Source: Synechococcus sp. RS9916
Lineage (GTDB): Bacteria; Cyanobacteriota; Cyanobacteriia; PCC-6307; Cyanobiaceae
Assembly: GCF_000153825.1 (NCBI RefSeq)
Contig: NZ_DS022299.1
Span: forward strand, 894,869 to 958,868
Length of the DNA stretch: 64,000 nt
Direction of reading: 5' to 3'
Shown: positions 1 through 64,000 of the stretch, in pieces
Layout: every line of letters begins with the position of its first letter
How positions within the stretch are numbered: position 1 is the stretch's first letter
The notes under the pieces: generated by a model
The model's database searches: none
Seen by the model: only the letters and a program-made list of their open reading frames with translations
Told to the model about the DNA's origin: nothing
Program-made: the position numbers and the translations under genes

Positions 1-767
1 CCATCGAACAAAGTCTTGATCGCCAAAGAAGCTTCATTCAATCGTTGGCCCATGAACTGCGCACCCCTCTCGCCTTACTCACCGGTAACCTGAAGCGTTT
101 AGACCGGTTGTTAGAGACATCCAGCAGAGCACAAACAAAGCTTGAATCAGCACAGCAGGAAACCGATCGTGTTAAACGACTTGTCGATAAACTGATGTTG
201 CTGTCGGACCTCGAGACAGGTCGCTATCCCTGGAACTGGGAGGTTCTGCCCTTACAGACAGCATTGAAAGACTGGCAACAATCGCTCTCTAAAAAAAAGC
301 AAACACATTTACACATTCGTGTGAATTCTCAAAACGCACTGATTCGCATTGATCGTCAAGCATTTCATCTCGTCTTGGATCAACTATTTGAAAACAGCCT
401 GCAATTCAGCGATGGGCAAGCCACTGTGTCAATCGAAGCAGAAGTCACAAAGGATGCGATCAAACTGCTGTACCAAGACTCAGGCCCCGGACTTCGAGAT
501 ACCGATCAGGATCAAATCGCCACCATTTTTGACCGCTTTCAACGACTGGAACAACACCGCAAAGCCCACCGCGCAGAAGGAGGTGGTTTGGGTCTCGCGC
601 TGGCCAAGGAACTGATGGAAGGAATGGCAGGCACTCTCCAGCTCGCGAGCCCCCCGCACCAGTCAGAGCGACCTTGCGAAGGGACACAATTCTCCATTGG
701 GTTTCAAAGGCAAATCTCCCGTCATCAGGCTGAACCCGACGATCGAGGCTGCTCCCCCGTCACATAG
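1..767 (+). CDS. Sensor histidine kinase, 3' portion (5' end outside window)
   Basis: The reading frame is already open at base 3, so only the C-terminal part of a two-component histidine kinase is present. The dimerisation/phosphotransfer H-box reads AHELRTPLALL near base 48. It is followed by an N-box-like stretch (QLFENSLQFS), a G1 box (QDSGPGL) and a G2 box (GGGLGLALAKEL), so the catalytic ATPase domain is intact. The family autophosphorylates on the His and passes phosphate to a response regulator; the sensor part is not visible. The gene looks AT-richer than its neighbours. Its last 43 bases overlap the end of the convergent receiver gene, which is a possible but unproven partner. Confidence 0.9.
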   Translation, partial: IEQSLDRQRSFIQSLAHELRTPLALLTGNLKRLDRLLETSSRAQTKLESAQQETDRVKRLVDKLMLLSDLETGRYPWNWEVLPLQTALKDWQQSLSKKKQTHLHIRVNSQNALIRIDRQAFHLVLDQLFENSLQFSDGQATVSIEAEVTKDAIKLLYQDSGPGLRDTDQDQIATIFDRFQRLEQHRKAHRAEGGGLGLALAKELMEGMAGTLQLASPPHQSERPCEGTQFSIGFQRQISRHQAEPDDRGCSPVT

Positions 768-1180
768 CGCGTGAGCAGGCGGGGTAAACGCTCAAACAAT
801 TGAGGCTTCAGGACGTAATCACTCGCTCCGGCATCGAGCACGCGCTGGCGGTAACTCGAATCACCATGCGCTGTCACGACCACCACAGGAATCGAGGATC
901 GCTGCTCTCGCAGAGCATCCAGGCATGCAAAGCCGTCCATGACCGGCATCATCAGATCCAAAAGGATCAAGGCCACAGGCCGCTGTTGAAGGAGCGCCAT
1001 CAGCTCGGCACCGTTGTCACAAAGCACAGGGTCGACACCGAGATCCTTTAGTTCTTCCTCCAGAAGAGTCCTGAGTCTTGGATCGTCGTCCACGACAGCG
1101 ACGGAGACCGTGCGGTTCAGCGTGGTGCGATCCTCCACAACACGGAACACCAGTGCACTTTCATCTTGACCCAAGGTCAA
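725..1180 (-). CDS. Single-domain (CheY-like) response regulator
   Basis: The 151-residue protein is essentially one receiver domain. It has the acidic pocket (VAVVDDDP, about residues 27-34), the phospho-acceptor Asp in LILLDLMMP, the Thr in VVVTAHG and the Lys in YVLKPQ. No output domain follows, so it probably acts by protein-protein contact or in a phosphorelay. The start is a TTG and about 25 residues precede the domain; a nearer GTG is possible. It is convergent with, and overlaps by 43 bp, the histidine kinase gene. A tRNA-Lys gene lies just upstream on the same strand. Confidence 0.85.
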   Translation of the reverse strand: MTLGQDESALVFRVVEDRTTLNRTVSVAVVDDDPRLRTLLEEELKDLGVDPVLCDNGAELMALLQQRPVALILLDLMMPVMDGFACLDALREQRSSIPVVVVTAHGDSSYRQRVLDAGASDYVLKPQLFERLPRLLTRYVTGEQPRSSGSA

Positions 1181-1200
1181 AGACGGCGCAGTTAAAAAAA

Positions 1201-1272
1201 TGGGTCGCCTGAGATTCGAACTCAGGACCAGCCGGTTAAAAGCCGGATGCTCTACCGCTGAGCTAGCGACCC
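1201..1272 (-). tRNA. tRNA-Lys (anticodon UUU)
   Basis: Read on the minus strand, the 72-nt cloverleaf starts GGGTCGC and ends GCGACCC plus discriminator A. It has a D-loop (AGCTCAGCGGTAGAGC), an anticodon loop CTTTTAA giving UUU, and a T-arm with the GTTCGAATC core. CCA is not encoded. The anticodon stem shows one apparent mismatch at its outer pair (T27-C43 by alignment). The 3' end points toward the AT-rich kinase at the window edge. Confidence 0.97.
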
Positions 1273-1387
1273 TTCCAGAACCTTGGCGTTACGCCTGGGA
1301 TCAGGAGTGCTCTTGGCACCAAGGAAACGTATCACCCGGTGCCACCCTCTTCCAAGCAGTGTTCACGGCTGAGAAGCGCAACAATCC

Positions 1388-1954
1388 ATGCCAAGGCCCT
1401 CTGCCGTCATGAAGATGCACGATGACTCACCCCATTCCTGGCCAGAGCCTCAGATTTCACCCAATGCATGGGTGGCTTCCAGCGCGGTGGTGATCGGCGA
1501 TGTGCAAATGGCTGACGGCAGCAGTCTCTGGCCAACAGCCGTCGCCCGCGCGGATCTAGCCAGCATCACGATTGGCGAAGGCAGCAACGTGCAAGACGGC
1601 GCTGTCTTGCATGGCGATCCAGGGGAACCCGTCACGATTGGGCGACACGTAACCATCGGACACCGGGCCGTGGTTCATGGGGCGACCCTGAAAGAGGGTT
1701 GCCTGATCGGCATCGGTGCCATCGTCCTAAATGGGGTGACCGTGGGAGAAGGAGCCCTAGTTGCCGCAGGCGCTGTGGTCACCAAAGACGTCCCACCCCG
1801 CACCTTGGTGGCCGGCATCCCGGCCCAGGTGAAGCGGGAATTCAGCGAAGAATTGGCGCAAAAGCAGATTCAGCACGCCATTCGCTATCGCGAATTGGCA
1901 CAGGTGCATGCCACCCGAGTGCAGCCTGAAATGCTGCAAAACCAAACGAGCTGA
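1388..1954 (+). CDS. Gamma-carbonic-anhydrase-like hexapeptide-repeat protein
   Basis: This 188-residue protein is a left-handed beta-helix of hexapeptide repeats (VVIGDV, SITIGEG, VTIGRH and others). It has three candidate zinc-ligand histidines: one in AVLHGDP, then the HxxxxH pair in TIGHRAVVHG. That is the layout of the gamma-class carbonic anhydrase/YrdA family, whose members are trimeric zinc or iron proteins; many have no proven anhydrase activity. No CcmM-type RuBisCO-like repeats follow, so it is not CcmM. The start is supported by GAGAAG about 12 bases upstream, though ATGs at 1409 and 1415 are possible. psbY follows. Confidence 0.85.
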   Translation: MPRPSAVMKMHDDSPHSWPEPQISPNAWVASSAVVIGDVQMADGSSLWPTAVARADLASITIGEGSNVQDGAVLHGDPGEPVTIGRHVTIGHRAVVHGATLKEGCLIGIGAIVLNGVTVGEGALVAAGAVVTKDVPPRTLVAGIPAQVKREFSEELAQKQIQHAIRYRELAQVHATRVQPEMLQNQTS

Positions 1955-2015
1955 AGCAACGATTCCGCTGAAGGCTGCGTGGTCTTTAAGATCGTTGGGA
2001 TTTTTTGATGCACCC

Positions 2016-2138
2016 ATGGACCTCCGGCTCGTCCTCGTGGCTTCCCCGATCCTTCTGGCACTGAGCTGGGCAGGGTTCAACATCGGCCGCGCTGCCGTTG
2101 GTCAGCTCCAGCTGATGATCAAGCGCAGCCGCGCCTGA
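2016..2138 (+). CDS. psbY: Photosystem II protein Y (PsbY)
   Basis: The ORF encodes 40 residues beginning MDLRLVLVASPILLA. It has one transmembrane helix (roughly residues 5-25) and a basic tail ending IKRSRA, matching the single-helix low-molecular-weight PSII subunit PsbY in length and sequence. PsbY sits at the edge of the PSII core near cytochrome b559. The ATG at 2016 is chosen over an in-frame upstream start because only this gives the family N-terminus. Confidence 0.9.
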   Translation: MDLRLVLVASPILLALSWAGFNIGRAAVGQLQLMIKRSRA

Positions 2139-2180
2139 TCCACCGCTCCTTAAGGTTGAGGCTCAGCGATTGCCTCGACC

Positions 2181-3542
2181 TTGAGCACAGCACCAACCGT
2201 TGTCGTGATCGGTGCTGGCCTCGCCGGCACCGAAGCGGCGTGGCAGATCGCCAATGCGGGCGTCAAGGTTCGCCTTATCGAAATGCGGCCGATGAAACGC
2301 TCACCGGCCCACCACAGTAGTGAGTTTGCTGAGCTTGTCTGCAGCAACAGCTTTGGAGCTCTGAGCAGTGATCGTGCAGCTGGCCTCCTGCAGGAAGAGT
2401 TAAGGCGCCTGGGCTCTCTGGTCATCCGCACCGCCGACACCCACGCTGTGCCCGCCGGTGGTGCACTCGCTGTTGATCGTGGTCGTTACAGCGCAGCCCT
2501 GACAGCCGCCCTGGAAGAGCACCCCTTGGTGACGATCGAGCGGCGTGAGCAGCTTTCACTGCCTGCGAATGATCAAATCACTGTGTTGGCCACAGGGCCA
2601 CTCACCAGCGAAGCCCTCGCGGAAGATCTGCGTGGCTTCACCGGACGTGAAGACTGCCACTTTTTTGATGCAGCCAGCCCCATCGTGGAAGGGGAAAGCA
2701 TCGACATGGACAAGGCCTTTCGAGCCAGCCGTTATGACAAGGGTGATGCTGATTACATCAACTGCCCGATGAATCAGGAGCAGTACCTCGCGTTTCGTGA
2801 GGCACTCCTGGAAGCAGAACAGGCGGAGCTCAAGGACTTCGAGAAAGACAGTGCCACCTTTTTCGAGGGATGCCTTCCCATCGAAGAACTGGCTCGGCGT
2901 GGTGAAGACACCATGCGCTACGGCCCCCTCAAACCGATTGGTCTCTGGGATCCCCGGTGGGGCGATGTCAATGATCGCGACGTGCGCCGCGCTAAACGGG
3001 CCTATGCCGTGGTGCAACTACGCCAAGAAGACAAGGACGGTCGACTCTGGAACTTGGTGGGATTTCAGACCAATCTCAAGTGGGGAGAGCAGAAACGTGT
3101 TCTGCGGCTGATTCCCGGTCTAGAGGAGGCGGAATTTGTGCGCTTTGGGGTGATGCACCGCAACACCTTTCTGGAAGCACCTGAGCTACTTGAGCCAACA
3201 CTGCAATTCAGACGCCGCGAGCGGCTACTGGCCGCAGGGCAAATCACGGGGACGGAGGGCTATGCCGCTGCAGTGGCAGGCGGGTGGTTGGCGGGCACCA
3301 ATGCTGCACGTCTGGCCAAGGGTCAGGCCCCAATGACATTGCCCCCCACCTGCATGATTGGCGCCCTTACCCACTTCATCAGTGAGGCTCCCTCAGGCAA
3401 GTTTCAGCCGATGCCACCCAATTTCGGACTGCTCCCTGAACTGCCCGAGCGAATCCGTGACAAGCGCCGCCGCTACGGCGCCTACCGAGACAGAGCCCTC
3501 AACGATTTGGCCACCGCAACGATGGTGCCAGCAGCGGCATAA
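2181..3542 (+). CDS. trmFO: Methylenetetrahydrofolate--tRNA (uracil-54-C5)-methyltransferase TrmFO
   Basis: TrmFO makes 5-methyluridine at position 54 of the tRNA T-loop, using methylene-THF and FADH2. The 453-residue protein has an N-terminal FAD-binding motif ([13 protein letters not shown]), then the family stretches RLIEMRP and CSNSFGA. Near the C-terminus are [16 protein letters not shown] and the ALTHFISE region. Length and motifs fit a complete enzyme. The start is a TTG; there is no better ATG upstream of the FAD motif. It follows psbY after about 40 bp and is probably independently expressed. Confidence 0.95.
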
Positions 3543-3593
3543 GGCTGCACATGTAGTCCCGCTGCTACCAAAAGGGAAACGGGCTACGCCTCC

Positions 3594-4565
3594 ATGGCAT
3601 CTGCTGACGTTTCTGGGGAGCATCCAATACGCACTGATCACCATCGTCTGATCGAACAACGCTCGTTGCGCATTGGTGTGATTGCCAGTGCCCTCATGGC
3701 GGTGGCCGGACTCTGGGTGCACGTGCTGTCCGGGTCCTATGCGTTGCTCCTCGATGGGCTGTATTCCGCAGTCATGGTGGGATCAGGTCTGGTGGCAGCC
3801 AGGATCAGTCGCAATGTGGTGCGTCCCCCTGACCGGGCTTACCCCTATGGCTACGACGGCCAGGAAGCGCTCTATGTGTTGTTTCGGTCTCTTGTGCTGA
3901 TCGGCGTGTTGACCTTTGCAGCGGCAGCCGGTCTAGCCACGGTGATTGATTACGCCAAAGGGCAAACCATCCCGGAAGTAGTGCTGGGTCCGGTCGCCCT
4001 TTATTCCGTCGGGATGGTGGTGATTTGCTGGGGACTGGCCTGGTGCCACGACCGGGACTGGCGCAGAACGGGAGCGCAATCGCAATTGCTGCTCACCGAA
4101 GCGCGTGCCGCTCGCGTGGATGGACTGATCAGTGGGCTAACGGGCCTTGCCCTACTGAGCACTCCTTTGCTTCGAGAGACCCCTTTGGCTGTTCTGACGC
4201 CCATTACCGATTCCCTGCTGGTGCTGGTGGTGAGTGCCGTAGTGCTGCGCGAACCCCTGCAGGCGTTCCTCACCGCCCTGAGCCAAACCGCCGGTGCCTC
4301 AGCCGAAAGTGACACGGTGCGATCCACGCGTGCCGCCCTGGAAGACCTCCTCGCTGGCCTGTCCTGCTGGCTGCTAGACCTCACGGTGATGCAGGTGGGA
4401 CGCACGGCGTTTGTGGTCGTCTATCTCAACCCCAGCCAACCCATGGATGGGGCCGCCATTGACCTGCTGCGGTTACGCATTGAGGAACGCTGCCGGCAGT
4501 TGATGACCCGCCCGGTGCGCTCCGAAGTGATCCTCACAGCAACCCCGCCGTTTCCCGTTCACTGA
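3594..4565 (+). CDS. Cation diffusion facilitator (CDF)-family membrane protein with atypical metal site
   Basis: The protein has 323 residues and about six hydrophobic helices (residues about 25-235), followed by a cytoplasmic C-terminal domain of the CDF type. CDF proteins export divalent metals (Zn, Fe, Mn) by proton antiport. In YiiP-like members TM2 carries DxxxD and TM5 carries HxxxD. Here TM2 reads LLDGLYSAV (DxxxS) and TM5 reads ARAARVDGL (AxxxD), so only two of the four site-A ligands appear kept. It may carry another cation or transport poorly. The neighbours trmFO and crtH give no functional clue. Confidence 0.75.
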   Translation: MASADVSGEHPIRTDHHRLIEQRSLRIGVIASALMAVAGLWVHVLSGSYALLLDGLYSAVMVGSGLVAARISRNVVRPPDRAYPYGYDGQEALYVLFRSLVLIGVLTFAAAAGLATVIDYAKGQTIPEVVLGPVALYSVGMVVICWGLAWCHDRDWRRTGAQSQLLLTEARAARVDGLISGLTGLALLSTPLLRETPLAVLTPITDSLLVLVVSAVVLREPLQAFLTALSQTAGASAESDTVRSTRAALEDLLAGLSCWLLDLTVMQVGRTAFVVVYLNPSQPMDGAAIDLLRLRIEERCRQLMTRPVRSEVILTATPPFPVH

Positions 4566-4621
4566 CCAATCACCGCAGTCTTGCCAGCACCTAGGGTTCA
4601 CACCTTGAGACGACTGCCGCT

Positions 4622-6163
4622 GTGAGCCAACCCGCCTGGGACGTGATCGTGATCGGCTCCGGAATCGGCGGTCTGGTCACAGCCTCCCAGCTGGCAGCCA
4701 AGGGGGCCAAAACCCTTGTGCTGGAAAGGTATTTGATCCCCGGTGGGTCTGGGGGCAGCTTCCACAGAAAGGGCTACACCTTCGACGTGGGTGCATCGAT
4801 GATCTTCGGGTTCGGGGAGAACGGTCACACCAACCTGCTCACCCGCGCTCTGGCGGATGTCGGTCAACGCTGCGAGACCGTGCCCGATCCTGTGCAGCTG
4901 GAATATCACCTTCCTGGTGGTCTGACCATGGCTGTCGACCGCGACTACGACAACTTCATTGCTCGCATGAGCGCCCGCTTCCCCCACGAGGCGAAAGGAA
5001 TCCAAGCGTTCTATGACACCTGTTGGCAGGTGTTCCGCTGTCTGGATGCGATGCCCCTGCTATCGCTCGAGGACCCCGCTTACCTCGCCAAGGTGTTCTT
5101 CCGAGCTCCCTTAGCCTGTTTGGGACTGGCACGCTGGCTGCCCTTCAACGTTGGAGACGTCGCCCGCAAACACATCCGTGATCAGGAGTTGCTGCGCCTG
5201 ATCGACATGGAGTGCTTCTGCTGGTCGGTGATGCCTGCCGATCGCACCCCAATGATCAATGCCGGCATGGTGTTCTCAGACCGTCATGCCGGCGGGATCA
5301 ATTACCCCAAAGGCGGGGTGGGCGTGATCGCTGAAAAACTGGTGGCAGGGTTGGAAGCCCATGGTGGGAGCATCCGCTACAAGGCTCGCGTCTCCCAGGT
5401 GCTGGTGGAGAACGGAACTGCTGTTGGAGTGCGCCTGGCCGATGGCGAGGAGATCAGAGCGCGGCGCGTGGTCAGCAATGCCACCCGTTGGGACACCTTC
5501 GCAGGCGAAGGCTCATCCAGGTCAACCCTGGTGGATGCCGAGCACACTCCTTCTGGGGAATCCACCTGGCGGCGCCGCTATCAACCCTCCAGCTCGTTTC
5601 TCTCCCTCCATCTCGGCGTGAAAGCCGAGGTGATTCCCGACGGACTGCATTGCCACCACCTGCTGCTGGAGGACTGGCGCGCAATGGAAGCGGAACAGGG
5701 AGTGATTTTCGTCTCAATCCCGACCTTGCTGGATCCGTCTTTGGCGCCCGATGGTCACCACATCGTGCACACCTTCACGATGAGCGACATGCGGCACTGG
5801 AAAGGGTTAGCTCCCAAGGCCTATGCAGCGAAGAAAGAAGGTGATGCTGCGCGACTGATCGAGCGCCTGGAAGCGCTTCTCCCTGGGCTCTCGAAGGCGA
5901 TCGACGTGCAGGAAATCGGCACGCCGCGAACCCATCGTCGCTTCCTGGGCCGGATGGGAGGGACCTATGGCCCCATCCCCCTAGGCCGTTTACCTGGCCT
6001 GCTGCCGATGCCCTTCAATCGCACCGGTCTTGAACACCTGTATTGCGTTGGTGATTCCTGCTTCCCGGGACAAGGCCTGAATGCGGTCGCCTTCAGTGGT
6101 TACGCCTGCAGCCACCGAATCGGAGCTGATCTCGGATTGAATGCGTGGGCATTGCCAGCTTGA
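4622..6163 (+). CDS. crtH: Prolycopene isomerase (carotenoid isomerase CrtH/CrtISO)
   Basis: CrtH isomerises poly-cis lycopene to the all-trans form in carotenoid synthesis and is related to phytoene desaturases. The 513-residue protein has an N-terminal dinucleotide-binding motif (VIVIGSGIGGLVTASQLA), followed by the CRTISO-like PGGSGGSFHRKGYTFDVGAS. The C-terminal motif is CVGDSCFPGQGLNAVAFSG. The Pro-Gly-Gly-Ser-Gly-Gly stretch favours isomerase over desaturase. The start is GTG. It stands alone on the plus strand between a CDF protein and an unknown small protein. Confidence 0.93.
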   Translation: MSQPAWDVIVIGSGIGGLVTASQLAAKGAKTLVLERYLIPGGSGGSFHRKGYTFDVGASMIFGFGENGHTNLLTRALADVGQRCETVPDPVQLEYHLPGGLTMAVDRDYDNFIARMSARFPHEAKGIQAFYDTCWQVFRCLDAMPLLSLEDPAYLAKVFFRAPLACLGLARWLPFNVGDVARKHIRDQELLRLIDMECFCWSVMPADRTPMINAGMVFSDRHAGGINYPKGGVGVIAEKLVAGLEAHGGSIRYKARVSQVLVENGTAVGVRLADGEEIRARRVVSNATRWDTFAGEGSSRSTLVDAEHTPSGESTWRRRYQPSSSFLSLHLGVKAEVIPDGLHCHHLLLEDWRAMEAEQGVIFVSIPTLLDPSLAPDGHHIVHTFTMSDMRHWKGLAPKAYAAKKEGDAARLIERLEALLPGLSKAIDVQEIGTPRTHRRFLGRMGGTYGPIPLGRLPGLLPMPFNRTGLEHLYCVGDSCFPGQGLNAVAFSGYACSHRIGADLGLNAWALPA

Positions 6164-6202
6164 TCTGGCACGCACGAACGTGCCAGTCGCTTCCTAGGCT
6201 CG

Positions 6203-6508
6203 ATGCCGTGGCGAAAGTCTGATTTGAATCGCCCTGAGCAGCCGGGAGCCCACGAGCTGGCCCAATATCTCGAAAGCCGCGGTGAGCTCAGCAAACCGTG
6301 GAATTTGCAGTTATTGCGGCTGGCCAAACTCAAGGAATCCCGCAATCAATTGAGCCAGGAAGAGTACCTTTCTGCCATCAAAGATGCACACGCTGATTTG
6401 ATGCGTCTGGGCGAGTTCTGGAAAGGACGTGAAGCCGAGGTGTTTGGTGGTGAATACATCCCTCCTGAAATCATCGAACCACTGCCCGGTTCAGCCGACG
6501 ACCGCTAA
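6203..6508 (+). CDS. Conserved cyanobacterial hypothetical protein (101 aa)
   Basis: A soluble, charged 101-residue protein with no signal peptide, transmembrane segment or recognised catalytic motif. It appears helical in the middle (SKPWNLQLLRLAKLKESRNQ) and has an acidic, proline-containing end (GGEYIPPEIIEPLPG). I recognise the style of a picocyanobacterial unknown but no named family. It begins 39 bp after crtH and is followed 20 bp later by a membrane protein gene, so the three may be co-transcribed. Confidence 0.75.
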   Translation: MPWRKSDLNRPEQPGAHELAQYLESRGELSKPWNLQLLRLAKLKESRNQLSQEEYLSAIKDAHADLMRLGEFWKGREAEVFGGEYIPPEIIEPLPGSADDR

Positions 6509-6528
6509 CCCCTAGCCACACCTTCCGC

Positions 6529-7083
6529 ATGACCATCGCGCGTCGTTTCCAGCTCTCGCCACTGATCCGCTTCACTCTTCTTGCTGTATATCTGGCGTTA
6601 GTGGTCCCCTTACCCCTGCTCGCTCCTGTGGGACTGCGGCCTTGGCTTCTTATCGCATCCATCACAGGGCTGGGATTGGTTGTCGCCCTGCTTTCAGAAC
6701 AGGTCACTGTCAACGCCACAGGCTTGAACGTCGGCTATCCCAGCTGGTGCAACTGGTTGTTGCGGCGAGGTTGGTGCCTCAATTGGGACGAAATCCGCGG
6801 CTTGGTTCCTGTGGGGACAAGCCAGGGGGGAACGGTGTATTACTTCACCACCCACGACCAGCGTCATCAACTGCTTCCCCAGAGGCTGGAATCATTCCAA
6901 GACTTTCTTGGCCTTGTGGAACAACACACCAACCTTGACACCTCAACAATCGGTCGACTCACCCCTCCGTGGACCTATCAACTGTTAGCGGGACTTGCTG
7001 TCTCCATGTTGATTGGCGAAGCAACCCTTGGCTTAGCCATCGGTCAGGGGTGGCTAATCATGCCGGCAACTGTTTCAAGCTGA
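6529..7083 (+). CDS. Hypothetical membrane protein with central soluble domain
   Basis: The 184-residue protein has two N-terminal hydrophobic segments (about residues 14-52) and a roughly 85-residue soluble middle (LNWDEIRGLVPVG ... YYFTTHDQRHQLLPQ). A C-terminal helix (about 150-178) follows. The helix-pair-then-strand-rich layout recalls bacterial PH-like membrane proteins, but this is inference from hydropathy only. It lies 20 bp after the 101-residue protein gene. The transcript end is followed by the hairpin cluster at 7094-7170. Confidence 0.65.
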   Translation: MTIARRFQLSPLIRFTLLAVYLALVVPLPLLAPVGLRPWLLIASITGLGLVVALLSEQVTVNATGLNVGYPSWCNWLLRRGWCLNWDEIRGLVPVGTSQGGTVYYFTTHDQRHQLLPQRLESFQDFLGLVEQHTNLDTSTIGRLTPPWTYQLLAGLAVSMLIGEATLGLAIGQGWLIMPATVSS

Positions 7084-7093
7084 AGGTCGGCTT

Positions 7094-7170
7094 GAAGCGC
7101 TAGGCGCTTCCCTACGACACGACGCTGCGTCAAAGATCAATGGATGTGAAAAACATCTAAAGACCATTGA
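7094..7170. other. Cluster of nested inverted repeats, candidate structured RNA or 3' UTR
   Basis: The 134-bp gap between two membrane-protein genes holds several inverted repeats. GAAGCGC/GCGCTTC pairs at 7094-7110 with a 3-nt loop, and GACGC-T-GCGTC lies just downstream. TCAATGG (7137-7143) pairs with CCATTGA (7164-7170) around an inner ATGT-GAAAA-ACAT hairpin (7144-7156). No T-run follows the first hairpin, so it is not a classical terminator. It could stabilise the upstream mRNA, act in the leader of the DUF805 gene at 7218, or be a small RNA. Confidence 0.5.
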
Positions 7171-7217
7171 ATCGCATCCGAGGAAATGAGACCCTGATCA
7201 TGTGATGTCGAAAAAGC

Positions 7218-7646
7218 ATGAATCAGATTCTCAAACTTGTTGATTACCGGGGAGAGCTAGGGCGACTGGCTTACTTCTCAAGAAGTATCTACAGAATCCC
7301 ACTCATGATCGCAGTGATTGCGATCAACTTCGGCCTCAAACTGTTGCTCGGCTATCCCCCCAGCGTTGAACTTTTTCAGACATCCCTGACGGATCCACTG
7401 GTGACGGTGATGTCACTTGTATTCTTTCTTCCCCTCACCATCCGCAGAGCAAACGATGCGGGTATCAGCTTTTGGTGGGTCATCTTTTTCGAGATTCTTT
7501 ATCTTGTACCAGAGCCTTCAGAAGACATGGCGTCTTACGGCATTTATACGTTATTGGTCTCAATTCCATACTTAGTCTGGTGTCTGATCATCGTGTTCAA
7601 GCCCGGCAAAGCCCTGAGAGGACACCGTCGCTCCAATGCAACTTAA
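7218..7646 (+). CDS. DUF805-family small membrane protein
   Basis: The 142-residue protein has four predicted hydrophobic helices and the family's hallmark segments. These are an N-terminal YRGELGRLAYF stretch, the central RRANDAGISFWW motif, and a final helix followed by PGKALRGH. DUF805 proteins are inner-membrane proteins of unknown function. The region looks AT-richer than flanking core genes and is bordered by other small unknowns, consistent with accessory content. The ATG is unambiguous relative to the motif. Confidence 0.85.
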   Translation: MNQILKLVDYRGELGRLAYFSRSIYRIPLMIAVIAINFGLKLLLGYPPSVELFQTSLTDPLVTVMSLVFFLPLTIRRANDAGISFWWVIFFEILYLVPEPSEDMASYGIYTLLVSIPYLVWCLIIVFKPGKALRGHRRSNAT

Positions 7647-7769
7647 GAGGGGAGAAAAAGTGAACTCTGCGAACGCATCCAAGTTCCCTGGTCATTTCAC
7701 AACTGGCAAAAGCAATTGAGATAAGTTCCCCGCTTTTGAAACTAACCGACTCAATGGATCAGGGCTACG

Positions 7770-8534
7770 TCATGCTGGTACGTGATCCAAACTGAAGCGA
7801 TAGCCCTGCTGACGGACTGTCGTAATCCCACCTCCATCACCAAGCCCTGCCTGCTCCAATTTGCGACGAAGCGTCAGAATCTGAGTATCCACTGATCGAG
7901 GCCCACCACTGAAGGGAGGCCAGGCCATCCTCAGAAGGTCCTGACGACTACGCACCACGCCAGGTGGCATCAACAGTGCACAGAGCAGTGCAAACTCACG
8001 CGGACTGAGCTCAACAGGCTTTTCGCGCAAAGTGACCTGACGAAGCAGCAAATGCACTTCCAGTGGGCCCACGGTGACCCGCTCTTGCAGACCGGAGCGC
8101 CCACGCTTGAGCAGGGTGCGACAGCGAGCAGCCAGTTCTTCCAGACCAAATGGCTTGCGCAACACATCGTCAGCCCCTTCATCCAAAAGGCCCACCACAG
8201 GCTCAGCCCCGCCGCGGGCGGTCAGCACGATCACAGGGCAGCGCAAATGCTGAGCAAGGCGCAAGGCAGAACTGCGCTCGAGCAGCTCTGCACTCACAAG
8301 CAGATCAGGAGATTGCTCCTGACAAACCTCCAGAGCTTCTGCGGCAGTGCCAACCGCAGCCGTGAGGTGCCCGTCCTGACGCAAACGCTGCACCAACACA
8401 GTGCGGAGCGTGGGATGAGGCTCAACGATGAGCACCCGCGATGGCTCCCTGGGGAGGGTGGCTGCAGGCACAGGAGCAGTCGCCGGCGACTGCAAGACAC
8501 CTACTGGCATCAGATCGCGGGATGAGGAGGTCAC
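7770..8534 (-). CDS. OmpR/PhoB-type DNA-binding regulator with non-phosphorylatable receiver
   Basis: The 254-residue protein has a receiver domain (about residues 33-145) and a C-terminal winged-helix domain. The winged helix contains ELSPREFALLCALL, VDTQILTLRRKLE and TVRQQGYRFS. The receiver keeps the late Lys (VLRKPFG) but has lost the acidic pocket (IVEPHP instead of DD). The phospho-acceptor position reads LLVSAELLE where LxLDLxLP is expected. It therefore probably acts as an atypical, phosphorylation-independent regulator. It is divergent from the 89-residue gene at 8612. The start is GTG with an in-frame ATG at 8510. Confidence 0.88.
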   Translation of the reverse strand: MTSSSRDLMPVGVLQSPATAPVPAATLPREPSRVLIVEPHPTLRTVLVQRLRQDGHLTAAVGTAAEALEVCQEQSPDLLVSAELLERSSALRLAQHLRCPVIVLTARGGAEPVVGLLDEGADDVLRKPFGLEELAARCRTLLKRGRSGLQERVTVGPLEVHLLLRQVTLREKPVELSPREFALLCALLMPPGVVRSRQDLLRMAWPPFSGGPRSVDTQILTLRRKLEQAGLGDGGGITTVRQQGYRFSLDHVPA

Positions 8535-8611
8535 ATCAGTTGACAGTGCGCACTTACGCTAAGCCCAATTCAATGGCACGCTGGTAGCAGAGGCTGCCGT
8601 CCTCACAGGTC

Positions 8612-8881
8612 ATGACATCCCTGCAACATCCACAAGCGATCCGACACTTCCAGTCGCTTTGTGATGCCTGCCAGGAGCTGACGCACCGCTATCACAGCCC
8701 ATCCGAGCTTCGCCTGTATGCAGACGGGTATCTCCACGCCCTACGACGCAGTGAGTGCCTTGAGTCACGCGAGCTCGCCAAGCTCGAGATGCTGATCGAC
8801 CGTTGGATCCTTGATCCATCCAGCTTCATCGGCCCGGATGGCGACATGGGCACCTTGTATCGCCAACCTGAGCTGAACTGA
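8612..8881 (+). CDS. Small conserved hypothetical protein (89 aa)
   Basis: The ORF encodes a soluble 89-residue protein with two Cys in FQSLCDACQEL and helical, charged sequence around residues 30-70 (HALRRSECLESRELAKLEML). There is no signal peptide or membrane segment, and I recognise no family. It is transcribed divergently from the atypical response regulator across a 77-bp gap, so the regulator could control it. That is a positional inference only. Confidence 0.65.
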   Translation: MTSLQHPQAIRHFQSLCDACQELTHRYHSPSELRLYADGYLHALRRSECLESRELAKLEMLIDRWILDPSSFIGPDGDMGTLYRQPELN

Positions 8882-9006
8882 TCCAAACCCCTCCCAGGCT
8901 TTGCGATCGTTGGGTTTCGACCGACACGCCCAATCGAGTTCTGCGCGCACCGCACGAATTGAGAAGCGCGTGGACGACTGCAATAGAGGAAATCCTGGCT
9001 GAGGAT

Positions 9007-9294
9007 TCACAAAAGAAGGCCCATGAAAAACATCCCCAACAAAACAAAATAAGTCGTGGAGATCATCGTTCCACAAAACGCAGTGATGCGTTCTCTGGAT
9101 GATTGCGACAGCCCGAGAAGGCCGAGGCTAAAGGCGACAGCCTCCAACAACAGACCAAAAAGAACAATAAATGGGACAAACAACCATCCTGTTTGCACAG
9201 GAGCCGAGGCGACATAAAGAGCCAACAGCGCGAATGGCACGATGGAAAGCACTGCAGAGCCAATGCCAACACGAGAAAAACCGGCTCGTTGCAT
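9007..9294 (-). CDS. Small hypothetical membrane protein (95 aa)
   Basis: Starting at the ATG on 9294 gives 95 residues beginning MQRAGFSRVGIGSAVL. Three hydrophobic segments are visible (about residues 8-28, 32-52 and 68-92). A longer frame to 9453 exists, but its extra 53 residues are polar and run antisense through the start of the neighbouring secreted-protein gene, so I trimmed it. The family is unknown. It lies in an AT-richer pocket of small genes. Confidence 0.5.
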   Translation of the reverse strand: MQRAGFSRVGIGSAVLSIVPFALLALYVASAPVQTGWLFVPFIVLFGLLLEAVAFSLGLLGLSQSSRERITAFCGTMISTTYFVLLGMFFMGLLL

Positions 9295-9394
9295 TGAACT
9301 CGAACGCCTTGACACGACTATCGCACATCGATTTTGGCGATCTGCCCGTTCGCCAAGAGACCAGCAATAATGGTGTAAGGAATGATCGATGCAG

Positions 9395-9703
9395 ATGAAC
9401 TCCTTAAGGCTGCTCACAATCGCTTCCGCCGCTTGTTTCGCTTCACTCTCCATTCCCGTTAATGCTGGCGAGTATCAGGGAACCTGCTTTTTCAATGCCA
9501 AGAAGATGGCCTGCTCTGTCAGTCAAAACCCATACACAATGACCATGCGATGGGATGACGGAGTGACTGAGACCTACAGCCATCAAGGCAACGGCGTTTT
9601 TATTGATGAGCGCGGAGGGGTTTGGCAAAGCAACCCAAATGCACCCAAGGGTATTTGGCTTGAGCACGCCAATGGCAACTCAATTGGTTTTGTAGAAGAT
9701 TAA
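9395..9703 (+). CDS. Small secreted hypothetical protein
   Basis: About 102 residues starting MNSLRLLTIASAACFASL, a clear signal peptide with a likely cleavage after VNA. The mature part contains two cysteines (GTCFFNAKKMACSV) and a beta-rich region (TMTMRWDDGVTETYSHQGNG) suggesting a small exported beta domain with one disulfide. A second in-frame ATG lies two codons upstream at 9389. No family is recognised. It is divergent from the 95-residue membrane protein. Confidence 0.65.
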   Translation: MNSLRLLTIASAACFASLSIPVNAGEYQGTCFFNAKKMACSVSQNPYTMTMRWDDGVTETYSHQGNGVFIDERGGVWQSNPNAPKGIWLEHANGNSIGFVED

Positions 9704-9816
9704 TCGCAAGTCGTCGGCAATCTGCTTCATTCCAAGGCAAGAACGCGGGGATCAAACAACCTCGCAAACAAAGAACGCACTGGAATGACAAATCCAGACC
9801 AGCGAATCAGCAACAG

Positions 9817-10095
9817 CTAACCGACTAGCAGCTGACGGATCAAGCAGAGATTCGGTTTTTCTGCGTCAATCGCAGCACGCATCTCTTGCGGCAGCCTGGC
9901 CTCCAGAACGGACTGCTTTTTCATCTCAGCAGCAAGGCGCTCACGAAAGTCCCCGAAAGCAGCGAGATAGAGCTCTGCCATCTCTTGCGACAGAGGGATC
10001 ACTTCCAGAGCCTGCTTGAAATGGAAATAGGTGGACGTCCAGGCGATCAACTCATCCAGGCTGTTAACACCCAGCTCATTGTCAGCAATCAACAT
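9817..10095 (-). CDS. Conserved hypothetical protein (about 92 aa)
   Basis: A soluble helical protein beginning MLIADNELGVNSLDELIAW. It contains an amphipathic stretch (FGDFRERLAAEMKKQSVLEARL) and has no membrane segments. A TTG start at 10140 would add 15 residues, but it begins right at the T-run of the grxD terminator, so the ATG at 10095 is preferred. Expression would then need a promoter in the short gap or read-through of the terminator. The function is unknown. Confidence 0.6.
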   Translation of the reverse strand: MLIADNELGVNSLDELIAWTSTYFHFKQALEVIPLSQEMAELYLAAFGDFRERLAAEMKKQSVLEARLPQEMRAAIDAEKPNLCLIRQLLVG

Positions 10096-10140
10096 CGCTT
10101 GAATCAATCGAACGTTCGACTTCGGTCGGCTAAGACCCAA

Positions 10141-10168
10141 TAAAAAGGAGCCCCCTGGAAGGGCTCCT
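10141..10168 (-). terminator. Rho-independent terminator after grxD
   Basis: On the minus strand AGGAGCCC (complement of 10161-10168) pairs with GGGCTCCT (complement of 10146-10153) around a 7-nt loop. It is followed directly by TTTTTA. It lies 25 bp beyond the grxD stop codon and so closes the bolA-grxD unit. Confidence 0.85.
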
Positions 10169-10193
10169 AAAGATCCAGAATGCAGCTGAACGC

Positions 10194-10517
10194 TCAGCTG
10201 GCCAGAGCAATCTCCAGCTTCTCCTTGAGCTCCCCGGAGTTATACATCTCAATCAGGATGTCAGATCCGCCGATGAATTCGCCCTTCACATAGACCTGAG
10301 GAATGGTCGGCCACTCTGAGAACTCCTTAATGCCCTGACGAATCTCCATATCCGACAGCACATCAAAAGTCTCAAACGCCATGCCCATCGCGTTGAGGAT
10401 TTGAACAACGTTGTTGGAGAAGCCACACTGAGGCATCAGCTTCGTGCCCTTCATGAACACAAAGATGGGGCTGGTTTGGATCAGGGCTTCAATGCGTTCC
10501 TTGGTCTGGCTGTCCAT
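10194..10517 (-). CDS. grxD: Monothiol glutaredoxin (Grx4/GrxD type)
   Basis: This 107-residue protein carries the monothiol CGFS active site (MPQCGFSNNVV, Cys about residue 31), the KGT element (FMKGTKLMP) and the glutathione-binding WPTIPQVYVKG and GGSDI motifs. CGFS glutaredoxins bind a bridging [2Fe-2S] cluster, often with BolA, and serve in Fe-S delivery and iron sensing. bolA is immediately upstream in the same operon, which supports that role. The leader is unusually pyrimidine-rich and lacks a purine Shine-Dalgarno sequence. A terminator follows. Confidence 0.97.
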   Translation of the reverse strand: MDSQTKERIEALIQTSPIFVFMKGTKLMPQCGFSNNVVQILNAMGMAFETFDVLSDMEIRQGIKEFSEWPTIPQVYVKGEFIGGSDILIEMYNSGELKEKLEIALAS

Positions 10518-10526
10518 CGGAAAGAG

Positions 10527-10562
10527 AAAAGAGAAGGGACGAGGAAAAGAGAAGGGACGAGG
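10527..10562. repeat. Two perfect 18-bp tandem repeats in the grxD leader
   Basis: The unit AAAAGAGAAGGGACGAGG occurs at 10527-10544 and again at 10545-10562 with no mismatch. It lies between bolA and grxD, 10 bases upstream of the grxD start. On the coding strand it is a polypyrimidine tract (CCTCGTCCCTTCTCTTTT twice). Copy number could vary by slippage. Confidence 0.95.
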
Positions 10563-10577
10563 AGTGGAAGTGAGGAG

Positions 10578-10811
10578 TCAGTCCGGTGTGGACGTGTTGA
10601 GAGCCAGAGCGTGAATGGCCTCGCTGGCCAGCTGATCACGGAGGGCCCCATACACCAGCTGGTGCTGCTTGATCCGAGACAGACCACTGAATCCAGAGGA
10701 GACAACCGTCACCTGGAGGTGATCTCCTCCTCCCGTGAGGTCCTCAATGTCGACCTTGGCATCAGGCAGGGCCTGGCGGATCGCCGCGGCCACTGCATCG
10801 GGTTGAACCAT
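10578..10811 (-). CDS. bolA: BolA-family protein
   Basis: The 77-residue protein has the BolA class II KH-like fold signature: an N-terminal helix, a central beta stretch ([17 protein letters not shown]) and the helix [14 protein letters not shown] ending in a short HALAL strand. BolA proteins form Fe-S-bridged heterodimers with CGFS glutaredoxins. The gene precedes grxD by about 60 bp on the same strand, which is the expected partner arrangement. The length is typical of cyanobacterial BolA-like proteins. Confidence 0.9.
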
Positions 10812-10866
10812 GGTTAAGGGGAGTCCTGAAGGGTGATGCTGCCAGATCGCTCAAAGCGTGAATGGC

Positions 10867-11409
10867 TTAGTTGCCGCCCACCTTCGCAGCTGAGAAGGGA
10901 GTCTCCACAAACCCCAGTTCCAGCAGGCTCTGATAAGCCTTCTGACCTTGCGGGTTGGAAGGCGTCATCAAACGCACCACCTCAACGAGAACCGGCACAG
11001 CGACTTCGGGTTGATTCTGACGACGGAACAAGGCTGCCAAGCGCAGGTTGGATTCCGCCAGCAAACCCAGCGCTGCACGCCCCTTGGTGTCCATCTCTCT
11101 GGGGATACGGGCATCCAATCCCCGGAACGCTCCGCTGAGATCGCGATAGAACGCCAGAAGCTGCTTTGAAGCAGCACGGGCTGTGTCGTAGTCCTTACGA
11201 GCTTGTTCGAGGTTCCCGGACGCAACCGCAGCGTCACCACGGTTGAGGAGGGACTGAACTGCAGCAGTGTTGAAGCCAGCACCTTCAGAAGCCAGCACTT
11301 TGGTGGCTTCGGCAGAGCCTTGCTCACCGGACTGCGCCAACGCTGAACAGGGAGCACCCGCAAGGCCGGCGACCAATGCGAGAGCTGTCAGGGAAAGGCG
11401 GGAACGCAT
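10867..11409 (-). CDS. Exported TPR-like hypothetical protein
   Basis: The ATG at 11409 gives 180 residues beginning MRSRLSLTALALVAGLAG, a signal peptide probably cut after ALA. The mature protein is helical with repeated A/L patterns (LLNRGDAAVASGNLEQARKDY, then LGLLAESNLRLAALFRRQNQ) suggesting tetratricopeptide-like helix pairs. It is likely periplasmic or thylakoid-lumenal. A TTG two codons upstream is also in frame. No specific family is assigned. Its neighbours are bolA downstream and plsC upstream. Confidence 0.7.
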   Translation of the reverse strand: MRSRLSLTALALVAGLAGAPCSALAQSGEQGSAEATKVLASEGAGFNTAAVQSLLNRGDAAVASGNLEQARKDYDTARAASKQLLAFYRDLSGAFRGLDARIPREMDTKGRAALGLLAESNLRLAALFRRQNQPEVAVPVLVEVVRLMTPSNPQGQKAYQSLLELGFVETPFSAAKVGGN

Positions 11410-11436
11410 GAACAATGCACAACGTTTGCGCGGACT

Positions 11437-12135
11437 TTAAGGGGAGAGCAAGGGGCGTCCCACCGCAGCACGGGCCGCTTGTTCAGCTGATTGCATGCGT
11501 TCCGACAACAACGCGTTGAAGGCCTTGGTGGCCTCGCGACCACTGGCATCAGCCTTCAACGGCTCTGCGAAGCAAATGGCCGAAGTGCCGCGGAAGCGGG
11601 GGCGCACTTCGCTGTAAGCCAGGCCCACCGGGACCACCTGCACCGGCACCCCCTGACGGGTGGCGAGTTGTGACAGACGTGCCAGACCCTGCTGAAGACG
11701 AATCGGTTCATCCGTTCGGTTGATTCGCCCCTCGGGAAACACCACCAGCTGCTGGCCCGCTGCCAGGAGATCAATGGCAAACCGAAGCGTGGTCATCGAC
11801 GGCTTTCCCTGGTCAACCGCGAAACAACCGAGGCGGTGCAGGAACCACCCCTGAAGGCCCTCCATTTCCGTCCGGGTGACCATGAAACGGCAGTCGCGGT
11901 CAGTGACCCGACGACCCGCTGCCATCGGCAGCATCAGCGCATCCCATCGCGCGCGGTGGGTGGGAGCCAGCAGAACGGGACCTTGCTGCGGTAGGTGCTC
12001 CGCACCCAACACGATGCGCTCGCGGAAATAACCCTTAAGGGCCACATCCTGAGTCAGCAACATCGCCAGAGGAGCCCAAAAAGGATCAATCCCCGAGCTG
12101 AGAGCTTGTTCGCGAGTCGCCAGGCTCGAGGTCAC
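11437..12135 (-). CDS. plsC: 1-acyl-sn-glycerol-3-phosphate acyltransferase (PlsC family)
   Basis: The family transfers an acyl chain to lysophosphatidic acid, giving phosphatidic acid for membrane lipids. The 232-residue protein has the catalytic HxxxxD motif (THRARWDAL, about residue 60), the FPEG motif (LVVFPEGRINRT, about 135) and a later substrate-pocket VPVGLAY stretch. There is no strong N-terminal transmembrane helix. The start is GTG. It is divergent from pdxJ over a 144-bp gap. Assignment to LPA acyltransferase rather than another PlsC-like acyltransferase is by family only. Confidence 0.85.
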   Translation of the reverse strand: MTSSLATREQALSSGIDPFWAPLAMLLTQDVALKGYFRERIVLGAEHLPQQGPVLLAPTHRARWDALMLPMAAGRRVTDRDCRFMVTRTEMEGLQGWFLHRLGCFAVDQGKPSMTTLRFAIDLLAAGQQLVVFPEGRINRTDEPIRLQQGLARLSQLATRQGVPVQVVPVGLAYSEVRPRFRGTSAICFAEPLKADASGREATKAFNALLSERMQSAEQAARAAVGRPLLSP

Positions 12136-12279
12136 CGCGAAGGCTCAACCAAATCAATACCGACAGAAATTACGCGCAGGAAAGGCCTTTGCGGCTGCAT
12201 GCAGGGCAGTTGATCCTTCGGCCTGTCCCCGCCGCATCAGAACGCTCTGCATAGAGTCGTTTCACCAGCAGTTCGACCT

Positions 12280-13026
12280 GTGGCAAGCCTCGGCGTCAAC
12301 ATCGATCACATTGCCAATGTTCGTCAGGCCCGACAGACCGTTGAACCCGATCCGGTGACGATGTGTCTGCTTGCTGAACTCGGAGGCGCAGACGGCATCA
12401 CCGTTCACCTGCGCGAAGACCGTCGACACATCCAAGATCGCGACGTGGAACTGCTGCGTCAGACCGTTCGCAGCCGCCTGAACCTGGAAATGGCAGCCAC
12501 CGGGGAGATGCAAACCATCGCCCTTCGGATCAAACCCGACATGGTCACCCTGGTGCCCGAACGTCGAGAAGAAGTGACCACGGAGGGCGGGCTCGATGTG
12601 GCCGGTCAGATCCCCAGCCTGACCTCCATGGTGCAAACCCTTCAGGGTTCGGGGATTCCCGTGAGTCTGTTTGTGGATCCTGAGCTGGGCCAACTCAAGG
12701 CCTGTCAAGCGACGGGAGCGCGATGGGTTGAACTGCACACCGGCACGTACGCCGAAGCCTCCTGGGATGAGCAGCCAGCGGAACTGGCAAGGCTCACAGA
12801 AGCCACAGCCCAGGCTCGGGCACTGGGATTAAGAGTGAATGCTGGCCACGGACTCACCTACCAAAACGTTGAACCTGTGGCTGCCATCGAAGGGATGGAG
12901 GAACTCAACATCGGCCACACGATCGTGGCGCGCGCCCTTGCCGTGGGATTGCAGGCCGCTGTTCAAGAGATGCGGACTCTGGTCCAGAATCCCCGCCGTG
13001 ACCCCCTGTTCGGACGTCTGAACTGA
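12280..13026 (+). CDS. pdxJ: Pyridoxine 5'-phosphate synthase PdxJ
   Basis: PdxJ condenses deoxyxylulose 5-phosphate with 3-amino-2-oxopropyl phosphate to form pyridoxine 5'-phosphate. The 248-residue TIM-barrel protein shows the family opening [15 protein letters not shown], the HLREDRRHI motif, and the C-terminal phosphate-binding [13 protein letters not shown]. The start is GTG and the length is standard. The stop overlaps the ycf54 start by one base (TGATG), implying translational coupling. Confidence 0.97.
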
Positions 13027-13343
13027 TGACCACCTACCACTTCGTTGCCGCCAGCGAACGCTTCCTCACCGAGGAAGAGCCCCTGGAGGAAGTGCTGAAG
13101 GAACGCCGACGTCACTACGCCGAACAGGGAAAGGAGATTGATTTCTGGTTGGTGCGCCGCCCAGCATTCCTCCAGGCACCTGAAATGGCATCTGTGGCCG
13201 CCGAAGTGCCGCAGCCAGCGGCCGCCGTGGTGTCCACCGACCCCACCTTCATCACCTTCATGAAGTTGCGCCTGGAGTTTGTGCGTGAGGGTCGTTTTGA
13301 AGCACCGACCGCCACCATCAGCGATGCTCTGGCCCAGGCCTAA
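13026..13343 (+). CDS. ycf54: Ycf54, Mg-protoporphyrin IX monomethyl ester cyclase assembly factor
   Basis: The 105-residue protein starts [19 protein letters not shown] and continues with RHYAEQGKEIDFWLV and FITFMKLRLEFV, all typical of Ycf54 (Sll1780 in Synechocystis). The family is needed for the AcsF cyclase step that forms the chlorophyll E ring. Length and motifs are complete. The ATG overlaps the pdxJ stop by one base, so the two are probably expressed together. Confidence 0.93.
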   Translation: MTTYHFVAASERFLTEEEPLEEVLKERRRHYAEQGKEIDFWLVRRPAFLQAPEMASVAAEVPQPAAAVVSTDPTFITFMKLRLEFVREGRFEAPTATISDALAQA

Positions 13344-13375
13344 GCATCCCGTCTGAACAACGATCAATGACAAGG

Positions 13376-13420
13376 GCCCGTGCAGATCACCGCTCGCCCC
13401 GGGGATCGATTAACACGGGC
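13376..13420. promoter_or_regulatory. Long-range inverted repeat upstream of the Nif11-like gene
   Basis: GCCCGTG (13376-13382) can pair with CACGGGC (13414-13420), enclosing a CCCCGGGG palindrome (13397-13404) and a GATC/GATC pair. No T-run follows. It sits between ycf54 and the gene at 13441, about 20 bases before the latter's start, so a structured leader is as likely as an end of the ycf54 transcript. Confidence 0.4.
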
Positions 13421-13440
13421 TTCGCCATAGAAAGGGAGTG

Positions 13441-13758
13441 ATGCAGGCCAACAAACTCCCCGTGCCTCAACAAATTGGGCTCCTGGTCAAGGCCCTGGAT
13501 GGAGCCAAGCGCACCAATGAAGCCCTGGCCAAATGCGCCAACGGGGACGAAATGATCGAAATTCTTCTGGGGGCGTCCGCAAAACTGGGACTGTCGCTGA
13601 CCCGACGCGACCTGATGGAGACGCCACCCATCCGAGACTGGATCTGGTTCCGCAACAACGATCCTCTGTTCACCGTGGGGGATAGCAAACCCCGCTACCA
13701 ACAGAACATCGACCGCCCTGAACCCAGCGAACGCAAAAAGTTTCTCGGCCTGTTCTGA
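13441..13758 (+). CDS. Nif11-like small protein of unknown function
   Basis: The 105-residue soluble protein begins MQANKLPVPQQIGLLVKAL. Its first half resembles the Nif11 helical domain: LAKCANGDEMIEILLGAS, then AKLGLSLTRRDL. In some marine picocyanobacteria Nif11-like peptides serve as leaders of lanthipeptides. Here the C-terminal half (WFRNNDPLFTVGDSKPRYQQ) is not a Cys/Ser/Thr-rich core and there is no modification enzyme nearby, so that role is unlikely. A GTG one codon upstream (13438) is an alternative start. The Nif11 call is from pattern only. Confidence 0.65.
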   Translation: MQANKLPVPQQIGLLVKALDGAKRTNEALAKCANGDEMIEILLGASAKLGLSLTRRDLMETPPIRDWIWFRNNDPLFTVGDSKPRYQQNIDRPEPSERKKFLGLF

Positions 13759-13819
13759 GCGCTCCCTAATCAGTCAGAATGAACCGATCTGCAAGTCATC
13801 TTGACCGGTGTCTGGAACG

Positions 13820-14461
13820 ATGACTCGCCACTGGGTGATCAGTGACGTTCACGGCTGCCACAGCGCCCTCGAACGGTTGCTTGGGTTACTGCCCGAGTCC
13901 GATCACCTGGTGTTCTGCGGTGATGTGGTCGGCAGGGGCGCCGACGTTGTTGGTACGGCTGAGCGGGTGTGGACGTTGGTCTGCAGTGGCCGCGCCACCT
14001 GGCTTCAGGGCAATCACGAGCAGCGTTTAAGCCAGGATCCAGCGCTCCAGCGCGCACTCTGGCCGTCAAGACCTGAGGTCGCCCTGCAGTGGGTGGAGCG
14101 CTTGCAGGCCCTTCCTTTGGTCTTTCATGGCATCGGCTGGGTGGCGACCCATGCCGGTTTCGACAGCAACGGTTGCCCAGATCTGGAGATCCGTGAGCCG
14201 TTCTGGCAGAGCTACGACGGCCGCTTCGGACGCGTGGTGGTGGCCCATACCCCTGGTCTGGATGTGCGTCGTCATGGCCAGATCGTGCTGATCGATACCG
14301 GAGCCGTCTACGGCGGACGACTCACTGCGTTCTGCCCGGAAACCGATGCGGTGGTGCAGGTGCAAGGAGAGGACCACACTGGCGCTGGTCTACGGGCCAG
14401 GGGAATGACCAAAGAGCTGCACCAAGCGCAGCCAACCCTGGTCAACACCTGCCCTTGCTGA
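13820..14461 (+). CDS. PPP-type metallophosphatase (PrpA/ApaH-like)
   Basis: The 213-residue calcineurin-like phosphoesterase has ordered metal motifs: ISDVHGC (about residue 9), CGDVVGRGAD (about 38), QGNHEQR (about 68), ATHAGF (about 112) and VVVAHTPG (about 145). The second motif has Gly where GDxVDRG phosphatases have Asp. Family members are Ser/Thr or Tyr protein phosphatases or Ap4A hydrolases; the substrate cannot be told here. Its stop overlaps the recC TTG start by 7 bp, placing it first in a recC-recB-recD operon. The ATG at 13820 is chosen over a GTG at 13808. Confidence 0.85.
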   Translation: MTRHWVISDVHGCHSALERLLGLLPESDHLVFCGDVVGRGADVVGTAERVWTLVCSGRATWLQGNHEQRLSQDPALQRALWPSRPEVALQWVERLQALPLVFHGIGWVATHAGFDSNGCPDLEIREPFWQSYDGRFGRVVVAHTPGLDVRRHGQIVLIDTGAVYGGRLTAFCPETDAVVQVQGEDHTGAGLRARGMTKELHQAQPTLVNTCPC

Positions 14462-17400
14462 CCCTCTACCGCAGCAACCGGTCGGAAGTGTTGGCGGATG
14501 TGTTGGCCGCCAACCTCAGCCTGCATCCACCCGGTGTGTTGGAAGAGGCCCAGGTGGTGGTGAACACCTGGCCCACAAGCCGATGGCTGGGAGAGCAGCT
14601 CGCACTTGCCAATCCTTCTGGCATCACCGCCAATCTGCGCTTTCCCTTCCCGACAAGCCTGCTGCGACACACGGTGGATGGGCTTCTGGAACAGCAAAGC
14701 TCAGGAGGCGGAGCCGACCCTTGGCGGGCACAAAACCTGGTCTGGCCGCTCTTGGAGCTGTTACCCGAGCTTTTGGACCATCCAGCCAGTGCCCCGTTGC
14801 AGCACTGGTTGAACACCCGTAAGAGCGCAGCGCTTGAAGTGCTCGACCCACCGCTGTGGCAACTGGCCCGCGCCATTGCTGATGCCATCGACGATTACAG
14901 CCTGTATCGGCCCGCCATGCTCGAGGCCTGGCTGAAGGGACAAGCCACGGATGCCCGCGGAACGCCCCTCTCCCCAACCATGCTGTGGCAGCAGCAACTG
15001 ATGCAGCAACTGCACAGCCGGCTCGGCTGCCTTCCCTTCGGCATGCGCGCCCGGCAACTGATTCGGCGGTTGCAGGAGGGATGGCGTCCGGAACGTCCCC
15101 CCCAACCACCTCTGCGCTTGTTTGGCCTCAGCAGCCTGGCGCCGGTGCAGGTGGAACTGCTTCAGGCCCTGTCCTGTTTGCGCAGCATCGAGCTGTACCT
15201 GCTGACCCCCTGCCCCGAGCTCTGGCAGCGGCAGAGCAGCATTGAATCTCAGGCACCCCTTGATGAGGAGTGGCTTCTGACCGTTCCCAGCGTTGAAGCG
15301 CGGTTCGGACGACTCGGCGCTGAATTCCAGCAACTCTTGGAGGGCAGTGGTGAAACCCAGCTCGGCAGCTGGCGAGCTCTGGATCCATTTTTCTTCCCTG
15401 CCACCACTGCCAGTTCACAAGGGAAGGAGCCCACGCTGCTGGAGCAACTCCAGGAGCACCTGGTTCATGGCACGCCAACCGATCTCCTGCCACGAACAGA
15501 GGACGATCAATCGCTCCAATTTCATGCCTGCCCAGGACGTTTGCGTCAGTTGCAGGTGCTCCGGGACCAGATCCTCCAACTGCTGGCCAACGATGACAGC
15601 CTGGAACCCCGCGACATCCTGGTGATGACACCCCAGGTGGAAGCGTTTGCTCCCCTGGTGAGCGCGGTCTTTGGTGACAACGACGCCACTGGCGTACGCC
15701 TCCCCTGGCGTCTCACAGACCGCAGTCAGCAGAGTGAAGCCGGGATCAGCCAGGGGGTCCTGCAACTGCTAGCCCTTGGCGGGGAGCGACTCACGGCCTC
15801 CGCCCTGGAAACAGTGCTGGCGAATGCCCCGCTCCTGCGCGCCCATCAACTGGAGCCCGACGAGGCAGAAGACATCACCCAGTCGCTCCAACAGGCCGGC
15901 TTCCGTTGGGGCCTCGACAGCCGTGATCGAGGTGGCGATCCCACCCACAGTCTGGCTTGGGCCATCGACCGACTGGTGCTCGGGGTGGTGTACCCGGAGA
16001 CACCTGGTCTAGCCCTCGAGAACACGGCCCCCATGGCTCTGCCTGGGAGCCTGGAACAACAAGGCCGCTGGCTGGGACTGCTGCGCCAACTCCAGCGCAG
16101 CCTTCAGTGGCTCAGCCACAGCCGATCGGTTCAGGCCTGGGTGGAAGGCCTACGCCCACAGCTGATGGCGCTGTTTGCTGATGGTGGTGACTGGGCTTGG
16201 GAACTGCAGACCATCCATTCCGTACTAACGGACTGGGGTGAGGTGGCAGGGAACAGCAGCCTGGAGCTCTCTGCACCGGTGGTGGGAGAGGTGCTGGCAG
16301 AACGCCTCAGTGAAGGCAGTGGTCGTTTTGGGCATCGCTCCGGGGCCCTCACCATCAGTGCCTTGGAACCGATGCGGGCGATTCCCCACAAGGTGCTGGT
16401 GCTGATGGGACTGGATGCGGGCGCCTTCCCGCGCCAACGCCAGCGCCCCGGATTCCACTTGATGGAACAGCAACGGCTGCTGGGAGATCCCAGCAGTGGA
16501 GACCAGGATCGCTATGTGCTGCTTGAGGCCCTGCTTTCCGCTCGCCAACACCTGCTGGTGAGCTGGAGCTGCCGTGACGAACGCACCGGCGAACCACTGG
16601 AAGCCTCCACACCGGTACGCCAGTGGATCGACCTGCTCCCCCAAGTGCCGGTGCGTGAGCATGCCGCCAATGCCCTTGAGCGCAGCAATTTTCTGCCTTC
16701 TGAGGCCTGGCCCCCCGCCAGTTGTGATCAACGTCTGCTGCAGGTGAGGCAGCACCTCGATGCAGGCACCATTGGGGGAACTGCTGGCCTGGCGTTCAGC
16801 ATCACCCCACACAAAAGTCCGGACGGTCCGGCCTTACCGCTCAGCGCCTGGGATGACCTGATCTCCTGGGTTACCGCTCCCCAAAAGCAGTGGTTGGAGC
16901 AACTGGGACTGCGGCCACGCGAACACGAGAACGCCGTTCTCGACCTGGAAGACCTCAGCCTCGATGAACGCCAGCGGTCAGCACTGCTGCGCCAGGAACT
17001 GGGCCGTGACCAGGAGGAAAATGCGGAGCCCGACTGGCTCGCTCTTGACCGCGGACGAGGACAGCTCCCCCCTCATTCTGCTGGTGCCTTAGAGGCCCAC
17101 CAGCTGGAGCAGCGCTGGACCAGCCTCAGCACCTGCCTGTCGTCACTCGGGGAGGAGCGACGCGACGCCGTGAGCATGGGTCCATGGCAAGCGGAGCTGT
17201 CGTTGCGCGATGACCAACTGGTGCTGGTGCACACTGCTCGGCCCCGTAGTCCACAGCGGCAGCAGCTGTGGCTCGAGCTACTCCTGGCCACGGCCGCAGG
17301 CAGCAAGCTCCGCTCCGCTGTGTTGGTCGGTCGGGATGGTCATCGCTTCCGGGTGCTCGAGCGCATTAGCCCCCCCACCCGCGACCAATGCACTGCTCTG

Positions 17401-17691
17401 CTTGACCAGCACCAAGCCTGGCGCGAGCAGTACCAGCAGCGATGCTGGCCCCTGCCTCCGGAAACAGGCTGGGCCTTCGCCGTAGGGGAGGCGAAGGGCA
17501 AGGGGTGGAGCAAAGCCCGCGACGCCTGGGAAGGCAATGCCGTTTTGGCAGGGGAGCGACTCGACGCCGTGCAGCAACTCTGTTTCGGCTCCGATCTACC
17601 CCTGGGTGATCTGCTCACAGACGACGCCCAGGCCTTGGCACTCACACTTCATGGACCACTGCTGGAGCGGCGGCAGGAGGTGAAGGGTTGA
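14455..17691 (+). CDS. recC: Exodeoxyribonuclease V gamma subunit RecC
   Basis: RecC is the scaffold and Chi-recognition subunit of the RecBCD helicase-nuclease that processes double-strand breaks. The 1078-residue protein opens TLYRSNRSEVLADVLA, and the family stretch VVVNTWPTSRWLGEQLA follows. The mid region has the degenerate helicase features SALEPMRAIPHKVLVLMGLD and the RQRPGFHLME segment. Length agrees with bacterial RecC. The start is TTG overlapping the phosphatase gene. The last four bases overlap recB (TTGA). The full RecCBD set is present, so the complex is likely functional. Confidence 0.95.
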   Translation: MLTLYRSNRSEVLADVLAANLSLHPPGVLEEAQVVVNTWPTSRWLGEQLALANPSGITANLRFPFPTSLLRHTVDGLLEQQSSGGGADPWRAQNLVWPLLELLPELLDHPASAPLQHWLNTRKSAALEVLDPPLWQLARAIADAIDDYSLYRPAMLEAWLKGQATDARGTPLSPTMLWQQQLMQQLHSRLGCLPFGMRARQLIRRLQEGWRPERPPQPPLRLFGLSSLAPVQVELLQALSCLRSIELYLLTPCPELWQRQSSIESQAPLDEEWLLTVPSVEARFGRLGAEFQQLLEGSGETQLGSWRALDPFFFPATTASSQGKEPTLLEQLQEHLVHGTPTDLLPRTEDDQSLQFHACPGRLRQLQVLRDQILQLLANDDSLEPRDILVMTPQVEAFAPLVSAVFGDNDATGVRLPWRLTDRSQQSEAGISQGVLQLLALGGERLTASALETVLANAPLLRAHQLEPDEAEDITQSLQQAGFRWGLDSRDRGGDPTHSLAWAIDRLVLGVVYPETPGLALENTAPMALPGSLEQQGRWLGLLRQLQRSLQWLSHSRSVQAWVEGLRPQLMALFADGGDWAWELQTIHSVLTDWGEVAGNSSLELSAPVVGEVLAERLSEGSGRFGHRSGALTISALEPMRAIPHKVLVLMGLDAGAFPRQRQRPGFHLMEQQRLLGDPSSGDQDRYVLLEALLSARQHLLVSWSCRDERTGEPLEASTPVRQWIDLLPQVPVREHAANALERSNFLPSEAWPPASCDQRLLQVRQHLDAGTIGGTAGLAFSITPHKSPDGPALPLSAWDDLISWVTAPQKQWLEQLGLRPREHENAVLDLEDLSLDERQRSALLRQELGRDQEENAEPDWLALDRGRGQLPPHSAGALEAHQLEQRWTSLSTCLSSLGEERRDAVSMGPWQAELSLRDDQLVLVHTARPRSPQRQQLWLELLLATAAGSKLRSAVLVGRDGHRFRVLERISPPTRDQCTALLDQHQAWREQYQQRCWPLPPETGWAFAVGEAKGKGWSKARDAWEGNAVLAGERLDAVQQLCFGSDLPLGDLLTDDAQALALTLHGPLLERRQEVKG

Positions 17692-20600
17692 ATCACCCCC
17701 GCTTCGAACCAAACCAGTTCCCACTGGAGCCGGGACTGCGTCTGCTGGAGGCCAGCGCTGGCACAGGCAAAACCTTCGCGCTCGCCCATCTGGTCCTGCG
17801 ACTCCTGAGTGAAGGCCCCAACCCGCTGCAGGTGGAGCAACTGCTGGTGGTCACCTTCACCGAAGCGGCAGCGGCAGAACTGAGGGATCGCATCGCCCGC
17901 CGCTTGCAACAGGCCCTAGCCCTGCTGCAAGGAGCAGACGCTGACGCCATGGATCGCCCGCTGCAGGAATGGATCACAGCCCAGAGCCAGACCCTGCATC
18001 GGACCATGGAAGGCCGCTTGCTTCTGGCCCTCGAACGGCTCGATCGTGCCGACATCACCACAATCCATGGCTTCTGCAGGCGCACCCTTCAACGCCAAGC
18101 CCTCGAAGCCGGTCTGGGGCCTGCAGTGAGCCTGGAAAGCCAGGGCCATGACCGGCGTGAACAACTGGTGCACGACTACTGGCAGCAGCATGTCCTTCTC
18201 TTGTCGCCGCAACTCCTGGCTGGACTGCAGCAGCGTGGCATCCACCCTGATGGCCTGATCAGCGTGCTGGCCAACCTTGATGGCGACCCAGCCCTCCAGC
18301 TGGATGCGCTGCCAGACGCACAGGACTCTGACCTACCTCTTGCTGCACAACTCGAGGATGCATGGACCTCACGTTGGCAACGCTTTCTGACGCTGTGGGA
18401 GAGCAGTGCAGATGCTCTTGAACACGACCTAGCCGCGGCCGCAGCCGAGCTCAAAAGCCTGGCGTTGCCCTACAGCCCCTACCGCCTCAAACCCAAACCG
18501 GATCGACTGCAAAAAGTGCAGAGCTGGATCGACAGCCTTGAGGGGCGGACACCCGGGTACGACGCTGTTCTGGCCCAGGCCGAACTGCAGAAATATTTCC
18601 ACCCCGGGCCCTTCACCAAGGTGGCGGCTGCAGCCCATGGCGACCGGGTGTCGTTGCCTCAGGCGGAGCTGCTGAGAGCGATCGCAGACCTGGTGGATGG
18701 ACCCGCTGAAGCGATGCTGCTCCATTTCGGCCATTGGGGCCGCCAAGAACTCACGCGTCGCCGCGAGCGCAGCGGACAGATGAGCTTCGGTCAACTGCTC
18801 GAACAACTGGACCCAGGTGCGGGTGACGACGGTGCGACCAGTCCGCTGCTCCAGGCCATCGGCCAGCGCTACCGCGCCGCCCTGATCGATGAATTTCAAG
18901 ACACCGACCCAATCCAGTGGCGCATCCTTGAACGAGCCTTCACCGGGGATCCACCCCAACACTTGCTGGTGATGGTGGGAGACCCCAAACAGGCGATCTA
19001 CCGGTTCCGCGGCGGCGAACTCGCCACCTATCGCTTAGCTGCGAGCAAAACAGAGCAGTGCTACGGGCTTTACGAGAACCGTCGGTCAAGCGAGCCCCTG
19101 GTGCGGGCCCTGAACGCCCTGATGCAACCAGGACTGCAGCGGTCTGAGCTGCCAGTCCCACCCGTGGAGCCCATGGCCGACAAAGGCGAGCTAGCCATGC
19201 CGGATGGGCAATCCCCCCTTCAACTGCTGAACCTCGATCCCCATCACCTCGACAGCCAAGTGGCGACCTTCTGCCAACAGCTTCTGCAGGAGCAATGGCC
19301 ACTGCGCTCGGAGCGAGGCAGCCGCGTTCTGGAACCGGGGGATCTGTGCCTGCTCGTGAGCCAGCATTCCCAGGCGGAAGCGTTGCGATCCGCCCTGGAA
19401 CGCCACCATCTCCCCAGTCGTCTGGTGAGCAAGGGCGATGTATTTGAAAGTCTTGGGGCTGCAGCTCTGCAACGCTTTCTTGATGCTCTTGCGCTGCCAG
19501 GCCACAACGGTCGCCAGCGTCTGCTGGCTGGATCACCACTGCTCGGCTGGTCAGCAGCAGACATCCAGAACGCCCAGCCGCAGGACTGGGATCAGCTCGC
19601 CGCGGCGCTGAGCAATCTGGCGGAGCGCTTGCCCCACCAGGGACTGACCGCCGTGCTGGCGCAACTGCAGGGCAGCGAAGGGTTAGCCCGTCTCTCCCTT
19701 CGAGGACGAACGCTGGCGGACTTGCAACAGGCCGCTGAACTGGTGCAGGAACAGATGCACAAGTTGGGGCTCGGGACACTCCAGGCAGCCGACTGGCTGC
19801 GGCGCCAGCGCCTCCAGGACCACGGCGAAAGTCCTGAGGCCCATTTGTGCCGCAGCGATGCAGCCGAATCAGCCATCGCCGTGGTGACCGTGCACCGCAG
19901 CAAGGGGCTGGAATATCCCGTGGTGATCTGCCCCTTTCTCTGGAAAGGCAGCAAAGCGATCAAGGCCGGTGCCCGCCAACTCGGCCGGCGTTGGATGCGA
20001 TCGCCTGAGGCTGACCCCCACCTGGATCTTCACCTCAATCCCCACTGGGGGCAAGGACGGCTAGCAGCCCAGCAGGATCAACGGGCACAGGCTGCGGAAG
20101 CCGAACGTCTGGCCTATGTGGCCTGCACCCGCGCCCGTCACCTGCTGGTGCTCGGCTGGCCTGGAGTGGACCTGGCTGAGCCTGCCAACCCCCTGAGCCC
20201 CTGGCTGGTGGAGGGCGGCCTGGAACGGGACTTGCCCCTACATCGATGCGAGACGCGGGCAAGCAACACCATCAAACCCTGGCAGCCAGAGCCCCCCCAG
20301 GGATCCCTTGCGCTCGGTCCAACACCGTCCCGCCCCCTCGACAGTCGCTGGGGACGGGCGAGCTATTCCGCCTGGGCCCACTCCCAAGTGGCTGTGCCGC
20401 CGGAGATGCGTGAGGACGGACGCGACACCGACGCCATCAACCTGGAGCCCGCACTGGAGCACACAGCATCGATCCCAAATGACGGCATCACACCCCTATC
20501 CGAAAAGCAGACGTCGTGGCCTGAGCTCGGTCCTCTTGCCGAATTCCCCCGGGGAGCCGGCCCGGGGGATGCACTGCACCGCATCTTGGAGCGCATCGAT

Positions 20601-21356
20601 TACGGCACGCTCGCCGCAGGAGATGACGCCCAGGCCCGTGTCGTAGTGGCCGAAGAGCTTCCGCGCGCTGGCCTGAGCCTCGAATGGGCCGACACCTTGA
20701 TGTCTGGCTTGTCCCAGTTGATGCACACGCCGATGGGCGGCGCACTGGGGGCCTGCCGGCTGGGTGACCTGCGCAAGGGCGACTGGCTCAATGAGATGAA
20801 TTTCGACCTGCCACTAGCCCACACCCAACCGGACCATCTGGTGCGAAGCAGTGGACTCGCCAAAGTCTTCAACGCCCACCCTGGCGGTTTGTTTAACGAG
20901 GGCTATGGCCAACAGCTCAACCTGTTGGATGTGGCCAGCCGGGGGTTTCTCACCGGCTCCATCGACCTGGTCTTCTGCTGGGAGGGGACATGGTGGGTCG
21001 CTGACTGGAAAAGCAACTGGCTCGGCCAACGGGACGGCCAGGGAACGGTGCAGCAATGCGGCCCTGCCAACTACACCCAGGAAGCAATGGCGGAGCTGAT
21101 GGTGAGCAACCATTACCCGCTCCAGGCGCACCTTTATCTGGTTGCCCTGCACCGTTATCTCCACTGGCGCCTGCCTGGCTATACGCCGGAATTGCACTTG
21201 GGGGGGTACGCCTACGTCTTCCTCCGAGGCGTTCCTGGGGCCCTGGCGCAGGATCGCCCGAAGCACAAAACAGCAACACCCGGCGTTTTGGTCGATCAAC
21301 CCAGCCTCGAGCGGGTGTTGGCCTTGGATGCGTTGCTCCGGGAGGGACAGCGTTGA
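17688..21356 (+). CDS. recB: Exodeoxyribonuclease V beta subunit RecB (helicase-nuclease)
   Basis: RecB is the 3'-5' superfamily 1 helicase and the nuclease of RecBCD. The 1222-residue protein shows Walker A (EASAGTGKTFALAHL, about residue 24), a VTFTEAAAAELRDRI motif and Walker B (ALIDEFQDTDPIQWRI, about 400). It also has GDPKQAIYRFRGG and the helicase motif VTVHRSKGLEYPVV (about 730). The C-terminal nuclease carries a D-x(n)-DWKS site (GSIDLVFC ... VADWKSNW, about 1085-1110). All key residues appear intact. The start is TTG overlapping recC by four bases, and the stop overlaps recD the same way. Confidence 0.97.
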   Translation: MNHPRFEPNQFPLEPGLRLLEASAGTGKTFALAHLVLRLLSEGPNPLQVEQLLVVTFTEAAAAELRDRIARRLQQALALLQGADADAMDRPLQEWITAQSQTLHRTMEGRLLLALERLDRADITTIHGFCRRTLQRQALEAGLGPAVSLESQGHDRREQLVHDYWQQHVLLLSPQLLAGLQQRGIHPDGLISVLANLDGDPALQLDALPDAQDSDLPLAAQLEDAWTSRWQRFLTLWESSADALEHDLAAAAAELKSLALPYSPYRLKPKPDRLQKVQSWIDSLEGRTPGYDAVLAQAELQKYFHPGPFTKVAAAAHGDRVSLPQAELLRAIADLVDGPAEAMLLHFGHWGRQELTRRRERSGQMSFGQLLEQLDPGAGDDGATSPLLQAIGQRYRAALIDEFQDTDPIQWRILERAFTGDPPQHLLVMVGDPKQAIYRFRGGELATYRLAASKTEQCYGLYENRRSSEPLVRALNALMQPGLQRSELPVPPVEPMADKGELAMPDGQSPLQLLNLDPHHLDSQVATFCQQLLQEQWPLRSERGSRVLEPGDLCLLVSQHSQAEALRSALERHHLPSRLVSKGDVFESLGAAALQRFLDALALPGHNGRQRLLAGSPLLGWSAADIQNAQPQDWDQLAAALSNLAERLPHQGLTAVLAQLQGSEGLARLSLRGRTLADLQQAAELVQEQMHKLGLGTLQAADWLRRQRLQDHGESPEAHLCRSDAAESAIAVVTVHRSKGLEYPVVICPFLWKGSKAIKAGARQLGRRWMRSPEADPHLDLHLNPHWGQGRLAAQQDQRAQAAEAERLAYVACTRARHLLVLGWPGVDLAEPANPLSPWLVEGGLERDLPLHRCETRASNTIKPWQPEPPQGSLALGPTPSRPLDSRWGRASYSAWAHSQVAVPPEMREDGRDTDAINLEPALEHTASIPNDGITPLSEKQTSWPELGPLAEFPRGAGPGDALHRILERIDYGTLAAGDDAQARVVVAEELPRAGLSLEWADTLMSGLSQLMHTPMGGALGACRLGDLRKGDWLNEMNFDLPLAHTQPDHLVRSSGLAKVFNAHPGGLFNEGYGQQLNLLDVASRGFLTGSIDLVFCWEGTWWVADWKSNWLGQRDGQGTVQQCGPANYTQEAMAELMVSNHYPLQAHLYLVALHRYLHWRLPGYTPELHLGGYAYVFLRGVPGALAQDRPKHKTATPGVLVDQPSLERVLALDALLREGQR

Positions 21357-23002
21357 GCAGCGCCCTCGGCCTGGCCCTGACTGACAGCCTCACCCGGCTT
21401 GTGCCGCCACGCCTGGGCGCCACAGAACAATCCACGGCGGAAGCAAAAGCGATCAGGGAAACAGCTGTGATGGCTCTCGCCGAAGCCCTCGAACGGGGCG
21501 AACTGGGGCTCGATCTCAACGGGCCAGCGCCTGATGGGCTGGAGGCGAACGCATGGCCCAATGGGATGGTCACTGCCCTAGAGGAGTGCGGCTGGCTGGT
21601 GAGCGCGGGTGTGCTCAACGCGGCACCGGAGGCTCCGTTCGTGCTGGACGGCCACTGGTTGCGCTGGCGGCGCTGGCATCTGCATCTTCACCACTGCCTC
21701 GAGCAGCTGCTCGAACTCGGCCGCACGGCCTTGCCAGGCGCCCTTTCAGAAGACGAAATCAATGCCGCCCGCACCGCAGCCCGGCAGGCGGGTCTTGATA
21801 CGCAACAGACCCAGGCGGTGCTCGCGCTGTTGCAGCATCGTCTGGTGCTGCTCACCGGCGGGCCCGGCACCGGCAAAACCTCAACGGTGGTGCAAATGCT
21901 GGCTGCGGCACTGACCTGCAATCCCGCGATCCAGATTCAGCTTGCTGCCCCGACCGGGAAGGCCGCAGCACGGCTGCAGCAGGCCGTCAGCTCGGGAAGC
22001 AACGCACTGGGTTCCGATGCAATGCATCACCTGAGCAGTCTCCCGAGCAGCACGCTGCATCGCTTACTGGAGGCCCAGGGGAAGAACCGCTACCGCCGCA
22101 ACCGCAGCCTGCCGCTGGTGGTCGATCTGGTCGTGGTGGATGAAGTCTCCATGGTGGATCTTCCCTTGATGGAAGCCCTGCTTGAGGCTCTCCCGGATCA
22201 TGCCCAGTTGCTGCTGGTGGGTGATCCCGATCAGCTCCCGCCCGTTGGCCCTGGGGCGGTGCTTCAAGAATTGAGTCAACCCCAGCGACGCCACGAGCTT
22301 GGACCAGCTGCCGTGGAACTGCAGACGACCTACCGCAACAACGGTGCCATCGCAGCGCTAGCTGATCAATTGCGTCAGAGCAGTTCAGGGTTCAGCAAGG
22401 CGCAGCTCAGCCAACTGCTACCCGACGACAATGTGCAATGGCTGGAGGTCAAACGCCAGGGGCTGCCAACACGTCTGTTGAACGATCTACGCGCCCATCA
22501 AGAACGCCTCAGCGCTCTGGCCAAGGCCCTGCGCTGGCACGACGGTCAACCCCATCCTGACGATGCTGCAGCACTGCTGGAGCAACTCGAAGCTTGGGTT
22601 GCCCTCAGCCCCGTCCGCCAGGGCCCCTGGGGAGTAGACACTCTCAATCGCGCCGTCCTCGGAGATCGCAGTCGACGCTCAGTGCAGCACTGGCCCGCCG
22701 GCACTCCGGTGCTCAACCGTCACAACCGCGCCGACCAGGGGCTGGCCAACGGCGACATCGGTGTGGTGGTGATGCATGAGCAAGAGACCCGCGTGCTGCT
22801 GCCGGGACAACGACTGCTACACCCTGCTCAGCTGACAGGAGCCGAGCCGGCCTTCGCTCTAACGGTGCATAAATCCCAGGGGAGTCAGTATTCCGAGGTC
22901 GCACTGCTGCTTCCCCCCGTCCGTCATCAAGATCCCCGCCTGGCCTACACAGGGCTCACGCGAGCCCGACACAACGTGCTGCTGATCACGTCTGAAGACT
23001 GA
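21353..23002 (+). CDS. recD: Exodeoxyribonuclease V alpha subunit RecD (5'-3' helicase)
   Basis: The 549-residue RecD starts at a TTG that overlaps the recB stop by four bases. A longer frame upstream runs through recB and lacks family sequence, so it was rejected. Visible motifs are Walker A (LLTGGPGTGKTSTVV, about residue 165), AAPTGKAAARL, Walker B region (LVVVDEVSMVDLPLME), GDPDQLPPVGPGAVL and the C-terminal FALTVHKSQGSQYSEV plus YTGLTRAR. RecD is the fast 5'-3' motor and controls the nuclease and Chi response of the complex. Confidence 0.95.
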   Translation: MSSALGLALTDSLTRLVPPRLGATEQSTAEAKAIRETAVMALAEALERGELGLDLNGPAPDGLEANAWPNGMVTALEECGWLVSAGVLNAAPEAPFVLDGHWLRWRRWHLHLHHCLEQLLELGRTALPGALSEDEINAARTAARQAGLDTQQTQAVLALLQHRLVLLTGGPGTGKTSTVVQMLAAALTCNPAIQIQLAAPTGKAAARLQQAVSSGSNALGSDAMHHLSSLPSSTLHRLLEAQGKNRYRRNRSLPLVVDLVVVDEVSMVDLPLMEALLEALPDHAQLLLVGDPDQLPPVGPGAVLQELSQPQRRHELGPAAVELQTTYRNNGAIAALADQLRQSSSGFSKAQLSQLLPDDNVQWLEVKRQGLPTRLLNDLRAHQERLSALAKALRWHDGQPHPDDAAALLEQLEAWVALSPVRQGPWGVDTLNRAVLGDRSRRSVQHWPAGTPVLNRHNRADQGLANGDIGVVVMHEQETRVLLPGQRLLHPAQLTGAEPAFALTVHKSQGSQYSEVALLLPPVRHQDPRLAYTGLTRARHNVLLITSED

Positions 23003-23040
23003 TGTCGCTGGCCAGCAAGCGCCAACCTCGCCATGCTTAA

Positions 23041-23054
23041 AACCCTGCAGGGTT
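23041..23054. promoter_or_regulatory. 14-bp perfect palindrome before the cupin gene
   Basis: AACCCTGCAGGGTT is perfectly self-complementary and ends three bases before the GTG start at 23058. It could be an operator or an mRNA structure over the ribosome site. No regulator is identified. Confidence 0.35.
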
Positions 23055-23057
23055 GCG

Positions 23058-23414
23058 GTGAGCGAAACAAACACACGGGTGTTGCGCCCCTGGGGCTGGT
23101 ATGAGGATCTTCTCGAAGGTCCTGAATACAAGCTCAAACGCCTGTGGCTCAAACCAGGACAACGTCTGAGCCTGCAACGACATCAGCATCGCAGCGAAAA
23201 CTGGACGGTTGCAGAAGGTGAGGGCACTCTGCTCTGTGACGACACTTGGAGCGAGGCGAGCGCAGGGACAACCCTGCACATCCCCTGCGGAGCAATCCAT
23301 CGTGCGAAAGCTGGTGATCAGGGTCTACTGCTGATCGAAGTCCAACACGGCGCATTTCTGCGAGAGGAGGATATCGAGCGCCTGGAAGATGACTTCGGCC
23401 GAGTGTTACATTGA
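23058..23414 (+). CDS. Cupin protein, mannose-6-phosphate isomerase type II C-domain-like
   Basis: The 118-residue protein aligns with the stand-alone type II phosphomannose isomerase cupin. It has RPWGWYEDLLEG at the N-terminus, the metal-binding motif HQHRSENWTV (two His plus Glu, about residues 41-50), and IPCGAIHRAKA (the second-motif His, about residue 80). This domain isomerises fructose-6-P and mannose-6-P for GDP-mannose synthesis. Stand-alone versions are common, though the activity of this one is inferred. The start is GTG just after the 14-bp palindrome. Confidence 0.85.
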   Translation: MSETNTRVLRPWGWYEDLLEGPEYKLKRLWLKPGQRLSLQRHQHRSENWTVAEGEGTLLCDDTWSEASAGTTLHIPCGAIHRAKAGDQGLLLIEVQHGAFLREEDIERLEDDFGRVLH

Positions 23415-23476
23415 TTCATCAACCTTGAAGGGAAGGGCAAGCAATCAGATCGGCTTCGGCCGTGTAGGACGTTGCC

Positions 23477-23504
23477 GGCCTGACTTGAAGGGATCAATCA
23501 GGCC
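23477..23504. promoter_or_regulatory. Inverted repeat upstream of the DEAD-box helicase gene
   Basis: GGCCTGA (23477-23483) pairs with TCAGGCC (23498-23504) around a 14-nt loop and is followed by CTGCCTTTTC, 14 bases before the helicase ATG. With only four T it is a weak terminator for the cupin gene. Its closeness to the start also allows a structured leader, which would suit cold or helicase autoregulation. Confidence 0.45.
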
Positions 23505-23518
23505 ACTGCCTTTTCAAC

Positions 23519-25357
23519 ATGACTCAGAGTGCATCGCACGGTGAATTCGCGTGCTCGGTGGATCTCAGCGCCGCAGATCTAAAAGCCGCTGAAGCCAAAT
23601 CCACTGAAGAGACTGCGACGCACGGTGAGGCGGCCGAGAGCAACGAGGTGTTCACCACCGTGATCGACGCCAAGGAGGAACCCTCGGGATTCGCTGGCTT
23701 TGGCTTCAGTGAAGCGCTCGTCAAAACCCTGACCGAAAAGGGCTACAAGGAACCTTCACCGATCCAGGCTGCAGCGTTCCCCGAGCTGATGCTGGGCCGC
23801 GACTTGGTCGGCCAAGCCCAAACCGGCACCGGCAAAACTGCAGCCTTCGCCCTCCCCCTGCTCGAGAGGCTTCAGAAGGACGCCACCAAACCGCAGGCTC
23901 TGGTGCTGGCTCCCACCCGGGAATTGGCGATGCAGGTGGCGGAATCGTTCAAGGCCTATTCCGCAGGCCATCCCCACCTCAATGTGCTCGCCATCTACGG
24001 CGGCTCGGATTTCCGTTCACAGATCCATGCCCTGAAACGTGGTGTGGATGTGGTGGTGGGCACCCCTGGGCGGGTGATGGACCACATGCGCCAGGGGACA
24101 CTGGACACCACAGGTCTCCGCAGCCTGGTGCTTGATGAAGCCGATGAAATGCTGCGCATGGGCTTCATCGACGATGTCGAATGGATCCTTGATCAGTTGC
24201 CAGAAGAGCGCCAAGTCGTGCTCTTCTCCGCGACGATGCCGTCGGAGATTCGCCGGCTGTCCAAGCGCTACTTGCGTGAGCCGGCAGAAATCACGATCAA
24301 AACCAAAGAGAAAGAAGCTCGCCGGATTCGCCAGCGCTGTATCACACTTCAAAACAGTCACAAACTCGAAGCACTCAATCGCGTTCTTGAGGCCGTCACT
24401 GGTGAAGGTGTCATCATCTTCGCCCGCACCAAGGCCATCACCTTGAACGTGTCGGAATCCCTGGAAGCCGCCGGTCATGACGTGGCTGTGCTCAACGGCG
24501 ATGTGCCGCAAAACCAACGGGAGCGCACCGTCGAGCGCCTGCGCAAAGGGACTGTGAACATCCTCGTGGCCACCGATGTGGCGGCACGAGGACTCGATGT
24601 GGACCGCATCGGGCTCGTGATCAACTACGACATGCCCTTCGACAGCGAGGCTTATGTGCACCGCATTGGTCGCACAGGCCGTGCTGGTCGAAGCGGTGAG
24701 GCCATCCTGTTTGTCACTCCGCGTGAGCGCCGGTTCGTCAACAATCTGGAGCGTGCGGTCGGCCAGGAGATTGAGCCGATGGCGATCCCCAGCAACGCCG
24801 AAATCAACCAGTCGCGCCTGGACAAACTGCGTCAACGCCTCACCGACGCCGCCACCGGTGAACCCAACCAATCCGATGAAGCCGTCCTGCTGCAGGAGCT
24901 GCTTCAGCGCGTGGGTCAGGAGCACGACCTGGATCCTTCACGCCTCGCCCTTGCGGCCCTGACCTTGGCCGTGGGCGATGGACCACTGCTGGTGCAAGGC
25001 GATGAAAGCTGGATTCAGAACAGTGGCCGCCAACGTTTCGATCGCCGCGATGGCCGCGATGGACGGGACGGGCGCTTTGGTGACCGCCGCAGATCTGAGC
25101 GGGCCTCGCGCCCTCCGGAAGACAACATGCAGCGCTACCGCGTTGAAGTGGGACATCGCGACCGGGTGAAACCCGGCAACCTGGTCGGGGCGATCGCCAA
25201 TGAATCCGGTCTGCAGGGTCGGATGATCGGACGCATCCAGATTTTCGAATCCCACAGTTTTGTGGACCTGCCCAAAGGCATGCCGCAGGATGTTTTCAGC
25301 TCCCTGCAACGCCTCAAGGTGATGAACAGGGAACTGCAGATCAGCCCCGCCTCCTGA
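23519..25357 (+). CDS. DEAD-box ATP-dependent RNA helicase (DeaD/CsdA-like)
   Basis: This 612-residue RNA helicase has an acidic N-terminal extension of about 60 residues, then the Q motif and helicase core. The core motifs are QAQTGTGKTAAF, PTRELAMQV, DEADEMLRMG and FSATMP, and domain 2 has FARTKAI, ATDVAARGLDVD and HRIGRTGRAGR. A basic RDGRDGRDGR linker precedes a C-terminal DbpA/CsdA-type RNA-binding domain (VGAIANESGLQGRMIGRIQI). Such enzymes help ribosome assembly and mRNA turnover, often at low temperature. An RRM protein gene nearby supports an RNA-metabolism cluster. Confidence 0.95.
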   Translation: MTQSASHGEFACSVDLSAADLKAAEAKSTEETATHGEAAESNEVFTTVIDAKEEPSGFAGFGFSEALVKTLTEKGYKEPSPIQAAAFPELMLGRDLVGQAQTGTGKTAAFALPLLERLQKDATKPQALVLAPTRELAMQVAESFKAYSAGHPHLNVLAIYGGSDFRSQIHALKRGVDVVVGTPGRVMDHMRQGTLDTTGLRSLVLDEADEMLRMGFIDDVEWILDQLPEERQVVLFSATMPSEIRRLSKRYLREPAEITIKTKEKEARRIRQRCITLQNSHKLEALNRVLEAVTGEGVIIFARTKAITLNVSESLEAAGHDVAVLNGDVPQNQRERTVERLRKGTVNILVATDVAARGLDVDRIGLVINYDMPFDSEAYVHRIGRTGRAGRSGEAILFVTPRERRFVNNLERAVGQEIEPMAIPSNAEINQSRLDKLRQRLTDAATGEPNQSDEAVLLQELLQRVGQEHDLDPSRLALAALTLAVGDGPLLVQGDESWIQNSGRQRFDRRDGRDGRDGRFGDRRRSERASRPPEDNMQRYRVEVGHRDRVKPGNLVGAIANESGLQGRMIGRIQIFESHSFVDLPKGMPQDVFSSLQRLKVMNRELQISPAS

Positions 25358-25362
25358 ACCTG

Positions 25363-25653
25363 ATGGCACCACGGATTGCGACCGTCTTCTCAACAAGCCT
25401 GGTGTCACTCAGCCTGTCATTGGCAGCTTCAATCCTCCCAGCGTCTGTGCGCGCTGCTGGTGACGAAGGCCTGATCACCAAATTCTGTCTGGCCAGTTTC
25501 AATGCAGCGATGGCCCATGCCGGCAAAACGCCCCCTCCCGGCATGGGGACCTACACCTGCAATTGCTTTCTTGACGAGGTCAACAAAGGCGCGTCCATCG
25601 AAGGGGCCCAAAGCACCTGCAAAGCCAAGGCGGCATCCCAATACAAAATCTGA
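25363..25653 (+). CDS. Small exported protein with four cysteines
   Basis: The 96-residue protein begins MAPRIATVFSTSLVSLSLSL, a signal peptide probably cleaved after VRA (about residue 31). The mature part holds four cysteines (KFCLASF, YTCNCFLDEV and STCKAKA), enough for two disulfides or a metal site. It resembles short exported cyanobacterial unknowns. It starts 5 bp after the RNA helicase stop, so it should be on the same transcript. The function is unknown. Confidence 0.75.
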   Translation: MAPRIATVFSTSLVSLSLSLAASILPASVRAAGDEGLITKFCLASFNAAMAHAGKTPPPGMGTYTCNCFLDEVNKGASIEGAQSTCKAKAASQYKI

Positions 25654-25865
25654 GATTCATTCGACTCGCAGAATCAGTCGGGTCTGAATTGCCATAAAAG
25701 CCCTAAACCCTTCACCTGGGGCTGTAGCTTGGTGAGGCATCAGCTTCAGCGTTCGGCTCTGATCGGCTCGCTCCCCCCGGCTTCAGCTCACCAGCTTCAG
25801 CATCAAGGACTTCCTTTCCGGACCACGACTTCACTGATCACTCACGTCCAACGGTCCCCACAGGA
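25654..25865 (+). promoter_or_regulatory. Long leader region of the RRM protein gene
   Basis: The 212-bp gap holds no ORF. It contains GATTC/GAATC flanking a 12-nt loop near 25654-25675, a possible -10-like CATAAA about 150 bases before the ATG, a CCCCCC run and three copies of CAGCTTCAG or GGCTTCAG (about 25740-25800). RNA-binding-protein genes in cyanobacteria commonly have long leaders, and that is the best reading here. The ribosome site CACAGGA lies just before the ATG. Confidence 0.45.
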
Positions 25866-26189
25866 ATGACCATCTACATCGGCAACCTCTCCTTCCAGGC
25901 AGAGCAGGAAGACCTGCTTGACCTGTTCAGCCAGTACGGCGAAGTGAAGAGCGCCAGCCTCCCCCTCGACCGCGAGACCGGCCGTAAGCGCGGATTCGGC
26001 TTCGTGGAAATGTCCAGCGATGCTGATGAGCAGAAAGCCATCGACGATCTCCAGAACGTCGAATGGATGGGTCGCATGATTCGCGTCAACAAAGCCACTC
26101 CCCGTGAGCGCACTGGTGGTGGCGGCGGCGGCCGTGGTGGCTACGGCGGTGGCGGCTACGGCGGTGGTGGCGGTGGCAACCGCTGGTGA
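25866..26189 (+). CDS. Glycine-rich RRM RNA-binding protein (Rbp family)
   Basis: The 107-residue protein has one RRM (residues 1-80) with clear RNP2 (IYIGNLSF) and RNP1 (KRGFGFVEM) motifs. A glycine-rich tail of repeated GGYGGGG ending GNRW follows. This is the cyanobacterial Rbp type, resembling eukaryotic glycine-rich RNA-binding proteins; several are cold-induced or help position photosynthetic mRNAs. It has a long untranslated leader and a strong terminator, so it is probably monocistronic. Confidence 0.95.
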   Translation: MTIYIGNLSFQAEQEDLLDLFSQYGEVKSASLPLDRETGRKRGFGFVEMSSDADEQKAIDDLQNVEWMGRMIRVNKATPRERTGGGGGGRGGYGGGGYGGGGGGNRW

Positions 26190-26217
26190 GTTGAGCCCTC
26201 ACTTCATTGATTGTTCA

Positions 26218-26248
26218 GGCCACCTGCGAAAGCGGTGGCCTTTTTTTT
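26218..26248 (+). terminator. Rho-independent terminator after the RRM gene
   Basis: GGCCACC (26218-26224) pairs with GGTGGCC (26234-26240), with an inner GC-GAAA-GC hairpin, and eight T follow. It begins 28 bases after the stop codon. This is the clearest terminator in the window. Confidence 0.95.
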
Positions 26249-26276
26249 GATCCGCTTAAGCCAGCCAGATCAGCGA

Positions 26277-26474
26277 TCAGGCCTCATCCAGTGATGCCAG
26301 GTCGGCTTTTAGGTCAGCCTCAGCACATCGGCTCATCAGTCGGTTCGACACATCCAACTGCTCTTCGACCTCCAAACGATCAGGGCGAAGATGGGGAAGC
26401 ACAGCGCGCAATTCCCGGCGACGTTTGCGGGCGACAAAACGATGGAAGCGGTTGATCGAACGTGAACGGGTCAT
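26277..26474 (-). CDS. Small basic/acidic hypothetical protein (65 aa)
   Basis: Starting at the ATG on 26474 gives 65 residues. The basic N-terminal half is MTRSRSINRFHRFVARKRRR and the acidic end reads AEADLKADLASLDEA. A longer frame to 26708 runs antisense through the ABC transporter and was not used. It is divergent from that transporter. Size and charge pattern suggest a real picocyanobacterial small protein, but no family is recognised. Confidence 0.55.
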   Translation of the reverse strand: MTRSRSINRFHRFVARKRRRELRAVLPHLRPDRLEVEEQLDVSNRLMSRCAEADLKADLASLDEA

Positions 26475-26547
26475 TGACACCTCATCGATCTCTGCCACAG
26501 GTCTAGAACTGTTAGTCAGGAAAAACAGTTCATCCGCAACACAACGC

Positions 26548-28353
26548 TTGAAACCGTCCAGCTCCACCCTGCAACGACTGCTGGGGCACCTGCATCCCCA
26601 CCGGCGCTTGGTCGCCTGGGCAGCCTTTTGTTCGGTTGTGAACAAGATCTTTGATCTGGCACCACCGGTGCTGATCGCGCTTGCTGTGGATGTGCTCGCC
26701 GCCAGCAAGTTGGATCAGCAACAAACAGCCTGGCTCGCACGGCTTGGAGCCAGCGATGTCCCCAGCCAACTGATGGTGCTGGCGGTGCTGTCGTTTCTGG
26801 TCTGGAGTGCGGAGTCGCTGTTCGAATACCTCTATGGCGTGCTGTGGCGCAATCTCGCCCAAACCACGCAGCACAGCATCCGTCTTGAAGCCTATGGCCA
26901 TCTTCAGAACCTGGAGATGGCGTTTTTCGAGCACGACAGCAGCGGCAGGCTCCTGACCGTGCTGAACGATGACATCAACCAACTGGAGCGTTTTCTCGAC
27001 CGTGGCGCCAACGAGATCCTGCAGCTGATCACCACCGTGGTGTTGGTGGGTGGTGCGATGGCACTGATCGCTCCTGGAGTCGCCGTATTTGCCTATCTGC
27101 CGATCCCGGTCATCCTCTGGGGTTCGCTGCAGTTCCAACGCCGCCTTGCCCCCCGCTATCGCGAGGTGCGAGACCAGGCGGGGAACCTTGGCTCACGGCT
27201 TGCGAACAATCTGAGCGGGATGCTCACGATCAAAAGTTTCACGGCAGAAGCCTGGGAACTGAACCAGCTGCGTGAAGACAGCGATGCCTATCGCCTGAGC
27301 AACCGTCGGGCCATTCGCCTCTCTGCAGCCTTCATCCCGCTGATCCGATTCGCGATCCTGTTCGCCTTTGTTGCCATCCTGCTGATCGGTGGTCTCCAAA
27401 CCTGGCGCGGAGAGTTGTCGATCGGCTCCTACAGCTTTCTGGTCTTCATCACCCAGCGTCTGCTCTGGCCCCTCACCACCCTGGGGCGCACCCTGGATGA
27501 CTACCAGCGTTCCATGGCCTCCACACGTCGCGTTCTGGATCTGATCGACACACCGATTCAAATCCGGAGTGGTGAACGTCGCCTCGCACCAGCGCAGGTG
27601 CAGGGGGCCATCCACTACGACCAAGTCGACTTCCATTACCGCGATCGCGACCTCCTGCTGAAGGACTTCTCGTTGCACGTGGAAGCGGGTCAGACCATCG
27701 GCATCGTTGGTGCCACAGGCTCGGGCAAAAGCACACTTGTGAAGTTGCTCTTGCGCCTCTACCCGATCAGTGGAGGACGCATCTATCTGGATGAGGTTCC
27801 AATCGACAGCCTCGACCTCGGAGATCTCAGACGCAGCATCGCGCTGGTGAGCCAAGACGTGTACCTCTTCCACGGCAGTGTGGCTGCAAACATTGCCTAT
27901 GGCTGCCCGCAGGCGACGCGCGCTGCCGTGATGGATGCAGCGGTGCTGGCTGAAGCCCATGCATTCATCGCCACCCTGCCGGAGGGCTACGACACCGTGG
28001 TCGGCGAACGGGGGCAACGTCTGTCAGGCGGACAGCGTCAGCGCATTGCCCTGGCGAGAGCCATCCTCAAAGATGCCCCAGTCCTGGTGCTTGACGAAGC
28101 CACCGCTGCCGTCGACAACGAAACCGAGGCAGCGATTCAACGCTCGTTGATGCAGATCACGGCCAATCGCACCACACTTGTGATTGCTCACCGCCTCAGC
28201 ACCGTGCGGCACGCTGATCGAATCGTTGTTCTCGAGCAGGGTCGGATCGTGCAGCAGGGGCAACATGACGCCCTGCTGCGCCAAGGCGGTGCCTACGCAG
28301 ATCTGTGGCGAGTGCAAGCAGGTTTGCGCCCAGAAGAAGCCTTGGTGCTGTGA
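26548..28353 (+). CDS. ABC exporter, fused permease-ATPase (MsbA/multidrug type)
   Basis: The 601-residue half-transporter has six transmembrane helices in about residues 20-320. The ATPase domain has Walker A (GATGSGKSTLV), signature LSGGQRQR, Walker B (VLVLDEATA) and the H-loop (IAHRLST). Substrates of this family include lipids and drugs and are not predictable here. The TTG at 26548 is preferred because it gives the usual N-terminus (KPSSSTLQRLLGHL). The frame extends up to 26425, but that part overlaps the divergent 65-residue gene. The CPA2 antiporter gene follows immediately and may overlap. Confidence 0.9.
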   Translation: MKPSSSTLQRLLGHLHPHRRLVAWAAFCSVVNKIFDLAPPVLIALAVDVLAASKLDQQQTAWLARLGASDVPSQLMVLAVLSFLVWSAESLFEYLYGVLWRNLAQTTQHSIRLEAYGHLQNLEMAFFEHDSSGRLLTVLNDDINQLERFLDRGANEILQLITTVVLVGGAMALIAPGVAVFAYLPIPVILWGSLQFQRRLAPRYREVRDQAGNLGSRLANNLSGMLTIKSFTAEAWELNQLREDSDAYRLSNRRAIRLSAAFIPLIRFAILFAFVAILLIGGLQTWRGELSIGSYSFLVFITQRLLWPLTTLGRTLDDYQRSMASTRRVLDLIDTPIQIRSGERRLAPAQVQGAIHYDQVDFHYRDRDLLLKDFSLHVEAGQTIGIVGATGSGKSTLVKLLLRLYPISGGRIYLDEVPIDSLDLGDLRRSIALVSQDVYLFHGSVAANIAYGCPQATRAAVMDAAVLAEAHAFIATLPEGYDTVVGERGQRLSGGQRQRIALARAILKDAPVLVLDEATAAVDNETEAAIQRSLMQITANRTTLVIAHRLSTVRHADRIVVLEQGRIVQQGQHDALLRQGGAYADLWRVQAGLRPEEALVL

Positions 28354-28397
28354 TCGCAGTTACCGCACCAGGTGGGGGAGCAGGGCTTTCCCACCTG

Positions 28398-30473
28398 ATG
28401 CACAACCCAGTTGGCATCTTTGCCTTGCTGGTGGCCATCACGGTGATGGTGCCGCCCCTGTTCCGAAAACTGGGGTTGCCCGATCTGGTGGGTCTATTGC
28501 TGGCGGGGGTTTTGGTCGGCCCGCATGTGTTGGGCTGGCTCCAACCCGAAGGGGAAACGATCAGCCTCCTCTCCGACATCGGTGCGATCTATCTGCTGTT
28601 CACGGTGGGGCTGGAAATCGACCTGGAGGAATTCAAACGGGTCAAAAATCGCTCGATGCTGTTCGGCACAGCCACCTTCGTGCTTGGCGCAGCAACAGGC
28701 ATCGCCATCGGTTTGCTGTTCAGTTTCCCGCTCGTGCCTTGCCTGTTGATGGGAGCACTGATGGCCTCCCATACACCGTTGGGCTACCCAATCGTGCGCA
28801 GCTATGGAGCCCAGCGGGATGAGTCGGTAATCCTGAGCGTCGGCAGCACGATCCTCACCGACATTGCCGCGCTCATGCTCCTGGCCGTTGGTCTTGGGAT
28901 GGGCAAAGGCAACCTCACACCGGTTGGTTTCACGGGTCTGCTGATCAGCATCAGCCTGTTCGCGGTGGCTGCTGTGGTGGGAATCCGGAGCATTGGTCGT
29001 CGGCTCTGGATGCGCAGTGTCACGGATGAGAACAGGGTCTTCCTCGCGGTGATCCTGTCCCTGTTCATCGCTTCCCTCGGCGCTGAACTGGCCGGTGTAG
29101 AACCAATCGTCGGGGCCTTTCTGGCGGGTTTGGCCGTGAACTCCGTGCTGCCGGAAGGCAAGGCCAAGGAGCTGGTGATTTTCGTCGGCGGGGCCCTGTT
29201 CATCCCGATCTTCTTTATCGACCTGGGGCTGCTGCTGGATCTCAACAGCATCGGCGCCAGCCTCAGCAACTTCAAGTTCACCGGGCTGATGCTGGTGGGC
29301 GCATTGGGATGCAAGGGGGGGGCAGCACTGCTGGCGGGCCGCTGGTTCCACTACGGCAAGCACCAGGTCCTGATGATCTGGTCGCTCACCATGCCGAAAG
29401 TGGCGGCCACGTTGGCCACCGCATTCATCGGCTATCAGGCAGAACTCCTTCCTTCAATCGTGCTCAACAGCGTGCTGGTGCTGATGGTGGTGACAGCCAC
29501 CCTCGGGCCCATGCTGACGGCCCGCTCTGTGACCCGTCTGGTAGAGCCGAAAGAGGTGGATCCCGGACCGGCGCAGTCGCTCGAACAGACCGTCATCACC
29601 GGACAGGGGCCCGGTGAAGTGGTGCGTCGCCCCTTGCGCATCGTGGTGCCCGTCGCCAACCCCGCCACAGAGCGAGGACTGCTGAGCCTGGCGTCACGAC
29701 TGATCAGCGGAAGTGGTGGCAACGAAGGCCAGGTTCTCCCCCTCGCTCTGGTCTCCCCAAGCGTGGAGGACGCCAGAGGGGGGCTGAATCAAGCCATTGC
29801 GGCGGCACGCTCACGCTTGCATCAAGCCGAACGGATTGGCCGCGATCTTCAGGTCTCAACCCACACTTTGCTGCGGCTGGATGAAGACATCGCTGGAGGG
29901 ATGAGCCGCAGTGCCCTTGAGCAAGGCGCGGATCTCCTGCTGATGGGAGCCGGGCGCCCCGACAAGCTCCGCAACTGGCTATTCGGAAATCTGGTGGACA
30001 GCGTCTGCCGCAGCGCCCACTGCCCGGTGGTGGTGACGAACCTTGGAGAGCGGCCCACGGAGGAACTCAGCCGCATTCTTGTTCCAATCAAGGATTTCTC
30101 CGCCAGTGCCAGGGAGCAGTTCGAACTGGCGTTACGGCTCATGGCTTCCGCCGCTAACGCGACGACCACGCGGATCACGCTCCTACACATTCATGACCCC
30201 CGCTACAGCCGCCACGATCGCGGCTGGATGAAGCAAGAACTCTCCCAATGGCAACCCCTAGGAGTCCCCGGCTCCCGCATCAAGATTGAGCTGCTGCAAG
30301 GGCCTGGTATCGACAGCAAAATCCAAAGGAGTGCTGTCAACCATGACCTGGTGATTCTTCGATCGCAGCGCCGACGGGTGGGTGGACTTCCCATCCCTGC
30401 CAGTGATCGCACGAGCAGCCTTGTGATCCAATTGCCATGTCCGTCGATAGTGATCAGCGAACCGCTGCTCTGA
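28398..30473 (+). CDS. CPA2-family cation:proton antiporter with C-terminal USP-like domains
   Basis: This 691-residue protein has a Kef/NapA-like membrane domain of 10-12 helices (residues about 1-395). It includes PPLFRKLGLPDLVGLLLAG and the core ELAGVEPIVGAFLAGLAVN. Universal-stress-protein-like segments follow (RRPLRIVVPVANP, about 445; LLMGAGRPDKLRNWLFGN, about 540; RILVPIKDFSASA, about 580). It probably exchanges Na+ or K+ for H+ and may be gated by nucleotide binding to the USP part. An in-frame GTG at 28350 overlaps the ABC gene stop and would add 16 residues; the ATG is chosen for its hydrophobic start. Confidence 0.88.
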   Translation: MHNPVGIFALLVAITVMVPPLFRKLGLPDLVGLLLAGVLVGPHVLGWLQPEGETISLLSDIGAIYLLFTVGLEIDLEEFKRVKNRSMLFGTATFVLGAATGIAIGLLFSFPLVPCLLMGALMASHTPLGYPIVRSYGAQRDESVILSVGSTILTDIAALMLLAVGLGMGKGNLTPVGFTGLLISISLFAVAAVVGIRSIGRRLWMRSVTDENRVFLAVILSLFIASLGAELAGVEPIVGAFLAGLAVNSVLPEGKAKELVIFVGGALFIPIFFIDLGLLLDLNSIGASLSNFKFTGLMLVGALGCKGGAALLAGRWFHYGKHQVLMIWSLTMPKVAATLATAFIGYQAELLPSIVLNSVLVLMVVTATLGPMLTARSVTRLVEPKEVDPGPAQSLEQTVITGQGPGEVVRRPLRIVVPVANPATERGLLSLASRLISGSGGNEGQVLPLALVSPSVEDARGGLNQAIAAARSRLHQAERIGRDLQVSTHTLLRLDEDIAGGMSRSALEQGADLLLMGAGRPDKLRNWLFGNLVDSVCRSAHCPVVVTNLGERPTEELSRILVPIKDFSASAREQFELALRLMASAANATTTRITLLHIHDPRYSRHDRGWMKQELSQWQPLGVPGSRIKIELLQGPGIDSKIQRSAVNHDLVILRSQRRRVGGLPIPASDRTSSLVIQLPCPSIVISEPLL

Positions 30474-30499
30474 ATCAAAAGCAGTTCTAGAGTTTTTGA

Positions 30500-31438
30500 A
30501 TGACACAAACTCGGCCCGTCAGGGGCCAACCGAGGATTCGCTCGTTGGCCATTGCCATCGTGCTTGGACTCGGTTCCGGTCTGGTCCTGGCCATTCCCCT
30601 CAGCACGGTGCTGTTGCCGGAGCAAAGCCGCAACACCCTATTTGGGCTGCCCCTCGAGAACCCCTTTTCCTCCTGGGTAGGGATCGGAGATCGGGAAGTC
30701 GTTGTGATGGGAATGGATGCCGGTGGAGGCAACACCGACACGATCTTCACGATCCGGATCGACAACGGCCAGACCCAAATCACCCAAATTCCTCGTGATA
30801 GCTACATCAACTCGGCCCGCTTCGGGCCACTGAAAGCCAATGCCCTCTACGCCTATGGCGGCAGCGATGAGGTCAAGAAGGAACTCTCTCGATTAATGGG
30901 TCGTCCGATCCAGCACCACCTGCTGGTCAATCTCGAGGGGATCCGTTCCATCAGTGATCTGATGGGAGGTGTGACAGTCAATGTGCCCAAACGGCTCTAT
31001 TACGTCGACCGCGCCCAAGGGCTCTACATCGATCTGCAACCCGGCCCACAATTGCTCAAAGGACGGGAGCTCGAGGGGTTCCTGCGCTGGCGCCATGACG
31101 AACTGGGGGATTTCGGTCGTCTTCAACGCCAGCAGCTGGTGATCAAAAGTTTGTTCGGGTCGCTGACCAAACCGGAAAACGTGGTGCGCCTGCCAGCTCT
31201 GATCACAGCCGCAGGACGGAATCTGAAAACCGATCTTGGCCCCATGGAGTTGGGTGGTCTGATCACCGCCATGGGCACCACCGAATTGAAAACCGATCGG
31301 CTTGAAGCAACGCCGTTTGAGAAGGACGGCATCAGTTATCTCGACACCCAGTGGCCGGCCCAAAGCGAAAACGGCACATCCTTTGAAGACTCCTCGTCGC
31401 CCAACCGCAACGGATGGCGATCCAGGCCACTCTTCTGA
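30500..31438 (+). CDS. LytR-CpsA-Psr (LCP) family glycopolymer transferase-like protein
   Basis: The 312-residue protein has an N-terminal transmembrane anchor (about residues 16-38) and an external LCP domain. Conserved positions are present: VVMGMDAGGGNTDTIF, QIPRDSYIN (key Arg/Asp), KANALYAYGG and the C-terminal RWRHDELGDFGRLQRQQ. LCP enzymes attach polyprenyl-linked glycopolymers to cell wall, and in cyanobacteria they may act in wall or surface polysaccharide assembly. With these residues it should be catalytically competent, unlike the second LCP at the window end. The following FUSC genes may share its transcript. Confidence 0.92.
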   Translation: MTQTRPVRGQPRIRSLAIAIVLGLGSGLVLAIPLSTVLLPEQSRNTLFGLPLENPFSSWVGIGDREVVVMGMDAGGGNTDTIFTIRIDNGQTQITQIPRDSYINSARFGPLKANALYAYGGSDEVKKELSRLMGRPIQHHLLVNLEGIRSISDLMGGVTVNVPKRLYYVDRAQGLYIDLQPGPQLLKGRELEGFLRWRHDELGDFGRLQRQQLVIKSLFGSLTKPENVVRLPALITAAGRNLKTDLGPMELGGLITAMGTTELKTDRLEATPFEKDGISYLDTQWPAQSENGTSFEDSSSPNRNGWRSRPLF

Positions 31439-31521
31439 GTTGAGCCGCGGCAGCAGCAGGCTGCCTGTCCTCAGAAAGGACAACTTGGGAAGCCCTGCCA
31501 AGGCGAGACGTTACCCGCACA

Positions 31522-32478
31522 ATGGCAACGGCAGCGACGACGTGGGTGGACAGCAACCTGGTGCGACAGAGCCTGAAGCTGGGCCTGAGCGTTCTGATCA
31601 CCTGCGCCATGGCCCATCACTTCCAGCGAGTCATTTTTCTCTGGTATCCGCTGCTCGCAGTGATCTTTGTAGTCGACGAAGAAGACGAAAACACTCTCCA
31701 AGCGGCACGAGGACGAATCCTGGGCACCGTGGCTGGTGGACTGGTCGCCTTCATCGTGCACACAATCCTGACCGGTTGGATGGGAATCCTGGTGAGCTTG
31801 CTGATCAGCATTCCCCTGCTCCGCCGTCTGGGCTGGACCAGTGGTCTGTCGACCGCTGCCGTGATCACGATTCTGTTTCTGGGCATCCCCGACTACGCCA
31901 GGCTCAACTGGGATTACGTGTTCAACCGCAGCGTCGACACTGTGATCGGCATTGTCGTGGCCCTGGTGATGAGCCGCTTGCTGTGGCCGAAAAACCGCTT
32001 AGCCCGTCTCACCGAACTGGATGCTCTACAAAAAAAACTCCTCCAACAACGTCTCAACGTTCATCAACAAGCCCTCAAACAGGGTGAACCAGCTGAACGG
32101 GTAAATGCCGGGCCCCTGACCCACACCCTGCTGGAAATGGAACGGCTGGTGTCAACCAGCAGCAACCTGCCGAGCAGCACCCAGCGGGCCATGACCCAAC
32201 AACGCTGGCGTCAACGCATGCTGCTCTGGCACGCGCTCCACACCCGCCTGTTTCTGATGGAACGGCTAATGGAACGCTATTACCGCCAGCACGACCAACC
32301 CAGCCCCCAGCTCAGTCGCCAGTTTGATCGCACCCCACCCCTGCACTGGGAGCGACTGCAACTGACAGAACTCAACGATCACCTGCCGGCACTGCGCATC
32401 GCCCTGGAAGGACAAATCACTGAGTTGCGCTGGTTGATGCGCAGCCAGGCACGACTCGAACAGGCGATCACGCCATGA
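31522..32478 (+). CDS. FUSC-family membrane protein (first of a pair)
   Basis: The 318-residue protein has about five to six hydrophobic helices in the first 160 residues (LKLGLSVLITCAMAH, VAGGLVAFIVHTILTGW, TAAVITILFLGIP). A long cytoplasmic helical region rich in Gln/Leu/Arg follows. This is the layout of FUSC/AaeB-like aromatic-acid exporters, but half the size of classical AaeB, which repeats the unit twice. The stop overlaps the next FUSC gene by 4 bp (ATGA), so the two proteins likely assemble together. A TolC gene follows. Confidence 0.8.
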   Translation: MATAATTWVDSNLVRQSLKLGLSVLITCAMAHHFQRVIFLWYPLLAVIFVVDEEDENTLQAARGRILGTVAGGLVAFIVHTILTGWMGILVSLLISIPLLRRLGWTSGLSTAAVITILFLGIPDYARLNWDYVFNRSVDTVIGIVVALVMSRLLWPKNRLARLTELDALQKKLLQQRLNVHQQALKQGEPAERVNAGPLTHTLLEMERLVSTSSNLPSSTQRAMTQQRWRQRMLLWHALHTRLFLMERLMERYYRQHDQPSPQLSRQFDRTPPLHWERLQLTELNDHLPALRIALEGQITELRWLMRSQARLEQAITP

Positions 32479-33620
32479 CCAGGCCAAAAGCTCCCTTGTT
32501 CATGCGTCAGGACCTGCGTCTGGCCATCGTCACAGGTCTTTCTGCCGGACTTGGTCTGCTGAGTCCGATCCCCTACGGCTACTACTTGCCGTTGACGACA
32601 GCAGCGGTGTTGACGAGCAGTTACGGCTCGTCAATCCGTCTGGGGGGTCAACGCCTGCTTGGTTCAGTGATGGGCGTGCTGGTGCTGTTCCTGTTTTCCA
32701 AGGGCCTGACCTTGCCTCTTCCCATCGCCATCGGTCTTGCACTCGGGTTCACCCGACTGTTGGGCGGACTACTGGGCCTGAAGGTGGGGTACAAGGTGGC
32801 AGGCAACATCATCGTGATGGGGTGGATTGTCCACGGCGACAGCGAGACGAGCTGGGGCACCTTGCGGTTGATGTGGACCGCCTTGGGAATCGTGATTTCG
32901 CTGTGGGCCAGCCGCTGGATCTGGCCTAGCCCCACCATCGCCAATCTCCATCAACTCCAAGCCGGTCTCCTCAAGGCCATTGCCGACGGTCTGAAGCAAG
33001 AGGCTTGGATGCTCACCGCAGCTTCAAACGATCCAGCTCACGTCCGAACAACCGGCAACCACCATCGGACACGGCTCCAGCAGCTGACTGTGATCCGTCA
33101 GAAACGCCAAGAAGCTCAGATGGAACTGGGTCTGAATCCTGAACGCCACCCCTTAGGGCAACTCTGGAGTCAGCTGGATTGGTTGTGTTCTCAAGGGGTC
33201 ACGGTGTCCATTGGCCTGGCCAACCTGCCGATGGTGAAGGCGACCCATGAACCGATCAAGCGGCTGTATCAACAACAAGCCCATGTGATCCAAAGCATGG
33301 TGGAGCTTCTGGACAAGCTCGAGCAGGAATTGGCAAACCTTGGCAGCGGAAATCACCACGATTTCCGAGCCGATGGACTTCGTCCCGCGATCCAAAACCT
33401 GCAAAGGGAAGGGACGCGGTTGGATCCGTTGTTGACCGGTCTCTCCACACCATCAGGACAGGATCTGGCCCCCAGTGCCTTGCGCCAGGTGATTCTTCGC
33501 AATGCCCTGATCGAGCAACTGATCGTCATCGGGGATGGATTGGCCACCCTGACCAGCTCCTCGCCTGGCACAGAACGCACCCGAGGTCTGGCATCACGGG
33601 CAAAGTCAGGACCTAGATAA
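32475..33620 (+). CDS. FUSC-family membrane protein (second of a pair)
   Basis: This 381-residue protein repeats the architecture of its neighbour: N-terminal helices (LRLAIVTGLSAGLGLLSPIP, GQRLLGSVMGVLVLFLFS, VAGNIIVMGWIVHG) to about residue 155, then a long helical cytoplasmic domain. It is translationally coupled to the first FUSC gene by an ATGA overlap, and the TolC-family gene begins 18 bp later. The three together look like the pump and outer-membrane parts of an exporter; the substrate is unknown. Confidence 0.8.
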   Translation: MTRPKAPLFMRQDLRLAIVTGLSAGLGLLSPIPYGYYLPLTTAAVLTSSYGSSIRLGGQRLLGSVMGVLVLFLFSKGLTLPLPIAIGLALGFTRLLGGLLGLKVGYKVAGNIIVMGWIVHGDSETSWGTLRLMWTALGIVISLWASRWIWPSPTIANLHQLQAGLLKAIADGLKQEAWMLTAASNDPAHVRTTGNHHRTRLQQLTVIRQKRQEAQMELGLNPERHPLGQLWSQLDWLCSQGVTVSIGLANLPMVKATHEPIKRLYQQQAHVIQSMVELLDKLEQELANLGSGNHHDFRADGLRPAIQNLQREGTRLDPLLTGLSTPSGQDLAPSALRQVILRNALIEQLIVIGDGLATLTSSSPGTERTRGLASRAKSGPR

Positions 33621-33638
33621 CAACAGGACGACTGAACT

Positions 33639-35390
33639 GTGAGAGGGCCTTGGCGACTGGCGCTGATCACCGCGGCAACGCTTGCAGGGTCAGCTAGCCA
33701 TGGCCAGCCCATCCCACAACCACAGCCTCTCATTGCCCCCCTCAACGAAGGCGGCACGCCTAAACAGCTGGAACGCAGCTGGCAACGGCTGAACGGCCAG
33801 ATGGATGCGTTGGACCAGATGCTGGGACCTGCTCCAGCTCTCGACTTCACTGATGACCTGCGCAGCGAACCTCTACCCGAGGCATTGCTCAAGGCCAACT
33901 CGCAGGACAACACCCAAGCCATGGGACTCAATGAGGCCCTCACCCTGGCCTTCCGCAACAATCCAAACCTCGCAATGCAGCGGTTGGCCATTGCCGCACA
34001 GGGAGCGCGGGTTGCCTCTGCTTCAGGGCTTTACTGGCCAACGCTCAGGGTCGTCGCTGCAGGGGAGGGATTCCAGAGCAATGCCACCATGCGCTCGCCT
34101 TACGCCAATGACGGCTATGGCTTAGGGCCCGCCTTCAACCCAGGCGGCGACGACAACACCTTCCTGATCACCACCAACGGCAGCACAAAGCCAAAGGACT
34201 TTCAAAGCAACAGCGGCCCCTTCTACATACCAGCTGGTGGTGCCTTCTCTTCAGTGAGCAATGGATTGGTCGGCGACATCAGCCTGCGCATCGATTACGA
34301 CCTGCTGGACTTCGGACGCACACCGACGGTTCGAGCCGCCCGGGCTCATCTGGATCAATTGGAAAACAGCTACGCCAACGCCCTTCGCGTGCTCCAGCTC
34401 GACGTCAGTGAGGCCTATTTCCGACTGCAGCGAGATGAGCAATTGGCGCGGATCTACGACGCGATGGTGCGCACTGACCTGGTGGTCCTGGATGACACCC
34501 TTGGGCTGAAGCAGGCGGGAATCGTGCCTCGCGTCGACCTGCTGCGCCGCAGTGCCATGCTCGCGCGCAATCAGGAGAAATTGATCCAGACCCTGGCGGA
34601 TCGTGCCGTGGCTCGGCGTCGCCTATGGATGCTGCTCAACCTTCCAGCAACCGTCACCCCCAGCGCATCCGACCCGATCAACCTCAGTCCCCGTTGGCCC
34701 CTGACTCTGGAAGACAGCCTGCTGGCGGCCTATCGCGACAACCCCGAATTGGAAGCCATTACCGCCACCCGAAGAGCCCTTGCCTTGCAAAAGGATGCGA
34801 CCGCCGCTGCTCTGCTGCCGCGACTCCGCCTTTTCGCAGCAGCAGGGGCAGCCGCCTCCGTGGAACGCACCTTCAATTTGGCCCTCAGTGGAGGCGGTTG
34901 TTGCGGCAGCACGGTGGTCCCCCTCGCCCAGAGCACCAGTAACGACTGGTCCCTGGGCCTGAGTTTGGATTGGCTGGTGTTCGATGCCGGCACCACCAGC
35001 AATGCCGTGGAAGCGCTGAAACAAGACGACGATGCCGCTGCCCAGCACTACATCAACCAACGCAACGGCATCCGTTTACGCCTGGAACAGGCCTTTTTCA
35101 ACCATGAAGCAAGTCTTGCCAAGCTGCTATCAGCCCGGCGAGCCCTCGGCGCCAGCAAAGAGGCCTTCCGCGATGCCTCACTCCGCTACCAGACAGGTCT
35201 CACCAATGAAGTGGAGCTATCGATCACCCAGGAACAACTGGTTGATGCCTTGGTGCGACGTCTGATCGCCAACATCGACGTGAACATCACCTACGCCCAA
35301 CTGTTGCGGGAACTGCTGCCCATGCCGCGGGATCCATCCAAGCCTGTTCCTACCCGCCTAACGTTGCCGACAGAACCTCAAAAGCCCTGA
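33639..35390 (+). CDS. TolC-family outer membrane efflux protein
   Basis: The 583-residue protein has a signal peptide (RGPWRLALITAATLAGSASHG), a proline-rich linker, and the two-fold TolC repeat with coiled-coil helices. The repeats show GLNEALTLAFRNNPNLAMQR (about residue 97) and LEDSLLAAYRDNPELEAITA (about 355). The middle has VGDISLRIDYDLLDFGRT, and the second repeat has SLGLSLDWLVFDAGTTSNAV. It forms a trimeric channel across the outer membrane. It follows the FUSC pair by 18 bp and is convergent with a HlyD adaptor gene, so the parts of a tripartite pump are side by side. The start is GTG. Confidence 0.92.
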   Translation: MRGPWRLALITAATLAGSASHGQPIPQPQPLIAPLNEGGTPKQLERSWQRLNGQMDALDQMLGPAPALDFTDDLRSEPLPEALLKANSQDNTQAMGLNEALTLAFRNNPNLAMQRLAIAAQGARVASASGLYWPTLRVVAAGEGFQSNATMRSPYANDGYGLGPAFNPGGDDNTFLITTNGSTKPKDFQSNSGPFYIPAGGAFSSVSNGLVGDISLRIDYDLLDFGRTPTVRAARAHLDQLENSYANALRVLQLDVSEAYFRLQRDEQLARIYDAMVRTDLVVLDDTLGLKQAGIVPRVDLLRRSAMLARNQEKLIQTLADRAVARRRLWMLLNLPATVTPSASDPINLSPRWPLTLEDSLLAAYRDNPELEAITATRRALALQKDATAAALLPRLRLFAAAGAAASVERTFNLALSGGGCCGSTVVPLAQSTSNDWSLGLSLDWLVFDAGTTSNAVEALKQDDDAAAQHYINQRNGIRLRLEQAFFNHEASLAKLLSARRALGASKEAFRDASLRYQTGLTNEVELSITQEQLVDALVRRLIANIDVNITYAQLLRELLPMPRDPSKPVPTRLTLPTEPQKP

Positions 35391-35396
35391 TCAGGC

Positions 35397-35564
35397 TCAA
35401 GACCGCGACGCCCACCAGCGCTCGATCCGGTACAAGAAAATCATCAGGAACACGACGAGCCAGAACCACAGCTCAGGCGGATTGGCGTTCATCAGCACCA
35501 CCAGCAGCACCACTTCTGACAGGAGCCAAGGCAGCTCTTGACGCAGCAACGAACGACGGGCCAT
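35397..35564 (-). CDS. 55-residue membrane protein coupled to HlyD adaptor
   Basis: The ATG at 35564 overlaps the HlyD stop (ATGA) and gives 55 residues beginning MARRSLLRQELPWLLSEVVL. It has two hydrophobic helices (LLSEVVLLVVLMNA and LWFWLVVFLMIFLYRI) and basic ends. E. coli aaeXAB similarly pairs a tiny membrane protein (AaeX) with the HlyD-like AaeA and the FUSC pump AaeB. This protein could be a functional counterpart, though I see no sequence match. A frame extending to 35687 through hlyD was rejected. Confidence 0.65.
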   Translation of the reverse strand: MARRSLLRQELPWLLSEVVLLVVLMNANPPELWFWLVVFLMIFLYRIERWWASRS

Positions 35565-36901
35565 CAGGGAGGAGTACCGGGCTGACGCAGGAAGGGCAAA
35601 TCCCAGAGACGATCCATGCGAATGGATCGATAACCACCGGTCAGCGAACGCAATCCAGGAATGATGTAAGTGATTGGCGAACGCCATTCGACATAGGCGA
35701 AGGTGTCGACAGTGAGCCCATCACGAATCGGGAAGACCCCACTGCCCTGGGAAAGGGTCCAGCGATAGCCATCCTCCGATCGTGAATCACGATCCAGAGC
35801 GATCTCAGCGCGCATCACAGGACCATCTTTGAGCAAGTCTTGCGCCAGCTGCGGGTTCCCGATCGTGGTGGCGATGTCGTCCTGCGTCGCCGGCAGGCTA
35901 AGCACACTGCGGATCGTTCCCTCAATACCACCGAACCGGCCCCTCTGGCGCCAGAGGGGCACGACCTCGACAGGCAATCCCAACGGCAAGCGACGCGCGT
36001 CTTCAGGAGCGAAGTAAGCCACGGCCATCAGATCATCAACCGGTTGCTGACGGTTTTTGGAATGAAGCGCGGCTCGACCAATCGTGCCGAGGCGATCACC
36101 AATTTTGATGGTCTGGCCAGCGATCACCTGCAGATCGAGCACATCACCATCTCGCCCTGCACTGACATCACCGTCGTAGGCGATCCGGGCTTCCGTCACT
36201 GCGATTTCTCGGTTCAGATCGTCAATGGCGAATTGACGGTCCAACTGTTCAGTTTCGATCGCGAGTTCGATCTGTTGAAAGGCGGTGATTGCCTGCTTGC
36301 GCTGGATCTTGATGTCGTCCAGCTGCACGCTGGTGCCGGTCAGACCCTCCTCAGCAGAGACCACCGCCGAGGAAAGCGGCGCTACCACCGCCCGCCGCGA
36401 CAACCAGTTGAGATTACTGACCTTGGCGGAGTAGGTCGCTTGCAGCTGCGCAAGACGCTGTTCGTCATCGCCGAGCTTGGCCAGGGTGGTGTCGAGGGCA
36501 GCCTGAGCCGTCGACAAGCGGCGAACATCCCTGGCATTGAGCTCTTCGTTCTGCCGACGGAGCTGAGCCAGGTTGCCGCGTTGCTGCTCAAGCTGACGTT
36601 CCAGCACAGGGAGATACAGGCGCATCAACACCTGACCCTTCCGGACCCGGTCCCCCACCTTCACTGCCACGTCAACCACTTGACCACCCGCCCGGGCATT
36701 GAGGATCCCAGCGTTGTTGGGGTAGATCAGGATGCCCTTCCCTTTGACTTGGGTGGGAACAGGCCAAAACAAAAGCCAGACACCAAACAACCCGCCCACA
36801 CCACAGAGGGCAACCCCCACCTGCTGATGATCACTGAGACCATGCCAGCGATCACGCAGATTGGTCAGCCAGGGTTGGAGGGAACGGGGGGCCAGCCTCA
36901 T
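35564..36901 (-). CDS. HlyD-family membrane fusion protein (periplasmic adaptor)
   Basis: The 445-residue protein has one N-terminal transmembrane helix (VGVALCGVGGLFGVWLLFW, about residues 28-46). It is followed by the lipoyl half-motif GGQVVDVAVKVGDRVRKGQVL and a long coiled coil (about 95-245, rich in L/Q/E/R). A second lipoyl half (DGDVLDLQVIAGQTIKIGDRLG) and a beta-barrel end with PITYIIPGLRSLTGG complete it. Overall it resembles adaptors of type I and bacteriocin-type exporters. It faces the FUSC-FUSC-TolC genes in convergent orientation. No peptidase-ABC exporter is adjacent. Confidence 0.88.
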   Translation of the reverse strand: MRLAPRSLQPWLTNLRDRWHGLSDHQQVGVALCGVGGLFGVWLLFWPVPTQVKGKGILIYPNNAGILNARAGGQVVDVAVKVGDRVRKGQVLMRLYLPVLERQLEQQRGNLAQLRRQNEELNARDVRRLSTAQAALDTTLAKLGDDEQRLAQLQATYSAKVSNLNWLSRRAVVAPLSSAVVSAEEGLTGTSVQLDDIKIQRKQAITAFQQIELAIETEQLDRQFAIDDLNREIAVTEARIAYDGDVSAGRDGDVLDLQVIAGQTIKIGDRLGTIGRAALHSKNRQQPVDDLMAVAYFAPEDARRLPLGLPVEVVPLWRQRGRFGGIEGTIRSVLSLPATQDDIATTIGNPQLAQDLLKDGPVMRAEIALDRDSRSEDGYRWTLSQGSGVFPIRDGLTVDTFAYVEWRSPITYIIPGLRSLTGGYRSIRMDRLWDLPFLRQPGTPP

Positions 36902-36947
36902 GCATGCAAGCTTGGCGGGTTTACGACGAGCTGTCTTCCCCGAGGGT

Positions 36948-37502
36948 TCAAATCAGCAGAGTGAACGACTCCACCACCTCTTTGAACAGCCCCTTGACCT
37001 TGGGCCAGCGGCTCTCATTGGTGCTGGTGGCCAGGGTGTAGAGACGGCCGCGATCCACCACCACGGTTGCCAGTTCGTGGCGATCACGATCCTGCAGATG
37101 AACGGCGAACTCGAGGTCGTAGAAGGTGTGGCCCGACACCTCACGTTCGTTGGCCTCCACCAGTTCGGCATCCCGGCCGCTGCCAGATGGCGCAATCACA
37201 TCACGGCGAAGTCGCTCACCGACTGCGACGGCACTGCCCAGCTGCTGAAGCTCATCGTCGGTATCTACATCCGACACCACCAGGCTGACGGTTTCATCGC
37301 TGTTGATCAGGTCGTGAAACACAACCTGGGGACCACCGCTGACGGCGACACGGCTCCAGCCCGTGGGGTACAAGAAGGCATAACGCCCGTCAGGGCTCTG
37401 GAACGAGTTCAGACCAGCTCCGGCGCCACTGCAAGCCGTGAGCATCACAACGCAGAGCAACGTCATCAACAGACGCAGCGGAGATTGCAACAACGAACGC
37501 AT
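36948..37502 (-). CDS. psbP: Lipoprotein PsbP (CyanoP), photosystem II assembly protein
   Basis: The 184-residue protein has an N-terminal lipoprotein signal with lipobox (VVMLTACSG, Cys about residue 24). The PsbP fold follows: FQSPDGRYAFLYPTGWSRV, VVFHDLINSDETVSLVVS, YDLEFAVHL and a final KVKGLFKEVVESF. CyanoP sits on the lumenal side of thylakoids and assists early PSII assembly. Length fits the family. The ATG at 37502 is used; a TTG precedes it. It is divergent from recR, with a 73-bp gap. Confidence 0.92.
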   Translation of the reverse strand: MRSLLQSPLRLLMTLLCVVMLTACSGAGAGLNSFQSPDGRYAFLYPTGWSRVAVSGGPQVVFHDLINSDETVSLVVSDVDTDDELQQLGSAVAVGERLRRDVIAPSGSGRDAELVEANEREVSGHTFYDLEFAVHLQDRDRHELATVVVDRGRLYTLATSTNESRWPKVKGLFKEVVESFTLLI

Positions 37503-37575
37503 CAACCCGAAACCTGACCTGGCGCCATTCTGCCCTGGACAGCGTGCCTAGATTTCCGGCACTTGCGGTAGACCC

Positions 37576-38175
37576 CTGAGCGGCTTCACACGACCGCTGG
37601 CCCGGTTAATCGATCAATTCGAGCGCCTGCCGGGCATTGGTCCCCGCACCGCCCAACGGCTGGCCCTGCACTTGTTACGGCAGCCAGAAGAGCAAATCCA
37701 AAGCTTTGCGGAGGCCCTGCTGGCCGCCCGCAGCCAAGTGGGCCAGTGCCAGACCTGCTTCCACCTCAGCGCTGAACCCACCTGTGAGATCTGCCGCAAC
37801 CCGGAGCGCAGCACCGGCATGATTTGTGTGGTGGCCGACTCCCGCGACCTGCTGGCCCTGGAGCGCACCCGTGAATACAGCGGTCGCTATCACGTGCTTG
37901 GCGGCTTGATCTCACCGATGGATGGCATCGGCCCGGACATGTTGCAGATCACCAGCCTCGTCAGACGGGTGGAACAAGAAGGCGTGCAAGAGGTGATTCT
38001 GGCCCTCACCCCCAGCGTGGAAGGCGACACCACCAGCCTGTATCTGGCCCGATTGCTCAAACCCTTCACGGTTGTCAGTCGCATCGCCTACGGCTTGCCG
38101 GTGGGCAGCGAATTGGAATACGCCGACGATGTCACCCTTACCCGCGCCCTCGAAGGGCGGCGGGCCGTTGAATGA
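37576..38175 (+). CDS. recR: Recombination protein RecR, apparently with a CTG start
   Basis: RecR acts with RecO/RecF in loading RecA at gaps. From CTG at 37576 the 199 residues read (M)[19 protein letters not shown], the conserved RecR N-terminus with the helix-hairpin-helix ([17 protein letters not shown]). Next come the C4 zinc finger ([16 protein letters not shown]) and the Toprim region ([14 protein letters not shown] and [16 protein letters not shown]). There is no ATG, GTG or TTG between the upstream in-frame stop (37549) and this point. The first standard start, TTG 37672, would remove the DNA-binding helices. Hence initiation at CTG, or at ATT 37552, is inferred. Confidence 0.9.
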
Positions 38176-38194
38176 CCCAAGGATCAGGTCTCTG

Positions 38195-39106
38195 ATGAGC
38201 AAGCCCACCCGCTACAGCCAGATCCGCCCCCAAGAACGCCTGCCGGAGTGGTTGAGGAGACCTGTGGGCACGGTCTCCCAACTGGAGACCGTTCAGGGGT
38301 TGGTGAAAGACCGCGGACTGCACACCATCTGCGAGGAGGGGCGCTGCCCGAACCGCGCTGAGTGCTATGCCGCAGGCACCGCCACCTTCCTCCTTGGAGG
38401 ATCGATCTGCACCCGCAGCTGCGCCTTCTGCCAAGTGGAGAAAGGCAAAGCACCGATGACTGTCGACCCTGCCGAAGCGGAGCGCGTGGCTGATGCAGTA
38501 GCGCAGATGGGCCTGCGCTACGTGGTGCTGACCGCCGTAGCCCGCGATGATCTGGCCGACCACGGCGCCGGACTGTTCACGGCTGCGATGGCCGCAATCC
38601 GGGCCCGCAATCCGCTGGTGGCAATCGAGGTGCTCACGCCCGATTTCTGGGGCGGTCATGCCGACCTCAACACGGGTCTCGAGGCGCAGCGCTCACGCCT
38701 GAAAACGGTGCTCGATGCACAGCCAGTGTGCTTCAACCACAACCTGGAAACCGTCCAACGCCTCCAGGGAGAGGTGCGTCGCGGCGCCACCTATGAACGG
38801 TCTCTTGGTCTGCTCGCAGCGGCCCGCGAGCTTGCGCCGATGATTCCCACCAAGAGTGGTTTGATGCTGGGCTTAGGCGAAACCGCAGACGAAGTGGTGG
38901 AGGCCATGCATGATCTGCGCGCCGCGGGTTGTGAACGGCTCACGCTTGGCCAATACCTCCGTCCGTCGCTCGCCCATCTGCCCGTGCAGCGCTACTGGCA
39001 TCCCGATGAATTCGACCGCTTGGGGCAGACCGCTACGCAGTTGGGGTTCAGCCACGTGCGCAGCGGCCCCCTGGTACGCAGCAGCTATCACGCCGAAGTG
39101 CCCTGA
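38195..39106 (+). CDS. lipA: Lipoyl synthase LipA
   Basis: LipA is a radical-SAM enzyme that inserts two sulfurs into protein-bound octanoyl groups to make lipoyl cofactor. The 303-residue protein has the N-terminal auxiliary-cluster cysteines ([12 protein letters not shown]) and the radical-SAM CxxxCxxC ([10 protein letters not shown]). Family blocks [17 protein letters not shown] and GQYLRPS also appear. The ATG at 38195 is preferred: it is preceded by AAGGATCAGG and the in-frame extension to 38072 runs through recR. The 3' end overlaps a convergent gene by 19 bp. Picocyanobacteria often carry two lipA genes; only one is in this window. Confidence 0.95.
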
Positions 39107-39621
39107 GGCGATGAAGCGCAAGAGCGCTGCCAACGCTGCACAACCCGGTCAAGCAAAGGCTCGCACTCACCCACCATCAGCTGCCCTGCTCCGCCCCAGA
39201 TCAGACGCAAAGGCAGATCGGCTGGGGCACCCCCTAAGGCCCGGGTGGAACGGAATCCCAATCCCTTGAAATAACGCACCAGACGGCGATGCTGCTGAGG
39301 GTCATCGTCAATGGCCAGCAAGCGGGCCTGACGGCAGGGTGTTTCCTCCAGAGCCCAGGCCAGGGTTGCCGCCCACACGAGAGCGCCCACGCCCGCCGGT
39401 GCGTTGGGCTGCACCCGCATCGTGTCGAGTTGCAAGCCTTTTGCTCCGCCGTAGGCCCAACCCTTCATCTCCCCCAGCAACTGGGCCCGTCCTTCACCTG
39501 CGGGTTGCGCCACCACCAAACGCAACGTCCACAACCCCAGCGGGCGGCTCACCTGCAAGCGCAGCACCAATCCCCGCTGCCGCGCCTGTTGCTCCAACTG
39601 CGCAAGCGTGGTTTGTGCCAT
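39088..39621 (-). CDS. GNAT-like conserved cyanobacterial protein
   Basis: The ATG at 39621 overlaps the GST/DUF952 gene stop (TGATG) and gives 177 residues. The middle ([21 protein letters not shown], then [25 protein letters not shown]) looks like an acetyltransferase fold: beta4, a helix and the RRxxxYFxxxGF-type C-terminal motif. The acetyl-CoA loop is weak, so activity is uncertain. It is the last gene of the minus-strand operon and converges with lipA, overlapping it by 19 bp. Confidence 0.6.
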
Positions 39622-40619
39622 CACGTCTTAATCGGGGGATAGGAGCCAACATCGGTGACGGCGTGCACCGGCAAGGGGCCGTAGAGATGGGGGAAGGTCT
39701 CCCCGTTGGGAACGGGATCAGCCCGCAACGGCACGGCGATCTGACTTGGATCGATCGTGAGCTGAAGCACGTCTGCGACATCGCTGTAGAAGCGGGCATA
39801 GGTGGCCGCCAATTGCTCCGCACGGGAGGCGTGAATGAAACCCACCTGCGCCAGCGATAACCCACGGGTCGAGACTTCATAGCTCCCCGACTTCAAGGCC
39901 TGCTGCCAATCCGCAGCAAGAGCCAGATGAAACAACGGTGCCTCGAGCGGCACAGGGCGCGCATCCGCGGGGAAAAACACCGGTTCATCCTCCTGCTGCC
40001 AAGGATCACGACGCACCATGAGGCGTTCGAAGTCCGGGCTGCTTAGAAAGCGCTCCAACCAGGCAGCCAGCGGCACCAGATCGGAGCAGTGGTCCACCAC
40101 GTTCGGGTCAGCAATCCACCACTGGCGGACAAACGGCCAAAGGGCAACGTCCGCAAGGGTGCAGCGATCGCCAACCAACCACTCACTGGCGTCAAGCCGC
40201 TGCGACCAACCCCGCAAAATGGCAAGACCCTCCTGCTGATGCACATCCCGAACGGCACCGGGATAGCGGTCGGTGTATTTGAACCGGTCGAGATGGTGCT
40301 TGAACGGCCCATCGTTCTGCGCGATCAACGCCTGGATCGTCTCGCGCTCCTGAGCCGTCAACAACAAACCACGCCAGTCGCAAGGATCAGCCTGATCCAG
40401 TGCCCAGCCCATCACAGCAAGGCTCTCATCAATCACCTGTCCCTCAGAGGTGATCAGGACTGGAACGGTGCCTTTCGGGGAGCGCTCCAATAGCGCGGCA
40501 GGTTTACTGCGCAAGGCGACTTCCCGCCATTCGACAAGCAGGCCGCTATGCAACAAAACCCAGCGCGCTCGCATCGCATAGGGACAACGACGGAAGCTGT
40601 ATAGAACAGGCCGTGTCAT
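39621..40619 (-). CDS. Glutathione S-transferase-like protein fused to a DUF952 domain
   Basis: The 332-residue protein has two parts. Residues 1-215 are a GST: thioredoxin-like start PVLYSFRRCPYAMRARWVL, GTVPVLI with cis-Pro, IDESLAVMGWAL, and a C-terminal helical domain with CTLADVALWPFVRQ. Residues about 235-332 are DUF952 (LFHLALAADWQQAL, FIHASRAEQLAATYARFY, PHLYGPLPVHAV). The RCPYAMRARW opening resembles glutaredoxin-2-like GSTs. DUF952 function is unknown. The ATG overlaps the trhO stop by 4 bp; a frame reaching 40718 antisense to nothing conserved was trimmed. Confidence 0.85.
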   Translation of the reverse strand: MTRPVLYSFRRCPYAMRARWVLLHSGLLVEWREVALRSKPAALLERSPKGTVPVLITSEGQVIDESLAVMGWALDQADPCDWRGLLLTAQERETIQALIAQNDGPFKHHLDRFKYTDRYPGAVRDVHQQEGLAILRGWSQRLDASEWLVGDRCTLADVALWPFVRQWWIADPNVVDHCSDLVPLAAWLERFLSSPDFERLMVRRDPWQQEDEPVFFPADARPVPLEAPLFHLALAADWQQALKSGSYEVSTRGLSLAQVGFIHASRAEQLAATYARFYSDVADVLQLTIDPSQIAVPLRADPVPNGETFPHLYGPLPVHAVTDVGSYPPIKT

Positions 40620-41563
40620 GGACTCTCCACAGAGGCTTTGGCCTGATCCAGCTGACGCTGACGCTCTGCGAACCGCTGCCGATCGGCATCCGTAAACCGG
40701 TCGATGCAATGGAGACACTGCACACCACGGATGTAACTCTCCAATGCACGCTGCTCAGGGGTCAGCGGCAGTCCGCAGGCATGACACAAACGATGCACGC
40801 CCTGCTCAAGGCGGTGGTTGAGAGCCACCCGCTGATCGAAGACGAAGCACTCTCCCGACCAACGGCTATCGGCTTCAGGCACCTCCTCCAGATATTTGAG
40901 AATGCCGCCCCTGAGGTGATGCACCTCGCCAAACCCCTGCTGCTGCAGATAACTGGTCGCCTTCTCGCAACGAATTCCACCCGTGCAAAACATGGCAATG
41001 CGCTTTGGGGCATCACGCTCCACGCGCGGACGCAATGTGCGTTCTGCCCAGGCGGGGAATTCCCGAAAACTCTCGGTGCCGGGATCAAGCGCTCCTTCAA
41101 AACTGCCAATCGCCACCTCGTAGCTGTTACGCGTGTCGATCACCAGCGTGTCGGGATCATCGATCAGTGCATTCCACTGCTCCGGTTCCACGTAGGTGCC
41201 AACCGTGCGGATCGGACTGACGTCCGGACATCCCATGGTGACGATCTCTTTTTTGCGACGCGCTTTGAAACGACGGAAGGCCTGCCGCTCGCACCAACTG
41301 CGCTTGACCTCGAGCCGAGCAAAGTGCTCATCACCCAGGGTGAGCTGCTGCCGCAACAGGTCGAGCACTGCCTCAACAGCTGGAGCAGGCCCGCTGATCG
41401 TGCCATTCACCCCTTCAAGGGCCACCAGCACCGACCCGCGCACATCACCGGTCTCAGCGAGTCCCGGGAGAACCTCAAGCAAGTCGGCCCTGGTGTCCTC
41501 CGTGAGCGGAGTAAAGGCGTAAAACGCCGCCACCAACAGGGGGTTGGGCGCTGCGGTGCTCAT
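40616..41563 (-). CDS. trhO: tRNA uridine-34 hydroxylase TrhO (rhodanese-like)
   Basis: TrhO (YceA family) forms 5-hydroxyuridine at tRNA position 34. The 315-residue protein has an N-terminal acylphosphatase-like domain ([15 protein letters not shown]). Its rhodanese domain carries the catalytic Cys in [16 protein letters not shown] (about residue 195) and the family's [17 protein letters not shown]-terminal Cys-rich tail ([16 protein letters not shown]) completes it. Both ends overlap neighbours by 4 bp (ATGA), indicating strict operon coupling between bioB and the GST fusion. Confidence 0.93.
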
Positions 41564-42537
41564 GCCGCTGGGCAGTCTTGCCAGCTGGCCTGCACACCAG
41601 CAGCAGCCAAGAGGGCACGATCGGCTTCCACTTCAGGATTTCCCGTGGTGAGCAGGGTCTCGCCATAGAAGATCGAATCTGCACCAGCCTGAAGACACAG
41701 GATCTGCGCCTCCTGGCTCAACGTCTCGCGGCCCGCGCTGAGGCGCACCCGGCTGTGGGGCATCAGGATCCGCGCCGTTGCCACCATGCGCACCAACTCC
41801 AAAGGGTCGACCGGTGTTTGCTCTTCGAGGGGCGTGCCTTCCACGGCCACGAGGGCATTGATGGGGACACTTTCCGGGTGGGGTTGCATCGTGGCCAGCA
41901 CCTGGAGCATCGATGCCCGATCACGGTGGGTTTCCCCCATCCCGATAATCCCGCCACAGCAGAGGGTGACCCCTGCATTACGCACCCGCTGCAGCGTCTC
42001 CAGACGCTCCTGGTACGAGCGGGTGGTAATGATCCGGTCGTAGTGCTCGGGGCTGGTGTCGAGGTTGTGGTTGTAAGCCGTCAGGCCTGCATCCGCCAGG
42101 CGCGTGGCCTGATCATCGGTGAGCATGCCAGCGGTCACGCAGGCTTCAAGCCCCAGCTCCCGGACACCACGCACCATCGAAAGCATCGCTTCAAACGGGG
42201 CGCCATCACGGATTTCCCGCCAGGCCCAGCCCATGCAGAAGCGATCAGCACCGGCGTCCTTGGCTGCACGAGCACGAGCCAACACAGGCTCCACATCCAA
42301 CTCGGGCTGGCCGGTGACATCACTGCTGTGATGCATCGACTGGGGGCAATAAGCACAGTCTTCCTCACAGCCTCCGGTTTTAACGCTCAGCAACGAGGCC
42401 AACTGCACGCGATAACCCGGATTCGCCGCCCGGTGCACTGCCTGGGCACGCCAAAGCAGCTCCATCAGCGGGGCATCAAGGATCTCCTGGATCTCCTCCA
42501 CGCTCCAGTCGTGGCGCAAGGCAACCGAGTCCGTCAT
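41560..42537 (-). CDS. bioB: Biotin synthase BioB
   Basis: BioB is a radical-SAM enzyme inserting sulfur into dethiobiotin. The 325-residue protein has the cluster motif [11 protein letters not shown] (about residue 55), the [10 protein letters not shown] lead-in, [21 protein letters not shown] and the C-terminal [10 protein letters not shown]. Length is standard. A TTG one codon upstream of the chosen ATG is also possible. It lies between uppS (20 bp upstream) and trhO (4-bp overlap) in the minus-strand operon. No other bio gene is in the window. Confidence 0.96.
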
Positions 42538-42557
42538 CAAGGCCGTACCGCTGTTGT

Positions 42558-43355
42558 TCAGGATCCCAGAGCGCCGGCCCTCAGGTCATCCAGACCACCA
42601 AAACGGCGGCGGCGGCCCTGGTAATCAAGCAGCGCTTCCAGAAGGGCCTCCCGATTGAAATCGGGCCAGAACACGTCTGTGACATGAATCTCGGCGTAGG
42701 CGAGTTGCCAGAGGAGGAAATTGCTGATGCGCCGTTCGCCGCTGGTGCGAATCAGCAGATCTGGATCCTGTTCGCCGGCAGTGAACAACTCAGCAGCCAG
42801 GGTGTTCTCGTCGATGCTGGAGGGCTCCAGCTCACCCCGCGCAGCTCGCGTCGCCAGGGCCTGGGCCGCCAGCACCAGTTCCCGACGTCCTCCGTAATTG
42901 GTGCAAACGTTGAAATGAATCCCGGTGTTGTTCGCAGTCCGCGCAGTGGCATCTGCAATCAGTGCCTGCAGTTTCTCCGGGAGAGCATCGAGATCACCTA
43001 GAAAACGAATGCGCACCTGTTCGGCTTCCAAGGCCTGCAGCTCGCGCTGCAACACCCTTTCAAACAGGGTCATCAGAAAATTGACCTCATCTCCCGGACG
43101 AGACCAGTTCTCCGTCGAGAAGGCGTAGGCCGTCAGCGCTTTGACTCCCCAATCGCTGCAGAGCCGCAGGGTGGCCTTCAGAGCTTCCACGCCAGCGCGA
43201 TGCCCCATCACCCTGGGAAGGCCACGGGCCTGAGCCCAGCGGCCATTGCCATCCATGATCACGGCGACGTGTGCGGGCACACGGACGGGATCAAGTTCTG
43301 CTGGGCAGAGCTTGGCTCGGGCATCGTTGGAGGTGGCAGCCAAACGATGGCTCAC
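42558..43355 (-). CDS. uppS: Isoprenyl (undecaprenyl) diphosphate synthase UppS
   Basis: The 265-residue cis-prenyltransferase makes the C55 lipid carrier for peptidoglycan and surface polysaccharide. Motifs are [17 protein letters not shown] (catalytic Asp about residue 36), [30 protein letters not shown] and [19 protein letters not shown]. It starts at GTG overlapping the cdaA stop by 4 bp (GTGA). Placement directly after the c-di-AMP cyclase suggests co-regulation of envelope precursor supply and c-di-AMP. Confidence 0.96.
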
Positions 43356-44203
43356 GAAACGGTGTCCTGATTGGCAACGGCCACGCTACGTCCAGAGCTG
43401 ACAGGAGCTGAAGCAGATGAAACGGAAGCCGCAGGTGTGACGCCCATCAGTTCGGTGAGCAGGTCCTGAAGACGACTGCTGGTGATCGGTCGTTCAAGGC
43501 GACCGTGATTGGCCAAGGACAGGGTTCCGGTTTCTTCAGACACCACAACGCAGATGCAGCGATCAAAACGCTCAGTGATTCCTAAGGCAGCCAGGTGACG
43601 GGTTCCGTAGCGACTGTGGCCCTGGCGCGAGAGGGGAAGAATCACACCAGCGGCCACGATGCGATTGCCCTTCACTACCACCGCACCATCGTGGAGAGGG
43701 GTGTCGGAAGCAAACAGGTTGAGGATCAACTCACTGCTGAGTTGGGCATCAATCGTGATGCCGGAATTGAGAAAATCTTCCGGACGAAGATCGCTTCCGA
43801 GATCCACAACGATCAGAGCGCCACGTCGACTCTGTGACAAACGCCCGGCAGCATCGGTGAGCTGAGCAACAGTGCCGGCTTTGACACGAAGTTTGCTGGC
43901 CGGATTCGCCAGCAGAACGTCAAGCCTCCAGGTGCCCAGCAGTTCCATCAAACGCCGCAGCTCTCCCTGCCAGAGGATGGCCAAGGACAAGGAACACGCC
44001 AGCACCAGGGCTTCAATAAGTGCCGCTGTGAGCGGCAGCAACTTGATGCGGTTGAACAGCCAAGCAAGGGCCACCAACAACAGGTAACCCCGCAACAACC
44101 ACAGCGAGCGTTGCTCGCTAATGCGCGAGAAGAGAAGAAAGCCGAGGGCAGAGGCAAGAAGGACGTCAAGCAGGCGCGCGTCAAACCACCCCGGCCAGCT
44201 CAC
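43352..44203 (-). CDS. cdaA: Diadenylate cyclase CdaA (c-di-AMP synthase)
   Basis: CdaA joins two ATP into the second messenger c-di-AMP at the membrane. The 283-residue protein has three N-terminal transmembrane helices (about residues 10-85) and a DAC domain with the catalytic motifs [15 protein letters not shown] and [15 protein letters not shown] (DGA and a YGTRH form of RHR). A Ser/Ala-rich tail ends it. The GTG start lies 21 bp after the lysA stop. The stop overlaps uppS. In cyanobacteria c-di-AMP affects potassium, osmotic and night survival responses. Confidence 0.94.
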
Positions 44204-44224
44204 TCCTTAACCCCAAAGTTGTCC

Positions 44225-45595
44225 TCAGCCTACCGGCACTCCTGGAGCCAGGCGAGTGGGCAGGGTGTCGTAGCGAAGCAGATCTTCAGATGATTCACGG
44301 CGTTGAATCACCTCGGCCATGCCGTCGTGCACGAGCACCGCAGCGGGACGAGGGATGCGGTTGTAATTGGAACTCATCGATGCGTTGTAGGCACCGGTCG
44401 CCAGCACCACCAACACATCACCGCTGACGCTGGGCGGCAGAGCCAAATCATTGAGCAACACATCACCTGATTCGCAGTGCTTGCCCGCAAGCGTGATGGA
44501 CTCGGTCGCTTCGGCTTGGGGGCGATCGGCCAGCAAGGCTGTGTAGAGCGATTGGTACGTGATCGGCCGGGGGTTGTCACTCATCCCGCCATCCACAGAC
44601 AGATAGGTGCGAACACCCGGAACCTCCTTGCGGGAGCCAATCGAGTAGAGGGTCACCCCCGAGCTGGCGACCAGAGAGCGACCGGGCTCGCAGAGGAGTC
44701 GAGGCAAGTCAAGGCTGCGCTCGCGACAAGCCGCTACCACCGCTTCGGCCACAACTTGAACCCAGGCATCGATCGACGGCGGATCATCCGACTCCACGTA
44801 GCGAATCCCAAGACCACCACCCACATTGAGATCAGTGACTGGATGACCGAGACCACGCGCCAGCTTCAGTGCATCAGCCATCACAGCCGCGAGATCGCGG
44901 TGGGGATTGAGCTCAAAGATCTGAGAACCGATGTGGGCGTGGAGACCCGTCACCTTGGCCCACCCGCAAGTGGCGAGATGGCGGAGCACAGGCTCGAGCT
45001 GATCAGGGTCAAAACCGAACTTGCTGTCGAGGTGACCGGTGCGGATGTACTCGTGGGTGTGACATTCAATCCCCGGGGTGAAGCGGAGCATCAAACGGGC
45101 GGGACGCTCGCCCGCAGGAACCAACACCGCCAGGCGGTCGAGGTCGTGCTGGTTATCAGCAACGATCATCACGTCGTTGCGATAAGCAAGCAGGAGCTCT
45201 TCATCGGATTTGTTGTTGCCGTGAAGCACGATCCGCTCCGCGGGCATTCCCCCTTTCAAAGCGGTGAGCAGCTCACCTGCCGACACCGCATCCAGCCCCA
45301 AACCCTCGGATGCCGCAATCGCCGATAGCGCCAACGAGCTGTTGGCCTTCGAGGCATACACCGCGAGTGATGGGCCGGGATAGTGACACTCGAGGGCAGT
45401 GCGGTAAGCCCGGCAAGCAGCTCGAATGCCGGCTTCATCCAGAACATATAAAGGTGTGCCGTAACGCTCGGCCAGATCGCTCAGGCGACAATCACCGACG
45501 GTCATGCGTCCCTGGTCATCCAACCCAGCCGTGACCGGAGCCAGATTGCGATTCGGACTGAGCGGATCACAGCCGGTCTCGAAAGCTTGGGGCAT
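44225..45595 (-). CDS. lysA: Diaminopimelate decarboxylase LysA
   Basis: LysA performs the last lysine step, meso-DAP to lysine, using PLP. The 456-residue protein shows the PLP lysine in LAVYASKANSSLAL (about residue 83), a HGNNKSDEEL strand, GLHAHIGSQIFE, the glycine loop LNVGGGLGIRY, EPGRSLVA and the catalytic CESGD. It is the first gene of a seven-gene minus-strand operon running to 39088. The divergent rimI start lies 65 bp away. Confidence 0.97.
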   Translation of the reverse strand: MPQAFETGCDPLSPNRNLAPVTAGLDDQGRMTVGDCRLSDLAERYGTPLYVLDEAGIRAACRAYRTALECHYPGPSLAVYASKANSSLALSAIAASEGLGLDAVSAGELLTALKGGMPAERIVLHGNNKSDEELLLAYRNDVMIVADNQHDLDRLAVLVPAGERPARLMLRFTPGIECHTHEYIRTGHLDSKFGFDPDQLEPVLRHLATCGWAKVTGLHAHIGSQIFELNPHRDLAAVMADALKLARGLGHPVTDLNVGGGLGIRYVESDDPPSIDAWVQVVAEAVVAACRERSLDLPRLLCEPGRSLVASSGVTLYSIGSRKEVPGVRTYLSVDGGMSDNPRPITYQSLYTALLADRPQAEATESITLAGKHCESGDVLLNDLALPPSVSGDVLVVLATGAYNASMSSNYNRIPRPAAVLVHDGMAEVIQRRESSEDLLRYDTLPTRLAPGVPVG

Positions 45596-45660
45596 GGAGA
45601 TGATGCAGGGGCGCCGTGGAGGCCAATGTAGGAAGCGATGTGTTCTGGCCCAACCGATCC

Positions 45661-46128
45661 ATGCCTGAAGGCCAGAACGGTGCCCTCTCCTGCAGACCCC
45701 CTGTTGCGCTGAACGGCAGTGACCTCAAGGCCTGCCTTCTGCTGGACCAAAAGGCCCTGAACGGACTCTGGAGCCCTGAGCAGTGGCGCAGCGAACTCCG
45801 TGACAGCGCGCGGTTGTGCCGAGGGCTGAAGGCAGGAGGTGAGCTGGTGGCCATGGCCAGCGGCTGGCTGGTGGTGGATGAGCTGCAGATCACGGTGGTG
45901 GCGGTGGATCCCATCCATCGCCAACAGGGTCTTGGGGTGGCCGTGCTGAAGGCACTACTGCGCGATGCCCGCCAAGCAGGGGCCCAACGGGCAACCCTTG
46001 AAGTGGCGAGCTGCAACCAAGCCGCCCTCTCTCTCTACCGACGCTGTGGCTTCATCACCCAAGGAATGCGTCGCGGCTACTACAGCGACGGACGGGATGC
46101 ACTGATTCAGTGGGTGGAATTGAACTAG
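45661..46128 (+). CDS. rimI: Ribosomal-protein-alanine N-acetyltransferase RimI-like
   Basis: The 155-residue GNAT protein has the acetyl-CoA binding loop (VAVDPIHRQQGLGVAVLKALL, R/Q-x-x-G-x-G/A) and the RimI-type end (LEVASCNQAALSLYRRCGF, then RRGYYSDGRDALI). E. coli RimI acetylates ribosomal protein bS18; other substrates are possible. An upstream in-frame GTG at 45616 would add 15 residues, but the family begins near CRPPVALNGSDLKACLLLD, so the ATG is chosen. It is divergent from lysA. Confidence 0.85.
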   Translation: MPEGQNGALSCRPPVALNGSDLKACLLLDQKALNGLWSPEQWRSELRDSARLCRGLKAGGELVAMASGWLVVDELQITVVAVDPIHRQQGLGVAVLKALLRDARQAGAQRATLEVASCNQAALSLYRRCGFITQGMRRGYYSDGRDALIQWVELN

Positions 46129-46136
46129 AGCGCCCG

Positions 46137-46155
46137 AATCAAGAGCGACTTGATT
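46137..46155 (+). terminator. Weak hairpin after rimI
   Basis: AATCAAG pairs with CTTGATT around AGCGA, followed by TTCGG, eight bases after the rimI stop. The stem is AT-rich and the T-tract short, so termination strength is doubtful. The remaining 175 bases to clpC hold no other gene and presumably contain the clpC promoter and leader. Confidence 0.45.
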
Positions 46156-46330
46156 TTCGGTGCGGATAACCGTCATAAACGACACAAATACTCTTCAATT
46201 TGCGCTGCCTGATTAACACTTTTCCAGCGAGCAAGCCCCCTGCTGGTCAGGGATGTGGACAACCGAACAGAGTTGCCACATTTCGGCTACGCCCCTGATA
46301 AGTTGGTTCTATCTGCATCCGGCCTAGACG

Positions 46331-48910
46331 ATGTTCGAGCGGTTTACCGAGAAGGCCATCAAGGTGATCATGCTGGCCCAGGAAGAGGCTCGACGCCTGG
46401 GGCACAACTTTGTGGGCACCGAGCAGATCCTCTTGGGTCTGATCGGCGAAGGGACTGGCGTTGCCGCCAAGGTCCTCAAATCAATGGGCGTCAATCTCAA
46501 GGATGCTCGCGTTGAGGTCGAAAAGATCATCGGCCGCGGATCAGGTTTTGTGGCCGTGGAGATTCCCTTCACGCCGCGGGCCAAACGTGTCCTTGAGCTC
46601 TCTCTCGAAGAGGCTCGACAACTCGGTCATAACTACATCGGTACAGAGCACCTCCTCCTCGGCTTAATTCGCGAAGGCGAGGGCGTCGCTGCACGCGTTT
46701 TGGAAAATCTCGGCGTCGACCTTGCCAAGGTCCGCACCCAAGTGATCCGCATGCTCGGCGAAACCGCCGAGGTGGGTGCCGGCAGCAGTGGTGGTGGCGC
46801 CAAAGGATCGACCAAGACCCCAACGCTGGATGAATTCGGCAGCAACCTCACGCAGCTCGCCGGTGAGGGCAAGCTCGACCCGGTGGTAGGACGCCAGCAC
46901 GAAATCGACCGTGTCATCCAAATCCTTGGCCGACGCACCAAGAACAATCCAGTTCTGATTGGCGAACCTGGCGTCGGCAAAACTGCCATTGCCGAAGGCT
47001 TGGCCCAGCGCATTCAGACCGGTGATATCCCCGACATCCTCGAGGACAAACGCGTGCTGACCCTCGACATCGGTCTTTTGGTGGCAGGCACCAAATACCG
47101 GGGCGAGTTCGAGGAACGCCTGAAGAAGATCATGGAGGAGATCAAGGCGGCAGGCAATGTGATCCTCGTCATCGACGAGGTGCACACCCTGATCGGCGCT
47201 GGTGCTGCGGAAGGCGCAATTGATGCAGCCAACATCCTCAAGCCAGCGCTGGCTCGGGGAGAACTGCAGTGCATCGGCGCCACCACCCTGGACGAGTACC
47301 GCAAACACATTGAGCGGGATGCGGCGCTAGAGCGTCGTTTCCAGCCCGTGAATGTGGGCGAGCCTTCCATCCCCGACACCATTGAAATCTTGCGTGGCTT
47401 GCGTGAGCGCTATGAACAGCACCACCGCCTGAAGATCACCGACGAGGCCCTCGAAGCCGCTGCAACCCTCGGGGACCGCTACATCTCCGATCGCTTCCTT
47501 CCTGATAAGGCCATCGATTTGATCGATGAAGCTGGCAGCCGCGTGCGCCTGCTCAACTCCAAGCTTCCCCCTGCTGCCAAGGAGGTGGACAAAGAACTGC
47601 GCAGTGTGCAGAAAGAGAAGGAAGAAGCCGTTCGCGAGCAGGACTTCACCAAGGCCGGTGAATTACGCGATAAGGAAGTGGAGCTGCGTGAACAGATCCG
47701 CAGCTTGCTTCAGAACAGCCGCGATGGATTGGAAGCCCCAGCCGCTGACGCTGATTCAGCCCCAGCGGGCGAATCAACCGTCACTTCTGTCAGCGCCGAC
47801 GCCCCATCCGGCGAGTCCGCCACGCTCACCACTCCTGTAGTGGACGAAGAAGACATCGCCCAGATCGTGGCCTCCTGGACGGGTGTGCCCGTCCAGAAGC
47901 TCACCGAAAGCGAGTCGGTGAAGCTGCTGAATATGGAGGAGACCCTCCACAAACGCTTGATCGGCCAGGATGAAGCTGTGAAGGCCGTGTCCAAAGCCAT
48001 CCGTCGTGCACGTGTTGGACTCAAGAACCCCAACCGTCCGATCGCCAGCTTCATCTTCTCCGGCCCCACCGGTGTGGGTAAGACAGAGCTCACCAAGGCA
48101 CTGGCCACCTACTTCTTCGGCAGCGAAGAAGCCATGATCCGCCTCGACATGTCGGAATTCATGGAGCGCCACACGGTCAGCAAGCTGATCGGCTCCCCTC
48201 CGGGCTACGTGGGCTTCAACGAAGGTGGTCAGCTCACCGAAGCCGTGCGTCGTCGGCCCTACACCGTGGTGCTGTTCGATGAGATCGAGAAGGCCCACCC
48301 CGATGTCTTCAACCTGCTCCTTCAGCTCCTGGAAGATGGTCGGCTGACCGATTCCAAGGGTCGCACCGTCGACTTCAAGAACACCCTTGTGATCATGACG
48401 TCGAACATCGGTTCGAAGGTGATTGAGAAAGGCGGTGGCGGCCTGGGCTTTGAATTCTCTGGCGAAAACGCCGAAGAGAACCAGTACAACCGCATCCGTT
48501 CGTTGGTGAATGAGGAGCTGAAGCAATACTTCCGCCCAGAATTTCTCAACCGACTCGACGAAATCATCGTCTTCCGTCAGCTCAATCGCGACGAGGTCAA
48601 ACAGATCGCAGACATCATGCTGCGGGAAGTATTCTCTCGTATTGGGGAGAAGGGGATCACGCTCACCGTTTCGGAAGCCTTCAAGGAACGGCTTGTGGAG
48701 GAAGGGTTTAACCCCGCCTATGGCGCTCGCCCACTGCGTCGTGCCGTGATGCGTCTTCTCGAAGACAGCCTCGCTGAAGAGGTCCTCTCCGGACGCATCA
48801 AAGATGGCGACAGCGTTGTCGTGGATGTGGATGCCGACAAGAAGGTGGTGGTGCGTCATGGCAACACCGCTGTACCGGCCACGCCTGAGCTCGCCAGCGC
48901 TGGTCTCTGA
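46331..48910 (+). CDS. clpC: ATP-dependent Clp protease ATP-binding subunit ClpC
   Basis: ClpC is an AAA+ unfoldase feeding ClpP-type proteases. The 859-residue protein has two N-terminal Clp-N repeats ([18 protein letters not shown] and [18 protein letters not shown]) and AAA-1 ([29 protein letters not shown]). The UVR/middle domain ([20 protein letters not shown]) follows, then AAA-2 ([31 protein letters not shown]) and a C-terminal domain with [15 protein letters not shown]. The linker around residues 465-510 is Ala/Ser-rich. The gene is complete. A 200-bp upstream gap suggests its own promoter. Confidence 0.98.
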
Positions 48911-48918
48911 CGGCAGCC

Positions 48919-50058
48919 ATGCAGTCGTCGTCCTCAAGCTGCGCCACCCACGCCATCGCTCCCTCCCGGGTCGTCCGGGGGGAGAGGGCCTGGAGAGAAA
49001 GCTTGAAACTGATCCCTGCACTGACCCGCAGGCCTGCCCTTCTGGGACGCAGTCAGGCAACAGCAGATCTTCGGGACCAGCTGGAATCTGACTTGCACAC
49101 CGTCGGAGTGGATTCAGTTCAGGTCGAGCTCGAATACGACTGTTGCGAGCACGATCTCCAGCGACTGCAGGACACGTTGAACAGCCATGGCTGTGACGGG
49201 GTGATTGCTGCCGGCGGTGGCAAGGTGCTGGATGCGGGCAAGCTGCTAGCCGATCGTCTCCAGCTCAATTGCATCACCGTGCCTCTCAGCGCAGCCACCT
49301 GCGCGGGCTGGACAGCCTTGTCGAACATCTATTCAACCGATGGAGCCTTCGAAGGAGACGTCGCGCTCCAACGGTGCCCAGATCTGCTGATCTTTGATCA
49401 TTCCTTTGCTCGCCTGGCGCCCGCAAGAACATTGGCCAGCGGCATCGCCGATGCCCTCGCCAAGTGGTACGAAGCCTCCGTCAGCAGCGGAGCCAGCAAC
49501 GACGGGATCATTCAGCAGGCCGTGCAGATGGCACGCGTGCTTCGCGACCAATTGCTGCTGGATGCCAAGGAGGCCCTGGAGAATCCCAAAAGTGAAGCCT
49601 GGGTTCGCGTGGCTGAAGCCTGCGGACTCACCGCTGGTGTGATCGGCGGATTGGGGGGAGCGCAGTGCCGCACGGTGGCTGCCCATGCCGTTCACAACGG
49701 GCTCACCCAGCTACCGGCCTGCCATCAGGTTTTGCATGGTGAAAAAGTCGGCTTCGGAATCCTGGTGCAACTTCGCCTTGAAGAACGTCTGGGTGGAAGC
49801 CAGCTTGCAGCGCAAGCACGCCGCCAGCTCTTCCCTCTCCTTCACGACATGGGTGTACCCGTGACCCTGGAGGACCTCGGTCTCGGTCAGGCGGGCTTGC
49901 ATGAACTCCGGCAAGCGTGTCAATTCGCCTGTCGAGCTGGATCAGACCTTCATCACCTTCCCTTCCCTGTGAGTGAAACGGAGCTCCTTGAAGCGCTCGT
50001 CAGCACCCAGAGTGGAGTGGCAGCACCAACACGGCAGGCCAACAGGAGCGGCAGTTGA
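48919..50058 (+). CDS. Iron-containing alcohol dehydrogenase, glycerol-dehydrogenase-like
   Basis: The 379-residue group III-type dehydrogenase has the NAD-binding AAGGGKVLDAGKLLAD (about residue 95), CITVPLSAATCAGWTAL, and metal-ligand positions in ASGIADALAKWYEA (Asp), AAHAVHNGL (His) and LHGEKVGFG (His). It fits the GldA/glycerol-1-phosphate dehydrogenase superfamily; the precise substrate cannot be read from sequence. It starts 8 bp after clpC and its last 4 bases overlap the next hydrolase gene (TTGA). The first about 25 residues are unusual, so the start may be further in. Confidence 0.82.
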   Translation: MQSSSSSCATHAIAPSRVVRGERAWRESLKLIPALTRRPALLGRSQATADLRDQLESDLHTVGVDSVQVELEYDCCEHDLQRLQDTLNSHGCDGVIAAGGGKVLDAGKLLADRLQLNCITVPLSAATCAGWTALSNIYSTDGAFEGDVALQRCPDLLIFDHSFARLAPARTLASGIADALAKWYEASVSSGASNDGIIQQAVQMARVLRDQLLLDAKEALENPKSEAWVRVAEACGLTAGVIGGLGGAQCRTVAAHAVHNGLTQLPACHQVLHGEKVGFGILVQLRLEERLGGSQLAAQARRQLFPLLHDMGVPVTLEDLGLGQAGLHELRQACQFACRAGSDLHHLPFPVSETELLEALVSTQSGVAAPTRQANRSGS

Positions 50059-50921
50059 GCAATCGGCAGCAGCTTGAGCACGCGGCCTCCACACTGATCG
50101 ATCCTCAGGCCCGTGAGCTCGCAGCCCATGTGTGCTGGGAACGCCTCGACGTTCCCGTGGCTGACGATTATCCCGTCGTGCGGAAGGGGACTGGCCCCCT
50201 CGTGTTGATGCTCCATGGCTTTGACAGCTGCCATCTGGAGTTCCGCCGCCTTGCACCCCTTCTGATCGCCGACCACAGCCTGGTGATTCCGGATCTCTAT
50301 GGGTTTGGATTCAGTCCTCGCCATCCAGGAGCAAACGAAGGACCCGAGGCAGTGATGATCCATCTGGCCGCACTGTTGGCCAACCTGCCGCAAGACCAAC
50401 CGATTGGTGTGATCGGAGCATCCATGGGGGGTGCGGTGGCCATGGAGTTGGCCCGGCGCCACCCCACCCGCATCGACCGATTGCTGTTGCTCTCACCGGC
50501 AGGGCTGGATGGAAAACCGATGCCTGTGCCTCCCTTACTGGATCAATTGGGTGTGTGGTTTCTCGGTCGACCCGGGGTGCGTCGTGGTTTATGCCGTCAA
50601 GCCTTCGCAGATCCTGATACCAGTGTCGGTCCGGCAGAACTGGAGATTGCATCCCTTCCACTTCAGGTGCCGGGGTGGGGGCCGTCCTTGGCGGCCTTTG
50701 CCCGCAGCGGGGGATTTGCCGCATGTGGAGCACCGCTGCCCAGCCAAACCCTGCAGGTGCTTTGGGGCAATCAAGACCGAATTCTGCGGGCTCCCCAGAA
50801 GCGCGCAGCCCAGGAACTGCTCGGTTCCCGCCTGAAATTCGTTGATCAATGTGGACATCTGCCCCATCTCGATCAAGCTGAGCTGGTGGCCCAACGCTGG
50901 AGGGCCTTGGAGGCATGCTGA
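50055..50921 (+). CDS. Alpha/beta-fold hydrolase
   Basis: The 288-residue protein has the alpha/beta hydrolase core. The oxyanion segment is LMLHGFDSCHLEF, the nucleophile elbow GASMGGAVAME (Ser about residue 124), the acid region LWGNQDRIL (Asp) and the catalytic His in DQCGHLPHLD (about residue 274). The substrate is unknown; lipase/esterase or bromoperoxidase-like members look similar. The start is TTG overlapping the dehydrogenase stop, and its stop overlaps the DUF2993 gene (TGATG), so all three are coupled. Confidence 0.88.
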   Translation: MSNRQQLEHAASTLIDPQARELAAHVCWERLDVPVADDYPVVRKGTGPLVLMLHGFDSCHLEFRRLAPLLIADHSLVIPDLYGFGFSPRHPGANEGPEAVMIHLAALLANLPQDQPIGVIGASMGGAVAMELARRHPTRIDRLLLLSPAGLDGKPMPVPPLLDQLGVWFLGRPGVRRGLCRQAFADPDTSVGPAELEIASLPLQVPGWGPSLAAFARSGGFAACGAPLPSQTLQVLWGNQDRILRAPQKRAAQELLGSRLKFVDQCGHLPHLDQAELVAQRWRALEAC

Positions 50922-51556
50922 TGAGCGAACCCATCACCAGTTCAGGGCCGATCCTGCAGCTGTTGGCCAACGGCCTCAATCTCTGGATCCGCCGCCAATG
51001 CGACGAGGTCGACGATCTCAATCTGGTGCTCAACGGCTCAGCACTGCAATTGCTGCGTGGCCATCTCAAGGGAGTGCAACTGGAAGGGCGGCTGGTCACC
51101 TTTCAAGGCCTTCCCATTCACCGCGCCTCGTTGCAAAGCGGTGCCCTGCACCTCAATCTCAAACCCAGCCAACCGGGGCAGATCCTGCAACTGCAGGAGC
51201 CCTTCCAACTGAATGGTTCCGTGACGATGCGCGGCAACGATCTGAACCGTGCCTTGCTGACCGAGCGCTGGCGCTGGCTGGGAGACTGGCTAGCCGAGCA
51301 ACTGATGGGGTTGACCACTCTGGGCAACCTCGCCATCGACAACGACAGCCTTGTATTGACGGCTCCGGTGATCAATGAGGCTGAGGTGGTGAGCAAGCGG
51401 TTCAAGCTTGATGCGGCAGGAGGCACCGTGCGAATCCTGAGGATGGAAGGCGACGGTGAAGTTCGCTTACCCATGGACCCGAACATCAAGATCGAAGAAG
51501 CCCATCTCAAGGCTGGCCATCTGCATCTCAAGGGCCAAGCGGCCGTGACGCCCTGA
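50921..51556 (+). CDS. DUF2993 (LmeA-like) lipid-binding protein
   Basis: The 211-residue soluble protein has the repetitive beta pattern of DUF2993. It includes LNLVLNGSALQLLRGHLKGVQL, RASLQSGALHLNLKP, a central FQLNGSVTMRGNDLNRALL, and the end EEAHLKAGHLHLKGQA. The mycobacterial family member LmeA binds phospholipid and acts on lipoglycans. No signal peptide is seen. The start overlaps the hydrolase stop; an ATG two codons earlier (50915) is also possible. It is convergent with cdsA. Confidence 0.8.
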   Translation: MSEPITSSGPILQLLANGLNLWIRRQCDEVDDLNLVLNGSALQLLRGHLKGVQLEGRLVTFQGLPIHRASLQSGALHLNLKPSQPGQILQLQEPFQLNGSVTMRGNDLNRALLTERWRWLGDWLAEQLMGLTTLGNLAIDNDSLVLTAPVINEAEVVSKRFKLDAAGGTVRILRMEGDGEVRLPMDPNIKIEEAHLKAGHLHLKGQAAVTP

Positions 51557-51571
51557 TCAACGCTGTCGCGA

Positions 51572-52435
51572 CTAGCCCGAGAGTTGGGGCAACAACAGTG
51601 TCACGGCGTAATACACAACAGCAGGCGTAAACAGATAACTATCGATGCGATCCAAAATTCCGCCATGCCCGGGCAATGCATCTCCGGAATCCTTCAAACC
51701 GGCATCCCGTTTCATCATCGATTCGGTGAGATCTCCCACTAGGGCAAACAAGGCCACCAACGCGCCGAGGACCCCGCCGCTCAAGAGAGCCCAAGGCCAT
51801 TGCATCCAGAAGGCAAAAGTCACGCCAACAGCTACGGACGCGACTAGACCTCCGAGAGCCCCTTCAATCGTTTTTCCCGGCGAAATCGGGGATAGGGGAA
51901 GCCGCCCAAAGCGACGCCCCACCAGATAAGAGCCGATATCGCTAGCCACGATCATCAAACAGGCCATCAAGGTGATCACCAACCCCGCAGAGAGCCACTG
52001 GGGACCGGAAGGGAGCAGTTGGGGATCACTCAACTGGCGCAGGCGCAACCAATGACTGGGCAAAAAACCGAGATAAAACAGACCAAAAATCGACGAGGCG
52101 ATATCAGCGATCGAGCCTGTGACGGGCTGCAGCAAAAGCCAGCCACAGATGGCTGCACCGGAGAGTGGCAACACGGCGGAGGCCAGATGGGACGGCAGTC
52201 CACCGGTGAGATCCCACTGGGTGCTGATGAGCAGCAGTTGAACCACCACCAAGGTGGTTTTGGCGGCGGGGCGAATGCCGGTGCACTGCGCCATGCGGAA
52301 AAACTCCAACAGGCCGAGGTGCACAATCACGCCCAAAGCCACGGTGAACCACCAACCACCTAGGCCCACCACCACGAGCCCAAACAGGCCGGCACCAAGA
52401 CCACTGACCAAGCGCTGCCGAGAGACGCTCTGCAT
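51572..52435 (-). CDS. cdsA: Phosphatidate cytidylyltransferase CdsA
   Basis: CdsA makes CDP-diacylglycerol from CTP and phosphatidic acid, the branch point to phosphatidylglycerol. The 287-residue protein has about seven transmembrane helices. Its C-terminal signature is SMMKRDAGLKDSGDALPGHG followed by GILDRID, with all the S, KR, KD, PGHGG and DR positions kept. The gene is convergent with DUF2993 and lies 9 bp downstream of the decarboxylase gene on the same strand. Confidence 0.97.
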   Translation of the reverse strand: MQSVSRQRLVSGLGAGLFGLVVVGLGGWWFTVALGVIVHLGLLEFFRMAQCTGIRPAAKTTLVVVQLLLISTQWDLTGGLPSHLASAVLPLSGAAICGWLLLQPVTGSIADIASSIFGLFYLGFLPSHWLRLRQLSDPQLLPSGPQWLSAGLVITLMACLMIVASDIGSYLVGRRFGRLPLSPISPGKTIEGALGGLVASVAVGVTFAFWMQWPWALLSGGVLGALVALFALVGDLTESMMKRDAGLKDSGDALPGHGGILDRIDSYLFTPAVVYYAVTLLLPQLSG

Positions 52436-52444
52436 CGCCGAGCC

Positions 52445-53848
52445 TCAGGCCACAATCCTTACCCTACCGCTGATCTGATCAGGCCAAAACTGGCGCAGCT
52501 GTTCAATCCACGCCACTCGCGCCTGGTCAAGACGTTCTCCAGGGACGATCAAGGGAATACCCGGGGGGTAGGGACACACCAGCTGGGCTGCAATCCCGCC
52601 CAAGGCATCGGCCCACGGCACCGCGCGACTGGGCGCACGCCAAGCCTCTCCACACTCCATCGCCGGGGAGGTGATCAGGGGAATGGGAGGAGCCGTGAAG
52701 GGAGGCAAAGGCCGAGCCTGCCCGAGGTGTTGCAGCAGACCATGCCAGTGGCGAACCATGGAGCGCTGCAAGCCAGGCCTAGTCGCCATGCCTAAGCAGA
52801 ACGTGAGACAACCCGGTTCCGGCAGTTCGCCGACAAGGCCCCTGGCCATCAGCCATTCATCGGCATCCAGTCCACTAATGCCCACTGCAGCGGTGTGCCA
52901 GATCAGCCGGAGGGGATCGGCGGTGTCCAGCAAGGGAAGCTGTCGGTCCCGCAGCTGATCAGCCAACGCACGGGCCTGCGCAAGACGCCGAGACAGACGA
53001 CGCAAACCGGCGCGGGTGGTCCAATCCTCAAGCGAGGCCTCACACGAGGCCAGCAGCAGAGCACTGGGACTGGTGGTCTGCAGCCAACCGAGACTGCGAG
53101 CAACAGCGTCTGGATCCACCCGCTGCCCCTGGTGCCACAACACAGCCGTTTGGCCAAGCCCTGTGGAGGACTTGTGCAGGGAATGCACCACCAAGTCGGC
53201 ACCGACACGCAGAGCAGACGCTGGAAGGCTGGGGTCCACTCCTGGCAGGAAATGGCTGCCATGGGCCTCATCCACCAGCACCGGCAGGCCTCGCTGATGC
53301 AGACGCTCGATCAAGGGCGCGGGATCCACCGCATAGCCGTTGTAGGTGGGCTGCACCAACACGGCACCCACGGGTTGGTGGCTCTGGAGTGCGGACGATG
53401 TGAGCACACGCTCCAGCCAGCTGTGGTCAACTGCCGCCACGTGACCACGGTCAGGCAAAAAGGGCAGGTCAAACAGCAGGGGGTGAATGCCACCAAGAGC
53501 GCAGGCCTGAAGCAAGCTGCGGTGGCTGTTACGCGGCAACAACAACGACTGCCCAGGCTTGGCCATCGCCAAGAGGGCGGCTTGGAGCATGCCGGTGGCA
53601 CCGTTGACGCCATACCAGCAGTGATCGGCACCAAACGCGGCGGCCGCTGCACGCTGACTCTCAACAACAGCCCCATCGGCTTCTAACGGGCCGCCGATTT
53701 CTGGCAATTCAGGAAGATCCCAGTGCCCGGGCCGCAAGCGAAGCACAGCGCGTAATCCCGGAGCCAGCCCAGAGCCGCCACCGTGGGCAGGCAGGTGCAA
53801 ACGCGAACCGCGACGAGTCCGCAACAAGGGGAGCAGGGGCGTGTCCAC
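52445..53848 (-). CDS. Orn/Lys/Arg decarboxylase family protein (PLP fold type I)
   Basis: The 467-residue protein has the short cyanobacterial layout of this family. The N-terminal part reads LHLPAHGGGSGLAPG, then DLPELPEIGGPL, the glycine-binding region WYGVNGATGMLQAALLA, and VLVQPTYNGYAVD with LVDEAHGSHF. The PLP lysine lies in VVHSLHKSSTGLGQTAVL (about residue 227). It may decarboxylate arginine, lysine or ornithine for polyamine synthesis; specificity is not readable. The start is GTG. It is upstream of cdsA, probably co-transcribed with it. Confidence 0.88.
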   Translation of the reverse strand: MDTPLLPLLRTRRGSRLHLPAHGGGSGLAPGLRAVLRLRPGHWDLPELPEIGGPLEADGAVVESQRAAAAAFGADHCWYGVNGATGMLQAALLAMAKPGQSLLLPRNSHRSLLQACALGGIHPLLFDLPFLPDRGHVAAVDHSWLERVLTSSALQSHQPVGAVLVQPTYNGYAVDPAPLIERLHQRGLPVLVDEAHGSHFLPGVDPSLPASALRVGADLVVHSLHKSSTGLGQTAVLWHQGQRVDPDAVARSLGWLQTTSPSALLLASCEASLEDWTTRAGLRRLSRRLAQARALADQLRDRQLPLLDTADPLRLIWHTAAVGISGLDADEWLMARGLVGELPEPGCLTFCLGMATRPGLQRSMVRHWHGLLQHLGQARPLPPFTAPPIPLITSPAMECGEAWRAPSRAVPWADALGGIAAQLVCPYPPGIPLIVPGERLDQARVAWIEQLRQFWPDQISGRVRIVA

Positions 53849-53939
53849 TGGCAGGGCACGGCATGCACTGCATCATCCGTCAGCACGCCCGCCACCAAGT
53901 CATCTTCCTAAAGTCAACCCTTCGTGAAGGGGATTGGGC

Positions 53940-55631
53940 ATGGCTGCCAGAGCAGAGAAGGCCAACGAAGCCAGCCCTGATCTGCGCTACCAACCAGGAC
54001 GCGACGCCCGCTGGCTGCTGCTGCGTCCGTGGATCGTGATTCCGCGCTTGATCCAGATCCTCTGGGCCTTGCTGGGCTTGGTTGTGAGCGTGGTGCTCCG
54101 CGGTGGCAGCAAGGATCCAGAGGTGCAGCGGAAACTGGCACGAACGCTTCTCAAAACCCTGACCAACCTGGGGCCTTGTTTCATCAAGGTGGGGCAAGCG
54201 CTCTCCACGCGACCGGATTTGATCCGAAGAGACTGGCTCGACGAGCTCACCCGCCTTCAGGACGACCTACCTGCCTTTGATCACGGGATCGCCCTCGCCA
54301 CAATTCAGGAAGAGCTGGGTGCCCCTGTCGACCAGCTGTTTGAAGAGTTCCCAAGCCAACCGGTAGCGGCGGCAAGTCTCGGCCAGGTCTACCGAGCCCG
54401 TCTGCATGGGCAGCACTGGGTGGCCGTGAAGGTGCAGCGCCCCAATCTCGCCTTCATCCTGCGCCGCGACATGGTGCTGATCCGCAGCCTCGGAGTGCTG
54501 GTGGCACCACTGCTGCCGTTGAACCTTGGCTTTGGCCTCGGCGAAATCATCGATGAATTCGGTCGCAGCCTGTTCGAAGAAATCGATTACGAACGGGAAG
54601 CCGACAACGCCGATCGATTTTCTGCCTTGTTCGCGGACAATCCAGCTGTGACCATTCCGCGGGTCGAACGCCTGCTCACCGCAAGGCGGGTGCTCACCAC
54701 CAGCTGGATCCATGGCACCAAACTTCGCGACCGGCAGGAATTGCGTGCGCAGCGCCTCGATCCCAGTGCACTGATCCGAACAGGCGTGATCAGTGGTTTG
54801 CAGCAATTGCTCGAGTTTGGTTATTTCCACGCCGATCCCCACCCCGGAAATCTGTTTGCCCTCAGTGGCCGAACGGGGGAGCTGGGCCATGTGGCCTATG
54901 TGGATTTCGGGATGATGGATTCGATCAGCGACAGCGACCGCCTCACCCTGACTGGTGCCGTTGTGCACCTGATCAATCGCGACTTCGAAGCGCTGGCAGG
55001 GGATTTCCAACAATTGGGATTTCTGGCCCCCAACGCGGATCTGGCCCCAATCATTCCAGCGTTAGAGGAGGTGCTGGGGGGCAGCCTTGGAGACGCCGTT
55101 GGGTCGTTCAACTTCAAAGCGATCACCGACCGCTTTTCGGAACTGATGTACGACTACCCGTTTCGGGTCCCGGCACGGTTTGCCCTGATCATCCGAGCCG
55201 TCGTCAGCCAGGAAGGCTTAGCGCTTCGGCTGGATCCAGAGTTCAAGATCATTGCAGTGGCCTATCCCTACGTGGCCAAACGACTGCTGGCGGGTGACAC
55301 CCGCGAGATGCGCGAAAAGTTGATGGAGGTGATCTTCGATCGCGAAGGGCAGCTGCGTATTGAACGGCTGGAAAGCCTGCTTCAGGTGGTCGGCGAAAGC
55401 GGATCAGGTCCGGGACTGGAACTGATCCCCGTCGCCGGAGCAGGGATCAAGCTCTTGCTCGGAAAAGACGGTGGTGATTTGCGCCGTCGCTTATTGCTGA
55501 CCTTGATCAAAGACGACCGTCTCAGCACGGCAGACCTACGCGCTCTTGGATCAATGCTTGGGCGGACCTTCGCCCCAGGCCGAATGGCCGGCACGATGCT
55601 GCAAAAACTGAATCCGCTTGCGGCGGCCTGA
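53940..55631 (+). CDS. ABC1/UbiB-family atypical kinase
   Basis: The 563-residue protein has the UbiB hallmark KxGQ region (LGPCFIKVGQALSTRPDLI, about residue 85), the Ala-rich loop (VAAASLGQVYRARL), the catalytic Lys (VAVKVQRP), GRSLFEEIDYEREADNA, and FHADPHPGNLF plus VDFGMMD metal motifs. A C-terminal hydrophobic region follows. In cyanobacteria these proteins may act in plastoquinone/isoprenoid metabolism. GAAGGGG precedes the ATG at 53940, favouring it over the in-frame TTG at 53934. It is divergent from the decarboxylase. Confidence 0.93.
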   Translation: MAARAEKANEASPDLRYQPGRDARWLLLRPWIVIPRLIQILWALLGLVVSVVLRGGSKDPEVQRKLARTLLKTLTNLGPCFIKVGQALSTRPDLIRRDWLDELTRLQDDLPAFDHGIALATIQEELGAPVDQLFEEFPSQPVAAASLGQVYRARLHGQHWVAVKVQRPNLAFILRRDMVLIRSLGVLVAPLLPLNLGFGLGEIIDEFGRSLFEEIDYEREADNADRFSALFADNPAVTIPRVERLLTARRVLTTSWIHGTKLRDRQELRAQRLDPSALIRTGVISGLQQLLEFGYFHADPHPGNLFALSGRTGELGHVAYVDFGMMDSISDSDRLTLTGAVVHLINRDFEALAGDFQQLGFLAPNADLAPIIPALEEVLGGSLGDAVGSFNFKAITDRFSELMYDYPFRVPARFALIIRAVVSQEGLALRLDPEFKIIAVAYPYVAKRLLAGDTREMREKLMEVIFDREGQLRIERLESLLQVVGESGSGPGLELIPVAGAGIKLLLGKDGGDLRRRLLLTLIKDDRLSTADLRALGSMLGRTFAPGRMAGTMLQKLNPLAAA

Positions 55632-55681
55632 GTCCTTTAAGGTCGAACGCTGTTTCGCTGGTCGCGCCAGCCTTCGACGCC

Positions 55682-56161
55682 ATGGCACTTGCGCCGGATT
55701 TCGCGCCCGTTGACCTGCAGCAAGCTGATATCGACAGTTATGCAGGCTTGTTCGGCGACCTCAACGCCGACGAAATCCTGTTGGAGTACGCGTTCATCAG
55801 TCAGCCTCCCTACCTGTTGGCCGGACTGGGTCTTGCCATTGGGGTGGTGTGCGGCCTGACCTTTGCCCAACTGGTCAAAGACCGGCTCCAGGGGTGGAAA
55901 GACGATCGACTGCCCCTTCTGCCTCTGGGTCGCGTTGAAACCACGATGAGCTACAGCGGCATCATCCTGGGTGTCACCTTGTTTATCGGTGGATCACTTC
56001 AGGTGTTCGGGTTTGCTTCCGGGGCAGCATTGCTGGTGGCTTTCCTGCTCTCATTGCTCACGGGAGGGGCACTGTGGACACAGCTGGAAAGACTGATGAC
56101 CCAGGTGGAGACTGGGAAGTTCAAAGCTGTTGACTTCGATAACTTCGACGAGTTTTTCTAG
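55682..56161 (+). CDS. Conserved cyanobacterial membrane protein
   Basis: The 159-residue protein has an acidic N-terminal segment (PVDLQQADIDSYAGLFGDL), three hydrophobic helices (about 41-60, 92-112 and 115-132) and an acidic tail ending KAVDFDNFDEFF. The family and function are not recognised. It follows the UbiB gene by about 50 bp on the same strand and is convergent with the sigma-factor gene, with 9 bp between stops. Confidence 0.75.
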   Translation: MALAPDFAPVDLQQADIDSYAGLFGDLNADEILLEYAFISQPPYLLAGLGLAIGVVCGLTFAQLVKDRLQGWKDDRLPLLPLGRVETTMSYSGIILGVTLFIGGSLQVFGFASGAALLVAFLLSLLTGGALWTQLERLMTQVETGKFKAVDFDNFDEFF

Positions 56162-56170
56162 AAGAAAGCG

Positions 56171-57136
56171 TCAAATCGCGACATAAGCCTCAAGCTGGGA
56201 GTCACCATTGCGGAGCATCTCGAGACCTTCCCGTTCCAGGCGACGGGTGCGATCGCGACTCATCTTTAAGGTCTTGGCAATGCCTGTGAGGCTCATCGGA
56301 TCCTCGCCATTCATCCCATAACGCATCCGCAACACCTTCCGCTGCAGCTCCGGCAGCTGCTCCAGCAGATCCCGCAGGTCGCCCTTCAGGCACTCACTTT
56401 CCACCTGCTCGCTCGGCAGCTCACCATCACCCGACAGCAGCTCCAGCAGTTCGGTGTCATCCCCATCGCCCACCTTCATCTCCAGGCTCACCGGCTGACG
56501 GGCCCGGCACATCAGGTCTTTCACCTCCTCTTCCGGCAGCTCCACAAATTCCGCCAGCTCTGTGACCGTGGGGGTCCGCCCCAGTTCCTGGCTCAGCTCA
56601 CGCTGCCCTTTCTTCAGCTTGTTCAGCATCTCGGTGATGTGAATCGGCAGCCGGATCGTGCGGCTCTTCTCCGCAATCGCCCGCGTGATCCCCTGACGGA
56701 TCCACCAATACGCATAGGTGCTGAACTTGTAGCCGCGGGTGGGGTCGAACTTCTCCACACCCCGCACCAGGCCGATCGTTCCCTCCTGGATCAGATCCAG
56801 CAGTTCCATGTTCCGCTTGGTGTATTTCTTCGCGACGCTCACGACCAGGCGCAGGTTGGCGGCCACCATCCGCTCCTTGGCACGACGCCCTGCCTGCAGC
56901 TTCCGCTTCAGCTGCACACCACTTAATCCAGCCTTCTTCGCCAGGGCTTCGGGTGCCACCACATCCTCGCCGCTTTCGCTCTTCAGCTCTGACTCCAGAG
57001 CCTCCAGTTCCATCAGGTCCTGCACCTGACGACCCAGCGTGATCTCCTGCTGGTGACTCAGCAGCGGCACACGACCGATATCCCGCAGATACGAACGCAC
57101 CAGATCTGCATCAGGGAGCAGGGACAGGGGCGCCAT
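56171..57136 (-). CDS. Group 2 RNA polymerase sigma-70 factor (RpoD-like)
   Basis: This 321-residue sigma factor lacks region 1.1, as group 2 factors do. It has region 1.2 (VRSYLRDIGRVPLLSHQQE), region 2 with LIQEGTIGLVRGVEKFDP and YKFSTYAYWWIRQGITRAI, and region 3 (LPIHITEMLNKLKKGQRELS). Region 4 has PELQRKVLRMRYGM and MSRDRTRRLEREGLE. Cyanobacteria use several such factors for light, nutrient and stress responses. The start codon is followed upstream by a 7-bp inverted repeat only 10 bp away. It is divergent from phoB. Confidence 0.95.
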   Translation of the reverse strand: MAPLSLLPDADLVRSYLRDIGRVPLLSHQQEITLGRQVQDLMELEALESELKSESGEDVVAPEALAKKAGLSGVQLKRKLQAGRRAKERMVAANLRLVVSVAKKYTKRNMELLDLIQEGTIGLVRGVEKFDPTRGYKFSTYAYWWIRQGITRAIAEKSRTIRLPIHITEMLNKLKKGQRELSQELGRTPTVTELAEFVELPEEEVKDLMCRARQPVSLEMKVGDGDDTELLELLSGDGELPSEQVESECLKGDLRDLLEQLPELQRKVLRMRYGMNGEDPMSLTGIAKTLKMSRDRTRRLEREGLEMLRNGDSQLEAYVAI

Positions 57137-57146
57137 CGATCAATTA

Positions 57147-57164
57147 CGAAACCGAGTGGTTTCG
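57147..57164 (-). promoter_or_regulatory. Inverted repeat in the sigma-factor leader
   Basis: CGAAACC (57147-57153) and GGTTTCG (57158-57164) form a perfect 7-bp inverted repeat with a 4-nt spacer, ending 10 bases before the sigma start. No purine Shine-Dalgarno is visible between. It could be an operator at the divergent promoter region or an mRNA hairpin next to the start codon. Confidence 0.5.
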
Positions 57165-57244
57165 AAATTTACCATCGTTTACAGGGTTTTCTGGCACTTC
57201 AACTCAGAAGAACAGCCATTCGTCAGAATGGATACAAAGGCTGC

Positions 57245-57985
57245 ATGAGCCAGGTGACAAGCACCGCTTCTATTGCCCCAGTCGGAACAGCCCGCCTACT
57301 TGTGGTCGAAGACGATGACTCCATTCGGGAGACCGTTGATGAAGCACTGCAGGCCGAGGGTTTCTCAGTGCGCTCCTGCAGCAATGGCGCCGAGGCCCTG
57401 GCCAACCTCACAATGGGCAACCAAGAGCCGGTCGATCTGATCGTGCTCGACCTGATGCTGCCGGGCCTTGGGGGACTCGACGTTTGTCGCCAGCTACGGG
57501 GCAACAACATCACCACTCCAATCCTGGTGATTAGCGCCCGCGACAGCGAAACCGACCGCGTGCTCGGGCTCGAAGTCGGAGCTGACGACTATCTGGTCAA
57601 ACCGTTCGGCATGCGCGAACTGGTGGCCCGGTGCCGCGCACTATTGCGCCGCACGCAGCAGAAGCCCCAACAGGATGAGCAGCGCTCCAATGTGCTGTCT
57701 CACGACAACCTCTGTCTTTACCCGGAGGAGTGTCGCGTCACCCGCGACGGTCAAGAGCTGACGCTTTCACCGAAGGAATACAAGATCCTCGAATTGTTTA
57801 TGCAACACCCAAAACGGGTGTGGAGCCGCGACCAGCTGCTCGAAAAGGTGTGGGGGATTGATTTCGTTGGTGACACCAAGACAGTGGATGTCCATATCCG
57901 TTGGCTGCGCGAAAAGATCGAGTCGGAACCCTCCTCTCCCAAACACATCCGAACCGTGCGTGGCTTCGGGTATCGCTTCGGCTAG
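57245..57985 (+). CDS. phoB: Response regulator PhoB-like (phosphate regulon)
   Basis: The 246-residue OmpR-type regulator has an intact receiver (LLVVEDDDSIRETV, VLDLMLPGLGG with acceptor Asp, ADDYLVKPFG) and a winged helix (LTLSPKEYKILELFM, KTVDVHIRWLREKIE, TVRGFGYRFG). The immediate downstream partner is a PAS-containing PhoR-like kinase, which supports the phosphate role; other PhoB-like regulators such as RpaB are similar, so the name is inferred. The ATG at 57245 is used; an ORF extending to 57053 has no family sequence. It is divergent from the sigma factor. Confidence 0.88.
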   Translation: MSQVTSTASIAPVGTARLLVVEDDDSIRETVDEALQAEGFSVRSCSNGAEALANLTMGNQEPVDLIVLDLMLPGLGGLDVCRQLRGNNITTPILVISARDSETDRVLGLEVGADDYLVKPFGMRELVARCRALLRRTQQKPQQDEQRSNVLSHDNLCLYPEECRVTRDGQELTLSPKEYKILELFMQHPKRVWSRDQLLEKVWGIDFVGDTKTVDVHIRWLREKIESEPSSPKHIRTVRGFGYRFG

Positions 57986-57990
57986 AGGCA

Positions 57991-59139
57991 ATGTCTGCAA
58001 GCCTGGGACTGGGGCTGCTGTGCGGTGCTGCACTGGGCAGCGCACTCACCGCCGTCCTTCACCGCCGCGAGCAACAGGCACAACAGCGCTCCGCCCATCG
58101 CCTGCGGGATCACCAGCCAATTAACACCGGGCAATTGCTGGCCTGGATTGATGACGCCACCCAGGGTTGGTTGGTGCTCAAACCCGATCTGAGCATCGCC
58201 TACATCAACGGCAAAGCCGAACGGCTGCTTCGCATTCCTCGCCACACCCTGATTCGCGGTCAGCAACTTGAGGATGTTCTGAAGGTGGATCGCATTCACG
58301 AGGCCATCGTGAGCGTCCGCCATCAGCAGCGACCGCAACGCATCGAATGGGACATGCGAGGTGATCCGCTCGAAACCGTGGTGCTGCCAGGTTCCGAGGA
58401 ATGGATCCTGCTGCTGATTCAGAGCCGGCAGTCGCTCGAAGCCCAGCAACAACAACAGGAGCGCTGGGTCAGTGATGTGGCCCATGAGCTCAAAACACCG
58501 CTCACAGCTCTCATGCTGGTGAGCGATCGCTTGGAAACCGCCGTCCAAGACAGCGACCTTGTGCTGGTGCAACGTCTGCAGAAGGAATTGCGTCGCCTGC
58601 AACTACTTGTTGAAGATCTGCTCGAGCTGTCCCGGCTCGAAAACAGTCTGCCGATCGATAGCAGCGCCTACAGCCCTCTTGTGCTCAGCGAACTCGTCGG
58701 AAGCGCTTGGAGCAGCGTCCGCCCCTTGGCGGAACAACGGAACATCAGCTTGACGATCCAAGGCGAAGCGACGGCCCTGTTGCGGGGAGATCAGCCCAAA
58801 CTGCATCGCGCCATCCTCAACCTGCTCGACAACGCCCTGCGCTATTCACCAGAAGGGGGGCAGGTGGAGGTGGACATTCAACCCAGCGGGGGTTGGTGGC
58901 TTCTAGCCGTCCGCGACCACGGCCAAGGTTTAAGTGAGCCCGATCTCGAGCAGATGTTCCATCGCTTTTACCGGGGAGACCCCTCGCGAGCCCGCTCCAA
59001 CCGCAGCGGCAGCGGTCTGGGCCTGGCGATCGTGCAACAGATTGCCGTGAACCATGGTGGTCGCGTGCAGGCACGCAACCATCCCGAAGGAGGAGCCAGC
59101 ATGGAACTGTTGCTTCCCCGATATGCGGCGAGCCGTTAA
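57991..59139 (+). CDS. phoR: PhoR-like phosphate-sensing histidine kinase
   Basis: The 382-residue kinase starts at 57991 with a purine-rich AGAGGCA before it, 5 bp after phoB. It has a short N-terminal hydrophobic segment (ASLGLGLLCGAALGSALT) and a PAS domain (about residues 42-140). The H-box is WVSDVAHELKTPLTALML, the N-box NLLDNALRYS, G1 is RDHGQGL and G2 GSGLGLAIVQQ. The single short membrane anchor is as in cyanobacterial PhoR/SphS, which signal with PhoU/Pst. It forms a pair with phoB. Confidence 0.9.
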   Translation: MSASLGLGLLCGAALGSALTAVLHRREQQAQQRSAHRLRDHQPINTGQLLAWIDDATQGWLVLKPDLSIAYINGKAERLLRIPRHTLIRGQQLEDVLKVDRIHEAIVSVRHQQRPQRIEWDMRGDPLETVVLPGSEEWILLLIQSRQSLEAQQQQQERWVSDVAHELKTPLTALMLVSDRLETAVQDSDLVLVQRLQKELRRLQLLVEDLLELSRLENSLPIDSSAYSPLVLSELVGSAWSSVRPLAEQRNISLTIQGEATALLRGDQPKLHRAILNLLDNALRYSPEGGQVEVDIQPSGGWWLLAVRDHGQGLSEPDLEQMFHRFYRGDPSRARSNRSGSGLGLAIVQQIAVNHGGRVQARNHPEGGASMELLLPRYAASR

Positions 59140-59141
59140 CC

Positions 59142-59891
59142 GTGGCGGAGCGAACCGGAGGGGAGACGGTCAAGGCAGAGCGCCTGCAAAAACTGATCGC
59201 CGCTGCGGGGGTCTGCTCAAGGCGCCATGCCGAAGAGTTGCTCCGAGCAGGGCGCGTGAAGGTCAATGACCGCATGGCCCAGCTGGGCGACCGTGCTGAG
59301 CCCGGCCTTGACCGCATCACCATCGACGGCACCCCCTTGCCGGCCAACGATCCACCGCGCCTGCTGCTGCTGAACAAACCGCGTGGGGTGATCAGCAGCT
59401 GCCAAGACCCCCAAGGACGGCCGATCGTGCTGGATCTGGTGCCCAAGCACCTGCGCCGCGGCCTGCATCCTGTCGGACGGCTTGATGCCGAAAGCCGGGG
59501 AGCCCTGCTGCTCACCAACCAGGGTGAGCTCACTCTTCAACTCACGCATCCCCGTTACTCCCATGCCAAGACCTATCGGGTCTGGGTCCAAGGACGTCCA
59601 TCCCATGGGGCCCTCGAGCACTGGCGCCGCGGCCTGCGTCTGGATCAACGACTCACCCAACCCGCGGAGGTGCGCGAGCTCCACCACAACGCCAACCGCA
59701 CCCTGCTGGAGGTGGTGCTTCGTGAGGGACGCAACCGCCAGATCCGCCGTGTGGCCGAATTGCTCGGCCATCCAGTGCTCGATCTGCAACGCACGGCGAT
59801 CGCAACCGTCGTTCTCGGTTCGCTGCAAGAGGGTCGCTGGCGCGAGCTGACCGAGGGAGAATGGCGTGCATTGACCCGCCCGTCTCGATGA
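59142..59891 (+). CDS. RsuA/RluB-family pseudouridine synthase
   Basis: The 249-residue protein has an N-terminal S4 RNA-binding domain (RLQKLIAAAGVCSRRHAEEL, about residues 14-60). The synthase core has LLLNKPRGVISSCQDP, the catalytic Asp in HPVGRLDAESRGALLLT, KTYRVWVQG and REGRNRQIRRVAELLGHPV. It modifies rRNA uridine; the site (16S 516 or 23S 2605) is not determined by sequence alone. The start is GTG, 2 bp after phoR. The stop overlaps the next gene (ATGA). Confidence 0.93.
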   Translation: MAERTGGETVKAERLQKLIAAAGVCSRRHAEELLRAGRVKVNDRMAQLGDRAEPGLDRITIDGTPLPANDPPRLLLLNKPRGVISSCQDPQGRPIVLDLVPKHLRRGLHPVGRLDAESRGALLLTNQGELTLQLTHPRYSHAKTYRVWVQGRPSHGALEHWRRGLRLDQRLTQPAEVRELHHNANRTLLEVVLREGRNRQIRRVAELLGHPVLDLQRTAIATVVLGSLQEGRWRELTEGEWRALTRPSR

Positions 59892-60793
59892 GATTTCCCA
59901 GGCTTTGGCCGCGGCGTGGTACGTCTTCATCCAGCAGCGGACTGGCCCCTGAAACCGGCGACCCGATCAGTCCCCTCCAGCACGCGGGCCAGTTGCTCAA
60001 GGAACGGCGCGAGCAGCGCGGGCTGAGCATGCGCGAACTCTCCCGCGAGATCCGCATCACAACTCCAGTGCTGGAAGCCCTCGAACGGGGCTGGAGCGAC
60101 CGTCTGCCAGAAGCGGCCTATCTGGGCACGATGCTGACCCAACTCGAGACCCATCTGGAGCTTGAGCCCGGCAGTCTCCATGGCGCCTTGCCCGCCGGCA
60201 AAGCGAGCCGAATGCAAGGTCAGACCAGCGGAAACCGCCGCTTCACCCTGGGAAGTATCGACATCCTCAGCACCTGGCAGGGAAGCGTGGTCTACGCCGC
60301 GGTGATCCTCGGCACGCTGATGGCGCTCAACCAACAGCAGCGCTATCTGGCGCTGCGCAACAGTGAGCAACTGGAGCCGATTCCCCCCAGCGCTGAAGAC
60401 CTGCAAATCAGCAGCCCTCAGAGCGCCCTCAACCCTGGGATTGCTGGCTTGCGCCCCCTTGAAGACTCCCGGCGCAAACCCCTGAAGCACTGGCTGCCGG
60501 CAGCGGCTGATGGCAACGCTGCATCAGCGTCACCGGTTCCAGCGATCGGACTGCTGCAGCTGAGGCTCAGCCAACCGAGCACGATCACCCTGAGCAGTGC
60601 CGGTGGGGATCGCAGCGAGCTCACCGGAAGCACAGGTGAGCTCACCCTTCAGCTCCAGAGCCCAGTCAGATTGAAGGTGACCCCGCCCCCCAAAGAGGAG
60701 GACCAAGTGCTTTGGGATGGCCTCCCGCAGACAGCCCTCAACGGTCAAGCAGGCAGCTACCGCCTGCCCCAGAGAGAGCCCCGTTCGCCGTAG
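59888..60793 (+). CDS. RodZ-like helix-turn-helix membrane protein
   Basis: The 301-residue protein has a cytoplasmic HTH_25-type domain (LLKERREQRGLSMRELSREI, then PEAAYLGTMLTQLETHLEL, about residues 34-95) and one transmembrane helix (VVYAAVILGTLMAL, about 140-155). A periplasmic Ser/Thr/Leu-rich domain with a beta-type LQLRLSQPSTITLSSAGG segment follows. This matches RodZ, which links cell shape machinery to the membrane; no MreB is near. The start overlaps the RluB stop by 4 bp. The last 37 bp overlap the convergent malQ gene. Confidence 0.82.
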   Translation: MRFPRLWPRRGTSSSSSGLAPETGDPISPLQHAGQLLKERREQRGLSMRELSREIRITTPVLEALERGWSDRLPEAAYLGTMLTQLETHLELEPGSLHGALPAGKASRMQGQTSGNRRFTLGSIDILSTWQGSVVYAAVILGTLMALNQQQRYLALRNSEQLEPIPPSAEDLQISSPQSALNPGIAGLRPLEDSRRKPLKHWLPAAADGNAASASPVPAIGLLQLRLSQPSTITLSSAGGDRSELTGSTGELTLQLQSPVRLKVTPPPKEEDQVLWDGLPQTALNGQAGSYRLPQREPRSP

Positions 60794-62301
60794 CCGCGAA
60801 GCGCATCATCAAGACGCTGATCCAAGCCAGGCAACCGCCAGCTCCAATTGCGCTCCCCCACGGTGCCGGGGGTGTTGAAGCGTGCTGAATCGTCGAGGTG
60901 GAGCAAATCCTGCACCGGCGTGATCACCAACCCGGAACTACTCGCCAACCCCAGCTCCAGCAATTGCCAACCCGGGGCATGGATCTCGCCCCCGACAACG
61001 GCCATCACCCGCTCCCTGGCCGGGGCATCCAGATCACGCCACCAGCCGATGGTGGTGGGGTTGTCATGGGTGCCGGTGTAGACGACCCAACGATCCCCAT
61101 GAATGTTGGCGGGAAGATAGGGATTCTCCGGATTGCCATCGAAGGCGAACTGCAGGATCTTCATGCCCGGCAGCCCAAAGTGATCGCGTAAGGCCTCTAC
61201 ATCCGCGGTCACCACGCCCAAATCTTCCGCCACCATCGGCAATCGGCCTCCCGCATCCGCCTTGAGCTTGCGCAAGAGCGACTGGCCGGGAGACGGCGTC
61301 CACACCCCCCGCGCTGCGGTGTCGTCGCCACCAGGCACCGCCCAATAGGCAGCCAAAGCACGGAAATGATCCAGCCGCAAGAGATCAAAAAGCTGCCACT
61401 GGCGCCGCAAGCGGGCACGCCACCAACGAAAACGCGTCAACCGATGGCGCCACCAGCGGTAGACCGGGGTGCCCCACAGCTGTCCGGTGGCGGAAAAGTA
61501 ATCCGGCGGCACACCGCTCTGGGTTGTCAGCGTTCCGTCTCTCTGGATGGAGAACAGGCTGCGATGACTCCAGACATCGGCGCTGTCCCGCGCGACATAG
61601 AAGGGAAGATCACCAAAGATGCGCACACCCAGCTGATCCGCCATGGCGCGCAGAGCCTGCCACTGCTGATCCAAATGCCACTGCACCAGCCGCTGGGCTT
61701 CGAGAGCCTGCTGATGGCGTGCCGCCCAGCGGCGTAACGCAGCGCGTCGATGCCGCGCCAACCCCAACGGCCACTGCCACCAGGGCTGCCCCTGATGCTG
61801 ACGACGCAGCTCCATGAACATCACGTGGTCCTCAAGCCAGCTGGCCTGAGCGGAACACCATCGGGCAAAAGCAGCATGGCGCTCCGCGGACTGCAAGGGC
61901 CATGCCAACTGCAAAGCAACCGCCAACGCATCGGCCCGTTGTTCCGCCAACGCGCAATCCAAGCCTGCATCCCCTGCGGTCTGGTCTTGACCAGGTAGGG
62001 CGCCCATCGCCTCACACGGCAAAAAGCCCTGATCGACAAGATCCTGGGCATCCAGCAGCCAGGGGTTGATCGCAAAACTGGACGGGGAGCTGTAAGGGGA
62101 TCCGGTGCCATCCGTGGGCGCCACGGGCAACACCTGCCACACCGAGATGCCGTGACGCGCCAAAGAGGTCAGCCAGGCTCTTGCCACAGCCCCGAATCCA
62201 CCGCAAACCGGACTGTCCGGCAATGCGGTGGGATGCAACAGGACACCAATCCCTCGCTGCGAGGCAGCTTCGACCGATGACGAACGGGACGCAGACAGCA
62301 T
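60757..62301 (-). CDS. malQ: 4-alpha-glucanotransferase MalQ
   Basis: The GH77 amylomaltase transfers alpha-1,4-glucan segments in glycogen or maltodextrin use. The 514-residue protein shows ASQRGIGVLLHPTALPDSP, WQVLPVAPTDGTGSPYSS, the nucleophile Asp (LLRLDHFRALAAYWAVP), the acid/base Glu (PMVAEDLGVV) and YTGTHDNPTTIGWW. All three catalytic acids are visible. It is 9 bp downstream of the bciB stop on the same strand and its end overlaps the rodZ-like gene. Confidence 0.96.
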   Translation of the reverse strand: MLSASRSSSVEAASQRGIGVLLHPTALPDSPVCGGFGAVARAWLTSLARHGISVWQVLPVAPTDGTGSPYSSPSSFAINPWLLDAQDLVDQGFLPCEAMGALPGQDQTAGDAGLDCALAEQRADALAVALQLAWPLQSAERHAAFARWCSAQASWLEDHVMFMELRRQHQGQPWWQWPLGLARHRRAALRRWAARHQQALEAQRLVQWHLDQQWQALRAMADQLGVRIFGDLPFYVARDSADVWSHRSLFSIQRDGTLTTQSGVPPDYFSATGQLWGTPVYRWWRHRLTRFRWWRARLRRQWQLFDLLRLDHFRALAAYWAVPGGDDTAARGVWTPSPGQSLLRKLKADAGGRLPMVAEDLGVVTADVEALRDHFGLPGMKILQFAFDGNPENPYLPANIHGDRWVVYTGTHDNPTTIGWWRDLDAPARERVMAVVGGEIHAPGWQLLELGLASSSGLVITPVQDLLHLDDSARFNTPGTVGERNWSWRLPGLDQRLDDALRGYGERGSLWGRR

Positions 62302-62310
62302 CAGATGGCC

Positions 62311-63519
62311 TCAGGCCTGGGGAAGTTTGTAGCGCTCAACAATCTTGCGCGCGAAAGCGGGCAGATGTCGGGTGTATTGGTCGGAGTGATTGCGGCGCAC
62401 CCAGAGCGCGTTGCGCGTGAAATGGGAATCGATCGAAAAGCGGCCGTATTCCAACCCCTTGGGGCCGATGCGCTGCACCACCCAGCCCACCGCTTCAGCC
62501 ACCCACATCGGCAGTTTCAAGGCTTTGTCGTAGGCATCAATGCCCTGCTGAACAGCGGCCCGTCGATCGCCACGACTGGTGACAGAGGCCGTGTCGAGAT
62601 CAGCCTCAACCAACTTGAGCAATTGCGCCCCACGGGCGTTGCGCACCACCAGCCACTGACGTCCGAATTCAGCCCCCATGTAGCCCACCACCAGATCAGC
62701 ACCGGCGTTGGTGTAGTCGAAACAGCTCAAACAACTGGGAGCGAACACGTCCTTGAGCTTGGGGGTATCAAGCCCAAAGAACGGCACCGTTTCCTCACGG
62801 CCATCACGGTGGCGGAAGTGAATGCGGAAGTCCTGCATGAACTCGTAGTGCACCACCGTGTCAGGGGAATCACTGGCGCTGTTTAGAAAGGTGTTGAGCC
62901 CTTCACGGGACACGTTGTCCACACAGGGAAGACCGAGCACGTAGAGCTCATCAAGTGGAAGGGTGTCCTGCACCGACCGCAGCGCCTGGATCTGACACCC
63001 CACACCAATGGCCAGCAGTCGCTTGATCCCACTGCCGGGCAGCTGCTCAAGCACTGACAAGTTGTTGGACAGGGTGGGCTTGTTGACCCGTGCCGCCATC
63101 ACCTCCTCAGGTGTCCGCGCCAGCACAGGCATGGGAGTGAAGCGATCGTCCGGGCTCTGCTGCACACAGAGAACGGCATCCACGAGCCCCGTTTTGAGGG
63201 CCTGAACCCCCAAGTGGCTCACGATGCCCGTCCATTGCGCTCCCTCGATGGGCTGACGCAGGCGCGCGGTGAGCATGCGCTGCTGCACACCGAAATAGAG
63301 CTCGTCCTCGTTGTCGAGATCACGGCTACGGCCGTGATAACGCCGCTCCATGCCCTCGAAATCTTGGTGGAGGAACGCGCAGGCCTGGCGCACGTAGGCC
63401 ACCCAGCGGGAATCGCAGAGGCCGCAATCACTGCAGAGATCCTTGGCGGGACGCACGACATCCCTTGGAATCGGCCGGGCCCGTTCATGGGGAGCCGGAG
63501 AAGCGGGAGCTTGCGTCAC
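62311..63519 (-). CDS. bciB: Divinyl chlorophyllide 8-vinyl reductase BciB (FrhB-like)
   Basis: BciB reduces the 8-vinyl group of divinyl (proto)chlorophyllide using ferredoxin. The 402-residue Fe-S flavoprotein has an N-terminal CSDCGLCDSRW cluster motif, a central region with GVGCQIQALRSVQ, the Cys pair region APSCLSCFDYTNAGADLVVGYMG, and DSHFTRNALWVRR. Presence of this enzyme indicates that monovinyl chlorophyll is made. The FrhB fold is also shared with 7-hydroxymethyl chlorophyll a reductase, which is less likely here. The GTG at 63519 is chosen; an extension to 63741 would run across the divergent LCP gene. Confidence 0.88.
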   Translation of the reverse strand: MTQAPASPAPHERARPIPRDVVRPAKDLCSDCGLCDSRWVAYVRQACAFLHQDFEGMERRYHGRSRDLDNEDELYFGVQQRMLTARLRQPIEGAQWTGIVSHLGVQALKTGLVDAVLCVQQSPDDRFTPMPVLARTPEEVMAARVNKPTLSNNLSVLEQLPGSGIKRLLAIGVGCQIQALRSVQDTLPLDELYVLGLPCVDNVSREGLNTFLNSASDSPDTVVHYEFMQDFRIHFRHRDGREETVPFFGLDTPKLKDVFAPSCLSCFDYTNAGADLVVGYMGAEFGRQWLVVRNARGAQLLKLVEADLDTASVTSRGDRRAAVQQGIDAYDKALKLPMWVAEAVGWVVQRIGPKGLEYGRFSIDSHFTRNALWVRRNHSDQYTRHLPAFARKIVERYKLPQA

Positions 63520-63601
63520 AGATCGGGAGGGCCTGGAAGCTCCCAACGCTAAACAGCGGAAGTTGAGCAAGACTGGGCATCCTTGGAAATCAGCACGGCT
63601 G

Positions 63602-64000
63602 ATGGCGGCCCAAGCACCAGACGGCGACAGCAAGCAGAGCGACAAGCGCCCATGGCTTGGTCCCAAACCCCTACGCACCGTGCTGAGGATCGGCGCTGCT
63701 GTGGGCAGCGTCTGGATCGTGGGAGCTGCGCTGACGGCCATCTGGCCTGTCGCCGATCGCGTTGCACCCGCACTGCCGTCGTCGGATGAGCCCGACAGCC
63801 TGGCGCCCTATCCCAACCAACCGGTGACGGTGATGGTGGTGGGTGTTGACGCCAATGGCATCGGCGACCCAATCAATCGAGCGGCACCTTCAGGACCTGC
63901 CAATGCCGACAGCGTGATGCTGATTCGGGTTGAAGCCCTCAAACCCCTGCAGATTCTGCAGATGCCGACAGAACTCGGGGTCAACCTCCCAGGCATCAAA
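63602..64000 (+). CDS. LCP-family protein, 5' portion, lacking the conserved Arg-Asp
   Basis: The frame from ATG 63602 is open to the window edge (133 codons). It has a basic start, a transmembrane anchor (LRIGAAVGSVWIVGAALTAIW, about residues 28-48), a linker, then the LCP opening VTVMVVGVDANGIGDP and ADSVMLIRVE. Where active LCP enzymes have IPRD, this reads LQMPTELGVNLPGIK, so a key Arg/Asp pair seems lost. The rest is outside the window. It is divergent from bciB. Confidence 0.8.
   Translation, partial: MAAQAPDGDSKQSDKRPWLGPKPLRTVLRIGAAVGSVWIVGAALTAIWPVADRVAPALPSSDEPDSLAPYPNQPVTVMVVGVDANGIGDPINRAAPSGPANADSVMLIRVEALKPLQILQMPTELGVNLPGIK

Follow-up and report, generated by a model that had tools for sequence, protein, structure and literature searches.

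Two half-size FUSC chains, a conserved 55-aa protein, an HlyD-type adaptor and a TolC channel form a candidate trans-envelope exporter in Synechococcus sp. RS9916

The window (the whole stretch of 64,000 nucleotides analysed, from Synechococcus sp. RS9916) contains at 31522-36901 a block of five genes whose products probably make up a single exporter across the cell envelope. It would belong to the FUSC (aromatic acid exporter) class and be of the AaeXAB/FusCDE kind. Two half-size proteins, FUSC1 and FUSC2, would pair as a heterodimer in the inner membrane and together stand in for a single chain of the AaeB type, with HlyD bridging the periplasm and TolC forming the outer-membrane duct. A 55-aa protein, AaeX/FusD-like in size and place, would be the fourth functional part, also in the inner membrane. 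Transport would be outward, and the substrate may be a small organic anion, e.g. an aromatic or carboxylic acid. On this reading, the inner-membrane part would be heterodimeric and the small subunit would be a new one.

Picocyanobacteria release much fixed carbon but, to our knowledge, few metabolite exporters have been described in them. The block is a self-contained candidate for such an exporter, and its split pair would allow each half of a FUSC pump to be studied alone. Direct comparison of exometabolites is possible because one genus offers natural presence/absence pairs, i.e. G034 without the set and G242 and G254 with it.

Gene content and layout of the block

FUSC1 (31522..32478, + strand, 318 aa) is a half-size FUSC/ArAE inner-membrane subunit that scores 40.8 bits with Pfam ArAE_1 (cut-off 22) and 38.6 bits with FUSC_2 (cut-off 25.6). 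FUSC2 (32475..33620, + strand, 381 aa), the second half-size subunit, scores 37.1 bits with FUSC_2; the family search called for by the preliminary description thus places both proteins above the cut-off. The ATG of FUSC2 lies within the end of FUSC1 (ATGA overlap, junction GCCATGACC, read directly). The gene of the TolC-family outer-membrane channel (33639..35390, + strand) starts with GTG 18 bases 3' of FUSC2 and matches Pfam OEP with an E of 4.5e-42 and 144.4 bits (cut-off 22). The HlyD-family periplasmic adaptor (35564..36901, - strand, 445 aa) faces these genes. It is followed by a gene for a hydrophobic 55-aa protein without a name (35397..35564, - strand), the stop codon of HlyD and the start codon of the small gene being joined in TGATG (read directly). 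Since HlyD and the 55-aa gene are on the opposite strand, the five genes do not form a single operon.

The coordinates, overlap and orientations given by the preliminary description are exact. Its four parts are right as well but the set was incomplete, the 55-aa gene having been overlooked. It also held that the locus has no ABC or RND motor, and indeed no such gene is found among FUSC1, FUSC2, TolC and HlyD; the nearest ABC gene, MsbA-like, lies at 26425-28353, 3.2 kb upstream of FUSC1. The immediate flanks are an LCP-family glycopolymer transferase on the left (30500..31438, + strand; LytR_cpsA_psr, E 2.7e-30) and PsbP on the right (36948..37505, - strand; PsbP, E 9.1e-54), both judged to be outside the machine, and no LysR-type regulator is adjacent. 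The locus thus combines a FUSC inner-membrane protein with a linked HlyD-type adaptor and a linked outer-membrane channel, as expected of a FUSC-type exporter.

The five genes appear to come and go together

HlyD (at least 50% identity), the 55-aa protein (E<=1e-6), FUSC2 (E<=1e-10) and a close TolC (at least 50% identity) are found in the same 21 of 81 family genomes, a phyletic match that shared ancestry and genome size inflate. FUSC1 is present in 20 of these 21 and in none of the 60 others; in the 21st it runs into a contig edge and is incomplete. Seven genomes with weak matches to the small protein (E 8e-5 to 1e-3; G007, G010, G028, G031, G046, G055 and G073) are not counted; in the two of the seven that were inspected, the matches (L201, L202) turned out to be parts of unrelated proteins ~200 aa long. 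Two more weak matches, in G023 and G044, belong to genomes already counted. HlyD matches at ~31% identity (G029, G056, G071) were excluded because they are located between ABC genes.

The block is a discrete insertion between LCP and PsbP. Among eight genomes without the set, all of which have PsbP, LCP is near PsbP in six and directly adjacent in three, one of them of the same genus, with gaps of ~6-220 bases between the open frames. In the 45 loci with both flanks the small gene is always present (45/45), TolC is found in 43 (absent in L105 and L106) and both FUSC genes in 43 (absent in L154 and L173). Among the 54 locus-1 stretches with at least 7 kb downstream, 48 have the FUSC pair, 6 are without FUSC and 3 without TolC, some of these absences being due in part to the end of the stretch. 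The FUSC-pair counts (43/45 and 48/54) record the presence of both genes, adjacent or not. In the genome G018 the pair is ~30 kb away from HlyD. The two collections of loci and genomes overlap (e.g. G047:C21 and L120), and their counts are kept separate.

In two Cyanobium strains the old copies are decaying while an additional set of foreign origin is present. The second set of Cyanobium sp. Cruz-8D1 (L158) is 94.5% identical at the DNA level to that of C. usitatum (L141) for HlyD and 87.6% for TolC, while PsbP and LipA of these two genomes are only 75-76% identical; the HlyD tree agrees with a foreign origin. The old copy of Cruz-8D1 has stops or deletions in HlyD, the small gene, FUSC1 and TolC. 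A single acquisition may be behind both strains. In G075, of the same genus, the four large genes are all broken between intact flanks and the small gene is still open.

Judged from gene content and decay, the five genes thus appear to behave as one unit, and the co-conservation across picocyanobacteria that had been proposed as a check is borne out. The two strands used and the gene order, rearranged in several loci, could suit chance neighbours with unrelated roles kept together by drift. We regard this as very improbable, given the common phyletic profile, the discrete LCP-PsbP insertion and the acquisition and decay of the genes as a set. The preliminary description had suggested, from position, that the parts may be one proton-driven exporter. 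That they belong together is upheld by these observations and by the single-chain counterparts described below; proton drive is not established.

HlyD and its possible partners

The linkage of HlyD and TolC to FUSC is not absolute, and here the evidence went in part against the preliminary description by the refuting condition that it had set itself, HlyD or TolC conserved without the FUSC pair. A paralogous locus, HlyD2-small2-TolC2, is without FUSC in all fetched stretches of the two collections (0/7 and 0/6); the FUSC pair is missing from two of the 45 complete loci, as noted above, and L165 has HlyD and the small gene with neither FUSC nor TolC within 9 kb. Thus HlyD, the small protein and TolC could be a general-purpose or ABC-linked conduit, e.g. 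for type I secretion of Nif11/NHLP-type peptides, with the FUSC pair adjacent by chance. HlyD is above the cut-off of the NHLM_micro_HlyD equivalog (TIGR03794, 186.5 bits, cut-off 156.2), which all 23 aligned members match at E<=1e-5, and the genome has 35 Nif11-leader matches at E<=1e-3, 28 of them above the cut-off.

We nevertheless find this explanation improbable. An ABC-HlyD-ABC set exists elsewhere in the genome (G000:C1:1834919-1840415); its HlyD scores 241 bits on TIGR03794 and its best ABC piece 582.6 bits, below the TIGR03797 cut-off of 709.4. No cognate ABC1/ABC2 is found beside the block: the gene at 26425-28353 scores 283.9 with TIGR03796 (cut-off 853.3) and 269.2 with TIGR03797. 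In the HlyD tree (91 rows; L066-L085 omitted as largely the same genomes, fragments under 330 residues dropped, including L184) the window HlyD stands far apart from four ABC-flanked adaptors, that of the G000:C1 set and three more, which form a separate clade (100/100) on a very long branch. It also matches Pfam HlyD_3 (26.1 bits, cut-off 22.2), and, when seven E. coli proteins were searched with its profile, AaeA matched (E 1e-8). For this clade the automatic annotation as "NHLP bacteriocin system secretion protein" is probably misleading. The HlyB-HlyD-TolC of Synechococcus sp. PCC 7002, named for siderophore secretion in the relevant part of PMC11171426, is another system; among the matches listed for FUSC and related terms in cyanobacteria or Synechococcus, no publication deals with the locus.

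FUSC1 and FUSC2 follow HlyD across the 81 genomes and, outside the family, HlyD is beside the small gene in 12/12 loci. In 10 of these 12, from six genera, HlyD, the small gene and a single-chain FUSC of ~720-800 aa come in a row. The conserved neighbours in ten of the twelve loci give no clue to the substrate beyond HlyD, FUSC, TolC (3 loci) and long proteins common to three loci.

Origin and fold of the FUSC halves

The window has two FUSC chains in place of one chain with two membrane halves. FUSC1 is homologous to FUSC2 (hhalign 98.6) and both resemble the N-half of fused cyanobacterial relatives, so they do not look like the products of a plain fission into N-half and C-half. Among the seven E. 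coli proteins, however, the profile of FUSC1 finds MdtO in its C-half, and AaeB in its N-half (E 3e-7). The preliminary view of the pair as AaeB halves in separate neighbouring genes thus holds for their size and position, but probably not for a simple N-half/C-half split.

The AlphaFold models (pLDDT 84 for FUSC1, 88 for FUSC2) resemble subunits of ALMT anion channels, which supply the six best PDB matches of each half. For FUSC2 six matches, all ALMT, reach E<=0.001; for FUSC1 the E-values are 0.007-0.1, none at or below 0.001. FUSC1 alone has no match in a sequence search of solved structures, and the best match of its profile is ALMT12, with an E of 0.13. The plant proteins share with the FUSC halves a half-size subunit made of a membrane helical bundle and a helical cytosolic domain. 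The portion of PMC11842843 on ALMT9 describes dimers of one protein, with a pore shared between protomers, in contrast to the two different chains of the window. The likeness of both halves to these dimeric subunits favours a pairing of FUSC1 with FUSC2.

Because the half-chains fold like ALMT subunits, a potential-driven conduit is also possible. FUSC1/FUSC2 would then be an ALMT-like channel from which the anion leaves down the electrical gradient through HlyD and TolC, with no proton coupling, a variant of the exporter proposed above that differs only in its energy source. The dimeric half-size architecture fits this variant, as do the arginines, several in each half, that vary little or not at all in alignments and have a putative pore-lining role. 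We hold the variant to be unlikely, though not negligible. Fold likeness gives no mechanism, and TM-scores with the ALMT structures are just 0.35-0.52. The helical domain of FUSC2 is also matched by PhoU-like proteins in the fold search, and none of the window proteins matches Pfam ALMT at E<=0.1. Moreover, the parts of PMC9301823 and PMC7682875 on AaeXAB and FusC describe these systems as efflux pumps.

A slightly less probable form of the same idea adds that the heterodimer, with no chemical motor, is docked by the 55-aa protein onto the adaptor-TolC duct. The plant ALMT channels are not known to work with HlyD or TolC. Were the conduit real, the phototroph would have a multi-part exporter releasing a chosen organic anion in one step, and the 55-aa family would be a new dedicated docking subunit replacing DUF1656 proteins in cyanobacteria.

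The 55-aa protein and the known exporters

The FUSC-class exporter that we favour has close parallels in gene content. E. coli AaeXAB (L103) also combines a FUSC protein, an HlyD-type adaptor and a small membrane protein; it differs by a single 655-aa chain (AaeB), the lack of a channel gene in the annotated stretch and the adjacent LysR regulator aaeR. E. coli MdtNOP with YtcA (L104) has an adaptor, a FUSC protein, a channel and a small upstream protein in one locus, but MdtO is a single 683-aa chain. FusCDE/Bucl8, the tetrapartite fusaric acid pump of Burkholderia, has at one locus a channel, a FUSC protein, an adaptor and a 67-aa protein whose gene has a start/stop overlap, like the 55-aa gene, according to the portion of PMC7682875 on this locus. 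There FusC is one 733-aa chain, in one operon beside a LysR regulator, whereas the window has two chains, a convergent HlyD-small pair and LCP/PsbP flanks.

The 55-aa protein is likened to FusD by size and place, not by sequence. It has no Pfam match and is therefore not a DUF1656-type (AaeX) protein by profile; no kinship with AaeX or YtcA was found (hmmsearch E 0.21 and 0.95 respectively). PF19455 (DUF5993) weakly matches 15 of the 21 small proteins, with E 0.0012 at best, but not the window protein, and membership of it was not accepted. In E. coli AaeX is of little importance for p-coumarate efflux, as stated in the relevant part of PMC9301823. The 55-aa family has a conserved stretch, NANxPELWFW, and its sequence probably forms two membrane helices.

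Of 125 loci found, 80 were kept, and in 73 of their 74 locus-1 stretches the small gene adjoins HlyD. The 74 count the decayed copies L162 and L184, and in the one remaining stretch, L144, the contig stops at HlyD. Likewise, small2 adjoins HlyD2 in 6/6 locus-2 loci. The protein is thus an unnamed, well conserved companion, common to cyanobacterial FUSC loci of the split, the single-chain and the compact form. Codon comparisons indicate that its gene is under purifying selection. Against the 12 homologues for which dS is computable (16 compared; two of the 12, L241 and L244, represent the genomes of L105 and L106 a second time) dN/dS is 0.06-0.28, e.g. 0.095/1.66 for L105 and 0.226/0.806 for L131. 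In four more pairs it is 0.03-0.09 for three and 0.49 for the very close pair L241/L244.

A conserved five-gene block between LCP and PsbP

The five-gene block at 31522-36901 is a real, conserved cassette, predicted to be an exporter. The four genes of the preliminary description have the positions and orientations claimed: FUSC1 (31522-32478, plus strand; Pfam FUSC_2/ArAE_1 above cut-offs) and FUSC2 (32475-33620, plus strand; FUSC_2 above cut-off), half-size inner-membrane proteins whose genes indeed overlap by the four bases ATGA; the outer-membrane channel TolC (33639-35390, plus strand; OEP above cut-off), starting 18 bases after the end of FUSC2; and the periplasmic adaptor HlyD (36901-35564, minus strand; HlyD_3 above cut-off), convergent on the other three as described. 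That set overlooked a fifth gene, encoding a 55-aa protein (“small”; 35564-35397, minus strand), which begins at the final base of HlyD's stop codon. Small and TolC lie tail to tail (35390-35397); as their stop codons are separated by 6 bases, there is no space between the two convergent arms for a terminator.

In the window, the interval between LCP (30500-31438) and PsbP (36948-37505) is taken up by the five genes. The PsbP region was inspected in eight genomes lacking the set: PsbP directly adjoins LCP and converges with it in G034 (same genus), G004 and G029, the two genes are ~1.1-1.4 kb apart in G030, G035 and G045, and in G003 and G017 MsbA adjoins PsbP and LCP was not found.

In named genomes, the best 80 of 125 HlyD relatives correspond to 74 loci of the window type (locus 1) and 6 of a paralogous HlyD2-small2-TolC2 type (locus 2). 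Among these best 80, all 45 locus-1 loci with both flanks contain small; TolC is present in 43 of them (absent from L105 and L106) and the complete FUSC pair likewise in 43 (absent from L154 and L173). Where at least 7 kb is available downstream of HlyD, again among the best 80, both FUSC genes are present in 48 of 54 locus-1 loci and TolC in 51; L165 has neither the FUSC pair nor TolC. Gene order varies: TolC is divergent from HlyD in several loci, and some carry a second FUSC pair between small and TolC. In G064, FUSC2 and TolC of locus 1 are separated by a protein that has no Pfam match (L066:3977-4813, the copy scanned); its relative L090:11088-11807 adjoins HlyD2 in locus 2 of G062. One contig recorded as a Bifidobacterium breve MAG (L169) contains the cyanobacterial locus together with PsbP and LCP; the record is apparently mislabelled.

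Co-occurrence in the family

HlyD (at least 50% identity), small (E<=1e-6), FUSC2 (E<=1e-10) and TolC (at least 50%) are each found in the same 21 of the 81 Cyanobiaceae genomes, a phyletic profile that by itself is not proof since the genomes share kinship and the carriers tend, by eye, to be larger. FUSC1 is found in 20 of those 21 and in 0/60 others; the 21st genome (G074) has a partial FUSC1 at the end of a 3953-base contig. The FUSC pair of G048 is divergent (FUSC1, 27% identity).

The HlyD label

The window HlyD scores above the cut-off of TIGR03794 (NHLP bacteriocin adaptor), and all 23 aligned HlyD proteins match this NCBIfam model (E<=1e-5), most of the clade lying beside FUSC genes. 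The same genome also encodes an ABC-HlyD-ABC set elsewhere (C1:1834919-1840415), with an HlyD that outscores the window HlyD (241 bits) and an ABC gene below the TIGR03797 cut-off. This separate ABC-linked adaptor is far from the window HlyD in the HlyD tree. The bacteriocin name should not be transferred; automatic annotation likely mislabels this clade. Separately, this genome has a large peptide natural-product repertoire, with 35 Nif11-type leader peptide matches (E<=1e-3), 28 above cut-off and one with an in-frame stop.

The small protein and other locus architectures

The window copy of small has no Pfam match and is read from its sequence as two membrane helices. Its relatives share a NANxPELWFW stretch, and dN/dS values of 0.06-0.28 (the 12 of 16 homologues with computable dS) indicate more synonymous than non-synonymous changes. 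The small-protein profile has matches in 32/388 genomes of the class, 11 of them outside the family. In these 11 genomes HlyD adjoins small in 12/12 fetched loci, of which 10, from six genera, are arranged HlyD-small-FUSC on one strand, FUSC being one frame of 719-806 residues from stop to stop (L196, L231-L237, L239, L240). In L238 two long FUSC genes lie next to HlyD and small is divergent, whereas FUSC is absent from the 18 kb of L195; TolC occurs in 3/12 of the fetched stretches. Within the family, a third locus type combines TolC, HlyD and small with a compact FUSC_2 protein of ~375 aa (4/4 fetched loci, L246-L249, out of six such weak small-profile matches); this protein seems to contain two membrane repeats and to lack a large cytosolic domain. 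Thus HlyD and the 55-aa protein are found together in three architectures of FUSC locus. At HlyD2-small2-TolC2 loci FUSC is found in 0/7 fetched stretches (L086-L092) and in 0/6 named loci (L178-L183, two with <3 kb downstream), and the inner-membrane partner of this adaptor type may therefore be another protein, or a FUSC encoded elsewhere.

The split FUSC pair

FUSC1 and FUSC2 are homologues of each other (hhalign 98.6); compared with single-chain FUSC, both are nearer the N-half (97.4 and 96.1) than the C-half (0.8 and 66.4). In comparisons with E. coli proteins, the match of FUSC1 falls in the N-half of AaeB but in the C-half of MdtO. The AlphaFold models of FUSC1 and FUSC2 (pLDDT 84 and 88) consist of helices throughout, arranged as a membrane bundle with a helical domain after it. 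The six PDB matches of the FUSC2 model at E<=0.001 are all plant ALMT channels (9.0e-8 to 4.8e-6), followed by PhoU-like helical proteins; the top six for FUSC1 are also ALMT (E 0.007-0.1, probability 0.99-1.00). TM-scores are modest for both (0.35-0.52). The pore of the ALMT9 dimer is built from TM2 and TM5 of each protomer (excerpt of PMC11842843). FUSC1 and FUSC2 would form a heterodimer standing in for the single chain, and could act either as a pump coupled to protons or as an anion conduit driven by the membrane potential.

The nearest known systems, Burkholderia Bucl8-FusCDE, E. coli AaeXAB and E. coli MdtNOP, have the same overall plan. An extract on Bucl8-FusCDE describes a tetrapartite pump with FusC of 733 aa and FusD of 67 aa (PMC7682875). 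Unlike in these systems, FUSC is split into two chains in the window, the small subunit matches neither AaeX nor YtcA, and no regulator is adjacent. None of the papers listed in literature searches on cyanobacterial FUSC proteins or exporters deals with this locus.

Decay and probable acquisition of the set

HlyD, TolC, FUSC1 and FUSC2 are all broken in G075 (same genus); LCP, NaH, MsbA and PsbP are intact there, and small keeps an open frame. Two sets occur in Cyanobium sp. Cruz-8D1. One, next to PsbP and LCP, is decayed (L162): HlyD and FUSC1 contain stops, TolC and small carry deletions, and FUSC2 has no stop. The other, at a different place, is intact (L158). DNA identity of L158 to C. usitatum L141 is 94.5% for HlyD and 87.6% for TolC, that of PsbP and LipA between the two organisms just 75-76%. 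Cruz CV13-4-11 has the same kind of pair, L133 and a decayed L184 (HlyD and small decayed, no FUSC or TolC within the fetched stretch). The HlyD and TolC of L158 and L133 are 97-98% alike, so these two genomes may reflect a single event. In the HlyD tree, from which L184 was left out as too fragmented, L158 and L133 group with L141, and L162 with L143. The functional set seems to have been acquired whole, in one go.
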